Assembly: GCA_018110825.1 (NCBI GenBank)
Contig: JAGBCL010000109.1
Coordinates: 1-64,000, forward strand
DNA: 64,000 bases
Reading direction: 5' to 3'
DNA from: Oscillospiraceae bacterium
GTDB lineage: Bacteria; Bacillota; Clostridia; Oscillospirales; Ruminococcaceae
This document shows, in pieces, positions 1-64,000 of this stretch (the first letter of the stretch is position 1; each line of letters begins with the position of its first letter). Below the pieces are notes generated by a model. It was not told the origin of the DNA, ran no database searches, and saw only the letters and a program-made list of their open reading frames with translations. Position numbers and translations under genes: made by a program.

Positions 1-1
1 G

Positions 2-214
2 ATTTATCTTTCACAGAAATTTGAAAAAGATGTTATTTATACTGAAAAGCAAATAAACGAAATTCTCAATCGCTGGCACACTTTCGGTGATTCTGCAACA
101 TTGCGTCGCGAACTTTATACGCATAGATTTCTCAACCGCAATAAAAATGGTACGGAATACTTTATGGAAGAACATCAGCCTGCAATTGAGGAACTGGAGG
201 CGAAGTACAGCTGA
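2..214 (+). CDS. DUF2087 domain protein, C-terminal part
   Basis: The open frame enters from the left edge and ends at a TGA that overlaps the next gene's ATG. The visible 70 residues contain YTEKQINEIL, then RWHTFGDSATLRRELY and FLNRN, the pattern of DUF2087, a small winged-helix-like domain often found at the end of HTH regulators or alone. The N-terminus lies outside the window, so it may be a regulator with an HTH head. The TGATG overlap implies translational coupling with the following acetyltransferase. The family's function is not established. Confidence 0.75.
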   Translation: MYLSQKFEKDVIYTEKQINEILNRWHTFGDSATLRRELYTHRFLNRNKNGTEYFMEEHQPAIEELEAKYS

Positions 215-660
215 TGGATATTTTTGATTATTTCAGCAATGAACAGCGTGGCTGGATTGAAAAAATCCGTGTCTGCGATTGGGCAGCGGCAAAATTCCTT
301 GCAGACTTGCTTGAGCAGAACAAATTCCATAACGTTCTCGGAAACGGCAGTCTGTTTATTATGGCTGACGGGGAAAAGCTTGTATCTTTCTGCACGCTTA
401 CTCAACGTGACTGCATTAAAGATGACGACCTGTTTCCGTGGGTTGGATTTGTGTTCACATCACCTGAATATCGTGGAAAGCGGTACAGCGGTGAGGTTAT
501 TGAAGCGGCGTGCAAAAGAGCATTGCGACAGGGCTTTGACAAGGTTTACCTTGCAACAGACCATATTGGCTTGTATGAAAAATACGGCTTCACATATTTG
601 GAAAGCTGTGTTGATATTTATGGTGAGGAGAGCAGGATTTACTGCAAAAAGCTAGAATAG
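214..660 (+). CDS. GNAT family N-acetyltransferase
   Basis: This 148-residue protein has the GNAT core. A beta-strand ending in WVGFVFTSPEYRGKRYSGEVI gives the R/Q-x-x-G-x-G/A-like acetyl-CoA loop (here RGKRYSG), followed by a helix and the typical C-terminal YEKYGFTYLES motif. Members transfer an acyl group from CoA to small amines or protein amines; the substrate cannot be read. Its start codon overlaps the stop of the DUF2087 gene, so the two are probably co-transcribed. About 130 bases of noncoding DNA with a new promoter follow. Confidence 0.85.
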   Translation: MDIFDYFSNEQRGWIEKIRVCDWAAAKFLADLLEQNKFHNVLGNGSLFIMADGEKLVSFCTLTQRDCIKDDDLFPWVGFVFTSPEYRGKRYSGEVIEAACKRALRQGFDKVYLATDHIGLYEKYGFTYLESCVDIYGEESRIYCKKLE

Positions 661-726
661 CAGAAAGGATATATTGTCTGTCAACTTCAGGTTGCGAAAA
701 AGCTGAAAAAGTCAAGCTTGTTATGG

Positions 727-755
727 TTGAACGCTTGAATACGGTGTGCTATAAT
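727..755 (+). promoter_or_regulatory. sigma-A type promoter of XRE-GyrI gene
   Basis: TTGAAC (727-732), a 17-base spacer and a perfect TATAAT (750-755). A 10-base palindrome GTAAGCTTAC at 762-771 sits just after the expected transcription start and could be an operator, perhaps for the downstream HTH protein itself. The promoter rules out a translation start at 723. Confidence 0.6.
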
Positions 756-797
756 TTTCTCGTAAGCTTACAGTATAAATTTGAAAGGATTATAAAT

Positions 798-1466
798 ATG
801 AGCTTTGGAAAAAATCTTCAGCATTTACGCAGACTTAATCGAAATATGACACAGGAAACTATTGCTGAAAGGCTTGATGTTTCACGTCAGACTGTTTCAA
901 AATGGGAAAATGATGAATGCAAACCCGAAATTGAAAAAGCAATAGAACTATGCACTCTTTTTAACTGTACTCTTGACAACCTTTTCCGAGATGACCTCGG
1001 TGCTTTTGATGGGGCATACTCTAATCTGCGTATAGAAACGGTTTCCTCGTTCCGCTATGTAATATACACCGCTATAAGCGTCAATCCCGAGGGCGATGCT
1101 ATTGACAGAATATATAAAATTGCTAAGGAGAACGGGGATGATAATCCCAAAGTTATAGGCTGGGATTTTTCGTATCTTTCTCAGGAGCAGATAAATGTAT
1201 ACAATATGCACGGCTACACCGCCGCTTGGATTTTGCCTGAAAACATTACTCCTGACGGGCTTGAAGTCAAAGAACAGAAAGCTCAGAAATATGCAGCTGT
1301 ACATATCGAAAGTCCGTTTGAAAATCCATTTGTAATCATACCAAACGGCTATAAAACTATTGACGAGTATATGAAAATAAACGGTTTAAAGCACGTCTGG
1401 GAAGGTATTATTCCTTGCTTTGAAACTGACGGAGAAAGTATGGATATCTATATTGCCTGTGAGTAA
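798..1466 (+). CDS. XRE-family regulator with GyrI-like effector domain
   Basis: The ATG at 798 follows GAAAGGA; an in-frame GTT/ATG path from 723 would put the N-terminus inside the promoter. Residues 1-65 form an XRE/Cro HTH (LQHLRRLNRNMTQETIAERL, then VSRQTVSKWENDECKPE). The remaining about 150 residues (VIYTAISVNPEGDAIDRIYK through GWDFSYLSQEQ to PCFETDGESMDIYIACE) fit a GyrI-like/AraC effector-binding fold, which binds small ligands such as drugs. It is probably a ligand-responsive, possibly autoregulatory transcription factor. The ligand and targets are unknown; the fold assignment is by pattern. Confidence 0.75.
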   Translation: MSFGKNLQHLRRLNRNMTQETIAERLDVSRQTVSKWENDECKPEIEKAIELCTLFNCTLDNLFRDDLGAFDGAYSNLRIETVSSFRYVIYTAISVNPEGDAIDRIYKIAKENGDDNPKVIGWDFSYLSQEQINVYNMHGYTAAWILPENITPDGLEVKEQKAQKYAAVHIESPFENPFVIIPNGYKTIDEYMKINGLKHVWEGIIPCFETDGESMDIYIACE

Positions 1467-1532
1467 TGGGATTCTATTTAAGAACGGATTTGTTGATAAC
1501 AAGTTTATAATGTTTATGTATAAGGAAAGTGA

Positions 1533-1940
1533 ATGATGATGAGATTAGACGGTTTCGGCTTATTTGTAAACGATATGGGTAAGATGATACGCTTTTACCG
1601 TGACGTGCTTGGCTTTGAAATCAAGGAGGGTGAGGACACCTCAAATGTGTATCTTGTAAAGGATGGCACATTGTTCCTTCTCTACGGCAGAAACGATTTT
1701 GAGAAAATGACAAGCCGTAAGTACGAATACATAAAGGGTCTTAACGGGCATTTTGAAATTGCTCTTTATGTTGACACATTTGAAGAGGTTGATAAGGCTT
1801 ATGAGGATGTAGTTTCAAAAGGTGCGGTTTCGGTGCTTGCTCCTGAAACAGAACCGTGGGGACAGCGTACCTGCTACATTGCTGACCCTGAGGGAAATCT
1901 GATTGAGATAGGTTCGTTTAACAGACCCTTTGGAAGATAA
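1533..1940 (+). CDS. VOC / glyoxalase-like family protein
   Basis: A 135-residue protein with the two beta-alpha-beta-beta-beta modules of the vicinal oxygen chelate family: GFGLFVNDMGKMIRFYRDVLGFE at the front and FEIALYVDTFEEVDKAYEDV to YIADPEGNLIEIGSF at the end. Family members include glyoxalase I, ring-cleaving dioxygenases and antibiotic-binding or modifying proteins. Three consecutive in-frame ATGs (1533, 1536, 1539) follow AAGGAAAG; the first is annotated, but 1539 is equally possible. It lies close behind the regulator gene and may be under its control. Confidence 0.8.
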   Translation: MMMRLDGFGLFVNDMGKMIRFYRDVLGFEIKEGEDTSNVYLVKDGTLFLLYGRNDFEKMTSRKYEYIKGLNGHFEIALYVDTFEEVDKAYEDVVSKGAVSVLAPETEPWGQRTCYIADPEGNLIEIGSFNRPFGR

Positions 1941-1946
1941 AAATGC

Positions 1947-1977
1947 AGGCGTTTGCAAGTTTTATGTGCAAACGCCT
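1947..1977 (+). terminator. hairpin after VOC gene
   Basis: A perfect 11-bp stem, AGGCGTTTGCA with its complement, and a 9-base loop start seven bases after the stop codon. The following stretch is A/T-rich but has no long T run, so termination may be imperfect. Confidence 0.6.
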
Positions 1978-2023
1978 AATTTAGTATGAAAATGTATTTT
2001 TTCTGACAACATAGGAGGTATAA

Positions 2024-2185
2024 ATGAATCATACAAGAGCACACCAAAATTGTCCATTATGTGATATTTCTGTTCTCGGACTCTTTTTTGAAATCACTCC
2101 ACTGTTGCAACAAATTCGTTTCTGTGATATAATTTCTGTGAGGTGGTTAAAATGTTCTATCACGCTTCTTCAATCAAGGATATAA
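2024..2185 (+). other. small ORF with strong RBS, possible remnant
   Basis: AGGAGG five bases before an ATG opens a 53-codon frame beginning MNHTRAHQNCPLCDISVLG. The frame runs through a consensus promoter (2105-2133) and into the start of the next gene in another frame, so its second half is unlikely to have been selected as protein. It may be the broken N-terminus of a lost gene, or a leader peptide. No homologous family is recognised. Confidence 0.25.
2105..2133 (+). promoter_or_regulatory. promoter of the gene at 2152
   Basis: TTGCAA (2105-2110), a 17-base spacer and a perfect TATAAT (2128-2133). Transcription would start near 2140, leaving a very short 5' untranslated region that carries GAGGTGG before the ATG. 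Confidence 0.65.
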
Positions 2186-2715
2186 AAATTCTTGAACCAC
2201 GAAAATCAAACCACGATATCCCTTTGATTTACTTTTCAGAAAAAAGAGAAAATGTACTTGTTTATCTTAGCAATGCCATTGAAAAGTTCTGCAAGGAAAC
2301 AGGGTTCAGTTATTCGGGAATATGGCATAAATGGGCAAGCTATGGCTTTGACAAAAACGGTATTCAAAACATTGAGGAGTATTATCCTAATGCTTTAGCG
2401 GAAACGTACAAAAATGCATCGGGATATATTTACTCTGCTGAATTTATCAGCAATTCCAAACACTCAATAAATATTCCATATTCTGTAACCTCAGAAAAAG
2501 CTGTTGCTGTTTCGGGCTGTGAATTTATAGAGGACGCTTACACTGAAATTATTAAGGCTGAAAAAGACGGACTTATTTCAATTACTTATTTTGAACAGAT
2601 GAGTCCTCAGAAAAAGCAATGGATTTATGACACTATGAAGCAGGAATACAAGGATGCTGAGGGACATCCCGAATACCGTTACTTTATTGAAAATAAATTC
2701 GGGATTAAATTATAA
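2152..2715 (+). CDS. conserved hypothetical protein
   Basis: No named family is recognised. The ATG at 2152 is preferred over the GTG at 2143 because AGGTGG at 2141-2146 gives it a normal spacing. The 187-residue protein is soluble, with no signal peptide or membrane segment. It opens with FYHASSIKDIKILEP and IYFSEKRENVLVYLSNAIEKFC, and has a conserved-looking middle (SGIWHKWASYGFDK) and a charged C-terminus. The FYHAS opening faintly recalls ADP-ribosyltransferase-like folds, but this is a guess. It is monocistronic, with its own promoter and a terminator. Confidence 0.6.
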   Translation: MFYHASSIKDIKILEPRKSNHDIPLIYFSEKRENVLVYLSNAIEKFCKETGFSYSGIWHKWASYGFDKNGIQNIEEYYPNALAETYKNASGYIYSAEFISNSKHSINIPYSVTSEKAVAVSGCEFIEDAYTEIIKAEKDGLISITYFEQMSPQKKQWIYDTMKQEYKDAEGHPEYRYFIENKFGIKL

Positions 2716-2723
2716 TTACAGCT

Positions 2724-2755
2724 AAAAAGGCACATCACTATGATGTGCCTTTACT
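2724..2755. terminator. bidirectional terminator
   Basis: AAAGGCACATCA, a 3-base loop and the perfect complement ending in TTT lie between two convergent genes, so the hairpin can terminate transcription from both sides. Confidence 0.75.
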
Positions 2756-3207
2756 CATTTATTCTCGTCAATATACCTTTCCAGTATCTCAACTGCCGTC
2801 TTGACCAGCTCGCCGCAGGGACGCTTTTTGTAATACTCCTCGGTACGCTTTTCGGGTATGTGCGTACCCTCGGGTTTTGCAAGTCCTAAAAGTTCACGGC
2901 AGATAATGCTTCCATTTTCCTTTCTGAACTCCTCGGCAAGATGCTGGATTACGGCGTAATTCTGCTTTTTCTCCTCGAAAGCTTTCGGGTCGGAGTAGCC
3001 GAAAATCATATTTGCTGCCATAAACATTCCCGATACTGCACCGCAGACCTCTCTCATTCTTCCCATTCCCCCGCCGAAGCCTGAAGCTATCATTGCTGAG
3101 GTTTCTTCACTTAGCCCTGTGATATCGGTGAACGCAATCAGGGTTGCCTGTGCACAGTTGTAGCCGCTTTCAAAAAATGCTTTTGCTTTATCTCCTCTTT
3201 CGCTCAT
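2755..3207 (-). CDS. C_GCAxxG_C_C family redox-type protein
   Basis: This 150-residue protein carries the spaced cysteine signature of the C_GCAxxG_C_C family: YNCAQATL near residue 18, GFGGGMGRMREVCGAVSG around 43-61, IICRELL near 101 and PCGELV near 130. The family is thought to bind a cofactor or metal, or to have redox activity, and it is common in anaerobes; its reaction is unknown. A consensus promoter and AAAGGAG support the ATG at 3207. It is monocistronic and diverges from the MATE gene. Confidence 0.85.
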   Translation of the reverse strand: MSERGDKAKAFFESGYNCAQATLIAFTDITGLSEETSAMIASGFGGGMGRMREVCGAVSGMFMAANMIFGYSDPKAFEEKKQNYAVIQHLAEEFRKENGSIICRELLGLAKPEGTHIPEKRTEEYYKKRPCGELVKTAVEILERYIDENK

Positions 3208-3230
3208 TTATATCAGCTCCTTTATATATA

Positions 3231-3259
3231 AGTATACAGCAAAACCCTTTTTAAATCAA
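3231..3259 (-). promoter_or_regulatory. promoter of C_GCAxxG_C_C gene
   Basis: On the minus strand TTGATT, 17 bases and TATACT precede the gene at 3207. It stands back to back with the promoter of the MATE gene, only about 20 bases away. Confidence 0.6.
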
Positions 3260-3279
3260 GCTTTTTGGCATATTTGCCG

Positions 3280-3308
3280 TTGACAATTATGAACACTGAG
3301 CGTATAAT
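3280..3308 (+). promoter_or_regulatory. perfect consensus promoter of MATE gene
   Basis: TTGACA (3280-3285), exactly 17 bases and TATAAT (3303-3308): full consensus for the housekeeping sigma factor. Confidence 0.8.
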
Positions 3309-3335
3309 AGTTTTGTGTAAAGAAAGGAATTTATT

Positions 3336-4700
3336 ATGGCTAAAAATTATAACATAGATATGACAAGCGGCCCTATTCTGCCGAAACTTCTGAAGCTTAC
3401 CATGCCGTTTATGCTTTCAAGTATTTTACAGCTGTTGTTCAATGCGGCTGATATTATTGTTGTCGGCAACTTCGCAAGCGAAAACTCACTTGCGGCGGTT
3501 GGCTCAACCTCGTCGCTGGTTAACCTTATGACAAATCTTTTTCTGGGACTTTCAACGGGTGCAAACGTGCTGACATCACGTTACATGGGTTCGGGAAACA
3601 ATGAAAAGGTAAGCAAGACTGTTCACACTTCGATTTTTCTTGCAATGTTCAGCGGATTACTTCTGACAATTATCGGAATTATTTTTGCTGACAAGCTGCT
3701 GTTGCTGATGAAAAATCCGCCAGAGGTTCTTGAACTTTCAACTCTTTATCTGCGGATTTATTTCGTAGGTATGATTGCGATGATGATTTACAATTTCGGC
3801 AGTTCAATACTCCGCTCAAAAGGTGACACAAAGCGTCCGCTTTATTTTCTTGCCTTTTCGGGCGTGGTAAACGTGGTGCTGAACCTGATTTTCGTTATCT
3901 TCTTCAAGATGGACGTTGCTGGTGTTGCGCTGGCTACAGTTATTTCACAGTGCATTTCTGCGGCGCTTATTCTTCGCTGTCTTATCAACGAAACGGACGC
4001 TTTCCAGTTTCAATTCAAGCAGCTCAGACTTGACAGAAACATTGCTTCAAAGCTGCTGAAAATCGGTATTCCTGCGGGATTTCAGGGTGTTGTATTCTCG
4101 CTGTCAAACGTTGTTATTCAGTCCTCAATCAATAGCTTCGGACCGATTACAATGGCGGGAAGTGCGGCAGCGGCGAGCATTGAAGGCTTTGTATGGGTTT
4201 CAATGAACGCGTTTTCTCAGGGTGCGTTGACCTTTACGAGTCAGAATGTTGGTGCGAAAAAATACAGCCGTATCAACAAAATTGCGGTTATTGCCTGCAC
4301 TTGCGGTGCGCTGGCTGGACTTATTCTAGGTAACCTTGTATACATATTCGGCGAACCTCTGGTTGGCATTTATGATAACCGTCCTGAGGTTATTGAGTCA
4401 GCGTTGACACGAATGAGCCTTGTATGCTGCTTCTATTTCAGCTGCGGACTTATGGATTGCATTGTTGGCTCAATCCGTGGTATGGGTTATGCGGTTACGC
4501 CGACAATTGTTTCGATGCTTGGTGCCTGCGGATTGCGCTTGCTGTGGATTTTCACGGGCTTCCAACTTCCTCAGTTCCACACTGAATTTATGCTGTTTAT
4601 GTCCTACCCTGTTTCCTGGGTAATTACTTTCCTTGCACATCTTGTTTGCTTTGCATTTATGAGAAAGAAATTCCCTAAGGAAGATGCTGTTACTGAATAA
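3336..4700 (+). CDS. MATE family efflux transporter
   Basis: A 454-residue integral membrane protein with twelve hydrophobic segments in two similar halves. It has the family's N-terminal pattern, MTSGPILPKLLKLTMPFMLSS then LQLLFNAADIIVVGNF. MATE proteins export drugs, toxins or metabolites in exchange for Na+ or H+. GAAAGGA precedes the ATG, and a consensus promoter and a terminator show that the gene stands alone. A second MATE protein is encoded at 44930-46294. The substrate cannot be inferred. Confidence 0.92.
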   Translation: MAKNYNIDMTSGPILPKLLKLTMPFMLSSILQLLFNAADIIVVGNFASENSLAAVGSTSSLVNLMTNLFLGLSTGANVLTSRYMGSGNNEKVSKTVHTSIFLAMFSGLLLTIIGIIFADKLLLLMKNPPEVLELSTLYLRIYFVGMIAMMIYNFGSSILRSKGDTKRPLYFLAFSGVVNVVLNLIFVIFFKMDVAGVALATVISQCISAALILRCLINETDAFQFQFKQLRLDRNIASKLLKIGIPAGFQGVVFSLSNVVIQSSINSFGPITMAGSAAAASIEGFVWVSMNAFSQGALTFTSQNVGAKKYSRINKIAVIACTCGALAGLILGNLVYIFGEPLVGIYDNRPEVIESALTRMSLVCCFYFSCGLMDCIVGSIRGMGYAVTPTIVSMLGACGLRLLWIFTGFQLPQFHTEFMLFMSYPVSWVITFLAHLVCFAFMRKKFPKEDAVTE

Positions 4701-4704
4701 AATT

Positions 4705-4730
4705 AAGCCACTTCGATTGAAGTGGCTTTT
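4705..4730. terminator. bidirectional terminator ending the Ter operon
   Basis: AAGCCACTTC, a GATT loop and GAAGTGGCTT followed by T residues. It serves the MATE gene on the plus strand and is the only clear terminator at the distal end of the long minus-strand Ter operon. Confidence 0.8.
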
Positions 4731-4731
4731 A

Positions 4732-5484
4732 TTATAGCTGTTGTAAAACGTATTCTAATATAAATTCATCAAAATTTTCTTTGTCGCAGATTTGAACATC
4801 TGCGGCTTTTATTTTTTTCGCAGTTTCATTATCGGGAACAAGTGCTGCATCTGCAAATTCAAGCATAGGATAGTCAATTGAGCTATCCCCTGCAGCAATT
4901 ACTCTTTCATAGCCGAAAAATTCACAGTAACGTTTCAGTGAAATTCCCTTATTTGCGATTGGCGGAAACCAGTACATTTTTCGTCCCGAAACCTCGAGAT
5001 CAAGAGTTGTTTCTGTAGCAAGCTTTTCAGCTAATTCTTCAATTCCGTCGCGGCTTTCACGTGCGACAAAGAGGAACATTCCATCAACTATTTTCACGGT
5101 ACGGAACAAGCCGCTTTCCTCGTATTTTCTGCAAAGCTGTTCCATTTCGGGAAGATATTTTTTCGTTTCAGAAATTGCTGTTTCCTGCCATTTTTCATCA
5201 GGCACGCCGCTTTTCAGCAGGATTGTTCCGTTACAGACAAGTGCTGTTTTTACACTGCTTGGAAGCTGTATACGGGAAAACTGTGCAATTGAACGTGTTG
5301 TTACGGGGAGAAAATCGACCTTGTCACTTTCCAGCAATTTGGCAAGAAGTTCAATTGCTTTCGGGGACATAAAGCTGATTTCACGTCCGTCATAGATTTC
5401 AACGTTAACGTCATTTTCCTTGCAAAGCCGTGCTGAGTGGATAAGGGTATTATCCATATCGCAGGCAAATAAAATCTTTTTCAT
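4732..5484 (-). CDS. HAD family phosphatase of the Ter operon
   Basis: The 250-residue protein begins MKKILFACDMDNTLIHSA, with the HAD nucleophile motif DxDxT (D9, D11). It ends with the acidic motif AAGDSSIDYPML and contains a Cof-type cap region between. HAD phosphatases of this kind accompany PRTase, CitE-like and StiP genes in Ter gene clusters, where they are predicted to dephosphorylate a nucleotide-like intermediate. The ATG at 5484 begins one base after the stop of the StiP-like gene, so an upstream start at 5499 inside that gene is less likely. It is the last gene of the operon. Confidence 0.85.
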   Translation of the reverse strand: MKKILFACDMDNTLIHSARLCKENDVNVEIYDGREISFMSPKAIELLAKLLESDKVDFLPVTTRSIAQFSRIQLPSSVKTALVCNGTILLKSGVPDEKWQETAISETKKYLPEMEQLCRKYEESGLFRTVKIVDGMFLFVARESRDGIEELAEKLATETTLDLEVSGRKMYWFPPIANKGISLKRYCEFFGYERVIAAGDSSIDYPMLEFADAALVPDNETAKKIKAADVQICDKENFDEFILEYVLQQL

Positions 5485-5485
5485 A

Positions 5486-6535
5486 TCAGGTATCGGCAAG
5501 TTTACGGATTATTCCGCAGGCTTTATAGCTTTTCAGTGGGTACTCCGCAACCTCCACGCCTTTCTCCTTTGCTAACTGGTAGATATGTCCGAGGTGCTCA
5601 TTATCGTCAAGGCTGTGCACGAGAATTTTCCAAGGTACTCTGCGAAGCAGGACTCTTGTGGTTTCGCCTATTCCCGGCTTGACAAGGTTAATGTCTGTTA
5701 CAGAAAACTCCTCGGCAATTTTCTTTACTTCTTCAACACCGCTGGTGGTTGACTCGTGGTCAAAGGTGTTGCTGCCGACAAAATCGAAGTGTTCCTCGAC
5801 GGAATTGATAAAGCTGTAGGTAAGGTCCTTATCCTTGAAGTTTTCGTAGTACATTGCGCCGTGAAATTCATCTTCACCGATTATATCGGCACGGAGAAAG
5901 GTACGGCTGATAAGTCCCGAAACGGTTGAATTAAGGCAGGAGCTTGCGATGAGGAAATCCTCGGTTGTGCCGTACTTGCCCGAAACGAGTGCGGGGTCGG
6001 AAAGGACTGCAAGTTTTGGGTCGATTTCAGGATAATCAAGCATTGCTTTATCAAGGGTAGTCTGGATTGCACCCTTGCCTACCCAACCGTCTACAAACTG
6101 GATTTGCTGTGGCTTATGACGCGACAAAATATACTTCATAGCGTTATGGTCGATGCCCTTGCCACGAATTATTGAAATTGTATAATGCGGAATATTCACG
6201 TTGTACTTGCGGTCAAGGTAATGCTTTATCAGCACGCCGATTGATGTGCCCGCTCTTGCGAGAGAAACAAGGACAGCTTCGCTTCCCTTTTCTGCATAAA
6301 TCTTTTCGGCAACGGATGCAACGGCCTTTGCGGTTACCGCGGAATATACTTTTACAGCTTCACGGTAAGTATCCATATATTTTTCCGTCGGCTCATACTC
6401 TATTGGGAGCATTTCACAATAGTGTGTTCCGCTCTGGATAAGCTTTTCACGTTCCTCGGTACTTTGAGGTGTAACCATTCCCGTTATATCCTTGAGGAGA
6501 ATTGTCACGTCCTCGGGTTTATATGAACTTCTCAT
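5486..6535 (-). CDS. StiP-like / PRTase-like protein of Ter operon
   Basis: A 349-residue cytosolic protein matching the PF11202 type found in Ter clusters (RSSYKPEDVTILLKDITG near the start). The family has been described both as phosphoribosyltransferase-like and as the cysteine protease StiP, so the activity is uncertain. Supporting a PRPP-type fold are the segments VLVSLARAGTSIGVLI and IQFVDGWVGKGAI, the latter like a phosphate-binding loop. GGAGGA lies five bases before the ATG. It sits between the CitE-like and HAD genes, as in other Ter biosynthetic modules. Confidence 0.8.
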   Translation of the reverse strand: MRSSYKPEDVTILLKDITGMVTPQSTEEREKLIQSGTHYCEMLPIEYEPTEKYMDTYREAVKVYSAVTAKAVASVAEKIYAEKGSEAVLVSLARAGTSIGVLIKHYLDRKYNVNIPHYTISIIRGKGIDHNAMKYILSRHKPQQIQFVDGWVGKGAIQTTLDKAMLDYPEIDPKLAVLSDPALVSGKYGTTEDFLIASSCLNSTVSGLISRTFLRADIIGEDEFHGAMYYENFKDKDLTYSFINSVEEHFDFVGSNTFDHESTTSGVEEVKKIAEEFSVTDINLVKPGIGETTRVLLRRVPWKILVHSLDDNEHLGHIYQLAKEKGVEVAEYPLKSYKACGIIRKLADT

Positions 6536-6547
6536 TTTGTTCCTCCG

Positions 6548-7510
6548 TTAATCCTTTATGCCGTAAACCCTGGCGAGTATCTGTATGCGTTCTGCCCATC
6601 TTGTATGACACTTTACCTCGTTCATACGGTTACCTCCGCTGCTTTTTTCCACGGCTGCAACCTCGGGCTGCCAGTCGAGAATTTTCACAGCGTCCTCATA
6701 ATCGGCACGGCTTACCTTCAGGCTATCGAAGATAATCGGCAGTTGTGTAGGGTGGATTGCTGTCTTGCCGATAAAACCGTTTAGCTTGTCAAGTTCAAGT
6801 TCGTGCTTCAGACCTTTGCACCACTCATCAGCGGTGTTGTCACCGAAATATTCCCACACTGGACCCGAAACAACATATTCTGCTGCAAAGACGTTGATTA
6901 CATCAATAAGTATATCACGGATTACACCGATATCGTAGATGGTCTGTGTTGCTGTACGACGCAAACCGTAGATGTTGCTGAAATCATTGCCGCCGACACG
7001 TATATTAAGTACGTATTTTTTATAACTGTCAAGCAGGGACTTTATTCCGCTGAGATTATCTGTACGGACATTCTTGTCGGAAATTGCTCTGCTTTCAAGA
7101 ATTGGCATAGCATAGAGAGTCTGCTTGCGATTTTCGTTGAAGCGGCTGATTGATTTAAGATACTTGCTGCCGTTGAAGATATCAAATTTTGGGAAGATAT
7201 ATCCCGTGAGTATCTTTTCATATCCTCCAAGCAGGCTGTGCATACGTTCAAGCTGTTCGGGACTTCTTACCCTTACAAAGAGGTATGGCAAATCAGCATT
7301 TGATGATGAAAGTTTACGCAGGGTTTCGCAAAGTGTAAGCTCCGCCTGTTCGGTTGCTGTATCGAGAATTGCGTCCTCAAGACAGAAGGAAACAGCGGTA
7401 AGACAGGGGTACTCCTTGTTGATGATTTTATCTGCCATTGCTGAATTTGTGGCGGGGGTATAAAGCAGACCTCCGAGGCTGTACGGGAGAATATCGTTAA
7501 AGTTGTTCAT
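6548..7510 (-). CDS. HpcH/HpaI-CitE-like lyase of Ter operon
   Basis: A 320-residue TIM-barrel protein of the citrate lyase beta / HpcH family. It has GGLLYTPATNSAMADKI, CLTAVSFCLEDAI with an acidic residue at the usual metal site, LFVRVRSPEQLERM with the conserved arginine, and a C-terminal IGKTAIHPTQLPII. In Ter clusters it is predicted to make or break a C-C bond in a small metabolite, together with PRTase and HAD enzymes. The start at 7510 (AGAGGA upstream) fits an 11-base gap after the PRTase gene; the 7534 start would overlap it. Confidence 0.85.
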   Translation of the reverse strand: MNNFNDILPYSLGGLLYTPATNSAMADKIINKEYPCLTAVSFCLEDAILDTATEQAELTLCETLRKLSSSNADLPYLFVRVRSPEQLERMHSLLGGYEKILTGYIFPKFDIFNGSKYLKSISRFNENRKQTLYAMPILESRAISDKNVRTDNLSGIKSLLDSYKKYVLNIRVGGNDFSNIYGLRRTATQTIYDIGVIRDILIDVINVFAAEYVVSGPVWEYFGDNTADEWCKGLKHELELDKLNGFIGKTAIHPTQLPIIFDSLKVSRADYEDAVKILDWQPEVAAVEKSSGGNRMNEVKCHTRWAERIQILARVYGIKD

Positions 7511-7521
7511 TTCAATTCCTC

Positions 7522-8652
7522 TTAATTTGTCCATCTGATAATATAAACTATGTTGTTTCCGCCTGCTGAAATGGAATTCAGCAAGGTGTTGATTGCGTTG
7601 TCTGTCATATTTTCTGCATCTGTAACAAGAACTACTGCATCGTATTTTCCGATGTTATAGATAAAAGTTGTTCGTTTCTCATCATAAAGACTTTTAAGTG
7701 TGTAACGTGTATGAAGCGGGTAACCATAATCCTTGCTTACTGCAATGGGGCTTCTTGTTGTTGCATGATTTTTTACGTTGCAACCGTCATCTGCAAGTCG
7801 TGCACCGACGTACATTGCAGGATACATTGTTTCCTCTGTACCAAGGACAAGCAGATTACTGAAATTGTCAAGCTTGCCTTTAATCTGCTGATAAAGCTTT
7901 TCGCAAGCTTGCCTATAAGTGTTACCGTCGGTAAGACGTCTTGCATTGACGTATCCTGTATGTGTAATTGTTTCTGCGCTGATGTCGGATTTATTTGTAT
8001 CGGCACTGACATAAGTGCCGTTGATTTCATATTTATCGGCAACCTCATCATACTCGCTGTTGCGTGTTTTCACGAGGTAATGAACGGTTATTCCCCTTTC
8101 GGCGTAGACCTTTGCGAAGGATTCGTCCATACCGTTGATGAGTGCTGCTACTGAAAATTTTATTTTTGCTGTATATATTTTTTCAATTATATTTATAATG
8201 TTGAGGATTGTGTTACCGGTTGTGACTTCATCCTCAACGAAAACGATTCTGTCGATGTCATTTATTACTGCGTCGATATCATTTTTCACCAATTTCTGTT
8301 CGGTTGCGTGGCTGTGCTGTTCAGAAAAGAAAAGGTACTCAGTATTCGGGATATTTTCACGGGTTGTCTGTATGTAGCGTGCACCAGTTTCTGCGGCAAC
8401 TGCTGAACCGATTGCTGTTGCGGTTTCGGCAAAGCCTATAAGCAGGATTTTCTCATTTGCATAAACCTGCTTGACCTGCTGTGCAAGTTCTGTAAACATT
8501 GCAAGTGATTTTCTCGGGTCAACAGGGATATGCTTGCCCTGAAGTTTATTTACCACAAGGTATTTACGCTTTGTGTTGTTTTCACGTTTTGCAACTGCTA
8601 CCAAATCTTTTTCTGTATACATTTTTAATATTTTACTCCATTCGTTAAACAT
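7522..8652 (-). CDS. PRTase-TRSP protein of Ter operon
   Basis: A 376-residue two-domain protein. The first part is a type I phosphoribosyltransferase with the PRPP-binding loop VFVEDEVTTGNT and an upstream LLIGFAETATAIG. The last third is a TRSP domain, recognised by HATTRSPIAVSKDYGYPL. It probably transfers ribose-5-phosphate to a base-like acceptor in the predicted Ter metabolite pathway. The ATG at 8652 has a weak GGTGG site; an ATG at 8622 is the alternative. No ATP-grasp gene, common in other Ter clusters, is seen here. Confidence 0.85.
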   Translation of the reverse strand: MFNEWSKILKMYTEKDLVAVAKRENNTKRKYLVVNKLQGKHIPVDPRKSLAMFTELAQQVKQVYANEKILLIGFAETATAIGSAVAAETGARYIQTTRENIPNTEYLFFSEQHSHATEQKLVKNDIDAVINDIDRIVFVEDEVTTGNTILNIINIIEKIYTAKIKFSVAALINGMDESFAKVYAERGITVHYLVKTRNSEYDEVADKYEINGTYVSADTNKSDISAETITHTGYVNARRLTDGNTYRQACEKLYQQIKGKLDNFSNLLVLGTEETMYPAMYVGARLADDGCNVKNHATTRSPIAVSKDYGYPLHTRYTLKSLYDEKRTTFIYNIGKYDAVVLVTDAENMTDNAINTLLNSISAGGNNIVYIIRWTN

Positions 8653-8655
8653 AGG

Positions 8656-8685
8656 CAAACCACCGTACTTATTGCACGGCGGTTT
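8656..8685 (-). other. intergenic hairpin before PRTase gene
   Basis: In the minus-strand transcript CAAACCGCCGT pairs with ACGGTGGTTTG (one G-U pair) around a short loop, between the Ca2+ ATPase stop and the PRTase start. No T run follows. It may adjust the ratio of upstream to downstream expression or mask the weak GGTGG ribosome site, which lies in its 3' arm. Confidence 0.45.
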
Positions 8686-8699
8686 GCTTACTTATTTAA

Positions 8700-11387
8700 T
8701 TATGCTTTCTTTGCGTCTGTTTTTTCGCTTGTTACAGCGTTTGTAATTGCCTTTCTGATAAGGTCAACAGGAATCATTGTTACAGCGAGGAGGATTACTG
8801 CAATCCAACCTATTACTCCGAAAGGTACACAGCTGAACATCTTACCGATAAATTCAAATGCACCGAGAGGGATAAGTGCTGCATTTACGATAACTGCCTG
8901 AATTGCCACGATTGCAAGGAATACACGGATGAAATCCTTGTTCTCGTTAAGTCCCTTGAAAATACCGAAGCCATCATCACGAACATTGAACCCGTTGAAG
9001 AGGGCTGCCCAGATAAAGAGAACGAAGTAACCTGTGAGGTGCTGTTCGTCTGTTTCGAAAAGGCCTCTGAAGAAAGGTACTTTGAGGTAAACGAAGCTGA
9101 GTACAACAAGCCACAGACCCATGATAACAATTCGGGTCATCATCTTCTTGCTGACAATGCTTTCGTCACGTCTGCGAGGTTTTTCGTCCATATACTTCTT
9201 GAGGGCAGGTTCGTTACCGAGCATCATTGCTCCGAGACCGTCCATTACGAGGTTAACAAAGAGAAGGTGTGTAACCTTGAGAGGTTCTTCCACGCCGAAG
9301 AAAGGTGCGAAAGCACTTACGATTACGGCTGTAACGTTGATTACAAGCTGGAAGATACAGAATTTAAGAATGTTATGGTAAATTGTTCTGCCGTACCAGA
9401 TAGCGTCCTTGATGGACTTGAAGTTATCATCGAGAACAACGATTTTACCTGCTTCCTTAGCTGCTTCAGTACCGCTGCCCATTGCAAAACCAACGTCTGC
9501 ACGCTTGAGTGCAGGAGAGTCGTTTACGCCGTCGCCTGTCATACCTACAACGAGGTTCATTTCCTGGCAAAGACGTACCATTCTTGACTTATCGGTAGGA
9601 AGTGCACGAGCAATTACACGGAGGTTAGGGATAATCTTCTTAACCTCATCGTCGGACATTTCATTAAGCTGTGCGGAGGAAATTGCAACATCTGAATTAG
9701 CTCTGAGGAGACCTGTATCCTTAGCGATTGCAACAGCAGTTTCAAGGCGGTCACCTGTAATCATTACAACCTGGATACCAGCCTTCTGTACTTCTTCGAT
9801 AGCTTCCTTGGCTTCCTGACGTACGTCGTCACGAATACCAACAAGACCGATGATTACAACGTCATCGTTTATTGTGCTTTCTGTCATTGCACTTTCGGAG
9901 TAACCGAATGCAAGTACACGCATTGCCTTTCCGGCAAGCTCATCAATCTTACGGTCGAGAACCGCATTATCGATATCGTGGATTTTTCCGTCGCCGTCCA
10001 TGTACTTCTTAGCCTTTGCAAGAAGTCTTTCAGGTGCACCCTTGTAGAAAGTCTTACCGATACCATCGATACGGCTCTGGCTGAACTTGTTTGTGGAGTT
10101 AAAGCCCTGACTTTCTGTAATCTTATACTCATCTCTTGTCTGAAGAAGATTGAATGTATCCTCACCGATGAACTTCATAAGTGCCTGGTCAGTAGCATTA
10201 CCGCCGACAACTCTGTGCTCGGAATCAAACATTGACTGTGTATTCTTACCGATTGCAACATCAACAAGACCCTTCACGTCACCGTGCTTGCTGAGTTCAG
10301 GAATATCAATGGAATTGCCGTCTGCTGTGAAGAAGTCAACAACTTCAAGCATACCCTTTGTGATTGTACCTGTCTTATCGCTGAAAAGAATATTGAGTGA
10401 ACCTGCTGTTTCGATACCCTCTGCCTTACGAACGAGAACGTTATGGTCAAGCATTTTGCTTGTGTTCTGCATAAGAACGAGAGAAATCATAAGAGGGAGA
10501 CCCTCAGGTACGGCACATACGATGATTACAACTGCGAGGGTTACTGCTTCAACAATCTTTTCAATAATGTCAGGAACAGGCTGTGCAAAGAACTCACCTA
10601 TTCCGCCTGCGTTCATAATAAAGAAGATAATGTACAGAACAGCGATTACAATAGCACCGATATAACCGAATGTGGAAATCTGCTTAGCAAGCTTAGCAAG
10701 CTTTACCTTGAGAGGTGAGTCAGGCTCGTCTTCCTGCATTTCCTCAGCCATTTTACCCATCATTGTTTTGAGTCCGACTTTTCTTACATCAAGTACGCCT
10801 TCGCCGTCAAAAACAACTGCACCTCTGAAGAGGGAGTGCTTATCAACAAATGTATCGCCTGTGATATCGTCAGGAAGCTCAAAGCTTGGGTCAGCTTCGG
10901 TTTTCTTACATTCCTCAGCTTCACCGTTAAGTGCAGAGTTGTCAACATTGAGATGTCCCGAAACAAGAATACCGTCTGCAGGAATCTTATCACCTGACTG
11001 GAGGATAATCTTATCGCCCACAACAACGTCATCAACTTCGATAATTGTTACAAGACCGTTTCTTACTACCTTACAAGTATCCTTTTTTGTGCTGTCCTTG
11101 AGTTCACGGTACTTTGTATCACTTGCCACGCCAGTCTTTGCAGAAACAAATGCAACGATAAGGATAGCAACGATTGTTCCCACCGGTTCGTAGATTTCTG
11201 CATAACCGAGGCAGAACATAACAATCATGATTGCTGCAATTACAAGAAGAATTTTAATCATGGGGTCGCCGAAAGTTTCCTTGAATTCCTGCCAGAACGT
11301 AGTAGGCTCGGAATCAGGAATCATATTCGAACCATATTTTTCACGGGAAGCTTCAACTTCGGAGTTGTTAAGTCCTTTATAATTCAT
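8700..11387 (-). CDS. PMCA-type Ca2+-translocating P-type ATPase
   Basis: An 895-residue P2-type ATPase. It has the phosphorylation motif SDKTGT (D337), the M4 ion-site motif CAVPEGLP (about 291-298), the actuator loop LNGEAEE in place of TGES, the nucleotide-domain KGAPE, the hinge TGDGVNDSPALKRAD, and ten predicted membrane helices. Such enzymes export Ca2+ from the cytosol. Here the gene lies between terD and the PRTase gene; since TerD proteins bind Ca2+, a shared role in metal or calcium homeostasis during stress is plausible. It may replace the TerC membrane protein, which is absent. Confidence 0.9.
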   Translation of the reverse strand: MNYKGLNNSEVEASREKYGSNMIPDSEPTTFWQEFKETFGDPMIKILLVIAAIMIVMFCLGYAEIYEPVGTIVAILIVAFVSAKTGVASDTKYRELKDSTKKDTCKVVRNGLVTIIEVDDVVVGDKIILQSGDKIPADGILVSGHLNVDNSALNGEAEECKKTEADPSFELPDDITGDTFVDKHSLFRGAVVFDGEGVLDVRKVGLKTMMGKMAEEMQEDEPDSPLKVKLAKLAKQISTFGYIGAIVIAVLYIIFFIMNAGGIGEFFAQPVPDIIEKIVEAVTLAVVIIVCAVPEGLPLMISLVLMQNTSKMLDHNVLVRKAEGIETAGSLNILFSDKTGTITKGMLEVVDFFTADGNSIDIPELSKHGDVKGLVDVAIGKNTQSMFDSEHRVVGGNATDQALMKFIGEDTFNLLQTRDEYKITESQGFNSTNKFSQSRIDGIGKTFYKGAPERLLAKAKKYMDGDGKIHDIDNAVLDRKIDELAGKAMRVLAFGYSESAMTESTINDDVVIIGLVGIRDDVRQEAKEAIEEVQKAGIQVVMITGDRLETAVAIAKDTGLLRANSDVAISSAQLNEMSDDEVKKIIPNLRVIARALPTDKSRMVRLCQEMNLVVGMTGDGVNDSPALKRADVGFAMGSGTEAAKEAGKIVVLDDNFKSIKDAIWYGRTIYHNILKFCIFQLVINVTAVIVSAFAPFFGVEEPLKVTHLLFVNLVMDGLGAMMLGNEPALKKYMDEKPRRRDESIVSKKMMTRIVIMGLWLVVLSFVYLKVPFFRGLFETDEQHLTGYFVLFIWAALFNGFNVRDDGFGIFKGLNENKDFIRVFLAIVAIQAVIVNAALIPLGAFEFIGKMFSCVPFGVIGWIAVILLAVTMIPVDLIRKAITNAVTSEKTDAKKA

Positions 11388-11415
11388 AGTTTAATATACA
11401 TTCCTTTCAAATTAA

Positions 11416-11440
11416 ACAGCATCCACCCCAAACATGCTGT
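11416..11440 (-). other. hairpin in ATPase leader
   Basis: ACAGCAT and ATGCTGT form a 7-bp stem around an 11-base loop that is G-rich in the minus-strand transcript. It lies 28 bases upstream of the ATPase start and follows the larger hairpin at 11461-11490. No known riboswitch consensus was recognised. Confidence 0.4.
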
Positions 11441-11460
11441 CTGAAAAATTATATACACGA

Positions 11461-11490
11461 CAAGGAGAAACCTTATCAGGATTCTCCTTG
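11461..11490 (-). terminator. hairpin between terD and Ca2+ ATPase genes
   Basis: A perfect 9-bp arm, CAAGGAGAA with TTCTCCTTG, is extended by two further pairs after a mismatch. It follows the terD stop by about ten bases. A U-rich stretch starts about 14 bases after it in the transcript, so it could act as a partial terminator, attenuator or processing site within the operon. Confidence 0.5.
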
Positions 11491-11500
11491 TAAATGCCGT

Positions 11501-12088
11501 TTACATGTACTTCTTGATCATTTCACCAAGACCAGGGTCATTTGTACCCTGACCTACTGCGCTGAACTTCCATTCCCCGTTATGTCTGTAAACTTCACCG
11601 AAAATCATAGCTGTCTTGCCTGAGTAATCTTCTGTAAGGTTATACTTGTACATTTCTGTACCCTTGTTAGCGTCAACAAGTCTGATAAATGCATTCTGGA
11701 TAAGGCCGAAATGCTGCTTTCTTGCAACTGCCTCATAGATATTTACTACGATAACAATTCTGTCGTAACACTCAGGGAGGCTGTTGAGTTCAACAACAAT
11801 CTGCTCATCATCACCGTCGCCTGCACCTGTGAGGTTATCACCCATGTGCATTATAGCACCTGAGCTGTGGCGGAGATTGCCGAAATATACAAGGTCCTTC
11901 TTGCCCATAAGCTTGCCGTTCTGGAGAAGAATTGCGGAAGCGTCACAGTCGATTGGCTGTGGCTTTGGTGCAAAAAGTCCTCTGCTCTGCTTTACTTCAT
12001 CCCATCCAAGACCGATGAGAAGCTTGGAAAGACCTGCTTGTTCCTTGGAAAGGCTTACTTTCTGACCCTTCTGAAGACTGATAGACAT
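11501..12088 (-). CDS. TerD family protein, divergent paralogue
   Basis: A 195-residue TerD-fold protein (MSISLQKGQKVSLSKEQ, then [19 protein letters not shown], and a final [15 protein letters not shown]). TerD domains bind Ca2+ through conserved acidic residues. Compared with the two neighbours, the segment before the core strand is changed: FAPKPQPIDCDASAILL replaces [10 protein letters not shown] and the spacing is longer. One calcium ligand set may therefore be altered, and it may have a specialised role. It is the third of three tandem terD genes. Confidence 0.9.
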   Translation of the reverse strand: MSISLQKGQKVSLSKEQAGLSKLLIGLGWDEVKQSRGLFAPKPQPIDCDASAILLQNGKLMGKKDLVYFGNLRHSSGAIMHMGDNLTGAGDGDDEQIVVELNSLPECYDRIVIVVNIYEAVARKQHFGLIQNAFIRLVDANKGTEMYKYNLTEDYSGKTAMIFGEVYRHNGEWKFSAVGQGTNDPGLGEMIKKYM

Positions 12089-12122
12089 ATTGAATCATCC
12101 TTTCGATTTTATTTATCAAACA

Positions 12123-12704
12123 TTATTCTGTATCGATTCCGTAATTTGCACAAAGTGCTGCAAGACCGCCCTGGTATCCGCCGCCGATTGCATTGAACTT
12201 CCATTCGCCATTGTGCTTATAGAGTTCACCGAATACAACAGCTGTTTCAATGGAGAAATCCTCACCCAAATCATAGCGGATAAGCTCTTCGCCGTTGTTT
12301 TCGTTGTAGATACGGATAAAAGCGTTATTAACCTGACCAAAGTTCTGACGGCGTTCTTCAGCCTCATAAATTGTTACTGTAAAAGCAATTCTGGAGATGT
12401 TTTCAGGAATTGCTGTGAGGTTGATACGAATCTGCTCGTCATCACCGTCACCTGCACCTGTCTTGTTATCGCCGAGATGCTGAACGGAGCCTGATGTGTG
12501 GTTGAGGTTACCAAAGAAGATGAACTCCTTTTCAGTTGGACATCTGCCGTTGTCACCGAGCATAAATGCTGCTGTGTCAAGGTCGAATGAACCGCCGTTG
12601 TCAAACTGATTAATGTCCCAGCCAAGACCTACAACTACGTTTGTAAGACCCGGATTTTCCTTTGTCAGACTTACTTTCTGACCTTTGTTAAGAGATACTG
12701 GCAT
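12123..12704 (-). CDS. TerD family calcium-binding stress protein
   Basis: A 193-residue TerD protein with the canonical [20 protein letters not shown] start, [32 protein letters not shown] and [21 protein letters not shown]. The acidic clusters are the Ca2+ ligands known in the family. TerD proteins protect against tellurite, phage, colicins and envelope or DNA stress in other bacteria; the precise action is unclear. It is close in sequence to the next upstream paralogue, indicating a recent tandem duplication. Confidence 0.93.
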
Positions 12705-12723
12705 TTTATTTTCCTCCTTAATA

Positions 12724-13305
12724 TTAAGCTACATCAATACCATAGTGTGCGCAAAGTGCTGCAAGACCGCCCTGGAATCCGCTGCCGATTGCGTTGAACT
12801 TCCACTCGCCGTTATGACGGTAGATTTCGCCAACAACGATAGCTGTTTCGATTGAGAAATCTTCGCCAAGATCATATCTTACAAGCTCTGTATTTGTTGC
12901 CTCATCAACGATACGGATGAAAGCATTGTCTACCTGACCAAAATTCTGACGTCTTGCGTCACAGTCATAAATTGTTACTGTAAAAGCAATCTTGGAAACA
13001 TTGGCAGGGATTTTGCTAAGGTCAACGAGAATCTGCTCGTCATCACCGTCACCCTCACCTGTAAGGTTATCACCCTGATGTTCAACGGAACCGCTTACAT
13101 GTTTGAGGTTACCGTAAAAAACAAATTCCTTTTCCGTAGGACACTTGCCGTTTTCACCAAGCATAAATGCTGCTGCATCAAGGTCAAAAGCTGCACCTGA
13201 ATCATAAACATTTACGTCCCATCCGAGACCTACCATTACATTCTTGAGGCTTGGATTACCTTTTGTAAGGTCTACCTTCTGACCCTTTGCTAAACTGATT
13301 GACAT
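12724..13305 (-). CDS. TerD family calcium-binding stress protein
   Basis: A 193-residue TerD protein ([84 protein letters not shown]). It is nearly colinear with the neighbour at 12123-12704 and has all the expected acidic positions. It is the first terD after telA, with a 12-base gap, so the four genes are certainly one transcription unit. The products may form mixed assemblies at the membrane, but this is inference. Confidence 0.93.
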
Positions 13306-13317
13306 AACTTTTTCCTC

Positions 13318-14406
13318 CTATGCTTTTTTATTAATTCCGTCAAACCTCGCCATTGCTCTGACAAGTGCTGTCTGATAGTCAATGCGTTGTTTAGCGGCGT
13401 TATTCTGTAACTTTTTAAATTCGTCAATACTTCCGACGATTGCACTGTGAAGCTCGGAGAGCTTTGTATTTTTTCCTTGCGCACCTGCATTAAGCCTCTG
13501 TTCTAGCTGTTCACGATGAACATTATCTCTTGCATTGGCAAGGATTTCCTCTTCCATTCGTCTGTTTAGTGCAGCCATAGCCTTATTTTCAAGTGTCTGA
13601 CGTTTAACACTTACAGCTTGTGAAAGTGACTGATTGAAAATCGGAAGCGTTACCAGAAAAGCTGTATTGATTTTTTTCATAAGGTTGGAATTACTCAGTT
13701 CCATTGCCTTTATCATCGGCACGGACTGGATTGCGATACTTTCTGCGATTTTCAGGTCATTGGTACGATTCTGAAGAAGCATAAGCGCATTTTCGAGATT
13801 TTCCATCTCTGGAAACAGCAGTTTGTCACCTGTTTTTGCAAACTCATCCTTCAATTCATTAAGGTAATCCTCAATCTCACGGCAACCCTGCTCACCTGCG
13901 GCAATATATTTCACAAGTTCACGATAATAAGCTGTGTTTGCCTCAAACATACGGTTGAGATTGCGGTTTGAGTCGGCAATTTTCGCTTCATACTGTTTAA
14001 GGCGGATAAAAATTTTATCTGTTTCCTCACCGATAACACGGTATTTCTCATAAATTCTGTCAGCCTGCTTTTCTGTGTTTCCGAAAAACTTGCCCATAAT
14101 GCCCTTTGCTTCTGCCTGAATTTCACCGATATTGATTTTTGACATAAGCTTTGCCAGCTCATTCATTACATCACTTGACTCGGAAATCTGATTCATACTG
14201 ACATTTTTCAGTACAGCATCCGAAGCTTGCGCAACTTGCTCTGCTGCACGCTTGCCAAACGATGTTATAGTATTCAGGTCAGCAACATCAAGAGTGCTTA
14301 CAACCGCGTCAAGCTCATCTGTACCTGCAAGACTTTCGGTTATAATCTGTCTTTCAGCAGATATATCATATGGACGGAATTCATCAAGCTCAAATTCATT
14401 TGCCAT
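13318..14406 (-). CDS. telA: toxic anion resistance protein TelA
   Basis: A 362-residue, largely helical cytosolic protein of the TelA/KlaA family (PF05816): NTITSFGKRAAEQVAQASDAVLKN near the front, GFFG-like loop KGIMGKFFGN, then long coiled helices and ALNRRMEEEILANARDN. TelA is linked to tellurite and lantibiotic resistance and normally accompanies terD genes; its biochemical role is unknown. Its ATG overlaps the stop of the YceG-like gene by one base (TAATG), a sign of tight translational coupling. Confidence 0.92.
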   Translation of the reverse strand: MANEFELDEFRPYDISAERQIITESLAGTDELDAVVSTLDVADLNTITSFGKRAAEQVAQASDAVLKNVSMNQISESSDVMNELAKLMSKINIGEIQAEAKGIMGKFFGNTEKQADRIYEKYRVIGEETDKIFIRLKQYEAKIADSNRNLNRMFEANTAYYRELVKYIAAGEQGCREIEDYLNELKDEFAKTGDKLLFPEMENLENALMLLQNRTNDLKIAESIAIQSVPMIKAMELSNSNLMKKINTAFLVTLPIFNQSLSQAVSVKRQTLENKAMAALNRRMEEEILANARDNVHREQLEQRLNAGAQGKNTKLSELHSAIVGSIDEFKKLQNNAAKQRIDYQTALVRAMARFDGINKKA

Positions 14407-16868
14407 TAAATGCCCCTCCCGAAAATAAGGTCTTTAAGGATTGAGCGTTTTATAGTGCTGAAATCAGGAATTGTCAGGTCGTAAACATAATCCCCTATCT
14501 GGTGTTCACAGAAAGGTGTGAATGTATAGTTGTTTTCCACGCTTCTGTAACCTGTTGGCACAAAAAATACCACATCAAAACCGATAAGATTGAGCAATGC
14601 CATTGCAATTGAATCTTCAACCGGTGCAGGGGTTTCGGTTGTATTGATATAAACGACCTTCGGATTTGTTCGTGTAAAATCGAAATCCTGTATTTTACGG
14701 AGCAGTCGCTGGTCGAAGTTAAGTGCTTCTGCAACGATTGTATACTCCATTCCGTTACGGAATGTACCTGCAATAAGTCCGCTGTCTATAAGCATCTGAA
14801 TTTTGTCGAGGATATGCTCCTGCATTTCCTCACGGAGATGACCGTACTTATAACAGGTATGGGATTTGATTGCCTCACGCTGAAGCTGTCCGTTTTTCAG
14901 GAATGACGGAGCATGCTTCTTAATGGGATTTTCGGCATTTTTATTGACGAATGACGGATTTTTTACAATAACTGTATTATCGGTAAAAAGTGCTTTTACC
15001 GTACACCAATAATTATTCAGTTCCTTATTCGGTACACCTGACACCTTGGCGAAAATTACCGGAATATCGGCTTCTGCCTTATCCGTATCAAAATTAGGAC
15101 GGAATTTAAGTTCCTGATTCCACAGGATAGCAATTTCGTCATAAGTTGTTTCAAGAACTCTTGCGGCAGCTTTTCTGTACTGATTTCTGCGGTACATTCC
15201 TGAACCGCTCTGGTATATCATAGAGTCAAGCTGACGTGCAGCATTTGCTGCGGCAGTACTTGTGTGCATATTTGCTTTGGAACAAGGATACTCGGCAATA
15301 TCAACTGATTCGTCATAATTGATTTCACAAAGCAGGCTGTCCTCAAGCTTACACTTATTTTCAAGGTTCGGAACAAGGATAAGCACGTCTGTCGGCAGTT
15401 TCACAAGCATTTTCACAAAAGCTGCTTCGTTTCCGTTTTTGCAGCCGCCGAAATGTATAAAACAGCTTATGCCGTCAGGTTGACGTCCCTTGAAAAGCTG
15501 TGACTGATAGCGTTTTATCCAACAAAGCAGATATACAGCCTTACTTGTTTCCTTATTGATATTCTGACTTTTCGCATACTCAGCACGGATTGTTTCGCAG
15601 AATGCGTTAACCATGGCTTTCTGCATCGCAAGGTCAGATGGGAAATTTATATTTGCGGAAAGTGCAGCAATCATACGCTCAGCGGAATCATAGTTTCCGC
15701 GGCGGATTGCGGCAATCTCGTCATTAGTCGGGATAGCGATTGTATTATTGATAATCAGAAGATTACGCTTGCTGTTCTTAACGTCCTCCTGAAGCTTGTA
15801 AAGGTCATTGATATAAGAATTTTTTTCTTCTGCACCATTGATACGGAAGAAACAATTACAGACTGCGTTATTTTCTGTTCCACGTTTTGCTGCGGGAGTT
15901 TTTATATCTTCAAACGGCTGTTTCTTGATCCAGCTGTTTGTGTAACTCTTCGCCGCACTCTGTGTCTGCACCTGCTGTGCAGTCTGCGGTGAAGGAACAG
16001 TTGTCGGGGAGCTTGCAACAGAATGGAAATTGCTCATCATGCCTGAAGGCTTGCTTGCAGGCTTCGGAGGTGTTGCAGGCTGTTCTGCAGCTGAACGAGG
16101 AGTAAAGTTAAGAGCAGAATTGAAATTCTGTGTAAAACTTGCAGGCTTGCTCTGCTGAGGAGCGGGAGCCGCAGGTTTTGGTGCAGACTGATTTCTCAGG
16201 TCTTCACGGATTTTCTTTATAGAATAGCCATTAGGAAATGGCACAAGTCCCGACAGGTTAAGTACGGCAGAAGTTGCAGAGTCAGGGTCTTGCTTCAGGT
16301 AAGTGCCGTCTCCGTTGTACTGGAGAAGAATTACATCACAACCGCATTCACACAGCACATCAAGGAGAAGAAGTTCATACTTGCTTACACTTGCTTCGTA
16401 CAGAATTTTAGGAACATTATCTGCACCGAGATTACTTACAACCTGCTGGAATTTGTAATAAAGCCAACACATGAACTTGATGTAGGCATTTTTCAGCATA
16501 TTATCATTCTTGCCCGAAGCGGCAAGGTTATCGAGAACTTTATAGATTGACCCTGAAACAGCTTCAACCTGATAATCATTCATTCTTGGGAGCCATTTTT
16601 TCAAACCTGATGCGATAAAAGCCTTGTCCTTACGGAAATCCATACCCATCATTTCGTTGTAATAGGCAAGATTTTTCTCGTCAGGATTGGGGATATTACC
16701 CTCAATTACCGCACCGCATTTAATTGCTGCTTCATAATATTTTCTGACAAGGTTATCTATATCGCTGTTATAACCGTTTATTCTGTAAAAGTAAACGCAT
16801 TTCCCGCCTCTGTCTGCAGCAGACTTGAAGAAATCGTTCAGATTATTTAGTTTTCCACGAACAAACAT
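14406..16868 (-). CDS. YceG-family Ter component
   Basis: An 820-residue protein of the YceG type found in Ter operons (PF14266-like, function unknown; unrelated to MltG). Reading it shows three related units. Unit 1 (about 24-190) has CVYFYRINGYNSDIDNL and CDVILLQYNGDGTYL. Unit 2 (about 337-505) has CNCFFRINGAEEKNSYIND and TDVLILVPNLENKCKL. Unit 3 (about 602-790) has FAKVSGVPNKELNNYW and FDVVFFVPTGYRSVEN. A Pro/Ala/Ser-rich linker (about 226-320) separates units 1 and 2. No membrane segment is seen. AAGGTGA precedes the ATG. The upstream protease gene carries a copy of unit 1. Confidence 0.82.
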   Translation of the reverse strand: MFVRGKLNNLNDFFKSAADRGGKCVYFYRINGYNSDIDNLVRKYYEAAIKCGAVIEGNIPNPDEKNLAYYNEMMGMDFRKDKAFIASGLKKWLPRMNDYQVEAVSGSIYKVLDNLAASGKNDNMLKNAYIKFMCWLYYKFQQVVSNLGADNVPKILYEASVSKYELLLLDVLCECGCDVILLQYNGDGTYLKQDPDSATSAVLNLSGLVPFPNGYSIKKIREDLRNQSAPKPAAPAPQQSKPASFTQNFNSALNFTPRSAAEQPATPPKPASKPSGMMSNFHSVASSPTTVPSPQTAQQVQTQSAAKSYTNSWIKKQPFEDIKTPAAKRGTENNAVCNCFFRINGAEEKNSYINDLYKLQEDVKNSKRNLLIINNTIAIPTNDEIAAIRRGNYDSAERMIAALSANINFPSDLAMQKAMVNAFCETIRAEYAKSQNINKETSKAVYLLCWIKRYQSQLFKGRQPDGISCFIHFGGCKNGNEAAFVKMLVKLPTDVLILVPNLENKCKLEDSLLCEINYDESVDIAEYPCSKANMHTSTAAANAARQLDSMIYQSGSGMYRRNQYRKAAARVLETTYDEIAILWNQELKFRPNFDTDKAEADIPVIFAKVSGVPNKELNNYWCTVKALFTDNTVIVKNPSFVNKNAENPIKKHAPSFLKNGQLQREAIKSHTCYKYGHLREEMQEHILDKIQMLIDSGLIAGTFRNGMEYTIVAEALNFDQRLLRKIQDFDFTRTNPKVVYINTTETPAPVEDSIAMALLNLIGFDVVFFVPTGYRSVENNYTFTPFCEHQIGDYVYDLTIPDFSTIKRSILKDLIFGRGI

Positions 16869-16879
16869 AACGTCACCTT

Positions 16880-17455
16880 TTATTTCTTTTTATTAAGTGC
16901 ATATCCTGTTACAGAGCCGACTGCACCGCCGAGGATATGAGTAAAATTCGACACATTATCTGTTGCAAACAAGCCAAGATAAATCTGCTCGCCGATATAT
17001 ATTACTGCAACAAGTATAAATGTAAGCGGAATTTCTCCGTTTTTGAAGCCGGTTATTGACGAGAGAAGAATAAATGCAAATACAACACCGCTTGCACCGA
17101 GCAACTGTACATGTGGGAAAAGCAGGACATTGGCAACTCCGGTTACAATTGCTGTAATAAAAATAATACATCCGATATTCCATGAGCCGTACTTTTCTTC
17201 AAGAAGCGGGCCCACAACAAGTATCAGCATTATGTTACCCATAAAATGTGAAATATCTGCATGGCCGAAAACATGGCCGATAAAACGTACATACGTCAGT
17301 GGACTGAGCAGGGATGATTTGTACACGCTGAACACAAGGTCATTAGTTTTGCCGTTTGTAATATAACCGAGGATTAGTGCTACAAGGCATACACAGGTAA
17401 AGCCGATTATCACAGGAGAATTAAATGTTACTTTCAGTTTCAGCTTTCCGCTCAT
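16880..17455 (-). CDS. rhomboid family intramembrane serine protease
   Basis: A 191-residue protein with six membrane helices and the rhomboid catalytic dyad: Ser122 in GASGVVFAF and His173 in NFTHILGGAVGS. The HADISHFMGNIM segment gives the family's H-x4-N motif in helix 2. Rhomboids cleave single-pass membrane proteins within the bilayer. GAGGTGA supports the start. Its place between a trypsin-like protease gene and the YceG gene, with gaps of 11-13 bases, makes it a full member of the Ter operon and suggests stress-dependent membrane proteolysis. Confidence 0.9.
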   Translation of the reverse strand: MSGKLKLKVTFNSPVIIGFTCVCLVALILGYITNGKTNDLVFSVYKSSLLSPLTYVRFIGHVFGHADISHFMGNIMLILVVGPLLEEKYGSWNIGCIIFITAIVTGVANVLLFPHVQLLGASGVVFAFILLSSITGFKNGEIPLTFILVAVIYIGEQIYLGLFATDNVSNFTHILGGAVGSVTGYALNKKK

Positions 17456-17468
17456 TTTATCACCTCTA

Positions 17469-18869
17469 TCAGTTTTTCAGTCCCATAAGGAACGCATTTA
17501 TATATTCATAACTTACAGCAAGGTTAAGATTCTGACCTGCGTCAAAACCTGCGGTACTTATACCGATTACCTCACCGTTCATATTAAGGATTGCTCCGCC
17601 TGAGCTGCCGTGGGATATAGGTGCGGTAAACTGTATCATTTCCACACTATCAATCAGACGAAAGCCTGAGATAATACCATCGGAAACGGAATTAAAAAGG
17701 CCCAGCGGACTTCCTATTGCCACCACTTTCTGACCTCTTACAGGCTTTTTGCCGTTATAAATCGGGATAGGAGCAAGACGTCTGTCAATTCTTATCACGG
17801 CAAGGTCGATTACAGGATTGTATTTAATAATCTCATCAGTATGATAAACCTCTTCATCATCTTCGATACGGACAGAGTAAAAGCTTCCTCCCCTTGCCAC
17901 GTGATTATTGGTAAGAATATATCCCTTTTCGGAAATCATAATTCCTGAGCCTGTTCCTATAACGTCGCCTATTGAGTTATGTATTGCAATCATTACCACT
18001 GAAGAAGCAAGCCCTGCAAGCTCCTCCATAGATTTTTCTCTTGTTACGGTACTATGCACAGGAGTATTGTTCGAAAAATTAGCAACTGAATGTATTCTGT
18101 CAGCACGCTGAGGAATACGGACACGTACATTATTCGTCGATGAAACGATTGGTTCGCAAACGCACTCAGGCTGTTTGGATACTGTGTTTTGCGGTTTGTA
18201 TTCCGGAACAGCTTCGTTGCTGAACGTGCCGATTATGAACTTTACTGAAAATCCGTATCTTTCAAGGTCGCTGCTGATATCCTCTCTGCTTTGCAGCAAA
18301 AGCACATCAAATCCGCACAGGGTCAGCATATAGAAAAACAGATATTCCTGAATTTTGGTTATATTATCAGCACAAATCTTAACTGTTTCTTTACCGCTGT
18401 ATCTGCCGTGAAATTCAGGGACAATATTATCGAACCAATACAACAGCTTCACTGCGAAATTTTCCTGCATTGACCTGCTTATTCCCTGCTTTGCTCCGCT
18501 GAATATTTCAAGCGTTTTTTTCAATGCAGAAGCAAGAATTTCCGAAAGGGGCGTACCTGCTGTACGCTTAACTTCAATTACATTGAAGCCACCATTTTCG
18601 CATTTTTTGAAGCAGTTATTATAATATGATACATCATTTGCAGAAGTAGGAATTGGCATGGAAGAAACACGGTTACACAACATTGCTCCACTATAAAAAG
18701 CCTTATCAAGCCTTCTCAGATTTTCGGAAAAATCTGAATCTAAGCCTATTGCACGGACAAAATACACATCCTTACAGCCGTTATTGAAGCCTCCTCTTAT
18801 ATTGCAGAAGGCGTCAATCGAAGAAATATTCATTATATTATGCCTTACAGCCATGCCGCAATTACTCAT
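17469..18869 (-). CDS. YceG-like domain fused to trypsin-like protease
   Basis: A 466-residue two-part protein. Residues about 27-215 resemble the first unit of the neighbouring YceG protein: KDVYFVRAIGLDSDFSENLR with VSYYNNCF, and YMLTLCGFDVLLLQSRED. After a linker, residues about 285-466 form an S1C/HtrA-like protease with a complete triad: His323 in TNNHVARGG, Asp355 in VIDLAVIRID, and Ser423 in GSSGGAILN. There is no PDZ domain, signal peptide or membrane anchor, so it should be cytosolic. It is the first gene after the operon promoter. The ATG at 18869 has a weak ribosome site; Met13 (18833) is an alternative that matches the YceG N-terminus better. Confidence 0.85.
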   Translation of the reverse strand: MSNCGMAVRHNIMNISSIDAFCNIRGGFNNGCKDVYFVRAIGLDSDFSENLRRLDKAFYSGAMLCNRVSSMPIPTSANDVSYYNNCFKKCENGGFNVIEVKRTAGTPLSEILASALKKTLEIFSGAKQGISRSMQENFAVKLLYWFDNIVPEFHGRYSGKETVKICADNITKIQEYLFFYMLTLCGFDVLLLQSREDISSDLERYGFSVKFIIGTFSNEAVPEYKPQNTVSKQPECVCEPIVSSTNNVRVRIPQRADRIHSVANFSNNTPVHSTVTREKSMEELAGLASSVVMIAIHNSIGDVIGTGSGIMISEKGYILTNNHVARGGSFYSVRIEDDEEVYHTDEIIKYNPVIDLAVIRIDRRLAPIPIYNGKKPVRGQKVVAIGSPLGLFNSVSDGIISGFRLIDSVEMIQFTAPISHGSSGGAILNMNGEVIGISTAGFDAGQNLNLAVSYEYINAFLMGLKN

Positions 18870-18939
18870 AATTCACCATACATCTCATTGTAATAATTGT
18901 AAAAAAGAGCTAAAATCCACCCCATTTTACATACTATAC

Positions 18940-18968
18940 ATTATACAACATTCCTTTATATTTGTCAA
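18940..18968 (-). promoter_or_regulatory. consensus promoter of Ter operon
   Basis: On the minus strand TTGACA, exactly 17 bases and TATAAT. A 5' untranslated region of about 60 bases follows. This full-consensus promoter is the only clear one for the twelve-gene run down to 4732. Confidence 0.8.
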
Positions 18969-18992
18969 TATACTTACATATGCTACATCAGC

Positions 18993-19025
18993 AAAAACTC
19001 CCTGCTTTTTCAGCAGGGAGTTTTT
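18993..19025 (-). terminator. terminator of the sensor-GGDEF gene
   Basis: AAAAACTCCCTGCT and its perfect 14-base complement around a 5-base loop. The structure touches the stop codon of the minus-strand gene at 19025 and insulates it from the Ter promoter. Confidence 0.8.
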
Positions 19026-20956
19026 CATATACGCTGTTTCTTGCGTTCGATTTTGTTTCTGTACATTCTTTCATCAGCAGTATTGATAACATTATTAATA
19101 TGAAGATTTTCAACGCTGCTGTATGCATAACCTATACTTGCAGTTATCACATAAGGCTTATCCAGATTTTCGTTAAGCTGTTTAAGCTTTTGTGTAAACA
19201 CTTCTGAATCCTTTTCCAGAGTTTGTTCATCTATTTTGCCGACACCAAAAACATAGAACTCATCGCCGCCTGCACGTACACAGATTTCATCAGGCGTCAT
19301 GATAGCTGAAGCAGCCATATACACGGTTTTGATACCAAGGTCACCATCATTATGTCCAAAGGTATCGTTGATATATTTCAATCCGTCCATATCAATTACA
19401 AAGACATACAGCAAGTCATCCTTTTCTGCGTTTGAAACCATTTCGTCAATCTTCATCTTCATGCCGCGGCGATTATACGCACCTGTCATTTCGTCACGTA
19501 CAGACAACATCATCAGCTTATTCTTTGCTTGCACCATTTCCAGCGACATATTAACAAAACGCAGCCAATTGCGGTAAACAAGATTCACTGTAGGACTTTC
19601 ACTCATAAATCGGTGAAGAACTGCATAACCGTATGTCTTTTCCATAAAGTGAACTGTAGAAAAATAAAAAACAGACGGCTCTGCGGTATCTTCCCAAAGC
19701 TGAGGAAGCATGATTGATGTATCAAATTCAATTGCTTCATTGTCTTTGAAAAAGCCCGTATTAAGTTCTTGTGCTGTATGGACAACAATTTTCATTCTGT
19801 CAGGATATCCGCTTTCGATAACCTGCTCCGTATCGAGCCAGTTTTTGTTGAGGCAAAGGTAGAAATTCTTATACGGCTTATTCATATAAGTCATCATATA
19901 GATATTTTCAAGGCATTCCTGCGGAGTTGTTGAGCCTGAGAATATTTCAAGAATATATCCTTCCATAAGCTGACCGATATCGGCATTCACATAAAAATCC
20001 TCTTTTTCATAATCAGGGTAAATATTGTAAAACGCCTCCCTAAATTCCTTAACAAGGTTTGTCGTATCTGACATGCATCCGCAGCTTATTGCACAGTGAA
20101 TATGTCCCTTTTCACCTATGGAATAAGGTATTATTTCCGCTTCCGGTTCAATCTGATTTCTTATCATGTCAACAGCGTCAGCAGCAGACTGTGACGCATT
20201 GGATTCAAAGGATGTTATTGTAAGATTATTAAGAATTGATTCCTGAGTTGCCTCAAAACCTGTTACAATTATATCCTCAGGAACTTTTATTCCTAACTTC
20301 ACAATACGGTTTACAAAACCAATCGCCATATGGTCACTTGCACAGATAACCGCCTCAGGCTTATGAATTTTGCCTGCAATAATATCATCGGCAAGTTTGG
20401 TACCGCTTGAATACCAAAAATCACCGTAAATTATGCTGTCCTCGGATACGGCAATACCCTTTTCCCCCATATACCTGCGGAATGCATCTGCTCTTTCCTC
20501 AGCAATATTGTACCCCTTCTGTCCCGTCAGGAAAAGCACATCACGGACATTATGCCCATCAATGACATGATCAACGATTTCCTTGAAAATCGGACTGTCA
20601 CTATTCTGTGCAACAGGATAATCGGACAAAGGAACATTCAGTGAGATAACCGGCTTGTCACATTCTGATTTAAGACGCCCTATAATCTGGTCAGTTACAT
20701 ATGTTACATTATCGGCATTTATTGAAATAACATCTACAATTACAGCATCAAGCATGTCAAAATTCGGCAGTTCATATATATTGAGTTCACCTTTAAGATA
20801 TTCCGTATTCTTACTGGAAACATTTATCATAGGTGCGAAAACAGCAACATTGTAGTCATACTTTTCACATTGTGCAAAAATACCGTTAAGCACGCGTTTT
20901 GCATGAATTGATTCCGGCAATGCTGTTATAACGCCTATAAGCTTACGTTTTCCCAT
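19025..20956 (-). CDS. LacI-type sensor fused to GGDEF domain
   Basis: A 643-residue protein. The first about 300 residues look like a LacI/PurR-type periplasmic-binding fold (LIGVITALPESIHAKRVLNGI, NVRDVLFLTGQKGYN, PEAVICASDHMAIGFVNR, PEDIIVTGFEATQES) without the HTH or a signal peptide, so it is a cytosolic sugar-type sensor. A linker of about 180 residues leads to a GGDEF domain (DEMTGAYNRRGM, VIDMDGLKYINDTFGHNDGD, RAGGDEFYVFG) with an intact catalytic motif. It should make cyclic-di-GMP under ligand control. No RxxD inhibitory site is seen at the usual position. It is monocistronic and diverges from the NSS gene. Confidence 0.88.
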   Translation of the reverse strand: MGKRKLIGVITALPESIHAKRVLNGIFAQCEKYDYNVAVFAPMINVSSKNTEYLKGELNIYELPNFDMLDAVIVDVISINADNVTYVTDQIIGRLKSECDKPVISLNVPLSDYPVAQNSDSPIFKEIVDHVIDGHNVRDVLFLTGQKGYNIAEERADAFRRYMGEKGIAVSEDSIIYGDFWYSSGTKLADDIIAGKIHKPEAVICASDHMAIGFVNRIVKLGIKVPEDIIVTGFEATQESILNNLTITSFESNASQSAADAVDMIRNQIEPEAEIIPYSIGEKGHIHCAISCGCMSDTTNLVKEFREAFYNIYPDYEKEDFYVNADIGQLMEGYILEIFSGSTTPQECLENIYMMTYMNKPYKNFYLCLNKNWLDTEQVIESGYPDRMKIVVHTAQELNTGFFKDNEAIEFDTSIMLPQLWEDTAEPSVFYFSTVHFMEKTYGYAVLHRFMSESPTVNLVYRNWLRFVNMSLEMVQAKNKLMMLSVRDEMTGAYNRRGMKMKIDEMVSNAEKDDLLYVFVIDMDGLKYINDTFGHNDGDLGIKTVYMAASAIMTPDEICVRAGGDEFYVFGVGKIDEQTLEKDSEVFTQKLKQLNENLDKPYVITASIGYAYSSVENLHINNVINTADERMYRNKIERKKQRI

Positions 20957-21001
20957 TTGTCTACTTCCTTCCGTAAATCACATTAGATTTATACATAATA
21001 T

Positions 21002-21030
21002 ATTATAATACATAATTCACAATAAATCAA
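21002..21030 (-). promoter_or_regulatory. promoter of sensor-GGDEF gene
   Basis: TTGATT, 17 bases and TATAAT on the minus strand, followed by GGAAGGAAG before the ATG at 20956. Confidence 0.6.
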
Positions 21031-21084
21031 CAATATATTACAGAACAGGTTACAAAATTATTGCGTTTTTTTTGTCGCATTTGC

Positions 21085-21114
21085 TTGACAATATCAACAT
21101 AAAGCTGATATAAT
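21085..21114 (+). promoter_or_regulatory. promoter of NSS transporter gene
   Basis: TTGACA (21085-21090), 18 bases and TATAAT (21109-21114). It lies upstream of the chosen ATG at 21157. Confidence 0.7.
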
Positions 21115-21156
21115 ACTTAGTAATTGCGTAAAAATTCAAAAGGGGCAAAATTATTT

Positions 21157-22524
21157 ATGAGTACAAAACTAAACAAGTCCGAGAGCAAGGGCGGTTTCAG
21201 CTCAAAGCTCGGATTTATTCTTGCGGCGGCAGGGTCTGCTGTAGGTCTTGGAAATATCTGGCGTTTTCCATATCTTGCGGCTAAATACGGCGGTGGTATC
21301 TTCCTGCTGGTTTACATTATTCTGACAGTTACTTTCGGTTTCACGCTTATGATTACCGAAATCGCAATCGGAAGAAGAACAGGCAAAAGTGTTATCGGTG
21401 CTTACGCTGACATCAACAAGAAATTCAAACCGCTTGGCTGGCTGGCGGCGGCTGTACCTGCTATAATTCTTCCATACTACTGTGTAATCGGCGGCTGGGT
21501 AATGAAGTATGTTACAGTGTACCTCACAGGCGCGGGCGCTGAGGCTGCGGCTGACAAAGGTGCTTATTTCGGCAACTTCATCGGTCAGACAGGTCAGCCG
21601 ATGATTTTCTTTATCATATTCATTCTGATTACAGCGGTTGTTGTAATGCTTGGCGTTGAAAAGGGTATTGAAAAGGTAAGCAAGCTGCTTATGCCTGTTC
21701 TTGTTCTTATTTCGCTGTTTATCGCAATCTACTCTGTAACAATTGACGGCGCGTGGGACGGTTTTATTTACTACATCAAGCCTAACTTCGCAAACTTCTC
21801 TATCAAGACGGTTGTTGCGGCTATGGGACAGCTTTTCTACTCAATGTCGCTTGCTATGGGTATTATGATTACATACGGTTCTTATATGAGAAAAGAGGAC
21901 AACCTTGAACAGTCCGTAAGACAAATCGAGCTTTTCGACACAGGTATTGCATTCCTCGCAGGTATGATGGTTGTTCCACCTGTTTTCGCATTTGCAGGCG
22001 GTGACCCATCCAAAATCAACAGCGGTCCGGGCCTTATGTTCCAGACACTTCCGCAGGTTTTCGGCACAATGAAGGGCGGAAACATTATCGGACTTGTATT
22101 CTTTACACTTGTACTTCTTGCGGCGCTTACATCTTCCATTTCACTTATGGAAACCATTGTTTCGGTAGTTATGGAAAAGTTCAAGGTCAAGCGTATCCCT
22201 GCATGCCTTATTGTAATTGTATTCTCGCTGGTTCTCGGACTTGTTTCCGTGTTCGGTTTCAGCATCTGGAAAAACGTTCAGCCTTTCGGTCAGGACGACC
22301 TGCTTACATTCTTTGACTTCCTCAGCAACAACATTATGATGCCGATTGTTGCGCTTCTCACCTGTATTCTTATCGGCTATGTTGCAAAGACTACTTATGT
22401 CGAGGAAGAGGTACAGATTAACTCCCCATTCAAGTCTAAAGGCATGTACCGCATTATGATTAAGTTTGTTGCACCAATATTTATGGTAGTAATTTTCCTT
22501 TCTTCCATTTTCGGATATGTATAA
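21157..22524 (+). CDS. sodium-dependent transporter (NSS family)
   Basis: A 455-residue membrane protein of the neurotransmitter:sodium symporter family. It has the helix 1 signature FILAAAGSAVGLGNIWRFPYLAAKYGGG and about eleven to twelve helices, including MGQLFYSMSLAMGIMITYGSY in helix 6. Bacterial members such as LeuT-like and MhsT-like proteins import amino acids with Na+. The ATG at 21157 is chosen because AGGGGC precedes it; the frame extends back to 21124 only through a TTG close to the -10 box. The substrate cannot be read. Confidence 0.92.
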   Translation: MSTKLNKSESKGGFSSKLGFILAAAGSAVGLGNIWRFPYLAAKYGGGIFLLVYIILTVTFGFTLMITEIAIGRRTGKSVIGAYADINKKFKPLGWLAAAVPAIILPYYCVIGGWVMKYVTVYLTGAGAEAAADKGAYFGNFIGQTGQPMIFFIIFILITAVVVMLGVEKGIEKVSKLLMPVLVLISLFIAIYSVTIDGAWDGFIYYIKPNFANFSIKTVVAAMGQLFYSMSLAMGIMITYGSYMRKEDNLEQSVRQIELFDTGIAFLAGMMVVPPVFAFAGGDPSKINSGPGLMFQTLPQVFGTMKGGNIIGLVFFTLVLLAALTSSISLMETIVSVVMEKFKVKRIPACLIVIVFSLVLGLVSVFGFSIWKNVQPFGQDDLLTFFDFLSNNIMMPIVALLTCILIGYVAKTTYVEEEVQINSPFKSKGMYRIMIKFVAPIFMVVIFLSSIFGYV

Positions 22525-22529
22525 TACTG

Positions 22530-22559
22530 AGCCGCTTCCTTTGTGGAGGCGGCTTTTTT
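22530..22559 (+). terminator. terminator of NSS gene
   Basis: AGCCGCTTCC pairs with GGAGGCGGCT (one G-T pair) and is followed by six T residues: a classical intrinsic terminator five bases after the stop codon. Confidence 0.85.
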
Positions 22560-22581
22560 ACATCAGATATTATTCTTTCTA

Positions 22582-22610
22582 TTGATTTTTATTGCTCTGT
22601 ATGATATAAT
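22582..22610 (+). promoter_or_regulatory. promoter of SUKH gene
   Basis: TTGATT (22582-22587), 17 bases and TATAAT (22605-22610), then AGGAG ten bases before the ATG. Confidence 0.65.
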
Positions 22611-22644
22611 AATTAAAATTTATAAAAATAGGAGTGAATAATTT

Positions 22645-23244
22645 ATGAAGCTTGCGGAATTAGAACAAGAATTGAAAGTGCAATTTCCAAAGGCATTTCA
22701 CAGGATTTATGAAACAGGTGCTATGAAGTGGCTTGAAATGAGTCAGGAAGAATTTGCAGCTAACAGAGAAGAATACATAAATGACTCAAAAGCTTTTTTA
22801 ATGTTGGATTGCAGTTGTGAATTACTCATTTTTGATAAAATATCCGAAGCGATTGATGACTTAAAGGAATGGATTGAGTGTCAGGAAAAAGACAACGACG
22901 TTACTCTTTCAGAAGATGTAACCTTAATTCCTTTCGGTAAAAACGGCGGCGGTGATTTGTACTGCTTCTTATATTCAAACGAAACAGAAGAACCTATGGT
23001 TATTTTGTATTATCACGATGAATATGACAATCCGCCGATTGAAGGTCACGATTTTGATGAGTTCATCTATACTCAAATGCTTGACGCTGTTGCAAATGAT
23101 GAAGATATTGACGGTGAGCATTTCACAGAAAATCTGAACTATTTAAGTGATAAGTATCGTCAAATGATAACTGACAAGGATGTTGACACTCTCATTGACG
23201 AATTTGATGCACTTGAAATTGACGAAGCTGAAATATGGGAATAA
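22645..23244 (+). CDS. SMI1/KNR4 (SUKH) domain protein
   Basis: A 199-residue acidic, soluble protein. The N-terminus FPKAFHRIYETGAMKWLEM, the central LIPFGKNGGGDLYCFLY and the PMVILYYHDEYDNPPIEGHDFDEFIYTQML segment follow the SUKH fold. In bacteria this family supplies many immunity proteins of polymorphic toxin systems, but it also occurs as single genes. No toxin gene is adjacent: it has its own promoter and the next gene is an acetyltransferase. A second, helical acidic region follows the domain. Immunity is only one possibility. Confidence 0.75.
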   Translation: MKLAELEQELKVQFPKAFHRIYETGAMKWLEMSQEEFAANREEYINDSKAFLMLDCSCELLIFDKISEAIDDLKEWIECQEKDNDVTLSEDVTLIPFGKNGGGDLYCFLYSNETEEPMVILYYHDEYDNPPIEGHDFDEFIYTQMLDAVANDEDIDGEHFTENLNYLSDKYRQMITDKDVDTLIDEFDALEIDEAEIWE

Positions 23245-23281
23245 ACTAAACTTTCCAGACTTTATTTCATATGCACATATA

Positions 23282-23310
23282 TTGACAAACATAAGCAACT
23301 ATGCTACAAT
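23282..23310 (+). promoter_or_regulatory. promoter of leader-GNAT unit
   Basis: TTGACA (23282-23287), 17 bases and TACAAT (23305-23310). The transcript would have an unusually long leader of about 170 bases before the acetyltransferase start at 23490. Confidence 0.65.
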
Positions 23311-23367
23311 CAAATCGTGGATTGAAGTTCTTTCCACGCTTAATTTTATTAACAAGGAGATTTTTGT

Positions 23368-23403
23368 TTGAAAAATTACACCAATAAGGCGATAGTGCTG
23401 TAA
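23368..23403 (+). CDS. possible 11-codon leader peptide
   Basis: AAGGAG (23354-23359) stands eight bases before a TTG that opens an 11-codon frame, MKNYTNKAIVL. Its stop codon directly adjoins the hairpin at 23404-23434. The order promoter, short ORF, hairpin, resistance-type gene resembles translational attenuation leaders. It is only inferred: the start is TTG and the peptide has no known relative. Confidence 0.35.
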   Translation: MKNYTNKAIVL

Positions 23404-23434
23404 CCGAGAGGTTACTCACAAAGCAACCTCTTGG
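23404..23434 (+). promoter_or_regulatory. leader hairpin before GNAT gene
   Basis: CCGAGAGGTT pairs with AACCTCTTGG (one G-U pair) around an 11-base loop. No T run follows, so it is not a simple terminator. It begins right at the end of the putative leader peptide and may respond to ribosome stalling. Confidence 0.45.
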
Positions 23435-23489
23435 AACTTCGGATATTTTATATTTGAACTATTTTGAAATTTTCAGGAGGAAACTACTA

Positions 23490-24143
23490 ATGAACAACAA
23501 TTTTATTATCCGCAACGAAACACCTGACGACTACCGTACAGTTGAAAATCTTACCCGTGAAGCTTTTTGGAATGTTTACAAGGAGGGCGCTGACGAGCAT
23601 TATTTCGTGCACGTTATGAGAAGCCACGAGGATTTCATTCCCGAGCTTGCTTTCGTTATCGAAAAGGACGGGCAGATTATCGGTAATGTTATGTACACCA
23701 AGGCTAAGCTTGTTGATGAAAAGGGCGAGGAAAAGGTAATTCTTTCTTTCGGGCCTTTGTGTGTACATCCTGATTTTCAGCGTCATCACTACGGCAGGGC
23801 ACTTCTTGAATACAGCTTTGAAAAGGCTAAGGAAATGGGTTATGATGTTATCGCTATTTTCGGCAATCCTGCAAACTACGTGGGATGCGGCTTCAAGAGC
23901 TGCAGAAGATACAACGTGTGTCTTGACGGGGATTACTTCCCTACTCCTCTGCTTGTGAATGAGCTTAAAGAAGGTGCACTGGACGGCAGAAGATGGTACT
24001 ACCACGAAAGCTCCGCAAGTGCCCCTTGCGCTGATGTTGAGGCTGTTGAGAAGTTCGACTCTACCTTCCCGCCTAAGAAAAAGGAATGGAAGCCGAGTCA
24101 GGAGGAATTCTACATTTACAGTCATTCGTCGGTTAATGGATAA
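23490..24143 (+). CDS. GNAT family N-acetyltransferase (YhbS-like)
   Basis: A 217-residue acetyltransferase with LSFGPLCVHPDFQRHHYGRALLEYS, in which QRHHYG is the acetyl-CoA loop, followed by YDVIAIFGNPANYVGCGFKSC, typical of YhbS-like proteins. The C-terminal 60 residues, including WYYHESSASAPCADVEAVE, extend past the core. AGGAGG at 23475-23480 fixes the start at 23490; the frame opens earlier at 23454 without a ribosome site. The long leader with a hairpin suggests post-transcriptional control. The substrate is unknown. Confidence 0.87.
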   Translation: MNNNFIIRNETPDDYRTVENLTREAFWNVYKEGADEHYFVHVMRSHEDFIPELAFVIEKDGQIIGNVMYTKAKLVDEKGEEKVILSFGPLCVHPDFQRHHYGRALLEYSFEKAKEMGYDVIAIFGNPANYVGCGFKSCRRYNVCLDGDYFPTPLLVNELKEGALDGRRWYYHESSASAPCADVEAVEKFDSTFPPKKKEWKPSQEEFYIYSHSSVNG

Positions 24144-24149
24144 AAAACG

Positions 24150-24185
24150 AACAGACCTTGGATTTTACTCCAAGGTCTGTTTTTT
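24150..24185. terminator. bidirectional terminator
   Basis: A perfect 13-bp stem beginning AACAGACCTTGGA with a TTTTAC loop and flanking A and T runs on both sides, between convergent genes. Confidence 0.85.
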
Positions 24186-24186
24186 A

Positions 24187-25008
24187 TTACGCCTTTTCAA
24201 CAGGCACCCATATCTGCCCTTCGGTTGGTGAGATGTAAAACTCAAGATTGTAGTTGCCGCTGAGTTTATATTCCTTGCAGTTGGGAATCCACTCACTCCA
24301 GATTTGGGTATTCACATCCTGCAACGCTTTCGGACATTCACCGTGATATGGGAAAACTGCCCATGTTCCTGCGGGGATAACTCTTGTAGTATAGCCATCT
24401 GGAATATCGTTCCAAGGAAAATACAGGTCTGCGATAAGATAATCAAAGTTCTTTCCGTCGCTGTCGAGGCAAGCTCCGAACATTCCCTTTACGATTTCGC
24501 CTCCGCCTGTCTGATAGTGCTCACCCCAGAACTTTGGGATTTCTGTATAAGATGTTTCGATATTGAACAGCTTTGATTTGCCCATGATTGCAAATGCTTC
24601 TTTTTCAACGATTTTGTACTCCATAGTAGTACCACCCTCCAATGTAAGCTTAATTCGTAATGGTGCAAAAGCTTTAAGCTCCGCTCCCTTTTCCTTTGCA
24701 GCCGAGGGAGAAATTCCGTGGAATTTTGTAAATGCACGGGTGAAGCTGTCAGGCGAGTCGTAACCGTATTTCATAGCAACGTCGATAACCTTTGCACCAT
24801 CTGCGGAAAGCTCCTGTGCCGCAAGGGTCAATCTGCGGTTGCGGATATACTCGCCAACTGTAAAGCCGCACAGACAGCTGAAAATCTTCTGAAAATAGAA
24901 TGCCGAAACGTACGCTTTCGACGCTATATCCTCGATTTCCAGTTCTTCGGTAAGGTTATCCTCGATATACTGTATTGCACTCTGTATGCCTTCTGCCCAA
25001 CCGTTCAT
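24187..25008 (-). CDS. AraC family regulator with GyrI-like domain
   Basis: A 273-residue protein. The N-terminal about 105 residues are an AraC double HTH (IQYIEDNLTEELEIEDIA, SAFYFQKIFSCLCGFTVGEYI, VAMKYGYDSPDSFTRAF). The rest is a GyrI-like effector-binding domain (KLTLEGGTTMEYKIVEKEAF through AGTWAVFPYHGECPKALQD to NLEFYISPTEGQIWVPVE). Such Rob/SoxS-like fusions sense drugs or small ligands. The start at 25008 follows AAAGGA; the frame reaches 25104, but that part overlaps the upstream gene and a -10-like TATAAT (25042-25047). Confidence 0.88.
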   Translation of the reverse strand: MNGWAEGIQSAIQYIEDNLTEELEIEDIASKAYVSAFYFQKIFSCLCGFTVGEYIRNRRLTLAAQELSADGAKVIDVAMKYGYDSPDSFTRAFTKFHGISPSAAKEKGAELKAFAPLRIKLTLEGGTTMEYKIVEKEAFAIMGKSKLFNIETSYTEIPKFWGEHYQTGGGEIVKGMFGACLDSDGKNFDYLIADLYFPWNDIPDGYTTRVIPAGTWAVFPYHGECPKALQDVNTQIWSEWIPNCKEYKLSGNYNLEFYISPTEGQIWVPVEKA

Positions 25009-25096
25009 TTTCACACATCCTTTTCCCTTAACTGTGTTTTTATTATAGCTTATACATTGGAAAACTTCCCGACTTTTTGTGTTTTGTTTTGCAGGG

Positions 25097-26161
25097 TCAC
25101 GCAAACAAGCCTTTCAGCACGTTATCATCAAATGCCGCAAGGTCATATGCTGAATCAAACATTGCTTCAAGATTTTCCTCGCTGTACTCAATTTCTTTGG
25201 AATAATTCTTTGCAAACTGCGCACAGTCCTCGTGGGTAAGTATGCCGCTTTCGAGCCATTTACAAAGATACATATAGCCTATCATCGCCACGCTTGCCGC
25301 CATAAGCTTTACACGGGACACGATTTCTCCGTCGAATGTGCCCTTCATAAAATAACGCCATATAAAGTATACGGCGATATTGCGGAGATATTGCTCCATC
25401 TTGGGGTTGTTTTGCAGGAATTGTTCCTTTTTATTGCAAGCTGTATCATACATTCCACTTATCTTATCAAGATACGGCAACCACTTTTCGTCAATGGGTT
25501 CAAGGGTTGCCATAAATGAAAGAATGTCTGTAAAACGATGTTCAGCATGTTCCGCAGAAGAAATAATATCAGGGATGTTGTATATACTATTATCAACATT
25601 GTTCTGCACAAGCGTTGCATAATTGATTATGTCACAAATTTTCACGTTCAACGGCAAATTATCACGAATTAGATATGCAAGAATTTTCTCACGGACTTCC
25701 AAAAGACAAGCGTGCAACGGTGTTTCCTCAAACTCATTTTCCTCATCGGGAATTTCCGTTTCGTATGTAACGTGTGGATTTTCGGCTGAAATGATTATCC
25801 TTGCCGCTTCCTCACAGCACAGACCTATCCCGCCCTCTTTTATGTCGCCAAACCACTCATAATATCGTGGATGTTCGGTGCAGATATTGCAAAGCTTATC
25901 CTCTCCCAAAGTAAGAATTATCTCGCAGAGGTTGCGGTCATTAAGGAACGGGCAACGCTCGTTTTCGCCTAAGATAAAGCTTTTCGGGTCGGTATCGGAT
26001 ATATTGCCGCAAAGCTTCGTACCGAAATCGCCTGTTATACTGTCGTAATAAGCGGCGGTTTTGCTGTCTATATCAATTTCCCAGCCTATGCAGCAATTGT
26101 CGCTGCATTTGTCGGCTGTGCAGGTAAAATTCTTGTAATATTCGGGCATTCTCAGAATCAT
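25097..26161 (-). CDS. fliB: flagellin lysine-N-methylase-like protein
   Basis: A 354-residue protein with the cysteine-rich N-terminus of the FliB family: TADKCSDNCCIGW near residue 15, ERCPFLNDRNLCEI, KLCNICTEHPRYYEWFG and IGLCCEEAARI. These cysteines probably bind an iron-sulfur cluster or metal used in lysine methylation of flagellin. No flagellar gene lies within the window, so the target is unproven; in many gut Clostridia the family occurs away from flagellar loci. CAGGAG and a consensus-like promoter support the ATG at 26161. Confidence 0.8.
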   Translation of the reverse strand: MILRMPEYYKNFTCTADKCSDNCCIGWEIDIDSKTAAYYDSITGDFGTKLCGNISDTDPKSFILGENERCPFLNDRNLCEIILTLGEDKLCNICTEHPRYYEWFGDIKEGGIGLCCEEAARIIISAENPHVTYETEIPDEENEFEETPLHACLLEVREKILAYLIRDNLPLNVKICDIINYATLVQNNVDNSIYNIPDIISSAEHAEHRFTDILSFMATLEPIDEKWLPYLDKISGMYDTACNKKEQFLQNNPKMEQYLRNIAVYFIWRYFMKGTFDGEIVSRVKLMAASVAMIGYMYLCKWLESGILTHEDCAQFAKNYSKEIEYSEENLEAMFDSAYDLAAFDDNVLKGLFA

Positions 26162-26190
26162 ATGGTTACTCCTGAAATCATATTTTTATC

Positions 26191-26219
26191 ATTATAGCAC
26201 AATATTTTTCCTCTTTCAA
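26191..26219 (-). promoter_or_regulatory. promoter of fliB-like gene
   Basis: TTGAAA, 17 bases and TATAAT on the minus strand, 29 bases before the ATG at 26161. Confidence 0.65.
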
Positions 26220-26281
26220 CAGACGCTATAATATATGTAGTAAAAAATTTTACTCAAATACGAAATTTTTGATTTTACATC

Positions 26282-26310
26282 TTGCATTTTATGCTTGTTT
26301 GTGCTATTAT
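26282..26310 (+). promoter_or_regulatory. promoter of carB
   Basis: TTGCAT (26282-26287), 17 bases and TATTAT (26305-26310). The leader of about 70 bases contains a weak CGCA/TGCG hairpin (near 26358-26373) but no recognisable PyrR or arginine-type attenuator. Confidence 0.55.
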
Positions 26311-26387
26311 AGTATTCGAGAAAAAATGCTGTTTTTTATAACAGTAAATTCAATTACGCATCTTATGGTGCGAGTAGGGAGAAAAGT

Positions 26388-29300
26388 ATGCCAAAGAAAC
26401 AAGATATCAACAAGATTATGATTATCGGCTCAGGTCCTATCATTATCGGTCAGGCCTGCGAATTTGACTATTCGGGCACTCAGGCGTGTAAGGCACTCAG
26501 GAACCTCGGATATGAAATCGTGCTGGTAAATTCAAACCCTGCTACAATTATGACAGACCCGGATGTTGCTGACATTACTTACATTGAGCCTCTCAATGTT
26601 GACCGTCTGACACAGATTATCGAAAAGGAACGTCCTGACGCTCTTCTTCCTAACCTTGGCGGTCAGTCAGGTCTTAACCTTTGCTCCGAGCTTGCTGAGG
26701 CAGGCGTACTTGAAAAGTACAACGTTCAGGTAATCGGTGTTCAGGTTGACGCTATCGAGCGTGGTGAAGACCGCATCGAATTCAAGAATACTATGGACAA
26801 GCTTGGCATTGAAATGGCACGAAGCGAGGTTGCTTACTCCGTTGACGAGGCTGTTGCAATTGCTGAAAAGCTGAAATATCCTGTTGTTCTCCGTCCTGCT
26901 TACACAATGGGCGGCGCAGGCGGCGGTATGGTTTACAATGTTGACGAACTCAAGGTTGTTTGCGCAAGAGGTCTTCAGGCGAGCCTTGTTGGACAGGTGC
27001 TTGTTGAAGAATGTATTGCTGGCTGGGAAGAACTTGAACTCGAAGTTGTCCGTGACGCTGCAAACAACAAAATTACAGTTTGCTTTATTGAAAATATTGA
27101 CCCTATCGGTGTTCACACAGGTGACTCTTTCTGTTCCGCACCTATGCTCACAATTTCCGAGGACGTTCAGAAGAAGCTTCAGGAGCAGTCTTACAAGATT
27201 ATTGAAGCTATCGAGGTTATCGGCGGCTGTAACTGTCAGTTTGCTCACGACCCTGTAAGCGGCAGAATTGTTGTTATCGAAATCAACCCTCGTACTTCCC
27301 GTTCCTCCGCACTTGCTTCCAAGGCAACAGGCTTCCCTATTGCGCTTGTTTCCGCTATGCTTGCATGCGGTCTTACTCTTGATGAAATTCCTTGCGGCAA
27401 GTATGGTACTCTTGACAAGTACGTTCCTGACGGAGATTACGTTGTTATCAAGTTTGCTCGCTGGGCTTTCGAAAAGTTCAAGGGCGCTGAAGACAAGCTT
27501 GGCACACAGATGCGTGCTGTTGGTGAAGTAATGTCCATCGGTAAGACTTACAAGGAAGCTTTCCAGAAGGCTATCAGAAGCCTTGAAACAGGTCGCTACG
27601 GTCTTGGCTTTGCTAAGAATTTCAATGAAATGACTAAGGAACAGCTTCTCAAGCAGCTCCGTTTCCCATCCAGTGAAAGACAGTTCATTATATATGAGGC
27701 ACTCCGCAAGGGCGCTACTGTTGAAGAAATCTTCCAGCTTACTAAAATCAAGCACTGGTTCCTTGAACAGATGCTGGAAATCGTTCAGGAGGAAGAAGCT
27801 CTCATCGCACAGAAGGGTTCTGTTCCTGCAAAGGACGTTCTCAAGCAGGCTAAGCTTGACGGCTTCAGCGACAAATATCTCAGCCAGCTTCTTGCTGTTC
27901 CTGAAGATGATATCAGAAATGCACGCTACGAATACGGCATCCGTGAAGCGTGGGAAGGCGTACACGTAAGCGGTACTGAAAACGCTGCATACTACTACTC
28001 CACATACCACCTTGACGAAGACAAGAGCCCTGTAAACACAGACAAGCCTAAGATTATGATTCTCGGCGGCGGTCCTAACCGTATAGGTCAGGGTATCGAA
28101 TTCGACTACTGCTGTGTTCACGCTGCACTTGCTCTCAAGAAGATGGGCTTTGAGTCCATTATTGTAAACTGTAACCCTGAAACAGTTTCCACTGACTATG
28201 ATACTTCCGACAAGCTTTACTTTGAACCTCTTACACTTGAAGATGTTTTGAGTATTCACGACAAGGAAAAGCCAATCGGTGTTATTGCACAGTTCGGCGG
28301 TCAGACTCCGCTTAACCTCGCAGCTGACCTCAAGAAAAACGGCATAAATATTCTCGGTACAACTCCTGAAACCATCGACCTTGCTGAAGACCGTGACCAC
28401 TTCCGTGCTATGATGGACAAGCTTGGTATTCCGATGCCTGAGGCTGGTATGGCTGTAAATGTTGACGAGGCACTTGAAATCGCTAACCGCATCGGCTATC
28501 CTGTAATGGTTCGTCCTTCCTACGTTCTCGGCGGACGCGGTATGGAAATCGTACACGATGACGAGATGATGAAGGTTTATATGTCTGCTGCTGTTGGTGT
28601 TACACCTGACAGACCTATCCTTATTGACCGTTTCCTCAACCACGCAACTGAATGCGAGGCTGACGCTATTTCCGACGGAACAAACTGCTTTGTTCCTGCT
28701 GTTATGGAACACATCGAGCTTGCAGGTGTTCACTCCGGCGACTCCGCTTGTATTCTCCCATCTATGAACCTCTCCCCTAAGATGATTGAAACAATCAAGG
28801 ATTACACAAGAAAGATTGCTATTGAAATGAATGTTTGCGGTCTTATGAATATGCAGTACGCTATTGAAGGCGACACTGTTTACGTTCTCGAAGCTAACCC
28901 ACGTGCTTCCAGAACTGTTCCGCTTGTTTCCAAGGTTTGCAGCATCAACATGGTTAAGATTGCAACTGAAATTATGGTTTCACAGTTCACAGGTAAGCCT
29001 TCCCCTGTTGCTGATCTCCGCGACCGTGAAATCAAGCACTACGGTGTAAAGGAAGCTGTATTCCCATTCAATATGTTCCAGGAAGTTGACCCTGTTCTCG
29101 GACCTGAAATGCGTTCAACAGGTGAGGTTCTCGGTCTTTCCAAGTCATTTGGTGAAGCTTACTACAAGGCTCAGGAAGCTACTCAGGTACATCTTCCATT
29201 TGAAGGAACTGTTCTCCTCAGCGTTTGTGACCGTGACAAGCCTGAGCTTATCGAGATTGCTAAGGCATTCAACGAGCTTGGCTTCAACATCATTGCTACA

Positions 29301-29609
29301 GGCAAGAGCTATCAGATGATTATTGACGCAGGTATCCCTGCTAAGCACATTTTCAAAATGTACGAGGGCAGACCTAATATTGCTGACCAGATTGCAAACG
29401 GTGAAATTCAGCTTATCATCAACACACCTGCAGGTAAGGACAGCGTTACTGATGACAGCTACATTCGTAAATCAGCTATCAAGCACCGTATTCCTTACAT
29501 CACAACAATGGCTGCTGCAAAGGCAAGCGCAGAGGGTATCCGCTTTATGAAGGGCATCGAAAACAAGTTTGTTAAGTCACTTCAGGCTTACCACGCTGAT
29601 ATTAAGTAA
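26388..29609 (+). CDS. carB: carbamoyl-phosphate synthase large subunit
   Basis: A full-length 1073-residue CarB. It has two homologous ATP-grasp halves: MIIGSGPIIIGQACEFDYSG at the front and MILGGGPNRIGQGIEFDYCC near residue 555. The MGGAGGGM and LGGRGMEI glycine loops mark the two ATP sites, and the C-terminal about 140 residues form the allosteric MGS-like domain (LLSVCDRDKPELIEIAKAFN). It makes carbamoyl phosphate for pyrimidine and arginine synthesis with glutamine-derived ammonia. The small subunit gene carA is not adjacent. Codon use is strongly biased, as in highly expressed genes, and leaves long open frames on the opposite strand. Confidence 0.97.
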   Translation: MPKKQDINKIMIIGSGPIIIGQACEFDYSGTQACKALRNLGYEIVLVNSNPATIMTDPDVADITYIEPLNVDRLTQIIEKERPDALLPNLGGQSGLNLCSELAEAGVLEKYNVQVIGVQVDAIERGEDRIEFKNTMDKLGIEMARSEVAYSVDEAVAIAEKLKYPVVLRPAYTMGGAGGGMVYNVDELKVVCARGLQASLVGQVLVEECIAGWEELELEVVRDAANNKITVCFIENIDPIGVHTGDSFCSAPMLTISEDVQKKLQEQSYKIIEAIEVIGGCNCQFAHDPVSGRIVVIEINPRTSRSSALASKATGFPIALVSAMLACGLTLDEIPCGKYGTLDKYVPDGDYVVIKFARWAFEKFKGAEDKLGTQMRAVGEVMSIGKTYKEAFQKAIRSLETGRYGLGFAKNFNEMTKEQLLKQLRFPSSERQFIIYEALRKGATVEEIFQLTKIKHWFLEQMLEIVQEEEALIAQKGSVPAKDVLKQAKLDGFSDKYLSQLLAVPEDDIRNARYEYGIREAWEGVHVSGTENAAYYYSTYHLDEDKSPVNTDKPKIMILGGGPNRIGQGIEFDYCCVHAALALKKMGFESIIVNCNPETVSTDYDTSDKLYFEPLTLEDVLSIHDKEKPIGVIAQFGGQTPLNLAADLKKNGINILGTTPETIDLAEDRDHFRAMMDKLGIPMPEAGMAVNVDEALEIANRIGYPVMVRPSYVLGGRGMEIVHDDEMMKVYMSAAVGVTPDRPILIDRFLNHATECEADAISDGTNCFVPAVMEHIELAGVHSGDSACILPSMNLSPKMIETIKDYTRKIAIEMNVCGLMNMQYAIEGDTVYVLEANPRASRTVPLVSKVCSINMVKIATEIMVSQFTGKPSPVADLRDREIKHYGVKEAVFPFNMFQEVDPVLGPEMRSTGEVLGLSKSFGEAYYKAQEATQVHLPFEGTVLLSVCDRDKPELIEIAKAFNELGFNIIATGKSYQMIIDAGIPAKHIFKMYEGRPNIADQIANGEIQLIINTPAGKDSVTDDSYIRKSAIKHRIPYITTMAAAKASAEGIRFMKGIENKFVKSLQAYHADIK

Positions 29610-29617
29610 TAAAACAA

Positions 29618-29655
29618 ATCGGGTACCGCAGATAAATGCGATACCCGATATTTTT
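29618..29655. terminator. bidirectional terminator after carB
   Basis: ATCGGGTA pairs with TACCCGAT, with an inner CGCA/TGCG pair after one mismatch, then T residues. It separates carB from the convergent PilZ gene. Confidence 0.75.
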
Positions 29656-30301
29656 AGTTCATACCCATTTCTTCAAGAGTCTTGCGGCGCTCACGCTCGG
29701 CAACCTGACACTCCAGAATATATTTTGCAACAATTTCTTCCTCCGCTTCGGAAATATCAACAAACTGACATCCGTACCCCATAAAGTTTCCGTTTATATC
29801 ATTCTGTCTGCGGAGGATTTTTGCGGGAACTTCAAGAGCACCTGAAAATGTATTCAGATAAACTATAGTTCCTACATTGAAATATTCCTCACAATGAAGA
29901 AGAACACCGCCGAGGTTGATATTCAGAATTGTTCCCTCAAAGCCCTCTTCCTTCTCAGATTTGGTTTTGTAAACCGTTGCTTTTTCTTTAGTTGCAATTT
30001 TGAAAGAACGTCGGCGCTCCTCAATTTCAGTAACCTCACCTACCTTGACTTCAATCTGCGTTTTTGAAGCAGAATCAAGCTTTGTAACTGTTCTGTAACG
30101 CTGGCTGTTGACGTACTCAAAAACAAGCATTACCGAGTCACCTTTTTTCATAATTGGCAGATTATTACACTTGATAGTCATACCAATTGTAGATGATTTG
30201 AACAGTGATTTTGCAAAGGAATAGATATGTGTAGTTCCAAGGTGTCGTTCCTTTGCATCATATATTTCAATTTTTGAAATTTTTTCTTTATTCAATAACA
30301 T
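29654..30301 (-). CDS. PilZ domain protein
   Basis: A 215-residue protein with an N-terminal YcgR-N-like half and a C-terminal PilZ domain. The cyclic-di-GMP signature is present in modified form: EERRRSFKI in place of RxxxR and ILNINLGGVLL for the D/N-x-S-x-x-G part, where the serine is missing. It may bind cyclic-di-GMP and control motility, secretion or surface properties. It lies next to a GGDEF-EAL operon with its own consensus promoter. Binding competence is uncertain because of the changed second motif. Confidence 0.72.
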   Translation of the reverse strand: MLLNKEKISKIEIYDAKERHLGTTHIYSFAKSLFKSSTIGMTIKCNNLPIMKKGDSVMLVFEYVNSQRYRTVTKLDSASKTQIEVKVGEVTEIEERRRSFKIATKEKATVYKTKSEKEEGFEGTILNINLGGVLLHCEEYFNVGTIVYLNTFSGALEVPAKILRRQNDINGNFMGYGCQFVDISEAEEEIVAKYILECQVAERERRKTLEEMGMN

Positions 30302-30345
30302 AGCTTCACCTTTTTACTGCAAAGTTGTGCATTTTGTATAATACG

Positions 30346-30374
30346 ATTATACCATACAGCTACACTATTGTCAA
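30346..30374 (-). promoter_or_regulatory. consensus promoter of PilZ gene
   Basis: On the minus strand TTGACA, 17 bases and TATAAT, followed by AAAAGGTGA before the ATG at 30301. Confidence 0.75.
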
Positions 30375-30378
30375 CATA

Positions 30379-30410
30379 AAAAACGGAAAGTTATAATAAC
30401 TTTCCGTTTT
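30379..30410 (-). terminator. terminator of GGDEF-EAL operon
   Basis: AACGGAAAGTTA and its perfect complement around a TAA loop with A and T runs outside, two bases after the stop codon of the minus-strand gene. Confidence 0.85.
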
Positions 30411-30412
30411 TT

Positions 30413-32080
30413 TTACATATTTACTGCGAGCCGTTGTTCAAAGCTATCTTTCGGAAGAGGTTTATCGAAATAGAATCCTTGTGCCATATAACAATTATTT
30501 TCCTTAAGAACTTTTACGTGCTCAACGGTTTCTACACCTTCAACTACACACTCTATGCCAAAGCTTTGAGCAAGTGAAATGATATGTTTAAGCATAAGAT
30601 AGTTGTGAGCAGTACTTGGCTGATTAACCTCCAGGAACTTCTTATCAATTTTCAGCACATTCCATGGAAGATCGCTGATCAGGTTAAGCGATGAGTAACC
30701 GATTCCAAAATCGTCTACAGCAGTACTTATTCCGCTTGCCTGAAGTCCGAATACAACTTTTTTCAGTTCAGAGAAAGCAACATCAGTTGTTGTTTCGGTG
30801 AGCTCAATTTCAATAAATTCATGCGGAACATTATACTTATCAACGGTTGCAATAATACGCTCAACAAGCTGAGGTTCACCAAGATTACATCTGGAAAGGT
30901 TTACAGAAACTTTTACAACTTCCTTGCCGCTGTCGAGCCAGCTTCGGATGTCTCTGCAGACATGCTCAAGCATATAGAAATCAAGTGTACAAATTGACTT
31001 ATTACGTTCCAGAACAGGTATAAACTTTATCGGTGGAATTAATTCTCCGTCATGGAACCATCTGCAAAGAGCTTCCGCACCGGAAACCTTATATTTTTTC
31101 AGCGAAACTTTAGGCTGATAATAAACCTGAAATTCCTCATTCTTAATTGCAGGCTTAAAAAGCTGCTCATACTTTCTGCGTTCCATATCACGCATCATAA
31201 CCTCATCATTATAGAACACACATGACACATCAGCATTGCTTCGTGCAACATTTTTTGCGGCATTGATGCAATCCATAACCTGAGATACATCCGGACAATC
31301 ATCTGGAATAACATAAAAACCTGCTGCAGAACGTATGGAAATTACTTTTCCGTCATCTCCGCACTCGACATCAGCTGAATCAAGATAATTCTTTATTTTC
31401 TCAAGATTTTCCTTATAGAAAAGCACTGTAAAATTATCTCCGCCCATTCGGCATACAGCTTCGTCTTTGCTAAGCATACCAGATAGTTGATTTACATATT
31501 TTTTCATAACATCGGTAGCTTTGTTTCTTCCAAGCATATTGTTTACATCGGAAAAGTCCCTGATATTGAAATAACATGCATTATACTTACCTATTTTTTT
31601 CTGGGCAATAGCAACATTTACTGTCTTGACAAAATGAGCAATGTTATAGGTTTCAAGCTCTTTATCATGAAAAGCAAGATAATCAGCAACCTTCATAAGT
31701 CTTGAACGGTCGCAGAAAACATGTAGCATATTAAGGAAAGTAGTTATCCTTTTTGTACAGTTTTCATCCCAATCGATGTCATCCTTCTGCTGATACGCTC
31801 TATATCCTGCAATTGTTCCGTCACCTGACACAACACTGAATCCAACTTCTCTGCTCAAGTCTGCATTTCCATTATCATATACAATTGCAATGTCGCCCTT
31901 CTGCTGTTCAGCGTCGGAAACATTTTTATAATGCTCAATGTTAACTTTGGCAATTTTCAACAGTCCGCATATATCTTCCATCGCTTCTGGCATTACAGCA
32001 ACATCATTGTCAGCATTGCGAACCATCTTCATTATAAAATTTTCCAAAGCCTGTCCGTAATCACAACTGATATTTGCCAT
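30413..32080 (-). CDS. degenerate GGDEF / intact EAL protein
   Basis: A 555-residue cytosolic protein. A variable N-terminal region (1-150) precedes a GGDEF domain whose motif reads RMGGDNFTVLF, so cyclase activity is doubtful; it may bind GTP as a regulator. The C-terminal EAL domain keeps SGAEALCRW, VSVNLS, ELTETT, VDDFGIGYSSL and VVEGVET, matching active cyclic-di-GMP phosphodiesterases. It follows the PocR-sensor gene by 16 bases and has AGGAGGG before its ATG, so the two act together, probably to lower cyclic-di-GMP in response to the PocR ligand. Confidence 0.9.
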   Translation of the reverse strand: MANISCDYGQALENFIMKMVRNADNDVAVMPEAMEDICGLLKIAKVNIEHYKNVSDAEQQKGDIAIVYDNGNADLSREVGFSVVSGDGTIAGYRAYQQKDDIDWDENCTKRITTFLNMLHVFCDRSRLMKVADYLAFHDKELETYNIAHFVKTVNVAIAQKKIGKYNACYFNIRDFSDVNNMLGRNKATDVMKKYVNQLSGMLSKDEAVCRMGGDNFTVLFYKENLEKIKNYLDSADVECGDDGKVISIRSAAGFYVIPDDCPDVSQVMDCINAAKNVARSNADVSCVFYNDEVMMRDMERRKYEQLFKPAIKNEEFQVYYQPKVSLKKYKVSGAEALCRWFHDGELIPPIKFIPVLERNKSICTLDFYMLEHVCRDIRSWLDSGKEVVKVSVNLSRCNLGEPQLVERIIATVDKYNVPHEFIEIELTETTTDVAFSELKKVVFGLQASGISTAVDDFGIGYSSLNLISDLPWNVLKIDKKFLEVNQPSTAHNYLMLKHIISLAQSFGIECVVEGVETVEHVKVLKENNCYMAQGFYFDKPLPKDSFEQRLAVNM

Positions 32081-32096
32081 AAACTACCCTCCTGAT

Positions 32097-33344
32097 TTAC
32101 TGCGAAGAAATTGCCAGCTGGGGAACACGAATATAGAATTCTATACCTGATTCTTCACATTCTTCAGCACTGATTGTGCCCTGCATTTCTCTGATAATAC
32201 GTCCTATAACTGTCATTCCTATATCATCAAGGTCACGTACATTCAAATACTTGTTTTTATTTGTAAAGCTATTATTTACGTCCTCGATTTCTTCATGCGC
32301 TGTAATTTTTTCTGTTGTACCTATCCTTATTTCCAATTCAGCAGCATATGAGCAGTGAGGACAATCAACATTCACAATCAACTCACCGTTCGGAGCAAGT
32401 TCCTTCATTTTCTGAAGAATCTTCATAACCGCCTGACCGACACGCCCCGCATCACCAAACATCTTTAAGGGAACGTTTTCATTTACCAAAAGATTAATTT
32501 TACCAAGCTCTGCAACTTCATCATCACTGATAATCTTTTCAAAAGCTTCCCTGACATTATATTCTTCTTCCACAAGCTCAACTTCACCGTCAGTCATCTT
32601 TGCGAATTCAACAGTATCTTCAATTGACGAAAGTAATTGCTGCCCTTCGTACATAAAAGTTGCAATTATTTCTCTTATTTTTGATATATCATTACTTTCC
32701 GCAATACACCCTGCCATATAAATCCAGTTCTTGATATTCTTATGCAATTCAGAGTTCATATCAATAATATATGATGCCTGTGAACATGCTGCCTTCTCAA
32801 GGCTGTGGCTTGCTTTAAGTGCAAGATAATTCTTATATGCCATTTCAGAAAGGATTTCTGCAAGCTTAAAAATAAAATCGGCAGCTTTCAGCACGTCGTT
32901 TTCGTCCTTAATATGAACTTCACGAGCAGCATTAAGATAATCCTGCTCATCAATTCCATATTCGTCAGCTCTCTTTTTTATAAGTTCTTCGTCCAGCTGT
33001 TTTGTAAGTATCTGACCGCCCATAATACTTCCAATATAGCAGTTATCAACAATAATCGGAGCGGCAAAATCACACAAACCTGCATGACACTGATACACCG
33101 ACGGCTTACCTGTTTTAAGAGATCTTACTCCGCCCATTCGGTCACATTCTATGCATCTGTTGTAACCAAGCTCGGAACCTCTTGTAAGGTCCATACAAAA
33201 TCTTGTAAAACCGCTTCCAACAGTTATAGGAACACCATTTTCATCTGCAATAAGAGACGCCATATTGGTATACTCAGAAAAGGAATCCTGAACCTTCTGA
33301 AGAATACTTATATCTATTAATTCTGTAAGCTTCAGGCTTTGCAT
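32097..33344 (-). CDS. PocR-domain sensor with kinase-like C-terminus
   Basis: A 415-residue protein. The N-terminal about 170 residues are a PocR ligand-binding domain (DISILQKVQDSFSEYTNMAS, GYNRCIECDRMGG, YQCHAGLCDFAAPIIV, GSIMGGQIL) with conserved cysteines. The rest resembles a histidine kinase: a helical region with SELHKNIKNWIYMAG and an ATPase-like end. The ATPase part lacks the standard N box (KILQKM instead of N-L-x-x-N) and its glycine boxes are changed, so kinase activity is doubtful. The ATG at 33344 follows AAAGGCGG. It heads the operon with the GGDEF-EAL gene. Confidence 0.82.
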   Translation of the reverse strand: MQSLKLTELIDISILQKVQDSFSEYTNMASLIADENGVPITVGSGFTRFCMDLTRGSELGYNRCIECDRMGGVRSLKTGKPSVYQCHAGLCDFAAPIIVDNCYIGSIMGGQILTKQLDEELIKKRADEYGIDEQDYLNAAREVHIKDENDVLKAADFIFKLAEILSEMAYKNYLALKASHSLEKAACSQASYIIDMNSELHKNIKNWIYMAGCIAESNDISKIREIIATFMYEGQQLLSSIEDTVEFAKMTDGEVELVEEEYNVREAFEKIISDDEVAELGKINLLVNENVPLKMFGDAGRVGQAVMKILQKMKELAPNGELIVNVDCPHCSYAAELEIRIGTTEKITAHEEIEDVNNSFTNKNKYLNVRDLDDIGMTVIGRIIREMQGTISAEECEESGIEFYIRVPQLAISSQ

Positions 33345-33424
33345 ACCCTTACCGCCTTTCCGAATAAAATAATTATACATTATGTCAAAATATGACACCA
33401 ATATATATATAATATACCTATTTA

Positions 33425-33452
33425 ATTATAACACATTACAAAATAAAATCAA
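33425..33452 (-). promoter_or_regulatory. promoter of PocR operon
   Basis: TTGATT, 16 bases and TATAAT on the minus strand. Between it and the gene lies an inverted repeat TGTCA-N5-TGACA (33383-33397) that could be an operator. Confidence 0.5.
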
Positions 33453-33531
33453 TATCTTTTAAACATTTTCTACATTATGCACATTATGGACTTAAACGTT
33501 TATATATTTTAATGTTTTTTCACAAAATCTC

Positions 33532-33562
33532 TTGACATCAAGTATGGTATAAGTGGTATTAT
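33532..33562 (+). promoter_or_regulatory. possible promoter of ECF-S operon
   Basis: TTGACA (33532-33537) and TATTAT (33557-33562) with a 19-base spacer, longer than optimal. GGAGG precedes the ATG at 33593. Confidence 0.4.
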
Positions 33563-33592
33563 ATTACTAACATCAATTATGGAGGTATTTTT

Positions 33593-34138
33593 ATGAATTC
33601 TGTCATCTCAAAAAAATCAAATGCATATAGGATTATTACTGTAATCGCAGCAATTACTGCTTCGGTAATTCTTCCTCAGATTTTTCATGCAATAGGCATA
33701 ATTTCAGGCACAGGCAATACCATTGGAACTGCACTTCTGCCTATGCATATTCCTGTAATTCTCGCGGGCTTTATCGGCGGCCCTGCAGTTGGGTTAATTG
33801 CCGGTATACTCAGTCCTCTTGCAAGCTTTGCGATTTCTTCTATGCCTGCAATAACACTTCTTCCGTTTATGATAATTGAACTTGGGGTTTACGGTTTAAC
33901 AGCAGGACTTGTTTCAGGCGTAAAGTTTAGTTCATTCACAAAACTTATTGCTGTTCAGGTTGCAGGACGTGCTGCACGTGCACTTGCAGTTCTTGCAGCA
34001 ATTTACATCCTCGGCAATACTTCTTTTACAATCGCTTCCATAGCTGAATTCATCACAGCAGGACTTTTCGGAATTGTTCTCCAGTGGGCATTTATCCCCC
34101 TTGCTGTTGACAAAATCAGAGGCAGAAGTGACGTATGA
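33593..34138 (+). CDS. ECF transporter S component
   Basis: A 181-residue, six-helix membrane protein with the S-component pattern: ILPQIFHAIG, GTALLPMHIPVILAGFIGGPAVGLIAG, SPLASFAISSMP, a FMIIELGVYGLTAGL helix and a final short basic tail. S components bind a vitamin or metal and work with a shared EcfAA'T module encoded elsewhere. The vitamin cannot be read. Its stop overlaps the ATG of the DUF1893 gene (ATGA), so the two products are probably made together. Confidence 0.85.
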   Translation: MNSVISKKSNAYRIITVIAAITASVILPQIFHAIGIISGTGNTIGTALLPMHIPVILAGFIGGPAVGLIAGILSPLASFAISSMPAITLLPFMIIELGVYGLTAGLVSGVKFSSFTKLIAVQVAGRAARALAVLAAIYILGNTSFTIASIAEFITAGLFGIVLQWAFIPLAVDKIRGRSDV

Positions 34139-34557
34139 CAAATCTTGAAAAAGCTAAAAGTATATTGAGAGGCAGCAAATACACCCTCGTGTTATGTAAT
34201 GGTGACAAGCTTTACACCAGTATAAAACGTGGCGTTGCACCTATGCTTGAATTTATTGATAATGGGACAGATTTGCGTGGTTTTTCCGCTGCTGACAAGG
34301 TTATAGGAAAGGCAGCTGCGATGTTGTTTGTTCACGCAGGAGTTGTTGAAGTTTACGCTGATGTGATCAGCAGAGCCGCAGCCGACTTTTTATGTGCAAA
34401 GGGAATCAACTTTACATACAATGAACTTACTGACAAAATAATAAACCGAAATGGCGACGGAATTTGTCCTATGGAACAGGTTACCACTGATATAAATGAC
34501 ACTGATGAAGCAATAATTGCTATCAAAAAACGACTTGAAGAACTCAGAAAGGGTTGA
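34135..34557 (+). CDS. DUF1893 domain protein
   Basis: A 140-residue protein matching DUF1893: SKYTLVLCNGDKLYTSIKRGVAPMLE at the front, then KVIGKAAAMLFVHAGVVEVYADVIS and GICPMEQVT. The family has a deaminase-like fold without proven catalysis. The ATGA overlap with the S-component gene and the close aldo/keto reductase gene form a three-gene operon, which suggests a role in uptake or processing of the transported compound. Confidence 0.8.
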   Translation: MTNLEKAKSILRGSKYTLVLCNGDKLYTSIKRGVAPMLEFIDNGTDLRGFSAADKVIGKAAAMLFVHAGVVEVYADVISRAAADFLCAKGINFTYNELTDKIINRNGDGICPMEQVTTDINDTDEAIIAIKKRLEELRKG

Positions 34558-34562
34558 TACAG

Positions 34563-35681
34563 ATGAAAAAGTTAGGCTTCGGCTTTATGCGTCTGCCGCT
34601 TCTTGACGGCAACGACCAGACAAGCTTTGACAAAAATCAAATTTGCGGAATGGTTGATACATTCCTTGAAAAAGGTTTTACATATTTTGATACAGCATAT
34701 ATGTACCACGCAGGCAAGAGTGAAAATGTAATCAAGGAAGTACTTGTTGACCGTCATCCACGTGACAGCTATCTGCTTGCTACAAAGATGCCGACAATGT
34801 TCCTCAAGGAAGAAGCTGATGTTGAACGCATCTTCAACGAACAACTGGAAAAATGCGGCGTTGAGTATTTTGATTATTACCTTGTACACTGCCTTAACGT
34901 GACAAACTATGAAATTGCGGAACGGCTCAAGGTTTTCGATTTTGTGGTACAGAAAAAAGCCGAGGGCAAGGTTAAGAAAATCGGTTTTTCTTACCATGAT
35001 GACGCAATTTTGCTTGATAAAATCCTTACTGAACATCCTGAGATGGAGTTTGTACAGTTGCAGATTAACTACCTTGACTGGGAAAATGAGGGTGTACAGT
35101 CGAGAAAGTGCCACGAGGTTGCCGTGAAGCACGGCAAGGACATTATTGTTATGGAGCCTGTCAAGGGCGGCACGCTTGCTAACGTACCGAAAAAGGCTGA
35201 AAAGCTGTTGAAATCCTATGAGCCTGATATGACTGTTCCGTCGTGGGCAATTCGTTTTGCGGCAAGCTGTGAGAACGTGTTTATGGTACTCAGCGGTATG
35301 AGCAACACCGAACAGCTTCTCGACAACACTGGTTATATGGAAGACTTCAAACCGCTTACTGACGAGGAAAAGGCTGTTTGTCTTAAGGTTGCAGATATAA
35401 TAAATTCAACGGTTACTATCCCCTGCACGGTTTGCCGTTACTGTGTTGATGAATGTCCGATGAACATTCCTATCCCTGATTTCTTCTCATTGTTCAATGC
35501 CGAGGAGCAGGAAATTGAAAAGCCGTTTACGGTGCAGGGTGAATATTATGATAATCTTGCTAAAAAACACAACAAGGCTTCTGCTTGTATTGAATGTAAA
35601 AACTGCGAGGCGAAGTGTCCTCAGCATATTGAGATTTCCAAGTTTATCAAGCTTGTTGCTGAAAAATTTGAGACTGAATAA
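34563..35681 (+). CDS. aldo/keto reductase with two 4Fe-4S motifs
   Basis: A 372-residue protein: an aldo/keto reductase barrel (KKLGFGFMRLPLLDG, YFDTAYMYHAGKSE with the catalytic Tyr, YYLVHCL) followed by a ferredoxin-like tail with CTVCRYCVDECP and CIECKNCEAKCP, each binding one 4Fe-4S cluster. This architecture is common in anaerobes; substrates are mostly unknown. The ATG at 34563 is preferred to the upstream TTG because GAAAGGG lies at a normal distance. It is the last gene of the ECF-S/DUF1893 operon. Confidence 0.9.
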   Translation: MKKLGFGFMRLPLLDGNDQTSFDKNQICGMVDTFLEKGFTYFDTAYMYHAGKSENVIKEVLVDRHPRDSYLLATKMPTMFLKEEADVERIFNEQLEKCGVEYFDYYLVHCLNVTNYEIAERLKVFDFVVQKKAEGKVKKIGFSYHDDAILLDKILTEHPEMEFVQLQINYLDWENEGVQSRKCHEVAVKHGKDIIVMEPVKGGTLANVPKKAEKLLKSYEPDMTVPSWAIRFAASCENVFMVLSGMSNTEQLLDNTGYMEDFKPLTDEEKAVCLKVADIINSTVTIPCTVCRYCVDECPMNIPIPDFFSLFNAEEQEIEKPFTVQGEYYDNLAKKHNKASACIECKNCEAKCPQHIEISKFIKLVAEKFETE

Positions 35682-35686
35682 AAGGA

Positions 35687-35726
35687 AGTCCGAGATGAAC
35701 CAAACATTCTTCTCGGACTATTTTTT
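35687..35726. terminator. bidirectional terminator
   Basis: AGTCCGAGA pairs with TCTCGGACT around a 15-base loop, followed by A and six T residues, between convergent genes. Confidence 0.75.
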
Positions 35727-35741
35727 ATCATATATCAAGAT

Positions 35742-36230
35742 TTACTTTGAATTTTTCTCCGCTTTAACACGTATTTTATAAAAAGTCTGATAAATTTCAG
35801 CTTCATTTTCAATGCTGTCACCAATTTTTGCAAGTCGTCTTTTACCTACTCTTTTGTCGAGAATAGCCAATATACGAACAAGCATATTCTCACTTTTAAG
35901 GCTTTGCTCAATGCTCTGATTGTCGAATTCCTGAAAAGCAGAATAAAAACAATGCTGATCAAATTGACCGTATTTTACTGCGGTGTTATCCATATATGGA
36001 AATACATATTTCAACCTTGTTTCAAGGGTTTCATCCTCAGGGAGCAGCTTCACTTTACTCCATTGCTCACAATAACTTCCCGATACGATTTCCTTTCCGT
36101 CAAGCAAAATGGCGGCTCTGCCGTAATGGTCGGGACACTTACTATAAGATGTTGCAAAATATGTTATATGCCCTCTCAACGAAGGTGCAAGATGTTCTTT
36201 TTCCAATTTACTGCGTATTTTTGACCACAT
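35742..36230 (-). CDS. SF0329-like conserved protein
   Basis: A 162-residue soluble protein. The start MWSKIRSKLEKEHLAPSLRG, then HITYFATSYSKCPDHYGRAAILLDGKEI, recalls the poorly known SF0329 family; this match is from memory and not firm. The C-terminal half is helical and basic. The ATG at 36230 and a GTG just upstream (36233) both lie behind GGGGG. It has its own promoter and no functional partner in the neighbourhood. Confidence 0.55.
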   Translation of the reverse strand: MWSKIRSKLEKEHLAPSLRGHITYFATSYSKCPDHYGRAAILLDGKEIVSGSYCEQWSKVKLLPEDETLETRLKYVFPYMDNTAVKYGQFDQHCFYSAFQEFDNQSIEQSLKSENMLVRILAILDKRVGKRRLAKIGDSIENEAEIYQTFYKIRVKAEKNSK

Positions 36231-36254
36231 CACAAATCCCCCATTTCATTTTTT

Positions 36255-36283
36255 ATTATAGCACTCATAATACAGAAAGTCAA
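36255..36283 (-). promoter_or_regulatory. promoter of SF0329-like gene
   Basis: TTGACT, 17 bases and TATAAT on the minus strand, 25 bases before the ATG. Confidence 0.65.
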
Positions 36284-36292
36284 ATTTAATAC

Positions 36293-36327
36293 AAACGCTT
36301 CCGCAGAACAAATCTGCGGAAGCGTTT
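36293..36327 (-). terminator. terminator of GH43-AraC-GH5 operon
   Basis: AAACGCTTCCGCAGA with its perfect 15-base complement around a 5-base loop, ten bases after the GH5 stop codon. Confidence 0.85.
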
Positions 36328-36337
36328 TTAACTTGAA

Positions 36338-37483
36338 TTATTCCTTTACAGCCATAAGACCTTCAAGAAGCTCAGGGTCGATGAACTTTGCTTCTTCACG
36401 GTTGTAGAACACGTCTGTTATGTCCCAGAGGACTGGACAGAGTCCGTTATCGTATGCGGCTTCACATACGGAAGTCAGGTAAAGTCTTATCATTTCAGGA
36501 GTCTTGTTGCTTGTTGAACAGCCGAATTCACCCACGATTACAGGAATTCCCTTATCGATGTAGGTTTCCTTCATCATTGTCATATACTTGTTGAGTTCAG
36601 CAAAGTCTGCTTCACTTCCCCATTCTGTACGAGCCTTGCCCCAGTCTGCATCTGCTTCAAGGATTGCAAATGTAGATGGTGTATAGTAGTGAACAGATAC
36701 TGCACAGCGATTCTTAGGGTCATTCGGCATTTTATAGAGAGGGTCGCAGGTAAGGTCAAAGTCAGTGTTATAGCCTGCAATAAGGAGGTGACGTTCAGCG
36801 TTGTTGCCGCCTGATGCTCTTACGATATCAACAAACTTCTGATTGATTTCGTTAAGCAGATTAAAGGACTTTTCTTTATCGCCCTGATTGCTGTAGCGGT
36901 TCCAGATAGATTCCCAGCCGCCTTCTTCGTTCAGAGATTCAAACATAAGCTTGTCGCCGTATTCATTGTTGAATGCTTCGGTAAGCTGTGTCCAGATACG
37001 CTCGTATTTATACATACACTCTGCCTTCTTGTCATCGTTGGCAAAGTCTGTCCACCAGCCTCCGTCCCAGTGAATGTTGAGGATAACATACATATCTTCT
37101 TCAAGTGCCCAGCCTACAACCTGCTTTACTCTTGCAAGGTAGGTTGCGTCAATTGTATAATCTTCGCCCATCATATTGGACCACGCCACAGGGATACGAA
37201 GCACACCAAAACCACATTCAGCGTATCCCGTAATCATTTCTCTTGTAATAATCGGACTTCCCCATGCCTGCTCGTAGCTTGTTACACCTGTCGGTGAAAT
37301 CCAGCTTCCTGCGCTTTCAAAGGTATTTCCGAGGTTGATGCCAACGCCCATTTCATTTACAAGTTCCATTGTGGTAATATCGCGCATTGTGCCGCCGTAT
37401 GCTTCTGCCTTTGTACAAGCTGTAAATGAAGAAAGGCACATTACTGCTGCTGCAACAACAGCAAAAATTTTTGTCAGCTTCAT
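36338..37483 (-). CDS. GH5 family glycoside hydrolase, lipoprotein
   Basis: A 381-residue enzyme. It has a lipoprotein signal with lipobox FTAC (Cys23), then a GH5 barrel. GVGINLGNTFES is typical of the GH5 subfamily 4 type, Glu186 in FESLNEEG is the acid/base and Glu319 in VIVGEFGCS the nucleophile; ILNIHWDGGWW and VHYYTP complete the active site. It probably cleaves beta-1,4-glucan, xyloglucan or related chains at the cell surface. No dockerin or carbohydrate-binding module is attached. It is the last gene of the GH43-AraC operon. Confidence 0.92.
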   Translation of the reverse strand: MKLTKIFAVVAAAVMCLSSFTACTKAEAYGGTMRDITTMELVNEMGVGINLGNTFESAGSWISPTGVTSYEQAWGSPIITREMITGYAECGFGVLRIPVAWSNMMGEDYTIDATYLARVKQVVGWALEEDMYVILNIHWDGGWWTDFANDDKKAECMYKYERIWTQLTEAFNNEYGDKLMFESLNEEGGWESIWNRYSNQGDKEKSFNLLNEINQKFVDIVRASGGNNAERHLLIAGYNTDFDLTCDPLYKMPNDPKNRCAVSVHYYTPSTFAILEADADWGKARTEWGSEADFAELNKYMTMMKETYIDKGIPVIVGEFGCSTSNKTPEMIRLYLTSVCEAAYDNGLCPVLWDITDVFYNREEAKFIDPELLEGLMAVKE

Positions 37484-37498
37484 AATATTCTCTCCTTA

Positions 37499-38284
37499 TC
37501 AAATAATTTTTCTGTACTCCGATGGCGTCTTGCCATACTTGCTTTTGAATTGCCGCATGAAATTATACTCGCATTTATAGCCGCAGCTTTCCGCAATTTC
37601 CTTTACTGTAAGATTTGTTGCACACAGCAGACGCTTTGCACGGTCAAGCCTGCCGTTGATTACGTCCGTCATAACGCTTACGCCAAACATTTTTTTGTAT
37701 AGGTGCTGAAAGCCTGAACGGCTCATTCCCATTTCCTCTGCCATATCCTCGACACTGCCGATAGTATTGGGCATTGTAAAAATTCTCGTGCGGAGCTGGG
37801 TGAACTTGCCATTGCGCTCTGCAATTGAACGTGGTGCGGTGTAAATCTTCGAATGAACAAGTCTGCCAAGCTTCATAAACAGTATATCTACGTAACCGCG
37901 CTCGATTTCCTCATGGCAGAATTCCGAGGAATAATGCTCATAAGCCATGACGTGGATAAGCTGGGAAAGCTCGTCAATGTTACCCAGATAGACAATTTCG
38001 TTAAGCGGAATTTCGTAGTCTTGAAACTTCTTCAAATCATCTTCATCAGGCTCAAAGAACATCCAGTCATCGGTATAGTATTTTTCTGCCGCACGATATT
38101 TACACGGTGTTTCTGGAGTAAACAGTATGTACGAATTTGGCTTGACATCAATCTTTTTACCGTTAACCTCAAACAGCGAATGGGTTTTTATCAGAAGCAG
38201 AAGGTAACAGCCATTGCCGTTGGGTCTGTCCATATAGAATGTATTATCGTGCTCATAGTTATATCCGATTGCACCGATTTTCAC
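37499..38284 (-). CDS. AraC family transcriptional regulator
   Basis: A 261-residue regulator. The N-terminal half is a cupin-like sensor (NGCYLLLLIKTHSLFEVNGKK, NSYILFTPETPCKYRA). The last about 100 residues form the AraC HTH pair: SVEDMAEEMGMSRSGFQHLYKKMFG and LTVKEIAESCGYKCEYNFMRQFKSKYGKTP. It lies between the GH43 and GH5 genes with gaps of 12 and 15 bases and presumably activates this operon in response to a breakdown sugar. Direct repeats at 39711-39757 are candidate targets. Confidence 0.9.
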   Translation of the reverse strand: MKIGAIGYNYEHDNTFYMDRPNGNGCYLLLLIKTHSLFEVNGKKIDVKPNSYILFTPETPCKYRAAEKYYTDDWMFFEPDEDDLKKFQDYEIPLNEIVYLGNIDELSQLIHVMAYEHYSSEFCHEEIERGYVDILFMKLGRLVHSKIYTAPRSIAERNGKFTQLRTRIFTMPNTIGSVEDMAEEMGMSRSGFQHLYKKMFGVSVMTDVINGRLDRAKRLLCATNLTVKEIAESCGYKCEYNFMRQFKSKYGKTPSEYRKII

Positions 38285-38296
38285 GTTATCACGTCC

Positions 38297-39655
38297 TTAT
38301 TTCATAAACACAAAGGATTTGAGCTCAAAGAGAGTTCTCTGCTTGAAGTAATCACCTGTCCAGCCTGAGTAATCTGTTGTAATTTTAAAGAATACGCTGT
38401 GTCTGCCAGTTACGTTTTTTACGATTGCACTTACTATACCGTTATCGTGACCAATATCAACAACACCGATTTCTTCACCGTCCTCACCGTCAATGAGGAT
38501 GTGCATATGACAATCACAGCCGAAACCGTTGATTTGTGCAGCAAATTCCATTGTCTTGCTTGAGAAATCCTCTCCAAAATCGAAATATTTATATCCGATT
38601 ACGCATCCTTCTGTAATGTTTGTTACAACTCTTTCAAAGACGTTTCTTTCGGTAATCATAATATTTCCGTTACCGTTTTTCAGCACGCAGGCAATATCTG
38701 AAGGTGTAATTCTGTATGGATTAAGAGAGTCCTCAAAGCCGAGTGAGGTCATTTCAACAGGTGGAATTGTGCCGTCTGGAAGAATTTCGATTTTCTCCAC
38801 ACAGCCACGTCTTGACATAATTGTTCCGTTTGTCATTCTGTGATAGAAGATATACCACTGACCATTGATGCAGGCGATTGAACCGTGGTCGTTACCTCCT
38901 GGGTAATCTACGCCGTTATCAACAATATAGCCTCTGTAGGTAAACGGACCTGTAGGGCTGTCAGATGTTGCATAAGCAAGACGACTGCCCATTTTCGGCG
39001 AGTAAATCATATAGTATGTATCGCCGACTTTACGTGGTGAAGCCGCTTCAAAGAAGCACTTGTCCTTTTCGTCAAATCCGCCCTCCTCGGTTGGCTCGCA
39101 TGGAATGAAGTGTTCAATGCAGGTGCCATCGAGGATTTCGTACATATTCTCGCTGTTTACTTCTGCAAGGAAAGAACGCTCATAACCGCAGTAGATGTAT
39201 GTGCGGCCATCGTCGTCCACAAGCACGCCAGGGTCGATAAACCAACCGTTACAGCAGATTTCGTCTGGAATTGTGTACTTGTATGTGGAAATCATTTTGA
39301 ATGGGCCTTCAGGCTTGTCTGCAACTGCAACGCAACCAATTGAATTTACGATGTAAGCGTAGAGATAATATTTGCCATCCTTTTCCACTACATCAGGAGC
39401 AAAAAGCTCGTTGTTGCTCTTTGTCCATTCAGTATCGGAAGCATGGTCACGGTCAGCCTGTGTGTGGAAAACATCGCCGTGGCAAACCCACTCATTGAGG
39501 TTTGTAACGGGTGCACTCCAGCATTTCAACACGTAGTCACAAAATTTATCAGAGCCAGCTTTATCGTGTGAGCCATAGATATAGACACGGTCACCGAACA
39601 CTCTCGGCTCGCCGTCGGGAATGTATTCCCAGTTTGGAAGATATGGATTTGCCAT
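38297..39655 (-). CDS. GH43 family glycoside hydrolase
   Basis: A 452-residue enzyme without a signal peptide, so cytosolic. The five-bladed GH43 part (1-about 310) has GDRVYIYGSHD, FAPDVVEKDGKYYLYA, FIDPGVLVDDDGRTYIYCG and the likely acid FFEAASPRKVGDTYYMIYS, with DYPGGNDHGSIA later. The C-terminal part is a beta-rich domain like a carbohydrate-binding module. It probably removes xylose or arabinose from imported oligosaccharides. It leads the operon, while the GH5 lipoprotein acts outside. Confidence 0.9.
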   Translation of the reverse strand: MANPYLPNWEYIPDGEPRVFGDRVYIYGSHDKAGSDKFCDYVLKCWSAPVTNLNEWVCHGDVFHTQADRDHASDTEWTKSNNELFAPDVVEKDGKYYLYAYIVNSIGCVAVADKPEGPFKMISTYKYTIPDEICCNGWFIDPGVLVDDDGRTYIYCGYERSFLAEVNSENMYEILDGTCIEHFIPCEPTEEGGFDEKDKCFFEAASPRKVGDTYYMIYSPKMGSRLAYATSDSPTGPFTYRGYIVDNGVDYPGGNDHGSIACINGQWYIFYHRMTNGTIMSRRGCVEKIEILPDGTIPPVEMTSLGFEDSLNPYRITPSDIACVLKNGNGNIMITERNVFERVVTNITEGCVIGYKYFDFGEDFSSKTMEFAAQINGFGCDCHMHILIDGEDGEEIGVVDIGHDNGIVSAIVKNVTGRHSVFFKITTDYSGWTGDYFKQRTLFELKSFVFMK

Positions 39656-39691
39656 TGGAAACGTCCTTTCATAACTGAATTATTTAGCTAT

Positions 39692-39720
39692 ATTATACAT
39701 CTCATTGAACTATTGTGCAA
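39692..39720 (-). promoter_or_regulatory. promoter of GH43-AraC-GH5 operon
   Basis: TTGCAC, 17 bases and TATAAT on the minus strand. The -35 box is part of TTGCACAATA, which recurs 37 bases upstream. Confidence 0.65.
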
Positions 39721-39757
39721 TAGCAAAACATTCCCGATAAACTGACTTATTGTGCAA
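39711..39757 (-). repeat. direct repeat TTGCACAATA, possible operator
   Basis: Two copies of TTGCACAATA on the minus strand (39711-39720 and 39748-39757). One covers the -35 box of the glycoside hydrolase operon and the other lies just after the stop of the phosphatase gene. They are candidate AraC-type binding sites. Confidence 0.4.
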
Positions 39758-39759
39758 AT

Positions 39760-40413
39760 TTATTCGTTTATTATTATTTCAACTATTTCATCAGGAGATG
39801 AAACAATAAGCTCAGCGCCGTTTTCACGGAGCAGTTTTTCATCACGAAAGCCCCAGTTTACAGCAATGCAGTCCATTTCTGAATTTGCTGCAGTCTGCAA
39901 ATCCACATCTGAGTCGCCTATGTAAACTGAATTTTTACGCTCAATGCCAAGTTCCGCAAGAATGTTGTTCACACCGTCGGGAGCTGGCTTTTTCTGCACA
40001 CCTGTTTTTTCGCCTGTAACAGCGTCAAAAATTCCGCCGAAATATTTTACACACAAATCCTGCACGGCATAGTCTGCCTTGTTTGACACAACAGCAAGCT
40101 TCACTCCCCTTGCTTTAAGCTGTTCAAGCATTTCGGTTATCCCATCGTACGGCTTGGTTTTATCGGCACTGTGAAGCTTATAATAAGCATTGAAATCATT
40201 GTAAACCGCTTCAACTGTTGCCTGCTCCGTACCATTCGGCAAAGCACGTTTTATAAGGTTAAGTATGCCGTTGCCAACCATCATACGCACCTCGTCAGCT
40301 GTGTGCTGTGGGAAGCCGTGCTGTGCCAAAACGTGGTTAATGCTGTCGGCAAGGTCATCAATGGTGTTGAGAATTGTTCCGTCCAAATCGAAAATTGCAA
40401 GCTGATATTTCAT
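39760..40413 (-). CDS. gph: phosphoglycolate phosphatase-like HAD hydrolase
   Basis: A 217-residue HAD enzyme: YQLAIFDLDGTILNTIDDLADS with the DxDGT nucleophile motif, KLAVVSNKADYA with motif II, and YIGDSDVDLQTAANS with the acidic motif. The helical cap region is as in Gph, which removes phosphate from 2-phosphoglycolate; other sugar phosphates are possible. The ATG at 40413 is eight bases after AGGAG, better than the ATG at 40419. It has a consensus promoter. No terminator is evident after it. Confidence 0.85.
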   Translation of the reverse strand: MKYQLAIFDLDGTILNTIDDLADSINHVLAQHGFPQHTADEVRMMVGNGILNLIKRALPNGTEQATVEAVYNDFNAYYKLHSADKTKPYDGITEMLEQLKARGVKLAVVSNKADYAVQDLCVKYFGGIFDAVTGEKTGVQKKPAPDGVNNILAELGIERKNSVYIGDSDVDLQTAANSEMDCIAVNWGFRDEKLLRENGAELIVSSPDEIVEIIINE

Positions 40414-40442
40414 TTTCATTGCTCCTAAAATTTAATGATTAT

Positions 40443-40471
40443 ATTATAGCACGGTTTGGAAGCTGGTGCAA
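40443..40471 (-). promoter_or_regulatory. promoter of gph-like gene
   Basis: TTGCAC, 17 bases and TATAAT on the minus strand. Confidence 0.65.
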
Positions 40472-40476
40472 TACAA

Positions 40477-40502
40477 AAGCCTGAGAAGATTTTCTCAGGC
40501 TT
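40477..40502 (-). terminator. terminator of small membrane protein gene
   Basis: AAGCCTGAGAA pairs perfectly with TTCTCAGGCTT around a 4-base loop, seven bases after the stop codon at 40509. Confidence 0.75.
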
Positions 40503-40508
40503 ACGCTA

Positions 40509-40949
40509 TTAAACATTTTGTTTTCTTTGTCTGAACAATACTATTCCCAACATGAACACAAAGCCGCCAAGCAAAATGAAGAACGACCAGATTATGTTCC
40601 AGTATGGCGAATTCACATCAAACATCATCATTAAAAGGTTATTCCAGAATTTCAATTCAACAGCAATGGCAAACAAATCGAATATCACATATGTACCACC
40701 GAAAATGTATATCCATCTCCACCAGCTGTTATTATTCCTGTTTTTGATAAAAGTAACTATACCCAGAATGCAGAGTGAAGCTAATACTCCCATCAATATA
40801 AAGTAAATAGCACCCTTGTTTTCCAATATTCCAAGCCAGAATTCCGCATAGGAATTTCTGTCAGCAAGTCCCCATATTCTGTGCAGGTGGAATATTCCAA
40901 AAAAGATAAAGAACCATGGTTCCCACAAATAAATTTTTTTCTTTTCCAT
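40509..40949 (-). CDS. small four-helix membrane protein
   Basis: A 146-residue protein with four hydrophobic segments (near residues 11-28, 47-69, 79-97 and 119-140) and many tryptophans and phenylalanines. No family is recognised. It has AGGAGGG before the ATG, a promoter of its own and a terminator, so it is monocistronic. It is short for a transporter and could be a small membrane sensor or an accessory protein. Confidence 0.6.
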   Translation of the reverse strand: MEKKKIYLWEPWFFIFFGIFHLHRIWGLADRNSYAEFWLGILENKGAIYFILMGVLASLCILGIVTFIKNRNNNSWWRWIYIFGGTYVIFDLFAIAVELKFWNNLLMMMFDVNSPYWNIIWSFFILLGGFVFMLGIVLFRQRKQNV

Positions 40950-40977
40950 TATACCCTCCTGATTTGTGATTGCATTA

Positions 40978-41006
40978 ATTATATCACTGATTCAAATATA
41001 AGTCAA
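40978..41006 (-). promoter_or_regulatory. promoter of small membrane protein gene
   Basis: TTGACT, 17 bases and TATAAT on the minus strand. Confidence 0.65.
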
Positions 41007-41028
41007 TGTATCGTCAGTACACAAAAAC

Positions 41029-41050
41029 CCCTGACTGAAACCAGTCAGGG
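41029..41050 (-). terminator. terminator of OPT-PqqD operon
   Basis: CCCTGACTG pairs with CAGTCAGGG around an AAAC loop, seven bases past the pqqD-like stop. In transcript sense a run of U residues follows. Confidence 0.7.
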
Positions 41051-41056
41051 ATTTAA

Positions 41057-41404
41057 TCATTTCCATTCTACAAAACCGTAGCTTTCGAGTATCTGAAAGA
41101 ACTTTGCAAGTCTTTCGTAAGTCGGATGGGCTTTTTCGCCAAAGTGTTCTTCCATCGGCTCGCCCATATCCGCAATTTTTTTCTCACCATCAATCATCGG
41201 CCAGATAAAGCTACCGATTTCATCGAGGTGGATATACGAAATTTTCGGCTTTTTAGCGATTTTCTGCATTATCCTGTTCATTATGCCCTTGTTTTCAATT
41301 TCAAGGGTAACAATACCTTTTTCGTCCGTTGTCCATCCGATATGCTCAGGACGCTTCGGGCATTTTTCAAGATAATTTTCTTCAGGATTCTGCTTACGCT
41401 TCAT
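41057..41404 (-). CDS. PqqD family protein
   Basis: A 115-residue protein with the PqqD-type winged-helix pattern: GWTTDEKGIVTLEIENKG, then ISYIHLDEIGSFIWPMIDGEKKIADMG. PqqD-like proteins are peptide chaperones (RiPP recognition elements) for radical SAM enzymes, but stand-alone copies exist. No radical SAM or precursor gene is adjacent. Its start overlaps the end of the OPT transporter gene by 11 bases, so the two are translationally coupled, a pairing that hints at peptide transport. Confidence 0.8.
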   Translation of the reverse strand: MKRKQNPEENYLEKCPKRPEHIGWTTDEKGIVTLEIENKGIMNRIMQKIAKKPKISYIHLDEIGSFIWPMIDGEKKIADMGEPMEEHFGEKAHPTYERLAKFFQILESYGFVEWK

Positions 41405-43388
41405 TCTTCACATCAGCTTTCTTTCTCTTCTTCCAGATGGAGAACTTGAGAAGTGTACAGATGATAAGACCGAATACTACGAGGCTTCCGATGCTTGAAA
41501 CAACAGGTGGGAGGTTGAGCAGACCTGAAATATCGAGAACCTTGTCCACACCGAATACAGCGAGGAGTGCAAGCACGATACCTACAAGACCTTCACCAGC
41601 AATCATACCGGAGCAGAAAAGGATACCGTCGTTGATGATTTCCTTCTTTTCTTCCTCTTCATTCTTCTTCATCTTGTCAAATACGAGACGAATGATACCG
41701 CCTACGAGGATACAAGCGTTAAGCTGTACCGGGAGGTATACGCCGATTGCGAAAGGAAGAACAGGGATACCGATTACTTCAACAAGAACTGCAATGAACA
41801 CGCCTACAAATACGAGGTTCCATGGGAGTTCAGCACTCATTACGCCTTCGATAATCATCTTCATGAGTGTAGCCTGAGGTGCGCCGAGTTCTGCAGAACC
41901 GAAGCCCCAAGCACTGTCAAGAAGGTAAAGTGTACCGCCGATAGCGAGTGCTGCTGCACATACACCGATTACCTCACCAATCTGCTGCTTCTTAGGTGTT
42001 GAACCAAGGAGGTAACCTGTCTTGAGGTCCTGAGATGTGTCACCTGAGATAGCTGCTACAATACAGATGATAGAACCGATTGCAATAGCTGCAGCCATAC
42101 CCTCTGCACCGCTTGCACCTGTAAACTTGAGGATAAGTGTAGCGATGAGGAGTGTTGCGATAGCCATACCAGAAACTGGGTTATTACTGCTTCCTACAAG
42201 ACCAACCATTCTTGAAGAAACAGTTGCAAAGAAGAAGCCGAAAATTACGATGATAAGTGCGCCGAGAGGACCTACTGGAATTGCAGGAATGAGCCATACA
42301 AGAAGTGTAAGAACTGCAATTGCGATAAGAACAACTTTCATATTGAGGTCCTGTGCTGTTCTTTCAAGGTTACCTGCTGTTCCGCCCTTTACATTGATGC
42401 TCTTTACAGCGTCCTTGAATGTACGGATGATAAGAGGAAGGGACTTGATAAGGCTGATGATACCACCAGCTGCAAGCGCACCTGCGCCTATGTAACGGAT
42501 GTAGCTGCCCCAGATACCGCTTGCGCCGTCAGCTGCAAAAATCTGACCGATTGTTGCTCCGTCGCTTGGGTAGATAACAGCATTTTCACCGAACATTACA
42601 ATAAGAGGAATAAGCACGAGCCAGCTGAGCACGCCGCCTGCGAACATATAGGAAGAAATTCTGAATCCGCAGATGTAACCTACGCTCATTACAGCAGGAT
42701 AAATCTGTGTACCGATTTCGCCTGCAAAGCCCTTTACACGGAAGGAAACTTCACCGGGAACTGCCTTGATACCGTCGATGATGAACTTGAAAAGTGCAGC
42801 AAATCCCATACCTGCGAATACTGTAGAAGCGTTTGCGCCGCCTTCTTCACCAGCGAGAAGAACTTCTGCACAAGCTGTTCCCTCAGGATAAGGGAGAGTA
42901 CCGTGTTCCTTAACGATAAGTGCGTTACGGAGAGGTACCATAAAGAATACACCGAGAAGACCGCCGAGAAGGGCGATAAGTGTGATTTCAACGATGCCGG
43001 GCTTTTCAAATATCAGAAAACCTTCAGGAAGATTTTCCCGTCCACCGACCTCTTCAATCTTCTTCTCTGTTTCAGATGCCCACAAAAAGAGTGCAGGAAG
43101 TGTGAAGATTGCACCTGCTGCGAGGGATTCACCTGCAGAACCGATTGTCTGAACAACGTTACTTTCGAGAATAGAGTTTTTCTTCATGATAACTCGGATT
43201 ACACCCATTGAGATAACAGCTGCAGGGATAGACGCTGAAACTGTCATACCAACTCTGAGTCCGAGGTAAGCGTTAGCCGCACCGAATACAACAGCGAGGA
43301 TAACACCCATGATGATTGATGTCACCGTAAGTTCCGACGTAACCTTTGACGCAGGAATATACGGCTTGAATTCTGTTTTATTTTCCAT
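41394..43388 (-). CDS. OPT family oligopeptide transporter
   Basis: A 664-residue protein with about 15-16 membrane helices and the OPT pattern: LTVTSIIMGVILAVVFGAANAYLGLRVGMTVSASIPAAVISM in the first two helices, GTLPYPEGTACAEVLLAGE, and SGDTSQDLKTGYLLGSTPKKQ near the end. OPT proteins import oligopeptides, glutathione-like compounds or metal chelates with protons. The ATG at 43388 follows GGAGG; the upstream TTG at 43400 overlaps that site. It is co-transcribed with the PqqD-like gene. Confidence 0.92.
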   Translation of the reverse strand: MENKTEFKPYIPASKVTSELTVTSIIMGVILAVVFGAANAYLGLRVGMTVSASIPAAVISMGVIRVIMKKNSILESNVVQTIGSAGESLAAGAIFTLPALFLWASETEKKIEEVGGRENLPEGFLIFEKPGIVEITLIALLGGLLGVFFMVPLRNALIVKEHGTLPYPEGTACAEVLLAGEEGGANASTVFAGMGFAALFKFIIDGIKAVPGEVSFRVKGFAGEIGTQIYPAVMSVGYICGFRISSYMFAGGVLSWLVLIPLIVMFGENAVIYPSDGATIGQIFAADGASGIWGSYIRYIGAGALAAGGIISLIKSLPLIIRTFKDAVKSINVKGGTAGNLERTAQDLNMKVVLIAIAVLTLLVWLIPAIPVGPLGALIIVIFGFFFATVSSRMVGLVGSSNNPVSGMAIATLLIATLILKFTGASGAEGMAAAIAIGSIICIVAAISGDTSQDLKTGYLLGSTPKKQQIGEVIGVCAAALAIGGTLYLLDSAWGFGSAELGAPQATLMKMIIEGVMSAELPWNLVFVGVFIAVLVEVIGIPVLPFAIGVYLPVQLNACILVGGIIRLVFDKMKKNEEEEKKEIINDGILFCSGMIAGEGLVGIVLALLAVFGVDKVLDISGLLNLPPVVSSIGSLVVFGLIICTLLKFSIWKKRKKADVKNEA

Positions 43389-43440
43389 AACCGCCTCCAA
43401 ACTGTCACAAATTATGACAAGTTATATTTATAGTGCACTA

Positions 43441-43469
43441 ATTATAACACATTTTGACACAATAATCAA
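43441..43469 (-). promoter_or_regulatory. promoter of OPT-PqqD operon
   Basis: TTGATT, 17 bases and TATAAT on the minus strand. An inverted repeat TGTCA-N7-TGACA (43403-43419) lies in the 5' untranslated region and could be an operator. Confidence 0.6.
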
Positions 43470-43590
43470 GCACAAATATCAATATTAAGACTCCGCACAA
43501 AATTCCGAAACAACTATTCCAAATTATGAGGTAATATATGCAAAAGAAAGGCAGAAATTTGTAATATATGTGGAAAATCAACTAAAACTA

Positions 43591-43619
43591 TTGACGTTCT
43601 ACCGCATAAATGGTACAAT
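43591..43619 (+). promoter_or_regulatory. promoter of DUF1508 gene
   Basis: TTGACG (43591-43596), 17 bases and TACAAT (43614-43619). Confidence 0.65.
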
Positions 43620-43666
43620 AAATACATAAAATTTGGCAAATAACACCTTTGAAAGGAAGTTTTATT

Positions 43667-44044
43667 ATGGGTAAATTCGTAATTAAGGCTACTAAGACAG
43701 GCTTCACTTTCAGCCTCAAGGCTGGCAACGGTGAAATCATTGCAACAGGCGGCGAGGTTTACTCCAGCCTTGACAGCTGCAAGAACGGCTGTGCAAGCGT
43801 TGCAAAGAATGCTCCTATTGCTGCAATCGAAGACCAGACAGTTGAGGGCTTTGCTACTGAAAAGAATCCTAAGTTTGAAATTTATAAGGACAAGGCTGGC
43901 GAATTCCGTTTCCGCCTGAAGGCTTCCAACGGTCAGATTATCGCTGCAAGCGAAGGCTACGTTAAGAAGGACAGCTGCAAGAACGGCATTGAAAGCGTTA
44001 AGAAGAATGCTGTTGACGCTCCTGTTATTGAGCCTGAGGAATAA
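43667..44044 (+). CDS. DUF1508 (YegP-like) protein, two repeats
   Basis: A 125-residue protein made of two DUF1508 repeats: KTGFTFSLKAGNGEIIATGG with YSSLDSCKNGCASV, and AGEFRFRLKASNGQIIAASEGY with VKKDSCKNGIESV. It is a small beta-rich cytosolic protein of unknown function, widespread in bacteria. Codon use is strongly biased, as in carB, suggesting high expression. GAAAGGAAG lies before the ATG at 43667, and a strong terminator follows. Confidence 0.9.
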   Translation: MGKFVIKATKTGFTFSLKAGNGEIIATGGEVYSSLDSCKNGCASVAKNAPIAAIEDQTVEGFATEKNPKFEIYKDKAGEFRFRLKASNGQIIAASEGYVKKDSCKNGIESVKKNAVDAPVIEPEE

Positions 44045-44051
44045 TGTACAT

Positions 44052-44082
44052 AAGCCTCCGAGTTTTCGGAGGCTTGTTTTTT
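44052..44082 (+). terminator. strong terminator after DUF1508 gene
   Basis: AAGCCTCCGA pairs with TCGGAGGCTT around a GTTT loop and is followed by G and six T residues. Confidence 0.88.
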
Positions 44083-44092
44083 GAGGTAGATT

Positions 44093-44890
44093 ATGAACAA
44101 TATTGAGATTGCGAAGGAAACGCTTTCCATTATCAAAAGAAAGCACTATACGGTTTCAAGGAGAAAAATTTATCTTCCTGATATTGACATCGAAAAGGTT
44201 GTTGTGTACTCCCCTGCCGATGGTGAGGAATTGCTGAAAAAGGATTTTTCGGGCAAGCAGGGCGAAATGTGTACTTTTTCGGTAGTGAACAAGGACTCGT
44301 TTGAGGCGGCAAGGTGCTTTGACAAGCCGTTTGTTATGAATTTTGCAAATGCACACAGGGCAGGCGGCGGATTTGAACTTGGTGCAAATGCCCAGGAGGA
44401 AGCACTTTGCAGGTGCAGTACGCTTTTCGCTTCGATTTCGTCAGCTGAAGCAAAGAAAATGTACCGCTACAACAACTCTCACATTAGTGCTGTTGAGTCT
44501 GACTATATGCTGTTATCCCCCGAAGTCTGCGTATTCCGTGATGCAGAGGGTCAGCTTATGGAGGACTATTTCACAGCGGCGGTAATTACCGTGCCTGCCC
44601 CTAATAGGAGAGGTGCGGCGATGTTTGCGGCAAGCAAGCTTATCAGCGAAACCTTCATCCGCAGGATAAAAATTTTGCTTGCAATTGCCGCTGAAAACGG
44701 GTACAGAAATCTTGTGCTTGGTGCGTGGGGGTGTGGTGCTTTCGGCAACAAGCCTGAGTCGGTTGCGGAATATTTCCGTCAGGTGCTTATTGATGAAGGA
44801 TACGGGAAATGTTTTGATAATGTGTGTTTTGCAATTTATGGTAAAACTGACAGCAGGAATTTTGTTGCGTTCAATGATATGTTCAGATAA
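44093..44890 (+). CDS. bacterial poly(ADP-ribose) glycohydrolase-like protein
   Basis: A 265-residue TIGR02452/DUF2263 protein. It carries the PARG signature GGG-x(6-8)-QEE exactly (AGGGFELGANAQEE), in which the two glutamates are catalytic, followed by LCRCSTLFAS and later macrodomain features (ITVPAPNRRG, LVLGAWGCGAFGNKPESVA). It should remove ADP-ribose from proteins or nucleic acid. No transferase gene is adjacent; it starts only ten bases after a terminator and no separate promoter is evident, so it may rely on read-through. Confidence 0.9.
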   Translation: MNNIEIAKETLSIIKRKHYTVSRRKIYLPDIDIEKVVVYSPADGEELLKKDFSGKQGEMCTFSVVNKDSFEAARCFDKPFVMNFANAHRAGGGFELGANAQEEALCRCSTLFASISSAEAKKMYRYNNSHISAVESDYMLLSPEVCVFRDAEGQLMEDYFTAAVITVPAPNRRGAAMFAASKLISETFIRRIKILLAIAAENGYRNLVLGAWGCGAFGNKPESVAEYFRQVLIDEGYGKCFDNVCFAIYGKTDSRNFVAFNDMFR

Positions 44891-44893
44891 CAG

Positions 44894-44927
44894 AAAACGG
44901 CTTTGATTATGACATCAAAGCCGTTTT
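44894..44927. terminator. bidirectional terminator
   Basis: A perfect 14-bp stem beginning AAAACGGCTTTGAT around a 6-base loop, between the convergent PARG and MATE genes. Confidence 0.85.
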
Positions 44928-44929
44928 AA

Positions 44930-46294
44930 TTATGTTTCTTTCTGTACCTTTTCAACCCCGTACTTTCTCAGCAGCTTCTTTCTGCATACGAAATACGCAG
45001 GAATAAGGAACGCGTCGGCAAGCACCCATGCGGCAGGTGATGCGAAGCAAGCGGCTGTGAAGCCGAAAATTCCTACAAGGTAAGCAATTGCTCCTCTGCC
45101 AACCATTTCGAGCAGTCCCGCAAAGGTTGCAATCGGCGGAAAACCCATTCCCTGAATGAAGAAACGGACGATATTGACCAGTGCAAGAGGAAAATAGAAC
45201 GCGGAAAGAATTGTAAGGAATTCCTGAATAAGCGGACGCAGACCGCGGCTGTTTTCATCAAGGAAAATCATTGCAAGGTTGTCCCCGAAAAGGAACATCA
45301 CGAGAAACGCAAACACGGAATAAATTGCACCGAGAATTACGCAGGCACCAAGCCCTTTGTTGAGTCTGTCCCACTTCTGTGCGCCAACATTCTGTCCTGC
45401 GTAGGTTGCCATTGTGCTTCCCATTGCGTCAAAGGGGCAGCACATAAACATTGAAAGCTTATTTGCGGCGGTAATTGCTGCAACGGAGTCTGTGCCGAGC
45501 TGATTTACTGCGGTTTGGAGCACGACGCTGCCGATTGCGGTAATGGAATACTGAAGTCCCATAGGAAGTCCCATTGTGCAGAGATTTGCAACGTGCCTGG
45601 AACTTAATTTCCATTCTTCCTTTTCAGGTTTAAGCATTGTATAGCTGCTGAAAAGCTTGAACAAACAGCCAAATCCCGAAACAAACTGAGCGATAACAGT
45701 TGCAAGTGCCGCACCGAAAACATCAAGCTTAAAGGTTACAATAAACATGATATCCAAAACAATATTGATTACCGAAGCAATTACAAGCCATCTTACAGGT
45801 GTTTTACTGTCACCCAGGGAACGGAGTATTCCTGCTGTCATATTGTAAAGGAAGTAACCGGGAATACCTGCAAAAATAGTGAAAATATATGTATGTGCAC
45901 GGTCAAAGGTATCCTTGTTTGTTTTCATCAGGGTAAGGATATCACTGCAGAAAATCAGGGTCAGGGCTGTAATTACGATTGCAAAGAAAATACAGAGCCA
46001 CACGGAATTTGTGACGTATTTGCGGAGCTGTTTCCAATCGTTTGCACCAAACATCTGGGCAACGGGAATTGCAAAGCCGTTGCAGATACCCATTACAAAA
46101 CCGATAATGAGAAAGTTTACCGAGCCTGTACTTCCCACGGCGGCAAGTGCATCACTGCCGAGGAAACGTCCTACGATTGCGGTATCGGCAAGGTTGTAGA
46201 ATTGCTGAAAAAGAAAACCAAAAAGAAGCGGTACACCGAAGCCGAGAATAAGACTCATCGGCTTACCATTTGTTAAATCCTTGGTTGCTGCCAT
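44930..46294 (-). CDS. MATE family efflux transporter (second copy)
   Basis: A 454-residue, twelve-helix MATE protein (PMSLILGFGVPLLFGFLFQQFYNLADTAIVGRFLG; YAGQNVGAQKWDRL in the second half). It shares the same length and plan with the protein at 3336-4700, but the sequences are clearly different, so it is an old paralogue. It exports toxic or metabolic organic compounds using Na+ or H+. CGAGG precedes the ATG, and promoter and terminator show a single-gene unit. Confidence 0.92.
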   Translation of the reverse strand: MAATKDLTNGKPMSLILGFGVPLLFGFLFQQFYNLADTAIVGRFLGSDALAAVGSTGSVNFLIIGFVMGICNGFAIPVAQMFGANDWKQLRKYVTNSVWLCIFFAIVITALTLIFCSDILTLMKTNKDTFDRAHTYIFTIFAGIPGYFLYNMTAGILRSLGDSKTPVRWLVIASVINIVLDIMFIVTFKLDVFGAALATVIAQFVSGFGCLFKLFSSYTMLKPEKEEWKLSSRHVANLCTMGLPMGLQYSITAIGSVVLQTAVNQLGTDSVAAITAANKLSMFMCCPFDAMGSTMATYAGQNVGAQKWDRLNKGLGACVILGAIYSVFAFLVMFLFGDNLAMIFLDENSRGLRPLIQEFLTILSAFYFPLALVNIVRFFIQGMGFPPIATFAGLLEMVGRGAIAYLVGIFGFTAACFASPAAWVLADAFLIPAYFVCRKKLLRKYGVEKVQKET

Positions 46295-46331
46295 AATAAT
46301 TACCTCGTTTATTTAAAATCAAAACGAAATT

Positions 46332-46360
46332 ATTATAGAGCAAGCGTACATCAATTACAA
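46332..46360 (-). promoter_or_regulatory. promoter of second MATE gene
   Basis: TTGTAA, 17 bases and TATAAT on the minus strand. Confidence 0.6.
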
Positions 46361-46409
46361 CAACAAATTCAGACAAATATATGAATAAATTATTTTTCGC
46401 CATAGTACA

Positions 46410-46440
46410 CAAAAACCTCAGGGAGATAACCCCCTGAGGT
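46410..46440 (-). terminator. terminator of DUF11 gene
   Basis: ACCTCAGGG pairs with CCCTGAGGT around an 8-base loop; the minus-strand transcript then reads a U run. Confidence 0.78.
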
Positions 46441-46450
46441 ATAAATTTTA

Positions 46451-47302
46451 TCAGATTATTGTACCTGTAACTGTAAGAGTGCTTACGCCCGGCTGTATAG
46501 TCCAGGTGCCGTCAGTATTCTGAGTATAGGTTGCGGCAGGAACTGTAATCTGTCCTGCATTTGTTGCAAATGCACCTGTTGCTTCGCTGTAGGTGTAGTT
46601 TGCAGGTGATGTCCATGCTGTACCATTGAAGGTTACACCTGTAATGTTGAGTGAAGGATTGAAGGTATCGGTTACGATTGCATTATCTGTTGCTGCAACG
46701 GCTTCGCTTCCCGTATTCTGAATAACAAAGGTATAGGTCAGCTGGCCGTTTTCGGTAACTGTTGTAGGATTAAGGGACTTGGTAATTGTAAGATTAGCTG
46801 TATTTTCAGGTGTAATTGTTTCGCTAACGGTAATATCGGAAATACCTGCACCGCTTACAACCGCTGTATTTACGATACTTGAAGAGTCACCGAGAGGTGC
46901 AAAGCTGTTTGTTTCAGCAGCATAAACTACAGTTGCAACACCACCTGCGGGAACGTTGATTCCTGTAATAACAAGCGGTGCACCTGCTGTTACCGTTGGT
47001 GCAGGCTGGAGTACGCCGTTCACGAAATAACGTACTGAACCGTCAACAAAGTCAAGCGGAACAAGTTCAGCTGCCCCGAAAGTATATGTGCCGAGGTCAT
47101 CGGTTACGGTAAGGTTATTATAAGCAATTGAACCTGAGTTCACGATATTGATGATATAAGTCACTTCGGAATTTCTTGAATATGTGTCAACAACCGCTGT
47201 TTTTGTAGCGGAAAGCACTTCAAGAAGCTCACCCATGGTAATATTCGAATTGACAACATTTCCATTATAGGAAAGAGTTGCCTGATTAAAAAAAGTTGCC
47301 AT
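46451..47302 (-). CDS. DUF11-repeat structural protein, no signal peptide
   Basis: A 283-residue Thr/Asn/Val-rich, beta-strand protein with DUF11-type repeats: SEVTYIINIVNSGSIAYNNLTVTDDLG and, later, GQLTYTFVIQNTGSEAVAATDNAIVTDTFNP. The N-terminus FFNQATLSYNGNVVNSNITMGELLEVLSATKTAV is conserved in a group of clostridial proteins. Such repeats usually build surface or spore layers, but there is no signal peptide, anchor or membrane segment. AAGGAGG gives a strong start. A CATATTATG box with an upstream AC, 17 bases apart, allows a sporulation (sigma-K-like) promoter, which would fit a spore-coat role. This is inference. Confidence 0.75.
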   Translation of the reverse strand: MATFFNQATLSYNGNVVNSNITMGELLEVLSATKTAVVDTYSRNSEVTYIINIVNSGSIAYNNLTVTDDLGTYTFGAAELVPLDFVDGSVRYFVNGVLQPAPTVTAGAPLVITGINVPAGGVATVVYAAETNSFAPLGDSSSIVNTAVVSGAGISDITVSETITPENTANLTITKSLNPTTVTENGQLTYTFVIQNTGSEAVAATDNAIVTDTFNPSLNITGVTFNGTAWTSPANYTYSEATGAFATNAGQITVPAATYTQNTDGTWTIQPGVSTLTVTGTII

Positions 47303-47323
47303 ATATTTCCTCCTTGTGTTTCC

Positions 47324-47340
47324 GATGGGATTTACCCATC
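47324..47340 (-). other. hairpin in DUF11 gene leader
   Basis: GATGGG pairs with CCCATC around a 5-base loop about 20 bases upstream of the start codon. Its role is unknown; it may protect the mRNA. Confidence 0.35.
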
Positions 47341-47384
47341 AGTTCATAATATGCACAAGGAAGTTGTACGGTTACATACAAGAA

Positions 47385-47412
47385 AAAGCCTGATTTCAGC
47401 AATCAGGCTTTT
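47385..47412 (-). terminator. terminator of degV-HAD operon
   Basis: AAAGCCTGATT pairs perfectly with AATCAGGCTTT around a 5-base loop, six bases after the HAD stop codon. Confidence 0.8.
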
Positions 47413-47417
47413 ATAGC

Positions 47418-48131
47418 TTATTCACTTAATTCCCTGAGGTATTCCACAAGTTCGGCGAATGTACCCTTTTTTCCGTTCCATGGGTGTTCCTCGCAAGGAA
47501 TAACGTTATCTGTCACGATATAGCAGTCCATACCGATTGATGAAGCGGCATAGGCATCCTCACACTCGTCATTACCGACATGCAGACACTCATTCGGCTG
47601 AACGCCGATTCTCTCACAGATTGTTCTGTAATACTCAGGATTTGGTTTGCAGAAGCTATCACTTTCGTATGAAGTAACCAGGTCAAAGTCGGTATCCTTC
47701 AGTCCAACCCAGCTTAATCTCATCTTCTGGCCATTCATTGGAAAAAGAGGATTTGTTGCACACACAACCTTTTCTGCGGCTTTATGGGCAAGCTTTACAG
47801 CCTCAACAGCAAGCGAATTTTCCTCTGTATAAACCTTTGCATTTGCAAATTCATTTGAATAAAACCAATCCGAAGCTTCTCTGAAAGGTGCAATTTCCTT
47901 GCCCGTCAACTGGCTGAACACGTCCCAGAAAACCTCACTGTTACGGCGTGTTCCGTCGTTTTTCACCATAGCATTTGTCCCTGCCCAAACACTTTCGATA
48001 AGCTTATCAGGTTCAAGGCCAACAGGAGAAAGCTTTTTTGCAAGCTCCTTGAAATAGCCCTTGACGAACACGTTATTGTCCATAGGAAGAAGTGTTCCAT
48101 CCAAATCAAAAAGTATAGCCTTATATTTCAT
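47418..48131 (-). CDS. HAD family hydrolase
   Basis: A 237-residue HAD protein: YKAILFDLDGTLLPMDNN with the nucleophile Asp pair, VVCATNPLFP as motif II, and LHVGNDECEDAYAASSIGMD with acidic motif IV. The cap inserted between motifs I and II is helical. The physiological phosphate ester is unknown. GAGGTAG precedes the ATG, ten bases after the stop of degV, so it is the second gene of a two-gene operon. Confidence 0.85.
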   Translation of the reverse strand: MKYKAILFDLDGTLLPMDNNVFVKGYFKELAKKLSPVGLEPDKLIESVWAGTNAMVKNDGTRRNSEVFWDVFSQLTGKEIAPFREASDWFYSNEFANAKVYTEENSLAVEAVKLAHKAAEKVVCATNPLFPMNGQKMRLSWVGLKDTDFDLVTSYESDSFCKPNPEYYRTICERIGVQPNECLHVGNDECEDAYAASSIGMDCYIVTDNVIPCEEHPWNGKKGTFAELVEYLRELSE

Positions 48132-48141
48132 ACTCTACCTC

Positions 48142-48993
48142 TTAAATGCATTCAAGGACAGCAATTGCGCAAACACCTGCACCAACGTGGCAACAGATAC
48201 TTACAGGAAGTTTATACATCTGGATTGTCTTGTCACCAAAATGCTTGCGGACAATTTTCTTCCACTCATTTGCAGGTCCGATATCGCCTGAATATGCCAG
48301 GTCAATACGGATATTCTTGCCCTTGAAGCGTGTTTCGAGGTCCTTTTCGATAGCGGCAAGCATAGTTTTCTGAGCATTTGCCATGCCTCTTGCCTTTGCA
48401 TAAGCATCAAGCTTTTCGCCCTGGATCTGGAGAACAGGCTTAATTCCGAGAATTGAAGCAACAGCTGCACCTGCAGCTGTAACACGTCCGCTCTTCTTGA
48501 GGAGTTCAAGTGTATTTACAGCGAGGTAGATACTGGAATTGAATGCTGTTTCCTCAAGGTTTGCACAAATCTCAGCAGCAGAAAAACCCTGAGCGATAAG
48601 TGTCAGCGCATCGAGCACAGACTGACGCTGGCTGATGGAAATTCTCTTATTGTCAACAACCACAACCTTGCCGTCAAAATCAGCAGCAAGCGCCTTTGCA
48701 GTTCCGCATGAACCGCTGAGTGCAGATGACATTGGTATATGGATAATATAATCGTTTGTTTTAAGCACTTCATTCCAAAGAGAAGTGAGTGACTCTGGAG
48801 AAGGCTGAGAAGTTGAAACGTCACTTCCTGAACCGAGCATTTCAAAGAACTGCTCATAGGTACAAGTTACACCCTCAAAATATTCCTTTTCATCAACGAT
48901 GAATGGCATTGCAAGAAGATATATACCAAGTTTTTTAGCCTCTTCCTGCGTAATACCGCTGTTTGTATCAGTAACAACTGCAATTTTACTCAT
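48142..48993 (-). CDS. DegV family fatty acid-binding protein
   Basis: A 283-residue protein with the DegV pattern: KIAVVTDTNSGITQEEAKKLGI at the front, DVSTSQPSPESL, HIPMSSALSGSCGTAK, and LKKSGRVTAAGA with KPVLQIQGEKL. DegV proteins bind long-chain fatty acids; in Firmicutes some act as FakB, which presents exogenous fatty acids to the FakA kinase. No fakA is nearby. GGAG stands before the ATG at 48993. Confidence 0.92.
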   Translation of the reverse strand: MSKIAVVTDTNSGITQEEAKKLGIYLLAMPFIVDEKEYFEGVTCTYEQFFEMLGSGSDVSTSQPSPESLTSLWNEVLKTNDYIIHIPMSSALSGSCGTAKALAADFDGKVVVVDNKRISISQRQSVLDALTLIAQGFSAAEICANLEETAFNSSIYLAVNTLELLKKSGRVTAAGAAVASILGIKPVLQIQGEKLDAYAKARGMANAQKTMLAAIEKDLETRFKGKNIRIDLAYSGDIGPANEWKKIVRKHFGDKTIQMYKLPVSICCHVGAGVCAIAVLECI

Positions 48994-49031
48994 ACTTTTT
49001 CTCCTTTTTATTTACAACAATACATAATAGT

Positions 49032-49060
49032 AGTATAAAATAAAAAAGCATTTTAGTCAA
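49032..49060 (-). promoter_or_regulatory. promoter of degV operon
   Basis: TTGACT, 17 bases and TATACT on the minus strand. The element TTGACTAAAA around the -35 box is repeated 23 bases upstream (49074-49083), a possible operator. A FapR- or FabT-type palindrome was not recognised. Confidence 0.6.
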
Positions 49061-49093
49061 TACCCTAACATATTTTTAGTCAAAATAGTACAA

Positions 49094-49123
49094 AAAACGG
49101 TACTGCAAACACAGTACCGTTTT
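49094..49123 (-). terminator. terminator of the plsC-ispH operon
   Basis: AAAACGGTACTG pairs perfectly with CAGTACCGTTTT around a 6-base loop, 16 bases after the ispH-S1 stop codon. Confidence 0.82.
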
Positions 49124-49138
49124 AATTCAGAATAATAA

Positions 49139-51121
49139 TTATTCTTCAACAGGAGCTTCTTCAGCAGCTGTTTCAAGGAGAGCACGCATAGAAATGCTGA
49201 TTCTCTTCTTGTCGATGTCGATTTCAGTAATCTTAGCATCAACTTCATCACCGATAGCAAGAACATCCTTAACGTTTGTTACTCTCTTATCAGCAATCTG
49301 AGAAATGTGGATAAGACCATCAATGCCAGGAATAATCTGAGCAAATGCGCCGAATGGTGTGATGGAAACAACCTTAGCCTTTACAACATCGTCAACCTTG
49401 TATTCATTAGCAAACTTAACCCAAGGATTGTCCTCTGTCTTCTTATAGCCGAGGGAAATTCTGTTAGCTTCCTTATCGAGTTCCTTAACATAAACTTCGA
49501 TAACATCACCAACGTTAACAACTTCGGATGGGTGCTTAATTCTGTTCCAGCTGAGTTCGGAAATGTGAACCATACCATCGATACCGCCGAGGTCAACGAA
49601 TGCGCCGTATGTTGTGAGGGACTTAACTTCGCCCTTGAATACGTCATTAACGTTAACGGATTCCCAGAACTTAGCCTTAGCAGCGTCCTTTTCAGCATTG
49701 CGTACAATCTTGATGGAACCTACTGCCTTGCCGCGCTGTTCGTTAACTTCGATAATCTTGAACTTAACTGTTGTCTTAACAAGTTCTTCGAGCTTGTCAT
49801 CTCTGCGAGCAGTTGCCTGGGAAGCAGGGATAAATACTCTGATACCCTCGTAAAGTACGATTACGCCGCCCTTAACAACACCTGTAACAGTGCCTTCGAG
49901 GATAGCATCTTCTTCCTTAGCCTTAACAATCTTGTCAAAGCCGAGAAGAGCGTCAACCTTCTTCTTGGAAAGAGTAACAATACCTTCAGCATCATTAACC
50001 TTGATAACAATAAGTTCAACTTCATCGCCAGGCTTTACAACGTCTGCCGGCTTAAGAGCAGGGTCGTTTGTGAGCTCGTCGAGAGAAACATAACCAGTGT
50101 GCTTTGTTCCGACATCAACAATAGCTTCTGCATCATTAACAGCAGTTATGTATCCTTTCACCCTCTGACCGGTATATATTTTTTTGAAGGACGCATCAAG
50201 TGCCTCCTCAAAGTTAAAGTCTTCTTCCATGATCATTTTTTCACTCATTTGGTTTGTAACCTCCTTGATTATATGTACCGGAGCCGAAGCACCGGCAGTA
50301 ACACCGATGATAAATTTTTCGCCGGTATTATTTTTCAGCAGTTTATCGATATACTGAAAATCGAGCTCGGAAGCATTCTCAACATGAATACATTCCTTGC
50401 AATGTCTGCTGCAGATTTCTGCAAGCTTGACTGTATTGGAACTGTGTTTACCGCCGATAACAACCATAAGGTCTGCGGTTTCCGCCAGCTGCACAGCACT
50501 CCGCTGCCTGTCGGATGTAGCATTGCAGATTGTATTTATTATCTCTGCATTTGGCAAAGCCTCTGCCGCCATACGGACACAATTATCCCACATATTTATA
50601 TTATACGTTGTTTGTGCAACAATTGCAACCTTTTTTTTGGGATTTTTCAAATTTTTTTTAAAAAAATCAGCTAATTCAATATCATCACAACAGATTATTG
50701 CCTTATTTTGACAAAAAGATGCAATTCCAACAACCTCAGGATGGCTTTTATCCCCTAAAATTATTACATCATATCCTGCTTCACTTTTTTCTTCTGCTAT
50801 TTTTTGGATACGTCTTACAAATGGACAAGTGCCATCATGATATTCAATTTTATTATCCTCAAGAAGTTTTAACTTTTCTTTAGTTATACCATGAGAACGA
50901 ATAACAACAACTTCATCTGTAAGCTTTGAAAGTTCTTCTTCGGTTTCAGCAATTCTGACACCTTTTTTTTCAAGGTCACGAACAACGTCCTTGTTATGGA
51001 TAATTTCTCCACAAGTAACAACTTTTTTTCCATTGCTTAATATATTATACACGATTTTCAAAGCTCTGTCAACACCAAAACAAAAACCTGCGTGTTCAGC
51101 CACAATTATTTCAGTTCTCAT
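49139..51121 (-). CDS. ispH: IspH-ribosomal S1 fusion protein
   Basis: A 660-residue protein. Residues 1-about 285 are 4-hydroxy-3-methylbut-2-enyl diphosphate reductase (IspH), with cluster cysteines in HAGFCFGVDRA (Cys14), DGTCPFV and ICNATSDRQ, plus the substrate-binding IRSHG and KSHPEV; it makes IPP and DMAPP in the MEP pathway. From about 310 there are four S1 RNA-binding domains (GQRVKGYITAVNDAEAIVDVG; EGTVTGVVKGGVIV; KGEVKSLTTYGAFVDLGGIDGMVHISEL; KAKVVSITPFGAFAQIIPGIDGLIHISQI). This fusion is a known feature of Clostridia. The ATG at 51121 overlaps the plsC end by 11 bases. Confidence 0.95.
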   Translation of the reverse strand: MRTEIIVAEHAGFCFGVDRALKIVYNILSNGKKVVTCGEIIHNKDVVRDLEKKGVRIAETEEELSKLTDEVVVIRSHGITKEKLKLLEDNKIEYHDGTCPFVRRIQKIAEEKSEAGYDVIILGDKSHPEVVGIASFCQNKAIICCDDIELADFFKKNLKNPKKKVAIVAQTTYNINMWDNCVRMAAEALPNAEIINTICNATSDRQRSAVQLAETADLMVVIGGKHSSNTVKLAEICSRHCKECIHVENASELDFQYIDKLLKNNTGEKFIIGVTAGASAPVHIIKEVTNQMSEKMIMEEDFNFEEALDASFKKIYTGQRVKGYITAVNDAEAIVDVGTKHTGYVSLDELTNDPALKPADVVKPGDEVELIVIKVNDAEGIVTLSKKKVDALLGFDKIVKAKEEDAILEGTVTGVVKGGVIVLYEGIRVFIPASQATARRDDKLEELVKTTVKFKIIEVNEQRGKAVGSIKIVRNAEKDAAKAKFWESVNVNDVFKGEVKSLTTYGAFVDLGGIDGMVHISELSWNRIKHPSEVVNVGDVIEVYVKELDKEANRISLGYKKTEDNPWVKFANEYKVDDVVKAKVVSITPFGAFAQIIPGIDGLIHISQIADKRVTNVKDVLAIGDEVDAKITEIDIDKKRISISMRALLETAAEEAPVEE

Positions 51122-51734
51122 CTGCAACTGTTTCCTTTTCCTCGGCAGGTCCTTCAACAAGCTCGGTAATTGCTTCCATAATACGTTTCTTTACACCCTT
51201 GAGTGCCTTTGGTGAAACATCGTCAACAGCAATTTCCTCAGCGGGAATAACCTTACCGAAACGGAGAGTCAGCTTTGAACGGAATTTCAGCTTCTCGCCC
51301 TCGAAGATAATTCCGCAAGGAAGCACGTCTGCACCTGACTTTGCAGCGATAAGTGCAACACCTGTCTTACCCTTGCCTACCTTACCGTCCTTTGAACGCG
51401 TACCTTCGGGAAAGATTACGAGATTGCGTCCCGAATTGAGAATAGCAATGGAATCATCAATAACCTGCATATCGCCAGCACCACGCTTTACAGGAAAAGC
51501 ACCAAGTTTTGTAATAAACCAGCCGAAAAGCTTATTTTTAAACAGTTCTTCTTTAGCCATATATGTAACAGGACGCTTCATAGGCATTGTAAGAATTACA
51601 GGGTCGGCATAGCTTCTATGGTTTGAAGCCATTACAAGTGGCCTGTCCTGAGGAATATTCTCGATACCCTCAATGTGAAAATTATATACAAGCTTATAGA
51701 TACCCCATACGGTGTAGCGTACAAATGCGTTCAT
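51111..51734 (-). CDS. plsC: 1-acyl-sn-glycerol-3-phosphate acyltransferase
   Basis: A 207-residue membrane-associated acyltransferase with the family motifs SNHRSYADPV (H-x4-D), GAFPVKRG and FPEGTRSKDGKVGKGKTG. It adds the second acyl chain to lysophosphatidic acid in phospholipid synthesis. The ATG at 51734 lies behind AGGGGGA, one base after the cmk stop, so translation is coupled. The order cmk-plsC-ispH-S1 is conserved in Clostridia. Confidence 0.93.
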   Translation of the reverse strand: MNAFVRYTVWGIYKLVYNFHIEGIENIPQDRPLVMASNHRSYADPVILTMPMKRPVTYMAKEELFKNKLFGWFITKLGAFPVKRGAGDMQVIDDSIAILNSGRNLVIFPEGTRSKDGKVGKGKTGVALIAAKSGADVLPCGIIFEGEKLKFRSKLTLRFGKVIPAEEIAVDDVSPKALKGVKKRIMEAITELVEGPAEEKETVADEN

Positions 51735-51735
51735 A

Positions 51736-52422
51736 TCAGTTCCCCCTTGACTTTGCGCTTGTTTTATCTTCAATTATTCCGCAGAGCATATCAATTGCCC
51801 CCTGCAAATCAACCTCGGTTGTATCGCAGAGAACAGCGTCCTCAGCCTGCTTCAGCGGTGCGATTTCACGGTGCATATCGTTGTAGTCACGCTGATTTAC
51901 GTCAGCAAGGACTTCTTCAAAGCTTACACTTTCGCCCTTTTCAATAAGCTCAACATGTCTGCGGCGTGCACGCTCCTCTGCTGACGCTGTAAGATAAATT
52001 TTCAGCTCAGCGTCGGGAAGTACAACTGTACCGATATCACGACCGTCCATTACAACGTTATTTTCACGGGCAATCTTACGCTGTAATTCAAAAAGGAAAT
52101 CACGGACAGCGGGAATTGCCGAAACATTTGAAGCACCCATTGAAACCTCAGGAGTACGGATTTTATCAGAAACGTCTTCGCCGTTGACGAAAACGTGCTG
52201 AACACCATCGATATATTTCAGTTCAGGGGTGATATCGTTGAGCATTGCAACAACCTGCTCAGCGTTCTTTGTATCAGCACTGTGATTTATTGCGTAATAA
52301 GCGATTGAACGGTAGAGTGCACCCGTATCAACATAAATGAATCCAAATTTCTTTGCGGCAGCCTTTGCGATTGTACTTTTGCCTGCACCTGCAGGACCGT
52401 CGATTGCAATATTGATTGACAT
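51736..52422 (-). CDS. cmk: cytidylate kinase
   Basis: A 228-residue CMP/dCMP kinase: INIAIDGPAGAGKSTIAKAAA (P-loop), YVDTGALYRSIAYY (CMP site), VVMDGRDIGTVVLPDAELKIYLTAS, and the lid region RARRRHVELIEKG. The start at 52422 fits AAAGGA at a distance of ten bases; a GTG at 52431 is less likely. It is co-transcribed with the FAD protein gene upstream and plsC downstream. Confidence 0.96.
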   Translation of the reverse strand: MSINIAIDGPAGAGKSTIAKAAAKKFGFIYVDTGALYRSIAYYAINHSADTKNAEQVVAMLNDITPELKYIDGVQHVFVNGEDVSDKIRTPEVSMGASNVSAIPAVRDFLFELQRKIARENNVVMDGRDIGTVVLPDAELKIYLTASAEERARRRHVELIEKGESVSFEEVLADVNQRDYNDMHREIAPLKQAEDAVLCDTTEVDLQGAIDMLCGIIEDKTSAKSRGN

Positions 52423-52443
52423 TTTTAACACGTCCTTTGTTTT

Positions 52444-53682
52444 TTACATATTATTACCTGCGGTTACACCTGTAGAAAAAGCAATTTGCAGATTGAAGCC
52501 GCCTGTGTAAGCATCAACGTCCATTACCTCACCTGCGAAGAACAAGCCTTGCACAAGCTTTGACTCCATTGTTTTCGGAGAGATTTCGCTGACCTTAATT
52601 CCGCCGCTTGTGACGATTGCCTCGCTTAACGGGCGGAACTCCTTTACGGTTACGGGGAAACTTTTCAGCAGCTTCACAAGGTCGGTACGCTCCTGCTTTG
52701 TTACGGAGTTGACCTGCTTATCGGGAGCAATTCCCGAAAGTTTGACGATAACCGGTATCATCTTTGCTGGAAGAAGCTTTGAAAGTGAGTTGGAGAAAAG
52801 TCGGTTGGGGATTTCCGCAAAATCACGCTGGATACGCTTGTCAAGGGCGGCATGGTCAAGTGCAGGCTTCATATCAATGAGGATTTTATAGCGTCCCCTC
52901 TCCATTTTCGGGATGTGACTTGAAGCACTCAGCACCATTGGTCCTGACACGCCGAAATGGGTAAACAACATTTCGCCTTGCTCGGTATAGATGTTCTTGT
53001 TTTTCGCCGTGTCAACGAGGGTAAGTGCCACGTTTTTCAGCGACAGACCCATCATTTCCGTGCAGTAGCTTTCCTCTGCAACGAGGGGCACAAGTGACGG
53101 TTTGAGCGGTACAATTGTATGTCCCAGTTTCTCGGCAAAGCGGTAACCGTCGCCGTCGGAACCTGTTCCGGGGTAGGATTTCCCTCCCGTTGCAACAAGA
53201 ACGCTTACCGCATTATATATAGTATCCCCGCAGTCGACACCTGTTACGACGCCGTCATCAACGAGAATATTCTTTACCTTTTCGCCCTTGTGTATCTGCA
53301 CGCCGCGGTCACGGCAGGCTTTTTCAAGTGCGTGGACGATATCGTGTGCGTTGTCGCTTACTGGGAAAACACGGTTGCCTCTTTCGGTTTTCAGCGGCAC
53401 TCCGCAGGCTTCAAAGAAGTCCATACAATCCTGACAGTTGAAGCGGCTGTATGCGGAATAGAGGAAGCGGCTGTTGACGGGAATATTTGCGAAAAAATCC
53501 TCGTCGGTGCAGTTGTTTGTTACGTTGCATCTGCCCTTTCCCGTAATGGCAAGCTTTCTTCCGCACTTCTCCCCTTTTTCAATCAGGAGCACGCTTTTTC
53601 CGTTATCTGCGGCTGTTACGGCGGCAATCATTCCTGCCGCGCCGCCGCCTATTATAATGCAATCAAAAAAGTTGTTCTGCAT
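52444..53682 (-). CDS. HI0933/YhiN-type flavoprotein
   Basis: A 412-residue NAD(P)/FAD-dependent oxidoreductase: FDCIIIGGGAAGMIAAVTAAD (FAD-binding glycine motif), KCGRKLAITGKGRCNVTNNC, VLVATGGKSYPGTGSDGDGY, LFTHFGVSGPMVLSAS, and the C-terminal GLFFAGEVMDVDAYTGGFNLQIAFSTG. Members are flavoproteins of mostly unknown substrate; the bile-acid enzyme BaiN belongs here. AAGGAAT lies before the ATG, two bases after the RpiR-type gene. It is a conserved companion of cmk in Clostridia. Confidence 0.93.
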   Translation of the reverse strand: MQNNFFDCIIIGGGAAGMIAAVTAADNGKSVLLIEKGEKCGRKLAITGKGRCNVTNNCTDEDFFANIPVNSRFLYSAYSRFNCQDCMDFFEACGVPLKTERGNRVFPVSDNAHDIVHALEKACRDRGVQIHKGEKVKNILVDDGVVTGVDCGDTIYNAVSVLVATGGKSYPGTGSDGDGYRFAEKLGHTIVPLKPSLVPLVAEESYCTEMMGLSLKNVALTLVDTAKNKNIYTEQGEMLFTHFGVSGPMVLSASSHIPKMERGRYKILIDMKPALDHAALDKRIQRDFAEIPNRLFSNSLSKLLPAKMIPVIVKLSGIAPDKQVNSVTKQERTDLVKLLKSFPVTVKEFRPLSEAIVTSGGIKVSEISPKTMESKLVQGLFFAGEVMDVDAYTGGFNLQIAFSTGVTAGNNM

Positions 53683-53684
53683 AA

Positions 53685-54578
53685 TTATTCCTTATTATCA
53701 GTAGTGTTATCGTGTTTTTCGTACACCTCAAACTCGTCATAGACAGCGTTAAGACGCTCATAGTTCTTTACAACATAATCGCTCTTGCGCATACCTACGG
53801 CAACGATAAGTGCGTTGATTACGCTCATCGGTGCAACAAGTGAGTCGGCAAAGGAAACCATATCGCTTCTTGCAAGGAGCATATTGTCTGCGTACTCCGC
53901 AAGTGGTGAAGCCTTGCTGTCGGTGATTGCGATAACCTTTGCACCCTGTTCGTGTGCGTAGCGGAAAGCCTTTACAGTATGGGTTGAGTAACGTGGGAAG
54001 CTTATACCTATCATAATATCGTTCTCTCCGATGTTCAGAATCTGCTCGAACATTTCGCTTGTTGAAGTGGTGTGCACAAGCTTCACGTTGTCAAACATCA
54101 TATTGAAATAGAATGAGAGGAAACGTGCAAGCACGGCTGCTGAACGTGCACCGATAACATAGATATTCTTTGCCGCACATAAGGTATCAACAGTTCTGTA
54201 GAACTCGTCACGGTCGCCCTCCTCAAGGGTTTTGCGGATTTTGTCGATATCCATATTCAGCACCTTTTCGTACACGTCGTTACCACTTAACTGGTCATTC
54301 ATAACGTCGATACGCTGAACGGTTGTAAGCTTGTTGCTGGTGTACTCTTTAAGGGCACGCTGCAATTCCGGGTAACCCTCGAAGCCAAGTTCGGTTGCAA
54401 AACGTACAACGGTTGACTCGCTGACACCGACAATTGTTCCAAGCTTTGAAGCTGTCATAAATGCGGCTTTGTCGTAGCGTGTCATAATAAATTCAGCGAT
54501 TTTCTTGTGTCCTTTTGACAGGGTAGGCATAATTTCCTGAAGCTTATCAAAAAGCTTTGCATCAGGAGTATGAGACAT
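53685..54578 (-). CDS. MurR/RpiR family transcriptional regulator
   Basis: A 297-residue regulator. The N-terminal HTH_6 domain has IMPTLSKGHKKIAEFIMT, KLGTIVGVSESTVVRFATELGFEGYPELQ; the C-terminal SIS domain has NIYVIGARSAAVLARFLSFYFN and MIGISFPRYSTHTVKAFRYAHEQGAKVIAITDS. The SIS domain binds a phosphosugar, so it senses sugar metabolism. AAGGAGG precedes the ATG. No sugar gene is next to it, so its targets may lie elsewhere. Confidence 0.92.
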   Translation of the reverse strand: MSHTPDAKLFDKLQEIMPTLSKGHKKIAEFIMTRYDKAAFMTASKLGTIVGVSESTVVRFATELGFEGYPELQRALKEYTSNKLTTVQRIDVMNDQLSGNDVYEKVLNMDIDKIRKTLEEGDRDEFYRTVDTLCAAKNIYVIGARSAAVLARFLSFYFNMMFDNVKLVHTTSTSEMFEQILNIGENDIMIGISFPRYSTHTVKAFRYAHEQGAKVIAITDSKASPLAEYADNMLLARSDMVSFADSLVAPMSVINALIVAVGMRKSDYVVKNYERLNAVYDEFEVYEKHDNTTDNKE

Positions 54579-54600
54579 ATGTAGTCCTCCTTAACTGAGA

Positions 54601-54807
54601 TTATTCCCAGAGATTATTCTGCATTTCAATAATTTTGTTACGTCTTTCGGCGGTTGCCTTTTCATCAATGAGGTACTCACCGTTTTGCCAAAGGATAACA
54701 TCACCCTCTTTTGTACCGTCGGGAAGTGCGCCTGCGGGAATATCAAAGCTGATTTCTCCGTCTTCGATAACGGCTATTCCCTCGGAAATATTTGAAACTA
54801 TAAGCAT
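54601..54807 (-). CDS. DUF3006 domain protein
   Basis: A 68-residue acidic protein: MLIVSNISEGIAVIEDGEIS, IPAGALPDGTKEGDVILWQN, with the final helix AERRNKIIEMQNNLW. This matches DUF3006, a small beta-rich domain usually encoded next to ComEC-like metallo-beta-lactamases, exactly as here. AAGGA lies before the ATG at 54807, four bases after the upstream stop; the earlier in-frame start at 54831 lies within the previous gene. Function is unknown. Confidence 0.85.
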   Translation of the reverse strand: MLIVSNISEGIAVIEDGEISFDIPAGALPDGTKEGDVILWQNGEYLIDEKATAERRNKIIEMQNNLWE

Positions 54808-54811
54808 ATTA

Positions 54812-55822
54812 TCATTCCTTTTCGGTTGCAACGTAAATCTGTTTGCCGTCTGAGTAGACGGTTACTGTACCATAACGGTCAGTACGATAACTTGTTACTC
54901 CGTAATCATCAAGAAGCTCAACAACATCGGCATGCGGGTGACCGTATTCATTTCCGTCACCGCACTGGATTATGCATATTTCAGGAGAAACTGCGTCGAT
55001 AAAGGCTTCACTTGAAGAGGTACTGCTGCCGTGATGCGGTGATTTCAGCACGTCTGCGTCAACATTTGCGCCGTACTCCAGAATATCATTTTCCGCTTTC
55101 TTTTCGATATCACCAGTAAACAGATATGAAGTTTCTCCGTATGTCAATTTTACTACAACAGAATAATTATTCAAATCGTCATAATCAGTAACCGGGGCAA
55201 GAATCTCGAAGCTTGGTGCTGTCTTGCTTACAGCAGCGGCAGTTGTGCCTGTAAATGTGTAGGTTGTATCAGGCTTTGCGGCAGTCAGTTTGATTGCCTT
55301 TGCACTGAGTTCTGTAAGAAACTTTTCATAGAAAACTGTTGTAGGAGTAAGTTCTTCCGAAACCTTCGGCACGATTACTTTACCTACATCAACTGCAGAA
55401 ATTATTTCAGACATTGACCCCATATGGTCGGAATGTGGATGCGTTGCAACAACGTAATCAAGTTTTTCAATCCCCTGCTCATCAAGATATTCCAGCACAG
55501 TTTCAGCATACTGACTTTCACCGCTGTCGATAAGCATTGAAGCACCCTCCCACATAATGAGAGAGCAGTCGCCCTGACCCACATCGATATAGTGGATTTC
55601 AAGGTCAGCGTCCTTGTCTATAAAATTCTGAGCGGCGACTCTGGGCACATCATCGCTGCCAAGCTCAAGATAACCGCTGTAGACAAAGGTTGCGCCAACA
55701 AGCATAAGCAGAAAAATCAGTACGGGAGAAATTCCTAGCGACTCCGCTGCTTTGACTGTTTTCTTTGCTGCTGATTTTGCTTTCCTGACCTGCTGTTTCG
55801 TTGGTTTCTTTTTTGCTGCCAT
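54812..55822 (-). CDS. ComEC/Rec2-like metallo-beta-lactamase
   Basis: A 336-residue protein: a Lys-rich N-terminus, a membrane segment ([22 protein letters not shown]) and an extracellular metallo-beta-lactamase domain ([26 protein letters not shown] with the HxHxDH zinc motif, [22 protein letters not shown]). It resembles the nuclease-like domain of ComEC and secreted MBL nucleases. The ATG at 55822 has AAAGGA nine bases upstream and lies 88 bases inside the ygiQ gene. Confidence 0.9.
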
Positions 55823-57663
55823 TTTGCAGAATCCTTTCGCTGTTCGTTTCGTTTACGCTCGTCTGCGAGGTATTTTGCGTCTGGTTTTACAAGACAATCC
55901 TTAGTGTTGCCGATTAAATCGGTACGGTGAGCCTTCTGTAGTGCCTCGATAACCTTACGCTGATTGTCGGGGCGGAAATACTGGAGAAGCGCACGCTGCA
56001 TAGCCTTTTCCTCAGCTGTTTTCGGAACGTACACAGGCTCCATTGTATACGGGTCAAGCTCTGTGTAGAACATACAGGTTGAGATTGTTCCAGGTGTAGG
56101 GTAGAAGTCCTGTACCTGTTCGGGACGGATTTTCAGACTTTTCAGGAACAGTGCAAGCTCAACCGCTTCATTCAGCGTACTGCCCGGGTGTGAGGACATT
56201 AGATACGGTACGAGATACTGCTCTTTGCCGACCTGTCCTGTAATACGGTAGAATTTATCCTGAAATTTCTTGTATGCTTCAATGTGTGGCTTTCCCATTT
56301 TGTCGAGGACAACTGCGGAGCAATGCTCAGGGGCAACCTTCAGCTGACCGCTGACGTGGTGTTCGATAAGCTCACGCATAAACTCCTCGTTTTTGTCTTC
56401 AATAAGGTAATCGTAACGGATGCCGCTTCGGATGAAAACCTTTTTCACCTTTGGCACGGCACGGATTTTTCTTAGCAGATTAAGGTACTCGGTATGGTCA
56501 ACCTCAAGTGCCTTACACGGCTCGGGAGCAAGACATTTCTTGCCCTTGCAAAGACCGTGTTCAAGCTGTTTCTTGCAGCTTGGTGCACGGAAGTTTGCGG
56601 TTGGTCCACCTACGTCGTGGATATATCCCTTGAAGCCAGGAAGCGTGGTAAGAAGTTCGGCTTCCTTAAGGATACTTTCCTCGCTTCTTACAGCGATTTT
56701 CCTGCCTTGGTGCAGAGCAATTGAACAGAAATTACAATTGCCGAAACAACCACGGTTGTGTGTGATGGAAAATTCAACTTCCTGTATTCCGGGTACGCCG
56801 CCCTCTTTTTCGTAAATCGGATGGTAGGTACGCATATATGGGAGTGCATAGACCTTGTCAAGCTCCTCGGTTGTCAACACAGGTGACGGCGGAAGCTGGA
56901 CAAGCATTTTCTGCTCCTGCCGCTGGATAATTGTTCTGCCGTAGACCTCATCCTGCCAGTCATACTGCTGACGGCAAGCCTTTGCGTAGGATTTTTTATC
57001 CTCACGGCAAAGCTTCAGGGACGGACACTCAACTGCACCGTATGGAGTATCCTCGGGCTTGCAGAGGTAGGCTGTACCACGGATATCGGTAAGGGAATGA
57101 ATATCCTCACCGTTTGCAAGACGGGTACAGATTTCGGTAATCTGATGCTCGCCCATACCGTACATAAGGATATCGGCGGTGCTGTCCTCCAGGATTGAAG
57201 GGCGAACTGCATCGTCCCAGTAATCGTAGTGCGCAAAACGGCGGAGGGAGGCTTCGAGTCCTCCTATTCCGATTGGCACGTCGCCGTAGATTTCACGGAT
57301 TTTCTTGCAGTACACGATAACCGCACGGTCGGGACGCTTGCCTGCCTTACCGCCTGCTGTGTAAGCGTCATCGGAACGCTTTTTCTTTGCGGAGGTGTAA
57401 TGTGCAACCATAGAGTCGATGTTGCCCGAGGTTACGAGGAAGGCATATTTTGGCTTGCCCAAACGGATAAAGTCGCGGTCACAGCGCCAATCTGGCTGAG
57501 CGATAATACCCACGGTAAAGCCGAGGCTTTCGATTATTCTTGAAATGATGGAAATGCCGAAGCTTGGGTGGTCGACGTAGCTGTCACCTGTCACGCAGAT
57601 GAAGTCGAACCGGTTTATATTCTGTTCGAGCATTTCCTGTTTTGAGATGGGAAGAAAAGGCAT
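55735..57663 (-). CDS. ygiQ: YgiQ family radical SAM protein
   Basis: A 642-residue UPF0313/YgiQ protein. The N-terminal domain ([44 protein letters not shown]) is followed by a radical SAM barrel with [18 protein letters not shown] binding the cluster, VGGPTANF and [15 protein letters not shown]. The family reaction is unknown. The last 29 codons form a Gln/Arg/Lys-rich basic tail, which overlaps the start of the MBL gene in another frame. CCTCCG-type AGG lies before the ATG. It follows a 90-base spacer. Confidence 0.93.
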
Positions 57664-57753
57664 AAAAACCTCCGATAAAATTTGAAATTTGGAAAGTGGA
57701 ATGGGGAATTATTTCAGAGTAGAGAGTTTAGAGTTCAGAGTGGAGATTGTGTT

Positions 57754-58173
57754 TCAGGGGAACAAACTAAAGTCGTAGTAAGAATAATTATATAATAAAT
57801 ATGAAAGTGCTACCCATACACAAGCCCATATCAGAATGGTGAAAAGTATATGGATCACCTTTTTTGCACGGTAATCCGGGTTTTCATTACGTACTGCGGC
57901 AAATGCACCGATTGTTCCGCCTAAAATGGCTGGAATAATACCTGCAATCTTGTCTTTTTTTATTGCATTGTAAGCAAGATTATTCATTACTAAAAGAAAT
58001 ATGACTATCGCTGACAGTATAAGAAATTCATCGGTGCCTATCGAAATATATACCAGCAGAACAATGACCAATCCCAAAGCGGCAATTCCTTCGACAAAGA
58101 AAGCCATTGACACCAAAATCAAGCATACAATATTTGTCACAAGCAGATAATGCTTTTTGATAAACTCTTTCAT
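57754..58173 (-). CDS. small membrane protein with DUF1294-like middle
   Basis: A 139-residue protein with four hydrophobic segments. The central NNLAYNAIKKDKIAGIIPAILGGTIGAFAAV is like the first part of DUF1294 proteins (Y-x-x-D-K-x-x-A, then a G-x-G-A helix), but the first half is longer than usual. The ATG at 58173 follows GGGGTGA and lies 12 bases after the ftsK stop. It is the last gene before a 90-base spacer. Function is unknown. Confidence 0.65.
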   Translation of the reverse strand: MKEFIKKHYLLVTNIVCLILVSMAFFVEGIAALGLVIVLLVYISIGTDEFLILSAIVIFLLVMNNLAYNAIKKDKIAGIIPAILGGTIGAFAAVRNENPDYRAKKVIHILFTILIWACVWVALSYLLYNYSYYDFSLFP

Positions 58174-58185
58174 CACGTCACCCCG

Positions 58186-60819
58186 TTATTCCTCGGTAAT
58201 CTCTCCTGTTTCCTCTGCACCGAGATTGTCCTGATTGATAAGCTTTCTCTGCATCCACATTTCTCTTGTCACAAGAACGGAACGCGGCTTTGAGCCTTCG
58301 TACGGACCGACAACGCCCATTTCTTCAAGCTCGTCCATTACTCTTGCCGCACGGGCATAGCCGAGCTTCAGCTTACGCTGGAGGTAGGAAACTGAGGCTT
58401 GTCCTGCGTCGATGAGGACTTCCACGGCCTGGTCGATTATATCTCCGTCGCCGCTTGGTACAGCTGTATCGCCTGCGCCTGCAACCTTTTCGCCCTTAGG
58501 CACGGGCATATTCTTTTCGATTTCCTCGATAATTTCGTTGGAGTATTCAACCGTACCGCCGCTCTTGATGAACTCGACAACAGCTTCGACTTCCTTTGTT
58601 GAAGCGAAACAGCCCTGAATTCTGACAGGCTTCGGGATACCCTGCGGATAGTACAGCATATCGCCGTGACCGAGGAGCTTTTCAGCGCCTGCGGTGTCGA
58701 TAATTGTACGGCTGTCAATCTGTGATGAAACGGTAAGGGCAATTCTTGACGGAATGTTCGCCTTGATAAGACCTGTGATAACGTCAACGGTTGGTCGCTG
58801 GGTTGCGATAATAAGGTGCATACCAGCGGCACGAGCCATCTGTGCAAGTCGGCAGATTGAGTCCTCGACTTCGTTTGAAGCCGCCATCATAAGGTCGGCA
58901 AGCTCGTCGATTACGATTACGATTTTCGGCAGCGGTTCAACGCCGTCTGTAACAGCCGCCATTTCGTTGTAGCCGCCGTGGTCACGGACGTTGTAATCCG
59001 CAAAAAGCTTATAACGCTTGAGCATCTCCTGTACCGCCCAAGACAGCGCACCTGCCGCTTTTCGTGGGTCGGTTACAACAGGAATAAGGAGGTGCGGAAT
59101 ACCGTCGTAAACCTTGAACTCAACCATTTTCGGGTCAATAAGCACAAGGCGCACCTCGTCGGGAGTTGCGTTGTAGAGGATACTCATAATGATACTGTTG
59201 GTGCAGACAGACTTACCTGAACCTGTTGTACCTGCGATAATCATGTGAGGCATCTTGCCGATATCGCCTATCATAATTTCGCCGTCGATATTCTTACCCA
59301 CAACAAAGCTGAGCTTGCTCTTGTTTTCGGTAAATTCGGGACTTTCAATCATTTCACGGATTGTTACGATATCCTTGACTCTGTTAGGCACTTCGACACC
59401 TACTGCCGCCTTGCCGGGGATTGGTGCTTCGATACGGACACCTGCCGCTGCGAGGTTAAGTGCGATATCGTCAGCAAGACCTGTAATCTTGGAGATTTTT
59501 ACACCTGCGCTCGGCTGTAATTCGTAACGTGTAACGGTTGGTCCACGGTGGATATCAACAATTCTTGTAGATACGCCGAAGCTCTTGAGTGTTTCAACAA
59601 GCGTATCTGCGTTGGACTTCATTTCAGCCTCGGCTTCAGCGGAATTAAGGCTGTTGTCAACGTTTTTCAGCAAGGAAATCGGTGGGAACTGGTACGCAAC
59701 CGCAACAGGCTCCTGCTCGGCAATTTCATTCTGAATGTCAGCCGCAGTTGGTGCGTCTGGCATATCAAGCTCTTCCTCGGTCTGGATTTTATTTGAAGCA
59801 AGTGTGGACTGCTTCTTTGCCTTTTCAGCTTCAGCCTTTGGTGCAAAAATTCCTTTTTTCTTTTCGGGAGTTGCGGCGGCTTTCTTGATGATATCATCAA
59901 GCTCGTTTGTAGCCTTGGCAATTGTTTCGGTAGCTTCTACACTGCTTGCGGAAGGCTCCTTAGCAGGTGCGGAAACGGGGTGTGCAGGCATACTTTCCAT
60001 AAAGATTTCCTGCTCTGTTTTAGGCTTTTCGGCAGGCTGTTCCTCTGCCTTTTTATTGTTAGGAATAGGAATATCCACGTTGAAATTCTTTGCCTTTTCC
60101 TTTACAACCGCAGCTGGCACATCCGAGTTGGGAACAGCCTTTGCGGCTTTCTTTTCGGCAATTTTTTCGGCTCTTGTTTTCTTTGCCCCGGGAGGTGCAA
60201 CAAAATCTTCGGCCTCGGTAGGAGTATACTCGCCTCTTGCCTCATTTGCGGCAGAAACTGCGTTTCTGAACATATTTACAAGGTCAACGATTGTCTTGTT
60301 GGAAATAATCATTGCCACAACAAAAATAAGCAGCACTATTATGATAGTTGCACCCATTTTGCCGAACAGAGAAAGGAGAGGGCCTGCGATAAAAATACTC
60401 ATTACGCCGCCGCCTCGATGCTGTTTACCCTCGGCAAAAAGTGCAGGAATAATTTCCTCAAAGAGTTTTGTTCCGGTAAGTTCACCGCTTGTTACAATCT
60501 GAAAAAATGAAGATGTCAGAAGAATTATAACAAAGCACTGGATAACCTTACCCTGAACGGCACGATGTGATTTATCCATTGCTATCATTATTGAAACATA
60601 AATCAGAATCACGGGCACGAGAAACACGGAAAGTCCGAACATTCCGAGAAAGATGTTATGTATGCTGTTCCATGCAGACTCGCCCTCGATAAATGTAAAC
60701 GCAAAGCTGAGTACGCCAAGGGCAAAAAGCACTGTTGACCACAGCACCTTATCCCCTGCATTGGTTTCCTCAACCTGCTTTTTTGATTTAGGCTGGGTTG
60801 TTGTTTTTTTTGTAGCCAA
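58186..60819 (-). CDS. ftsK: FtsK/SpoIIIE family DNA translocase
   Basis: An 877-residue septal DNA pump. It has four N-terminal membrane helices (to about 185), a linker rich in Lys, Ala and Glu, the motor domain with Walker A GTTGSGKSVCTN and Walker B IVIVIDELADLM, the RFI-like GRPTVDVI region (ATQRPTVDVITGLIKANIPSRIA), and the C-terminal gamma winged helix (ASVSYLQRKLKLGYARAARVMDELE). It clears chromosomes from the division or sporulation septum. The start codon is TTG (60819), behind GGGAGG. It follows uppP by 19 bases. Confidence 0.95.
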   Translation of the reverse strand: MATKKTTTQPKSKKQVEETNAGDKVLWSTVLFALGVLSFAFTFIEGESAWNSIHNIFLGMFGLSVFLVPVILIYVSIMIAMDKSHRAVQGKVIQCFVIILLTSSFFQIVTSGELTGTKLFEEIIPALFAEGKQHRGGGVMSIFIAGPLLSLFGKMGATIIIVLLIFVVAMIISNKTIVDLVNMFRNAVSAANEARGEYTPTEAEDFVAPPGAKKTRAEKIAEKKAAKAVPNSDVPAAVVKEKAKNFNVDIPIPNNKKAEEQPAEKPKTEQEIFMESMPAHPVSAPAKEPSASSVEATETIAKATNELDDIIKKAAATPEKKKGIFAPKAEAEKAKKQSTLASNKIQTEEELDMPDAPTAADIQNEIAEQEPVAVAYQFPPISLLKNVDNSLNSAEAEAEMKSNADTLVETLKSFGVSTRIVDIHRGPTVTRYELQPSAGVKISKITGLADDIALNLAAAGVRIEAPIPGKAAVGVEVPNRVKDIVTIREMIESPEFTENKSKLSFVVGKNIDGEIMIGDIGKMPHMIIAGTTGSGKSVCTNSIIMSILYNATPDEVRLVLIDPKMVEFKVYDGIPHLLIPVVTDPRKAAGALSWAVQEMLKRYKLFADYNVRDHGGYNEMAAVTDGVEPLPKIVIVIDELADLMMAASNEVEDSICRLAQMARAAGMHLIIATQRPTVDVITGLIKANIPSRIALTVSSQIDSRTIIDTAGAEKLLGHGDMLYYPQGIPKPVRIQGCFASTKEVEAVVEFIKSGGTVEYSNEIIEEIEKNMPVPKGEKVAGAGDTAVPSGDGDIIDQAVEVLIDAGQASVSYLQRKLKLGYARAARVMDELEEMGVVGPYEGSKPRSVLVTREMWMQRKLINQDNLGAEETGEITEE

Positions 60820-60838
60820 GATTTTTTCCTCCCAAATT

Positions 60839-61714
60839 TTATCCTATCATAATGCGTATACCGCTTATATTTTCGTAGAGTCCCAAGCTGATTACTGCAA
60901 TTCCTAGAACAAGAGTGTACCATGCAAAAATGCGGAACTTATCGTTAACGACCATTGCCTTGATAAGTCGGATTGCAAGGTAACCTGCGATTGCTGAAAT
61001 CACAAAACTGATTGCAAGCGGCACAAGGTTTGCTTTAAGCTCCTCAGCTGCTGAATCGGTAAGGTCAAACAGCTTGACGAATGCACCTGCGAGAATTACG
61101 GGGATACCGAGGATAAAACTGTATTCAACGGCGTCCTCGCGCTTCATTCCAGTAAACAATGCCGAACAGATTGTTGAACCTGAACGAGAAATGCCTGGAG
61201 TAAGTGCTACACCCTGAAACGCACCTATTATCAAAGCATTTTTTACGGTTGTTTCTCCTGCGGTATAGCAGTTGTACTTTTTTGCACGGGTACTGCAGAA
61301 AAGAAGTGCAGAGGTATAGAGGAATGCAAATCCCTCAACGATAATATCCTCATCGGAAGCGAGGTTGTCGAAAAAGTCCTTGAATATGTAGAAGCCGAAA
61401 AGTGGCAGAATTGACACAATAATCATCATTATCATTCTGCGTTCGGGATTCATTTCCTTCCACTTGAACTTGCCTGTAAACAGGTCACCGAGCAGACGGA
61501 AAGCTTCGATAATAAGCTTTTTGATTTTATCCCAGAACGCTACAAACACGGCAACAAGCGTACCGAGATGGAGTATAATGGTCATGGTGACGGCATTTTC
61601 GCCGTCAAGACCGAAAAAGTGCTGAAAGAGTGAAAGGTGTCCCGAGCTTGACACGGGAAGAAACTCGGTCAGACCCTGCACAATACCCTGTAAAATTGCT
61701 TCAAGAATAGTCAT
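60839..61714 (-). CDS. uppP: undecaprenyl-diphosphatase
   Basis: A 291-residue, eight-helix membrane enzyme of the BacA/UppP family: LQGIVQGLTEFLPVSSSGHLSL and VALTPGISRSGSTICSALFTGM are the two active-site segments. It recycles undecaprenyl diphosphate to the monophosphate carrier for cell-wall synthesis and confers bacitracin tolerance. AGAGGA lies before the ATG, which overlaps the end of the ylzJ-like gene by 14 bases. Confidence 0.95.
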   Translation of the reverse strand: MTILEAILQGIVQGLTEFLPVSSSGHLSLFQHFFGLDGENAVTMTIILHLGTLVAVFVAFWDKIKKLIIEAFRLLGDLFTGKFKWKEMNPERRMIMMIIVSILPLFGFYIFKDFFDNLASDEDIIVEGFAFLYTSALLFCSTRAKKYNCYTAGETTVKNALIIGAFQGVALTPGISRSGSTICSALFTGMKREDAVEYSFILGIPVILAGAFVKLFDLTDSAAEELKANLVPLAISFVISAIAGYLAIRLIKAMVVNDKFRIFAWYTLVLGIAVISLGLYENISGIRIMIG

Positions 61715-61877
61715 AGTTGTTCCTCTTTATATTTGAAATTTGCATAGGCTGCGTGGCTTGCAGAAAATCGGCAGGATTGGTTGACATAATCTCCTGCTTC
61801 GGATTTTCCACAAATGCAAGCTCACGCTCCTGTGCGTACAATACATCATATTCGCCGATAATTGTGTGAAGTACCAT
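61701..61877 (-). CDS. ylzJ: YlzJ-like small protein
   Basis: A 58-residue frame read from the sequence between tepA and uppP, beginning [17 protein letters not shown] and containing STNPADFLQATQP, close to the YlzJ pattern of an opening strand and a STDPxDYL motif. In Bacillus the order is tepA-ylzJ-spoIIIE; here uppP is inserted before ftsK. GAGGTGA lies before the ATG, which overlaps the tepA stop by one base, and the end overlaps the uppP start by 14 bases. Function is unknown. Confidence 0.8.
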   Translation of the reverse strand: MVLHTIIGEYDVLYAQERELAFVENPKQEIMSTNPADFLQATQPMQISNIKRNNYDYS

Positions 61878-62623
61878 TACTCATTCACCTCATCATCGGG
61901 GTAACGCTTCTTCCCTGTTTCAATCAATTCGTAGAGTGCTTCGATTGCATCGGAAAGTCCGCCGAGGGAATCGATAAGTCCCTCCTTAACAGCTGTTTCG
62001 CCGTCCACAACCGTACCCATATCCATAGTCAGCTCCCCAGTATTCATCATCAGCTCACGAAAACGCTCAGGCTTGATATTGCTGTTGCCTGAAACGAAAT
62101 TGATAATTCTGTCCTGCATTTTATCAAAGTAGGACAGCGTTTGCGGCACGCCTAAAACTGTTCCGCTCATTCGGACGGGGTGAATTGTCATTGTTGCACT
62201 TGGCACGATGAAGGATTTCTTTGCTGAAACTGCAAGAGGCACACCGATTGAGTGACCGCCGCCTACCACAATTGAAACGGTTGGTGTTTTCATTCCTGCG
62301 ATAAGCTCGGCAATTGCAAGTCCTGCTTCAACGTCACCGCCTACGGTGTTGAGGATTATCACAAGTCCCTCGATTGAGCGGTCCTGCTCGATTGCAACAA
62401 GGGCAGGCATAATATGCTCATACTTGGTAGTTTTATTTTGGGGCGGCAGGATGTAATGTCCCTCGACCTGACCGATAACCGTCAGGCAATGGATAAGGTG
62501 CTTTGCGTTCTGTGACACGACCTCGCCGTTTTTCTCGATAAGGTCAGTACGGTCAAGCTGTTCCTCAGTCTGAGAGGTGTTTTCAGTATCTTCATTATTG
62601 CAGTTCTTCTCTTTTTCCGACAT
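61877..62623 (-). CDS. tepA: ClpP-like protease TepA
   Basis: A 248-residue ClpP-fold protein: an acidic N-terminal tail, then [58 protein letters not shown] with the nucleophile Ser, and [13 protein letters not shown] with the catalytic His. TepA proteins are membrane-near translocation-enhancing proteases linked to protein export. The ATG at 62623 is preceded by GAGGG; an ATG at 62638 has no ribosome site. It heads the tepA-ylzJ-uppP-ftsK operon. Confidence 0.9.
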
Positions 62624-62695
62624 AGAATTCCCTCGCATTTCATAATATTACAAGGTTATTTTACGCCGAGAAGGTACAATTATTCACAATAAATT

Positions 62696-62724
62696 ATTAT
62701 ACAACATTTCCTGCAAAAAGTCAA
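62696..62724 (-). promoter_or_regulatory. promoter of tepA operon
   Basis: TTGACT, 17 bases and TATAAT on the minus strand, diverging from the pyrophosphatase promoter. Confidence 0.7.
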
Positions 62725-62747
62725 TTGAATTGAGTAATTATTCCGCC

Positions 62748-62776
62748 TTGACAGGCAATAGTTTCCGTTGTATAAT
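62748..62776 (+). promoter_or_regulatory. consensus promoter of pyrophosphatase-like gene
   Basis: TTGACA (62748-62753), exactly 17 bases and TATAAT (62771-62776). It overlaps and so excludes an ATG-like start at 62768. Confidence 0.8.
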
Positions 62777-62809
62777 TTAAGTCCCGAAAAAGCAGAGGAG
62801 GCTTGTGAA

Positions 62810-63133
62810 GTGATTGGCAAAACCGTAACTGTAACCGTTGACCGTCCGCTGGGGTCGTATCACCCCGAACATCCCGATATGTATTACCCCGTAAACTACG
62901 GCTATGTGGAAGGAATTATCGCACCCGACGGCGAAGAGCAGGACGTTTCCATTCTCGGTGTTGACAAGCCTGTGGAAAGCTTCACTGGGAGGGTTATTGC
63001 AATTGTACACAGGCGTGATGACGTGGAGGAAAAGTGGGTGTGTGCACCTGACGGAATGACGTTTACCGAAGAAGAAATTGCAAAACAGCTTCATTTTCAG
63101 GAGCAATATTTTGACTCGGAAATAATTTTATAA
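62810..63133 (+). CDS. short inorganic pyrophosphatase-like protein
   Basis: A 107-residue protein starting at GTG, eight bases after AGGAGG. It matches the core of family I inorganic pyrophosphatase (YYPVNYGYVEGI, then DGEEQDVSILGVDKP, and HRRDDVEEKWVCAPDG). It is much shorter than the usual 170 residues. In the D-x-D-x-x-D metal motif the middle Asp is Glu (DGEEQD), so activity is uncertain. The family's role is hydrolysis of pyrophosphate; this clostridial short form may act on another diphosphate. Confidence 0.78.
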   Translation: MIGKTVTVTVDRPLGSYHPEHPDMYYPVNYGYVEGIIAPDGEEQDVSILGVDKPVESFTGRVIAIVHRRDDVEEKWVCAPDGMTFTEEEIAKQLHFQEQYFDSEIIL

Positions 63134-63149
63134 ATTTTTCATTTACCCC

Positions 63150-63178
63150 TTGACAAAATTAAAATTTCGTATTATACT
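63150..63178 (+). promoter_or_regulatory. promoter of leader-GNAT unit
   Basis: TTGACA (63150-63155), 17 bases and TATACT (63173-63178), immediately followed by the palindrome at 63179-63200. Confidence 0.75.
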
Positions 63179-63200
63179 AAAACGCAATTAATTGTGTTTT
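63179..63200 (+). promoter_or_regulatory. 22-base palindromic operator candidate
   Basis: The arm AAAACGCAATT is mirrored by AATTGTGTTTT, with a single mismatched pair. It begins one base after the -10 box and covers the expected transcription start, the ideal place for a repressor of the MarR or TetR type. No such regulator is encoded nearby. Confidence 0.6.
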
Positions 63201-63242
63201 AGTTTTATACTGATACAAAAATCAACGAAAGGATACACTGAT

Positions 63243-63341
63243 ATGAACAGAACATTCGCATACAGAGTGAATATGGTGATGGCAGTCATGTACGTTATGT
63301 GCAATGGCTTTAGGTCGCTATGCTCTGAAATTTGCGGATAA
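63243..63341 (+). CDS. possible 32-residue leader peptide
   Basis: GAAAGGA stands before an ATG opening a 32-codon frame (MNRTFAYRVNMVMAVMYVMC, then CNGFRSLCSEICG). It lies between a strong promoter and a terminator hairpin upstream of an acetyltransferase gene. It may be a leader peptide or a small expressed protein with three cysteines near its end. No relative is recognised. Confidence 0.5.
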   Translation: MNRTFAYRVNMVMAVMYVMCNGFRSLCSEICG

Positions 63342-63362
63342 TCTGTAATATTTTGGCATAAA

Positions 63363-63397
63363 GCGGTCTGAAGCAATTGTTTCAGGCCGCTGTTTTT
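63363..63397 (+). terminator. terminator/attenuator between leader ORF and GNAT
   Basis: GCGGTCTGAA pairs with TTCAGGCCGC (one G-U pair) around an 8-base loop, followed by TGTTTTT. Since the GNAT gene starts 20 bases later and has no separate promoter, this terminator probably regulates read-through. Confidence 0.7.
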
Positions 63398-63418
63398 ATT
63401 TCTGAAAGGACTGGTTGT

Positions 63419-63928
63419 ATGTTATTCGGCAAGAAAAAATCTGCTTCCGAAGTTATCACCGAGGGCAAATTTGATATAAAAAGACTTACCGCAAAAGAGG
63501 ATATTCACGCTTCGTTACAGCTTGCAGAGGACGTATTTATGCAGTTTGAAGCACCCGACTTCCCTCCCAGCGGAGTGGAAAGCTTCAAAAGTTTCATCTG
63601 GGGCAGACGAGTCAAGGAAATGATTGATGACGGAAACTTTGTTGTGTGGGGTTGTTACTGCGAAAATCAGCTTGTGGGAATGCTTGCGATGCGTGACAAC
63701 AGTCATATAAGTCTGCTTTTCGTAATGGGCGATTTTCACCGTCAGGGGATTGGGCGAATGCTTTACTCGCAGGCGAAAAAGTATGCGGCTTTGCACTTGA
63801 AAAGGAAAATCACGGTCAATGCGAGTCCTTACGGGCTGCCATTTTACCGTGCAATCGGATTCAAAGAAACCGATATGGAGAATGTTATTGACGGGGTACG
63901 GTCTACTCCGATGAAAGCTAAGATTTAA
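63419..63928 (+). CDS. GNAT family N-acetyltransferase
   Basis: A 169-residue acetyltransferase. FVVWGCYCENQLVGMLAMRDNSHISLLFVMGDFHRQGIGRMLYSQA includes the acetyl-CoA loop (RQGIGR), and NASPYGLPFYRAIGFKETD is the closing motif. The ATG at 63419 lies behind GAAAGGA; the frame opens earlier but inside the terminator. Its expression seems to depend on the promoter, palindrome, leader ORF and terminator upstream. The substrate is unknown. Confidence 0.87.
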   Translation: MLFGKKKSASEVITEGKFDIKRLTAKEDIHASLQLAEDVFMQFEAPDFPPSGVESFKSFIWGRRVKEMIDDGNFVVWGCYCENQLVGMLAMRDNSHISLLFVMGDFHRQGIGRMLYSQAKKYAALHLKRKITVNASPYGLPFYRAIGFKETDMENVIDGVRSTPMKAKI

Positions 63929-63952
63929 TTTACAATAAAGGATTTGATTACT

Positions 63953-64000
63953 ATGACAGACAAAATACGAAAAATTCTTGACAAAGGTCACAAATACAAC
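63953..64000 (+). CDS. start of an unidentified gene (partial)
   Basis: AAAGGA followed by an ATG opens a frame MTDKIRKILDKGHKYN that runs off the right edge. It begins 24 bases after the GNAT stop codon, so it is probably co-transcribed with it. Sixteen residues are too few to name a family. Confidence 0.5.
   Translation, partial: MTDKIRKILDKGHKYN

Follow-up and report, generated by a model that had tools for sequence, protein, structure and literature searches.

A trypsin-like protease joined to a YceG-type domain at the likely head of a Ter operon in an Oscillospiraceae bacterium, with relatives in other Clostridia

To our knowledge, the biochemical role of the proteins encoded by core Ter (tellurite-resistance) loci is poorly understood, and a gene that joins a YceG-type domain to a trypsin-like serine protease within such a locus raises the question of what a protease would do there and how it would be tied to the rest of the system. 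The gene lies in the window, a stretch of 64,000 nucleotides from an Oscillospiraceae bacterium (assembly GCA_018110825.1, contig JAGBCL010000109.1), and is read on the minus strand from an ATG at 18869 to a last base at 17469, encoding 466 amino acids, while the plus strand of the same interval contains many stops. The features of the gene and of the operon that follows it are collected in Table 1.

Table 1. Coordinates in the window of the YceG-like–trypsin fusion gene, its parts, its upstream signals and the downstream Ter genes.
Feature	Coordinates	Strand	Evidence
YceG-like–trypsin fusion gene	17469..18869	-	466 aa
YceG-type domain, residues 23-196	18282..18803	-	PF14266 above cut-off; hhalign against YceG unit 1, E 1e-12
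Low-conservation linker, residues 216-273	18051..18224	-	family alignment; highest dN of the three parts in 5/5 pairs
Linker motif VRVRIPQR, residues 248-255	18105..18128	-	common to part of the family; also at L043-L052, L054-L056, L037, L038, L040, L041, L145, L148-L150
Trypsin-like protease domain, residues 307-437	17559..17951	-	PF13365, 88.5 bits
Catalytic triad codons	H323 17901-17903; D355 17805-17807; S423 17601-17603	-	invariant in alignment
Promoter-like site TTGACA-17-TATAAT	18940..18968	-	consensus match 12/12, ~70 bases 5' of the fusion ATG
Stem-loop and T-run, end of preceding GGDEF gene	about 18993..19020	-	by eye; absent from scan list
Rhomboid-family membrane protease gene	16880..17455	-	PF01694, 75.1 bits
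Three-unit YceG protein, 820 aa	14406..16868	-	PF14266, three stretches, 354.4 bits
TelA	13318..14406	-	PF05816, 208.5 bits
TerD copy 1	12724..13305	-	PF02342
TerD copy 2	12123..12704	-	PF02342
TerD copy 3	11501..12088	-	PF02342
PMCA-type calcium-translocating ATPase	8700..11387	-	TIGR01517 above cut-off
Phosphoribosyltransferase with TRSP domain (PRTase_2–TRSP)	7522..8658	-	PF15609, PF12500
C-C bond lyase	6548..7534	-	PF15617
StiP–PELOTA protein	5486..6535	-	PF11202, PF15608
HAD-like gene, end of run	4732..5499	-	label by eye only

The initial annotation had noticed by eye that the N-terminal half resembles the first unit of the YceG protein encoded two genes downstream, and profile comparisons and a tree of YceG units both bear this out; the lack of profile similarity that would have refuted it was not encountered. 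(In papers on Streptococcus and E. coli the name YceG denotes a different family.) The protein scores 39.8 bits (E 5e-10) with the YceG_bac profile PF14266, for which the curated cut-off is 25, and 41.4 bits in the whole-genome search. Compared by hhalign with the separate units of YceG, an alignment of 18 N-terminal domains matches unit 1 with a probability of 97.8 and unit 2 with 96.5 (E 7e-10), and fails to align credibly with unit 3 (probability 0.3, E 0.18). In a tree of 84 units, drawn from these 18 fusions and from 24 YceG proteins, all but one of the fusion domains (17 of 18) form a single branch (support 99/94), and the remaining one, an incomplete domain from genome G471, is placed with unit 1 of the three-unit YceG (90/51). 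A larger group, with support of 91/85 that lies below the starred level, unites the fusion domains with unit 1 of three-unit YceG proteins and one long-branched L081 unit, leaving units 2 and 3 outside. Among the two-unit YceG proteins (n=5), unit 2 joins unit 3 of the long form in all five, and three have a unit 1 that groups with the long-form unit 2, those of L081 and L083 being placed apart. From these placements, the lone unit of the protease and the extra first unit of long YceG proteins are probably of common origin.

The domain is unevenly recognisable across the family. At E up to 1, PF14266 matches 14 of the 21 aligned members (one of the 21 being a vWA fusion described below), with scores as high as 71 bits for the G493 member and 77.4 bits for that of G471, and some members are barely recognisable, that of L148 reaching 17.5 bits with a custom profile. 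In G471 an in-frame TAA splits the YceG-like–trypsin gene (L082, G471:C1:1552061-1553466), and PF14266 matches nothing in that genome apart from the two parts of this gene. A sequence search of solved structures with YceG returned none at E up to 1, and the same search with the N-terminal domain returned seven unrelated-looking matches (E 0.095-0.96) and no credible relative. The predicted model of the window YceG has a mean pLDDT of 70.3 and a pTM of 0.36, and its VIA-align rows barely cover unit 1.

The C-terminal half carries a complete catalytic triad, for which the annotated numbering, H323-D355-S423, proved exact; all three residues are invariant in the 21 aligned members, and the catalytic-site motifs are kept in all 10 further members scanned. 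Because the triad is kept, the protease is predicted to be catalytically active. The nearest solved sequence, the S1-type domain of the anti-sigma factor RsgI9 (7sjy), has T where the nucleophile of the fusion aligns, a feature that could favour a catalytically silent, peptide-binding scaffold; the retention of H, D and S throughout the family makes such a role very improbable. R404, also invariant in 21 of 21, sits one residue off an Arg of DegS in the alignment, a residue which we presume to be important there, and is a lead as a regulatory arginine. Like DegP, DegS and DegQ of the HtrA/Do group, the protein has a trypsin-type domain with this triad (E 1e-18 to 1e-19 against DegP/DegS-type chains); it differs in scoring 110.2 bits with the NCBIfam model TIGR02037, far under the cut-off of 416.2, and in having neither a PDZ match nor an export signal. 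The absence of both, as annotated, agrees with the Pfam scan, which finds no PDZ domain in a chain that ends 29 residues past the protease match, and with the hydropathy profile, in which no export signal or membrane anchor is apparent (maximum 19-residue value 1.49; first 60 residues 0.67, versus 2.53 in the neighbouring rhomboid protein). Since no signal was found, the protease is probably cytosolic.

The membership of the fusion in a Ter system is read from its gene context, as the window operon contains TerD, TelA, YceG, the ATPase and biosynthetic genes. The genes are closely set, with 13 bases between the fusion and rhomboid genes, 11 between the rhomboid and YceG genes, and an overlap of 1 base between YceG and TelA. 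These close-set downstream genes, a terminator-like stem-loop on the preceding gene, and a promoter-like site upstream of the fusion (a consensus match alone, with 7 sites in the region versus 7.5 expected from shuffles at a 9-of-12 threshold) together make the fusion gene the likely head of the Ter operon, as first proposed. The preceding gene (19025-20956) encodes a LacI/periplasmic-binding-type domain joined to a GGDEF domain. Outside the window, contig C92 of the source genome (L042:8475-11249) encodes another YceG–TelA pair, in which YceG has two units; the ORFs of the 18-kb stretch read there gave no match to TerD or to the protease. The three-unit YceG was considered as a marker of the protease and set aside, because G493 and G118 pair a fusion with a two-unit YceG and several genomes with three-unit YceG have no member of the protease clade. 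An obligatory partnership with the rhomboid protein was likewise rejected: a rhomboid gene is present in 10 of the 30 fusion loci introduced below (window, L043, L044, L046, L055-L057, L041, L146 and L147), a count in which some of the remaining stretches are too short to tell, and the Ter locus of L116 has a rhomboid gene without a fusion in its 18-kb stretch.

A pattern-based scan of 84,980 species genomes yielded 15 relatives in which both domains are covered. Their genomes, every one assembled from a metagenome, are titled Oscillospiraceae, Ruminococcus, Lachnospiraceae or other Clostridia. Further searches covered overlapping draws of genomes, 197 from the family, 391 from the class, 398 from the phylum and 295 from the order. 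Together they bring the number of distinct YceG-like–trypsin proteins, including that of the window, to 30 (window, L043-L057, L037, L038, L040, L041, L081, L082, L142, L143 and L145-L150; L144 and L049, on contigs of equal length and with identical proteins as listed, are counted once). In a tree of protease domains, these 30 fusions and one further protein, L039, form a single clade (100/99) that excludes the 33 trypsin-type domains used for comparison, namely 7 weaker matches from class genomes, 2 from phylum genomes and 24 family-search matches. Ten of the 391 class genomes pass E 1e-45, and three of them (the source genome, G493 and G471) belong to the clade; five of the 398 phylum genomes pass 1e-50, three with fusion-clade members; and all eight passing genomes among the 295 of the order belong to it. 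The weaker matches, at 156-177 bits, are other proteins, found in seven of the ten class genomes and two of the five phylum genomes, and those of the class genomes look secreted by eye, hydropathy having been measured for three. When the N-terminal domain alone was searched against the class genomes, the G493 protein was the only further fusion among the matches listed.

The recurrence of the fusion in other Ter loci, envisaged at annotation, is observed in most of the family: 26 of the 30 distinct fusions adjoin at least one gene matching the window Ter genes (phmmer, E at most 1e-4 in one set and 1e-3 in others, with the HAD-like gene serving among the references). For 21 of them the adjoining genes include YceG, TelA or TerD, and for five (L037, L038, L054, L145 and L148) they are biosynthetic-module genes only. 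Four fusions have no Ter neighbours (L047, L040, L082 and L143); that of L047 lies on a 4.6-kb contig with ferredoxin and BlaR1-type genes, and Ter genes are present elsewhere in the genomes of L040 and L082. The fusion gene is often the first of the operon or divergent from the Ter genes (L081, L145, L148-L150); it ends the run at L053, L146 and L147, and at L037, L038 and L142 it is oriented towards the Ter genes. Among 197 genomes of the same family, 28 have YceG and six have the protease clade (called above 200 bits, the next match being 95.8), all six within the 28. A separate YceG gene is present in 6/6 clade genomes versus 22/191 others (Fisher p 5e-6, with kinship only partly corrected) or, counted by genus, in 5/5 versus 13/120 (p 3.7e-5). 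In two of the six, G139 and G158, the clade member is unlinked to Ter genes in the stretch read, and the clade is missing from 22 of the 28 YceG-bearing genomes.

Selection on the two halves was compared in five close pairs. The dN/dS of the protease half is 0.02-0.12, that of the YceG-like half 0.09-0.19 and above the protease half in all five pairs, and that of the linker 0.21-0.33 or saturated. By these values purifying selection acts on both domains, and strongly on the protease half. The faster evolution of the latter, also evident in a mean column identity of 40% versus 71% for the protease, would suit a protease of general protein quality control that is tied to the Ter genes by nothing more than a common promoter and has the N-terminal domain as a passenger. 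That account is quite improbable given the purifying selection on the domain itself, the frequency of Ter linkage and, among the family genomes, the confinement of the clade to those bearing YceG.

The sporadic spread of the clade, present in six of the 197 family genomes, would also be expected of a defence or suicide effector, with Ter modules detecting phage or toxic attack and the protease harming either the invader or the cell itself. Similarity of the protease half to defence-linked models, those for the protease part of RT-Protease XI in PADLOC, was recorded at 62.1 and 59 bits. The fusion shares with that system a C-terminal trypsin-type domain, matched at 62.1 bits over residues 274-460, and differs in having a YceG-type domain in place of a reverse transcriptase, for which the Pfam scan gives no match. 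In the available text of two studies, Ter components and trypsin-type effectors of conflict systems are described (PMC7824862, PMC7159879) and no YceG–trypsin fusion was seen, and jumbo phages are suggested to use Ter systems against superinfecting phages (PMC7824862). Against an effector of this kind, Pfam scans of the operon genes other than the HAD-like gene reveal neither a reverse transcriptase nor a nuclease, and the strong purifying selection also fits housekeeping proteolysis. Carriage as phage or plasmid cargo was rejected after searches of mobile elements, as the N-terminal domain finds no match in phage records and a single weak YceG match in plasmids, and none of 51 candidate stretches from IMG/VR encodes a relative. 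On balance, a role in defence is improbable.

The region between the two domains varies from 41 to 202 amino acids across members and contains, in part of the family and in otherwise variable sequence, one to four copies of a motif of roughly the form VxVxIPxR or looser. In its strict form (hydrophobic-x-hydrophobic-x-[IL]-P-x-[RHK]) the motif occurs in 17 copies in 12 of 20 linkers, with at most 2 in shuffles, and in its looser form in 28 copies in 18 of 20, with at most 5 in shuffles, both patterns having been drawn from the same linkers. In 10 later linkers, the core motif is found in four, with five copies (0/5000 shuffles reach five copies and 1/5000 reaches four linkers), and the strict form in one, with two copies (2/5000 shuffles). 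On these counts the motif was rejected as a universal feature and is assigned to part of the family. A scan of further Ter proteins from L037-L057 did not find the strict form in any of them. As to its role, one may guess at a pseudosubstrate, with Ile before Pro, or a docking motif.

Freely varying linker length is what would be expected of loosely coupled domains, and it would be compatible with a YceG-like domain that acts as a sensor, in which a small molecule or metal made or met by the Ter system switches the protease on or off without docking. Several positions of the domain are conserved (N137 in 20/21, K164 in 19/21, E175 in 19/21 and G186 in 21/21), and the fusion often adjoins PRTase, lyase or HAD biosynthetic genes, in the five cases above these alone. 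Other positions vary, such as D188 (kept in 11/21), R39 (15/21) and Q193 (15/21), and in the literature covered no ligand of a YceG domain was found, nor a credible solved relative by sequence. Ligand sensing is regarded as unlikely, while remaining the strongest of the alternatives to docking.

An indirect indication that the N-terminal domain may address the protease comes from L039 (L039:11691-12884), in which a vWA domain that we take to be TerY-like (Pfam gives VWA) is fused to a protease of the same clade in place of the YceG-like domain. The L039 protease falls inside the clade (98/88 with 20 of the fusions). Judged by sequence, a second Ter-type domain, the TerY-like vWA, occupies the YceG-like position in this protease clade, in an architecture found in one genome only. 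L039 has no Ter neighbours in the stretch read, and its genome has YceG and TelA. In this position a vWA would more readily be expected to bind proteins than to sense the ligand that a YceG-like domain would. A separate vWA, in L123, presumably also of TerY type, is 39% identical to that of L039 over 180 amino acids; it belongs to a single run (L123:7798-18715) of vWA, PP2C, kinase, ATPase, a TerD domain ending a 405-aa protein, YceG and TelA. No such vWA–PP2C–kinase run occurs among the window operon genes.

Pairwise distances among 16 loci provide a further lead. Those of the fusion correlate with those of the YceG protein (r 0.69, or 0.84 without L081; 0/5000 permutations as high), a lead for a possible partnership, with permutations that ignore shared species history. 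No such agreement is seen between the fusion and TelA (r 0.29, 340/5000 permutations as high, or 0.15 without L081, 918/5000), although TelA itself correlates with YceG (r 0.71, 3/5000, or 0.50 without L081, 50/5000).

The unit-1 relation, the shared distances and the domain replacement in L039 are the grounds on which docking to YceG is proposed. We give about an even chance to a cytosolic, HtrA/Do-like serine protease that would dock on the Ter system's YceG assembly through its lone YceG-type unit, whose closest counterpart is unit 1 of the three-unit YceG encoded in the operon. Docking would place and hold the protease at that assembly, and once the system is triggered, the protease would cut a Ter-associated or stress-damaged protein. 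The initial annotation had proposed either such addressing to the Ter complex or sensing of its metabolite, in a protease that stress would activate. Counting against docking, no interaction, cleavage or phenotype of the fusion protein was found; it is nonetheless clearly favoured over ligand sensing. A bolder extension, which we consider speculative and improbable, gives the Ter systems of this phylum an exchangeable arm for proteolysis: a single clade of cytosolic proteases would join the Ter machinery through an address domain, either YceG-type or TerY-type vWA, and a Ter signal would lead to the cutting of a specific target. YceG units would here be degenerate AAA+-like modules, and YceG and protease together an ATP-independent counterpart of unfoldase–protease pairs. 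The Walker A pattern [AG]xxxxGK[ST], the P-loop test for such a relation, occurs in one of 52 scanned sequences, at residue 114.

YceH of Bacillus subtilis is presumably a TelA-type protein. The yceCDEFGH operon of this species (PMC3498285, in the portion available) resembles the window operon in having YceG with Ter-type neighbours, and both the PF14266 and TelA profiles match B. subtilis; the window operon adds a three-unit YceG, the rhomboid protein, a P-type ATPase, a biosynthetic module and the fused protease. In the accessible part of another study, a yceGH mutant loses competition in an insect model and not in a survival assay, and yceGH is linked to defence against reactive oxygen (PMC6813211). 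The initial annotation knew of no described system with the form of the fusion, a statement that proves too strong. Already in 2008 a fusion of TerD to trypsin, YP_273108.1 from Pseudomonas syringae, was listed as not functionally characterised, according to the excerpt available (PMC2605481), and protease-coupled Ter proteins are consequently not wholly new. As in the window fusion, a Ter-system domain lies N-terminal to a trypsin-type protease; this single proteobacterial protein differs in having TerD where the window protein has YceG, and the two are set beside each other by description, their proteases uncompared. No YceG–protease fusion was described in the titles and abstract openings searched, a coverage without most subscription papers and the main 2012 Ter survey, and an earlier mention of the YceG–trypsin architecture may exist.

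A YceG unit that shares its chain with a protease offers an enzymatic handle on the Ter system, as the substrates and partners of the protease would point to the target of the Ter complex. The vWA member of the protease clade offers a direct test of the address role of the N-terminal domain. Other bacteria in the phylum of this gut bacterium carry the fusion in their Ter stress loci as well, and a poorly understood stress system thereby gains a protease with targets that can be sought.
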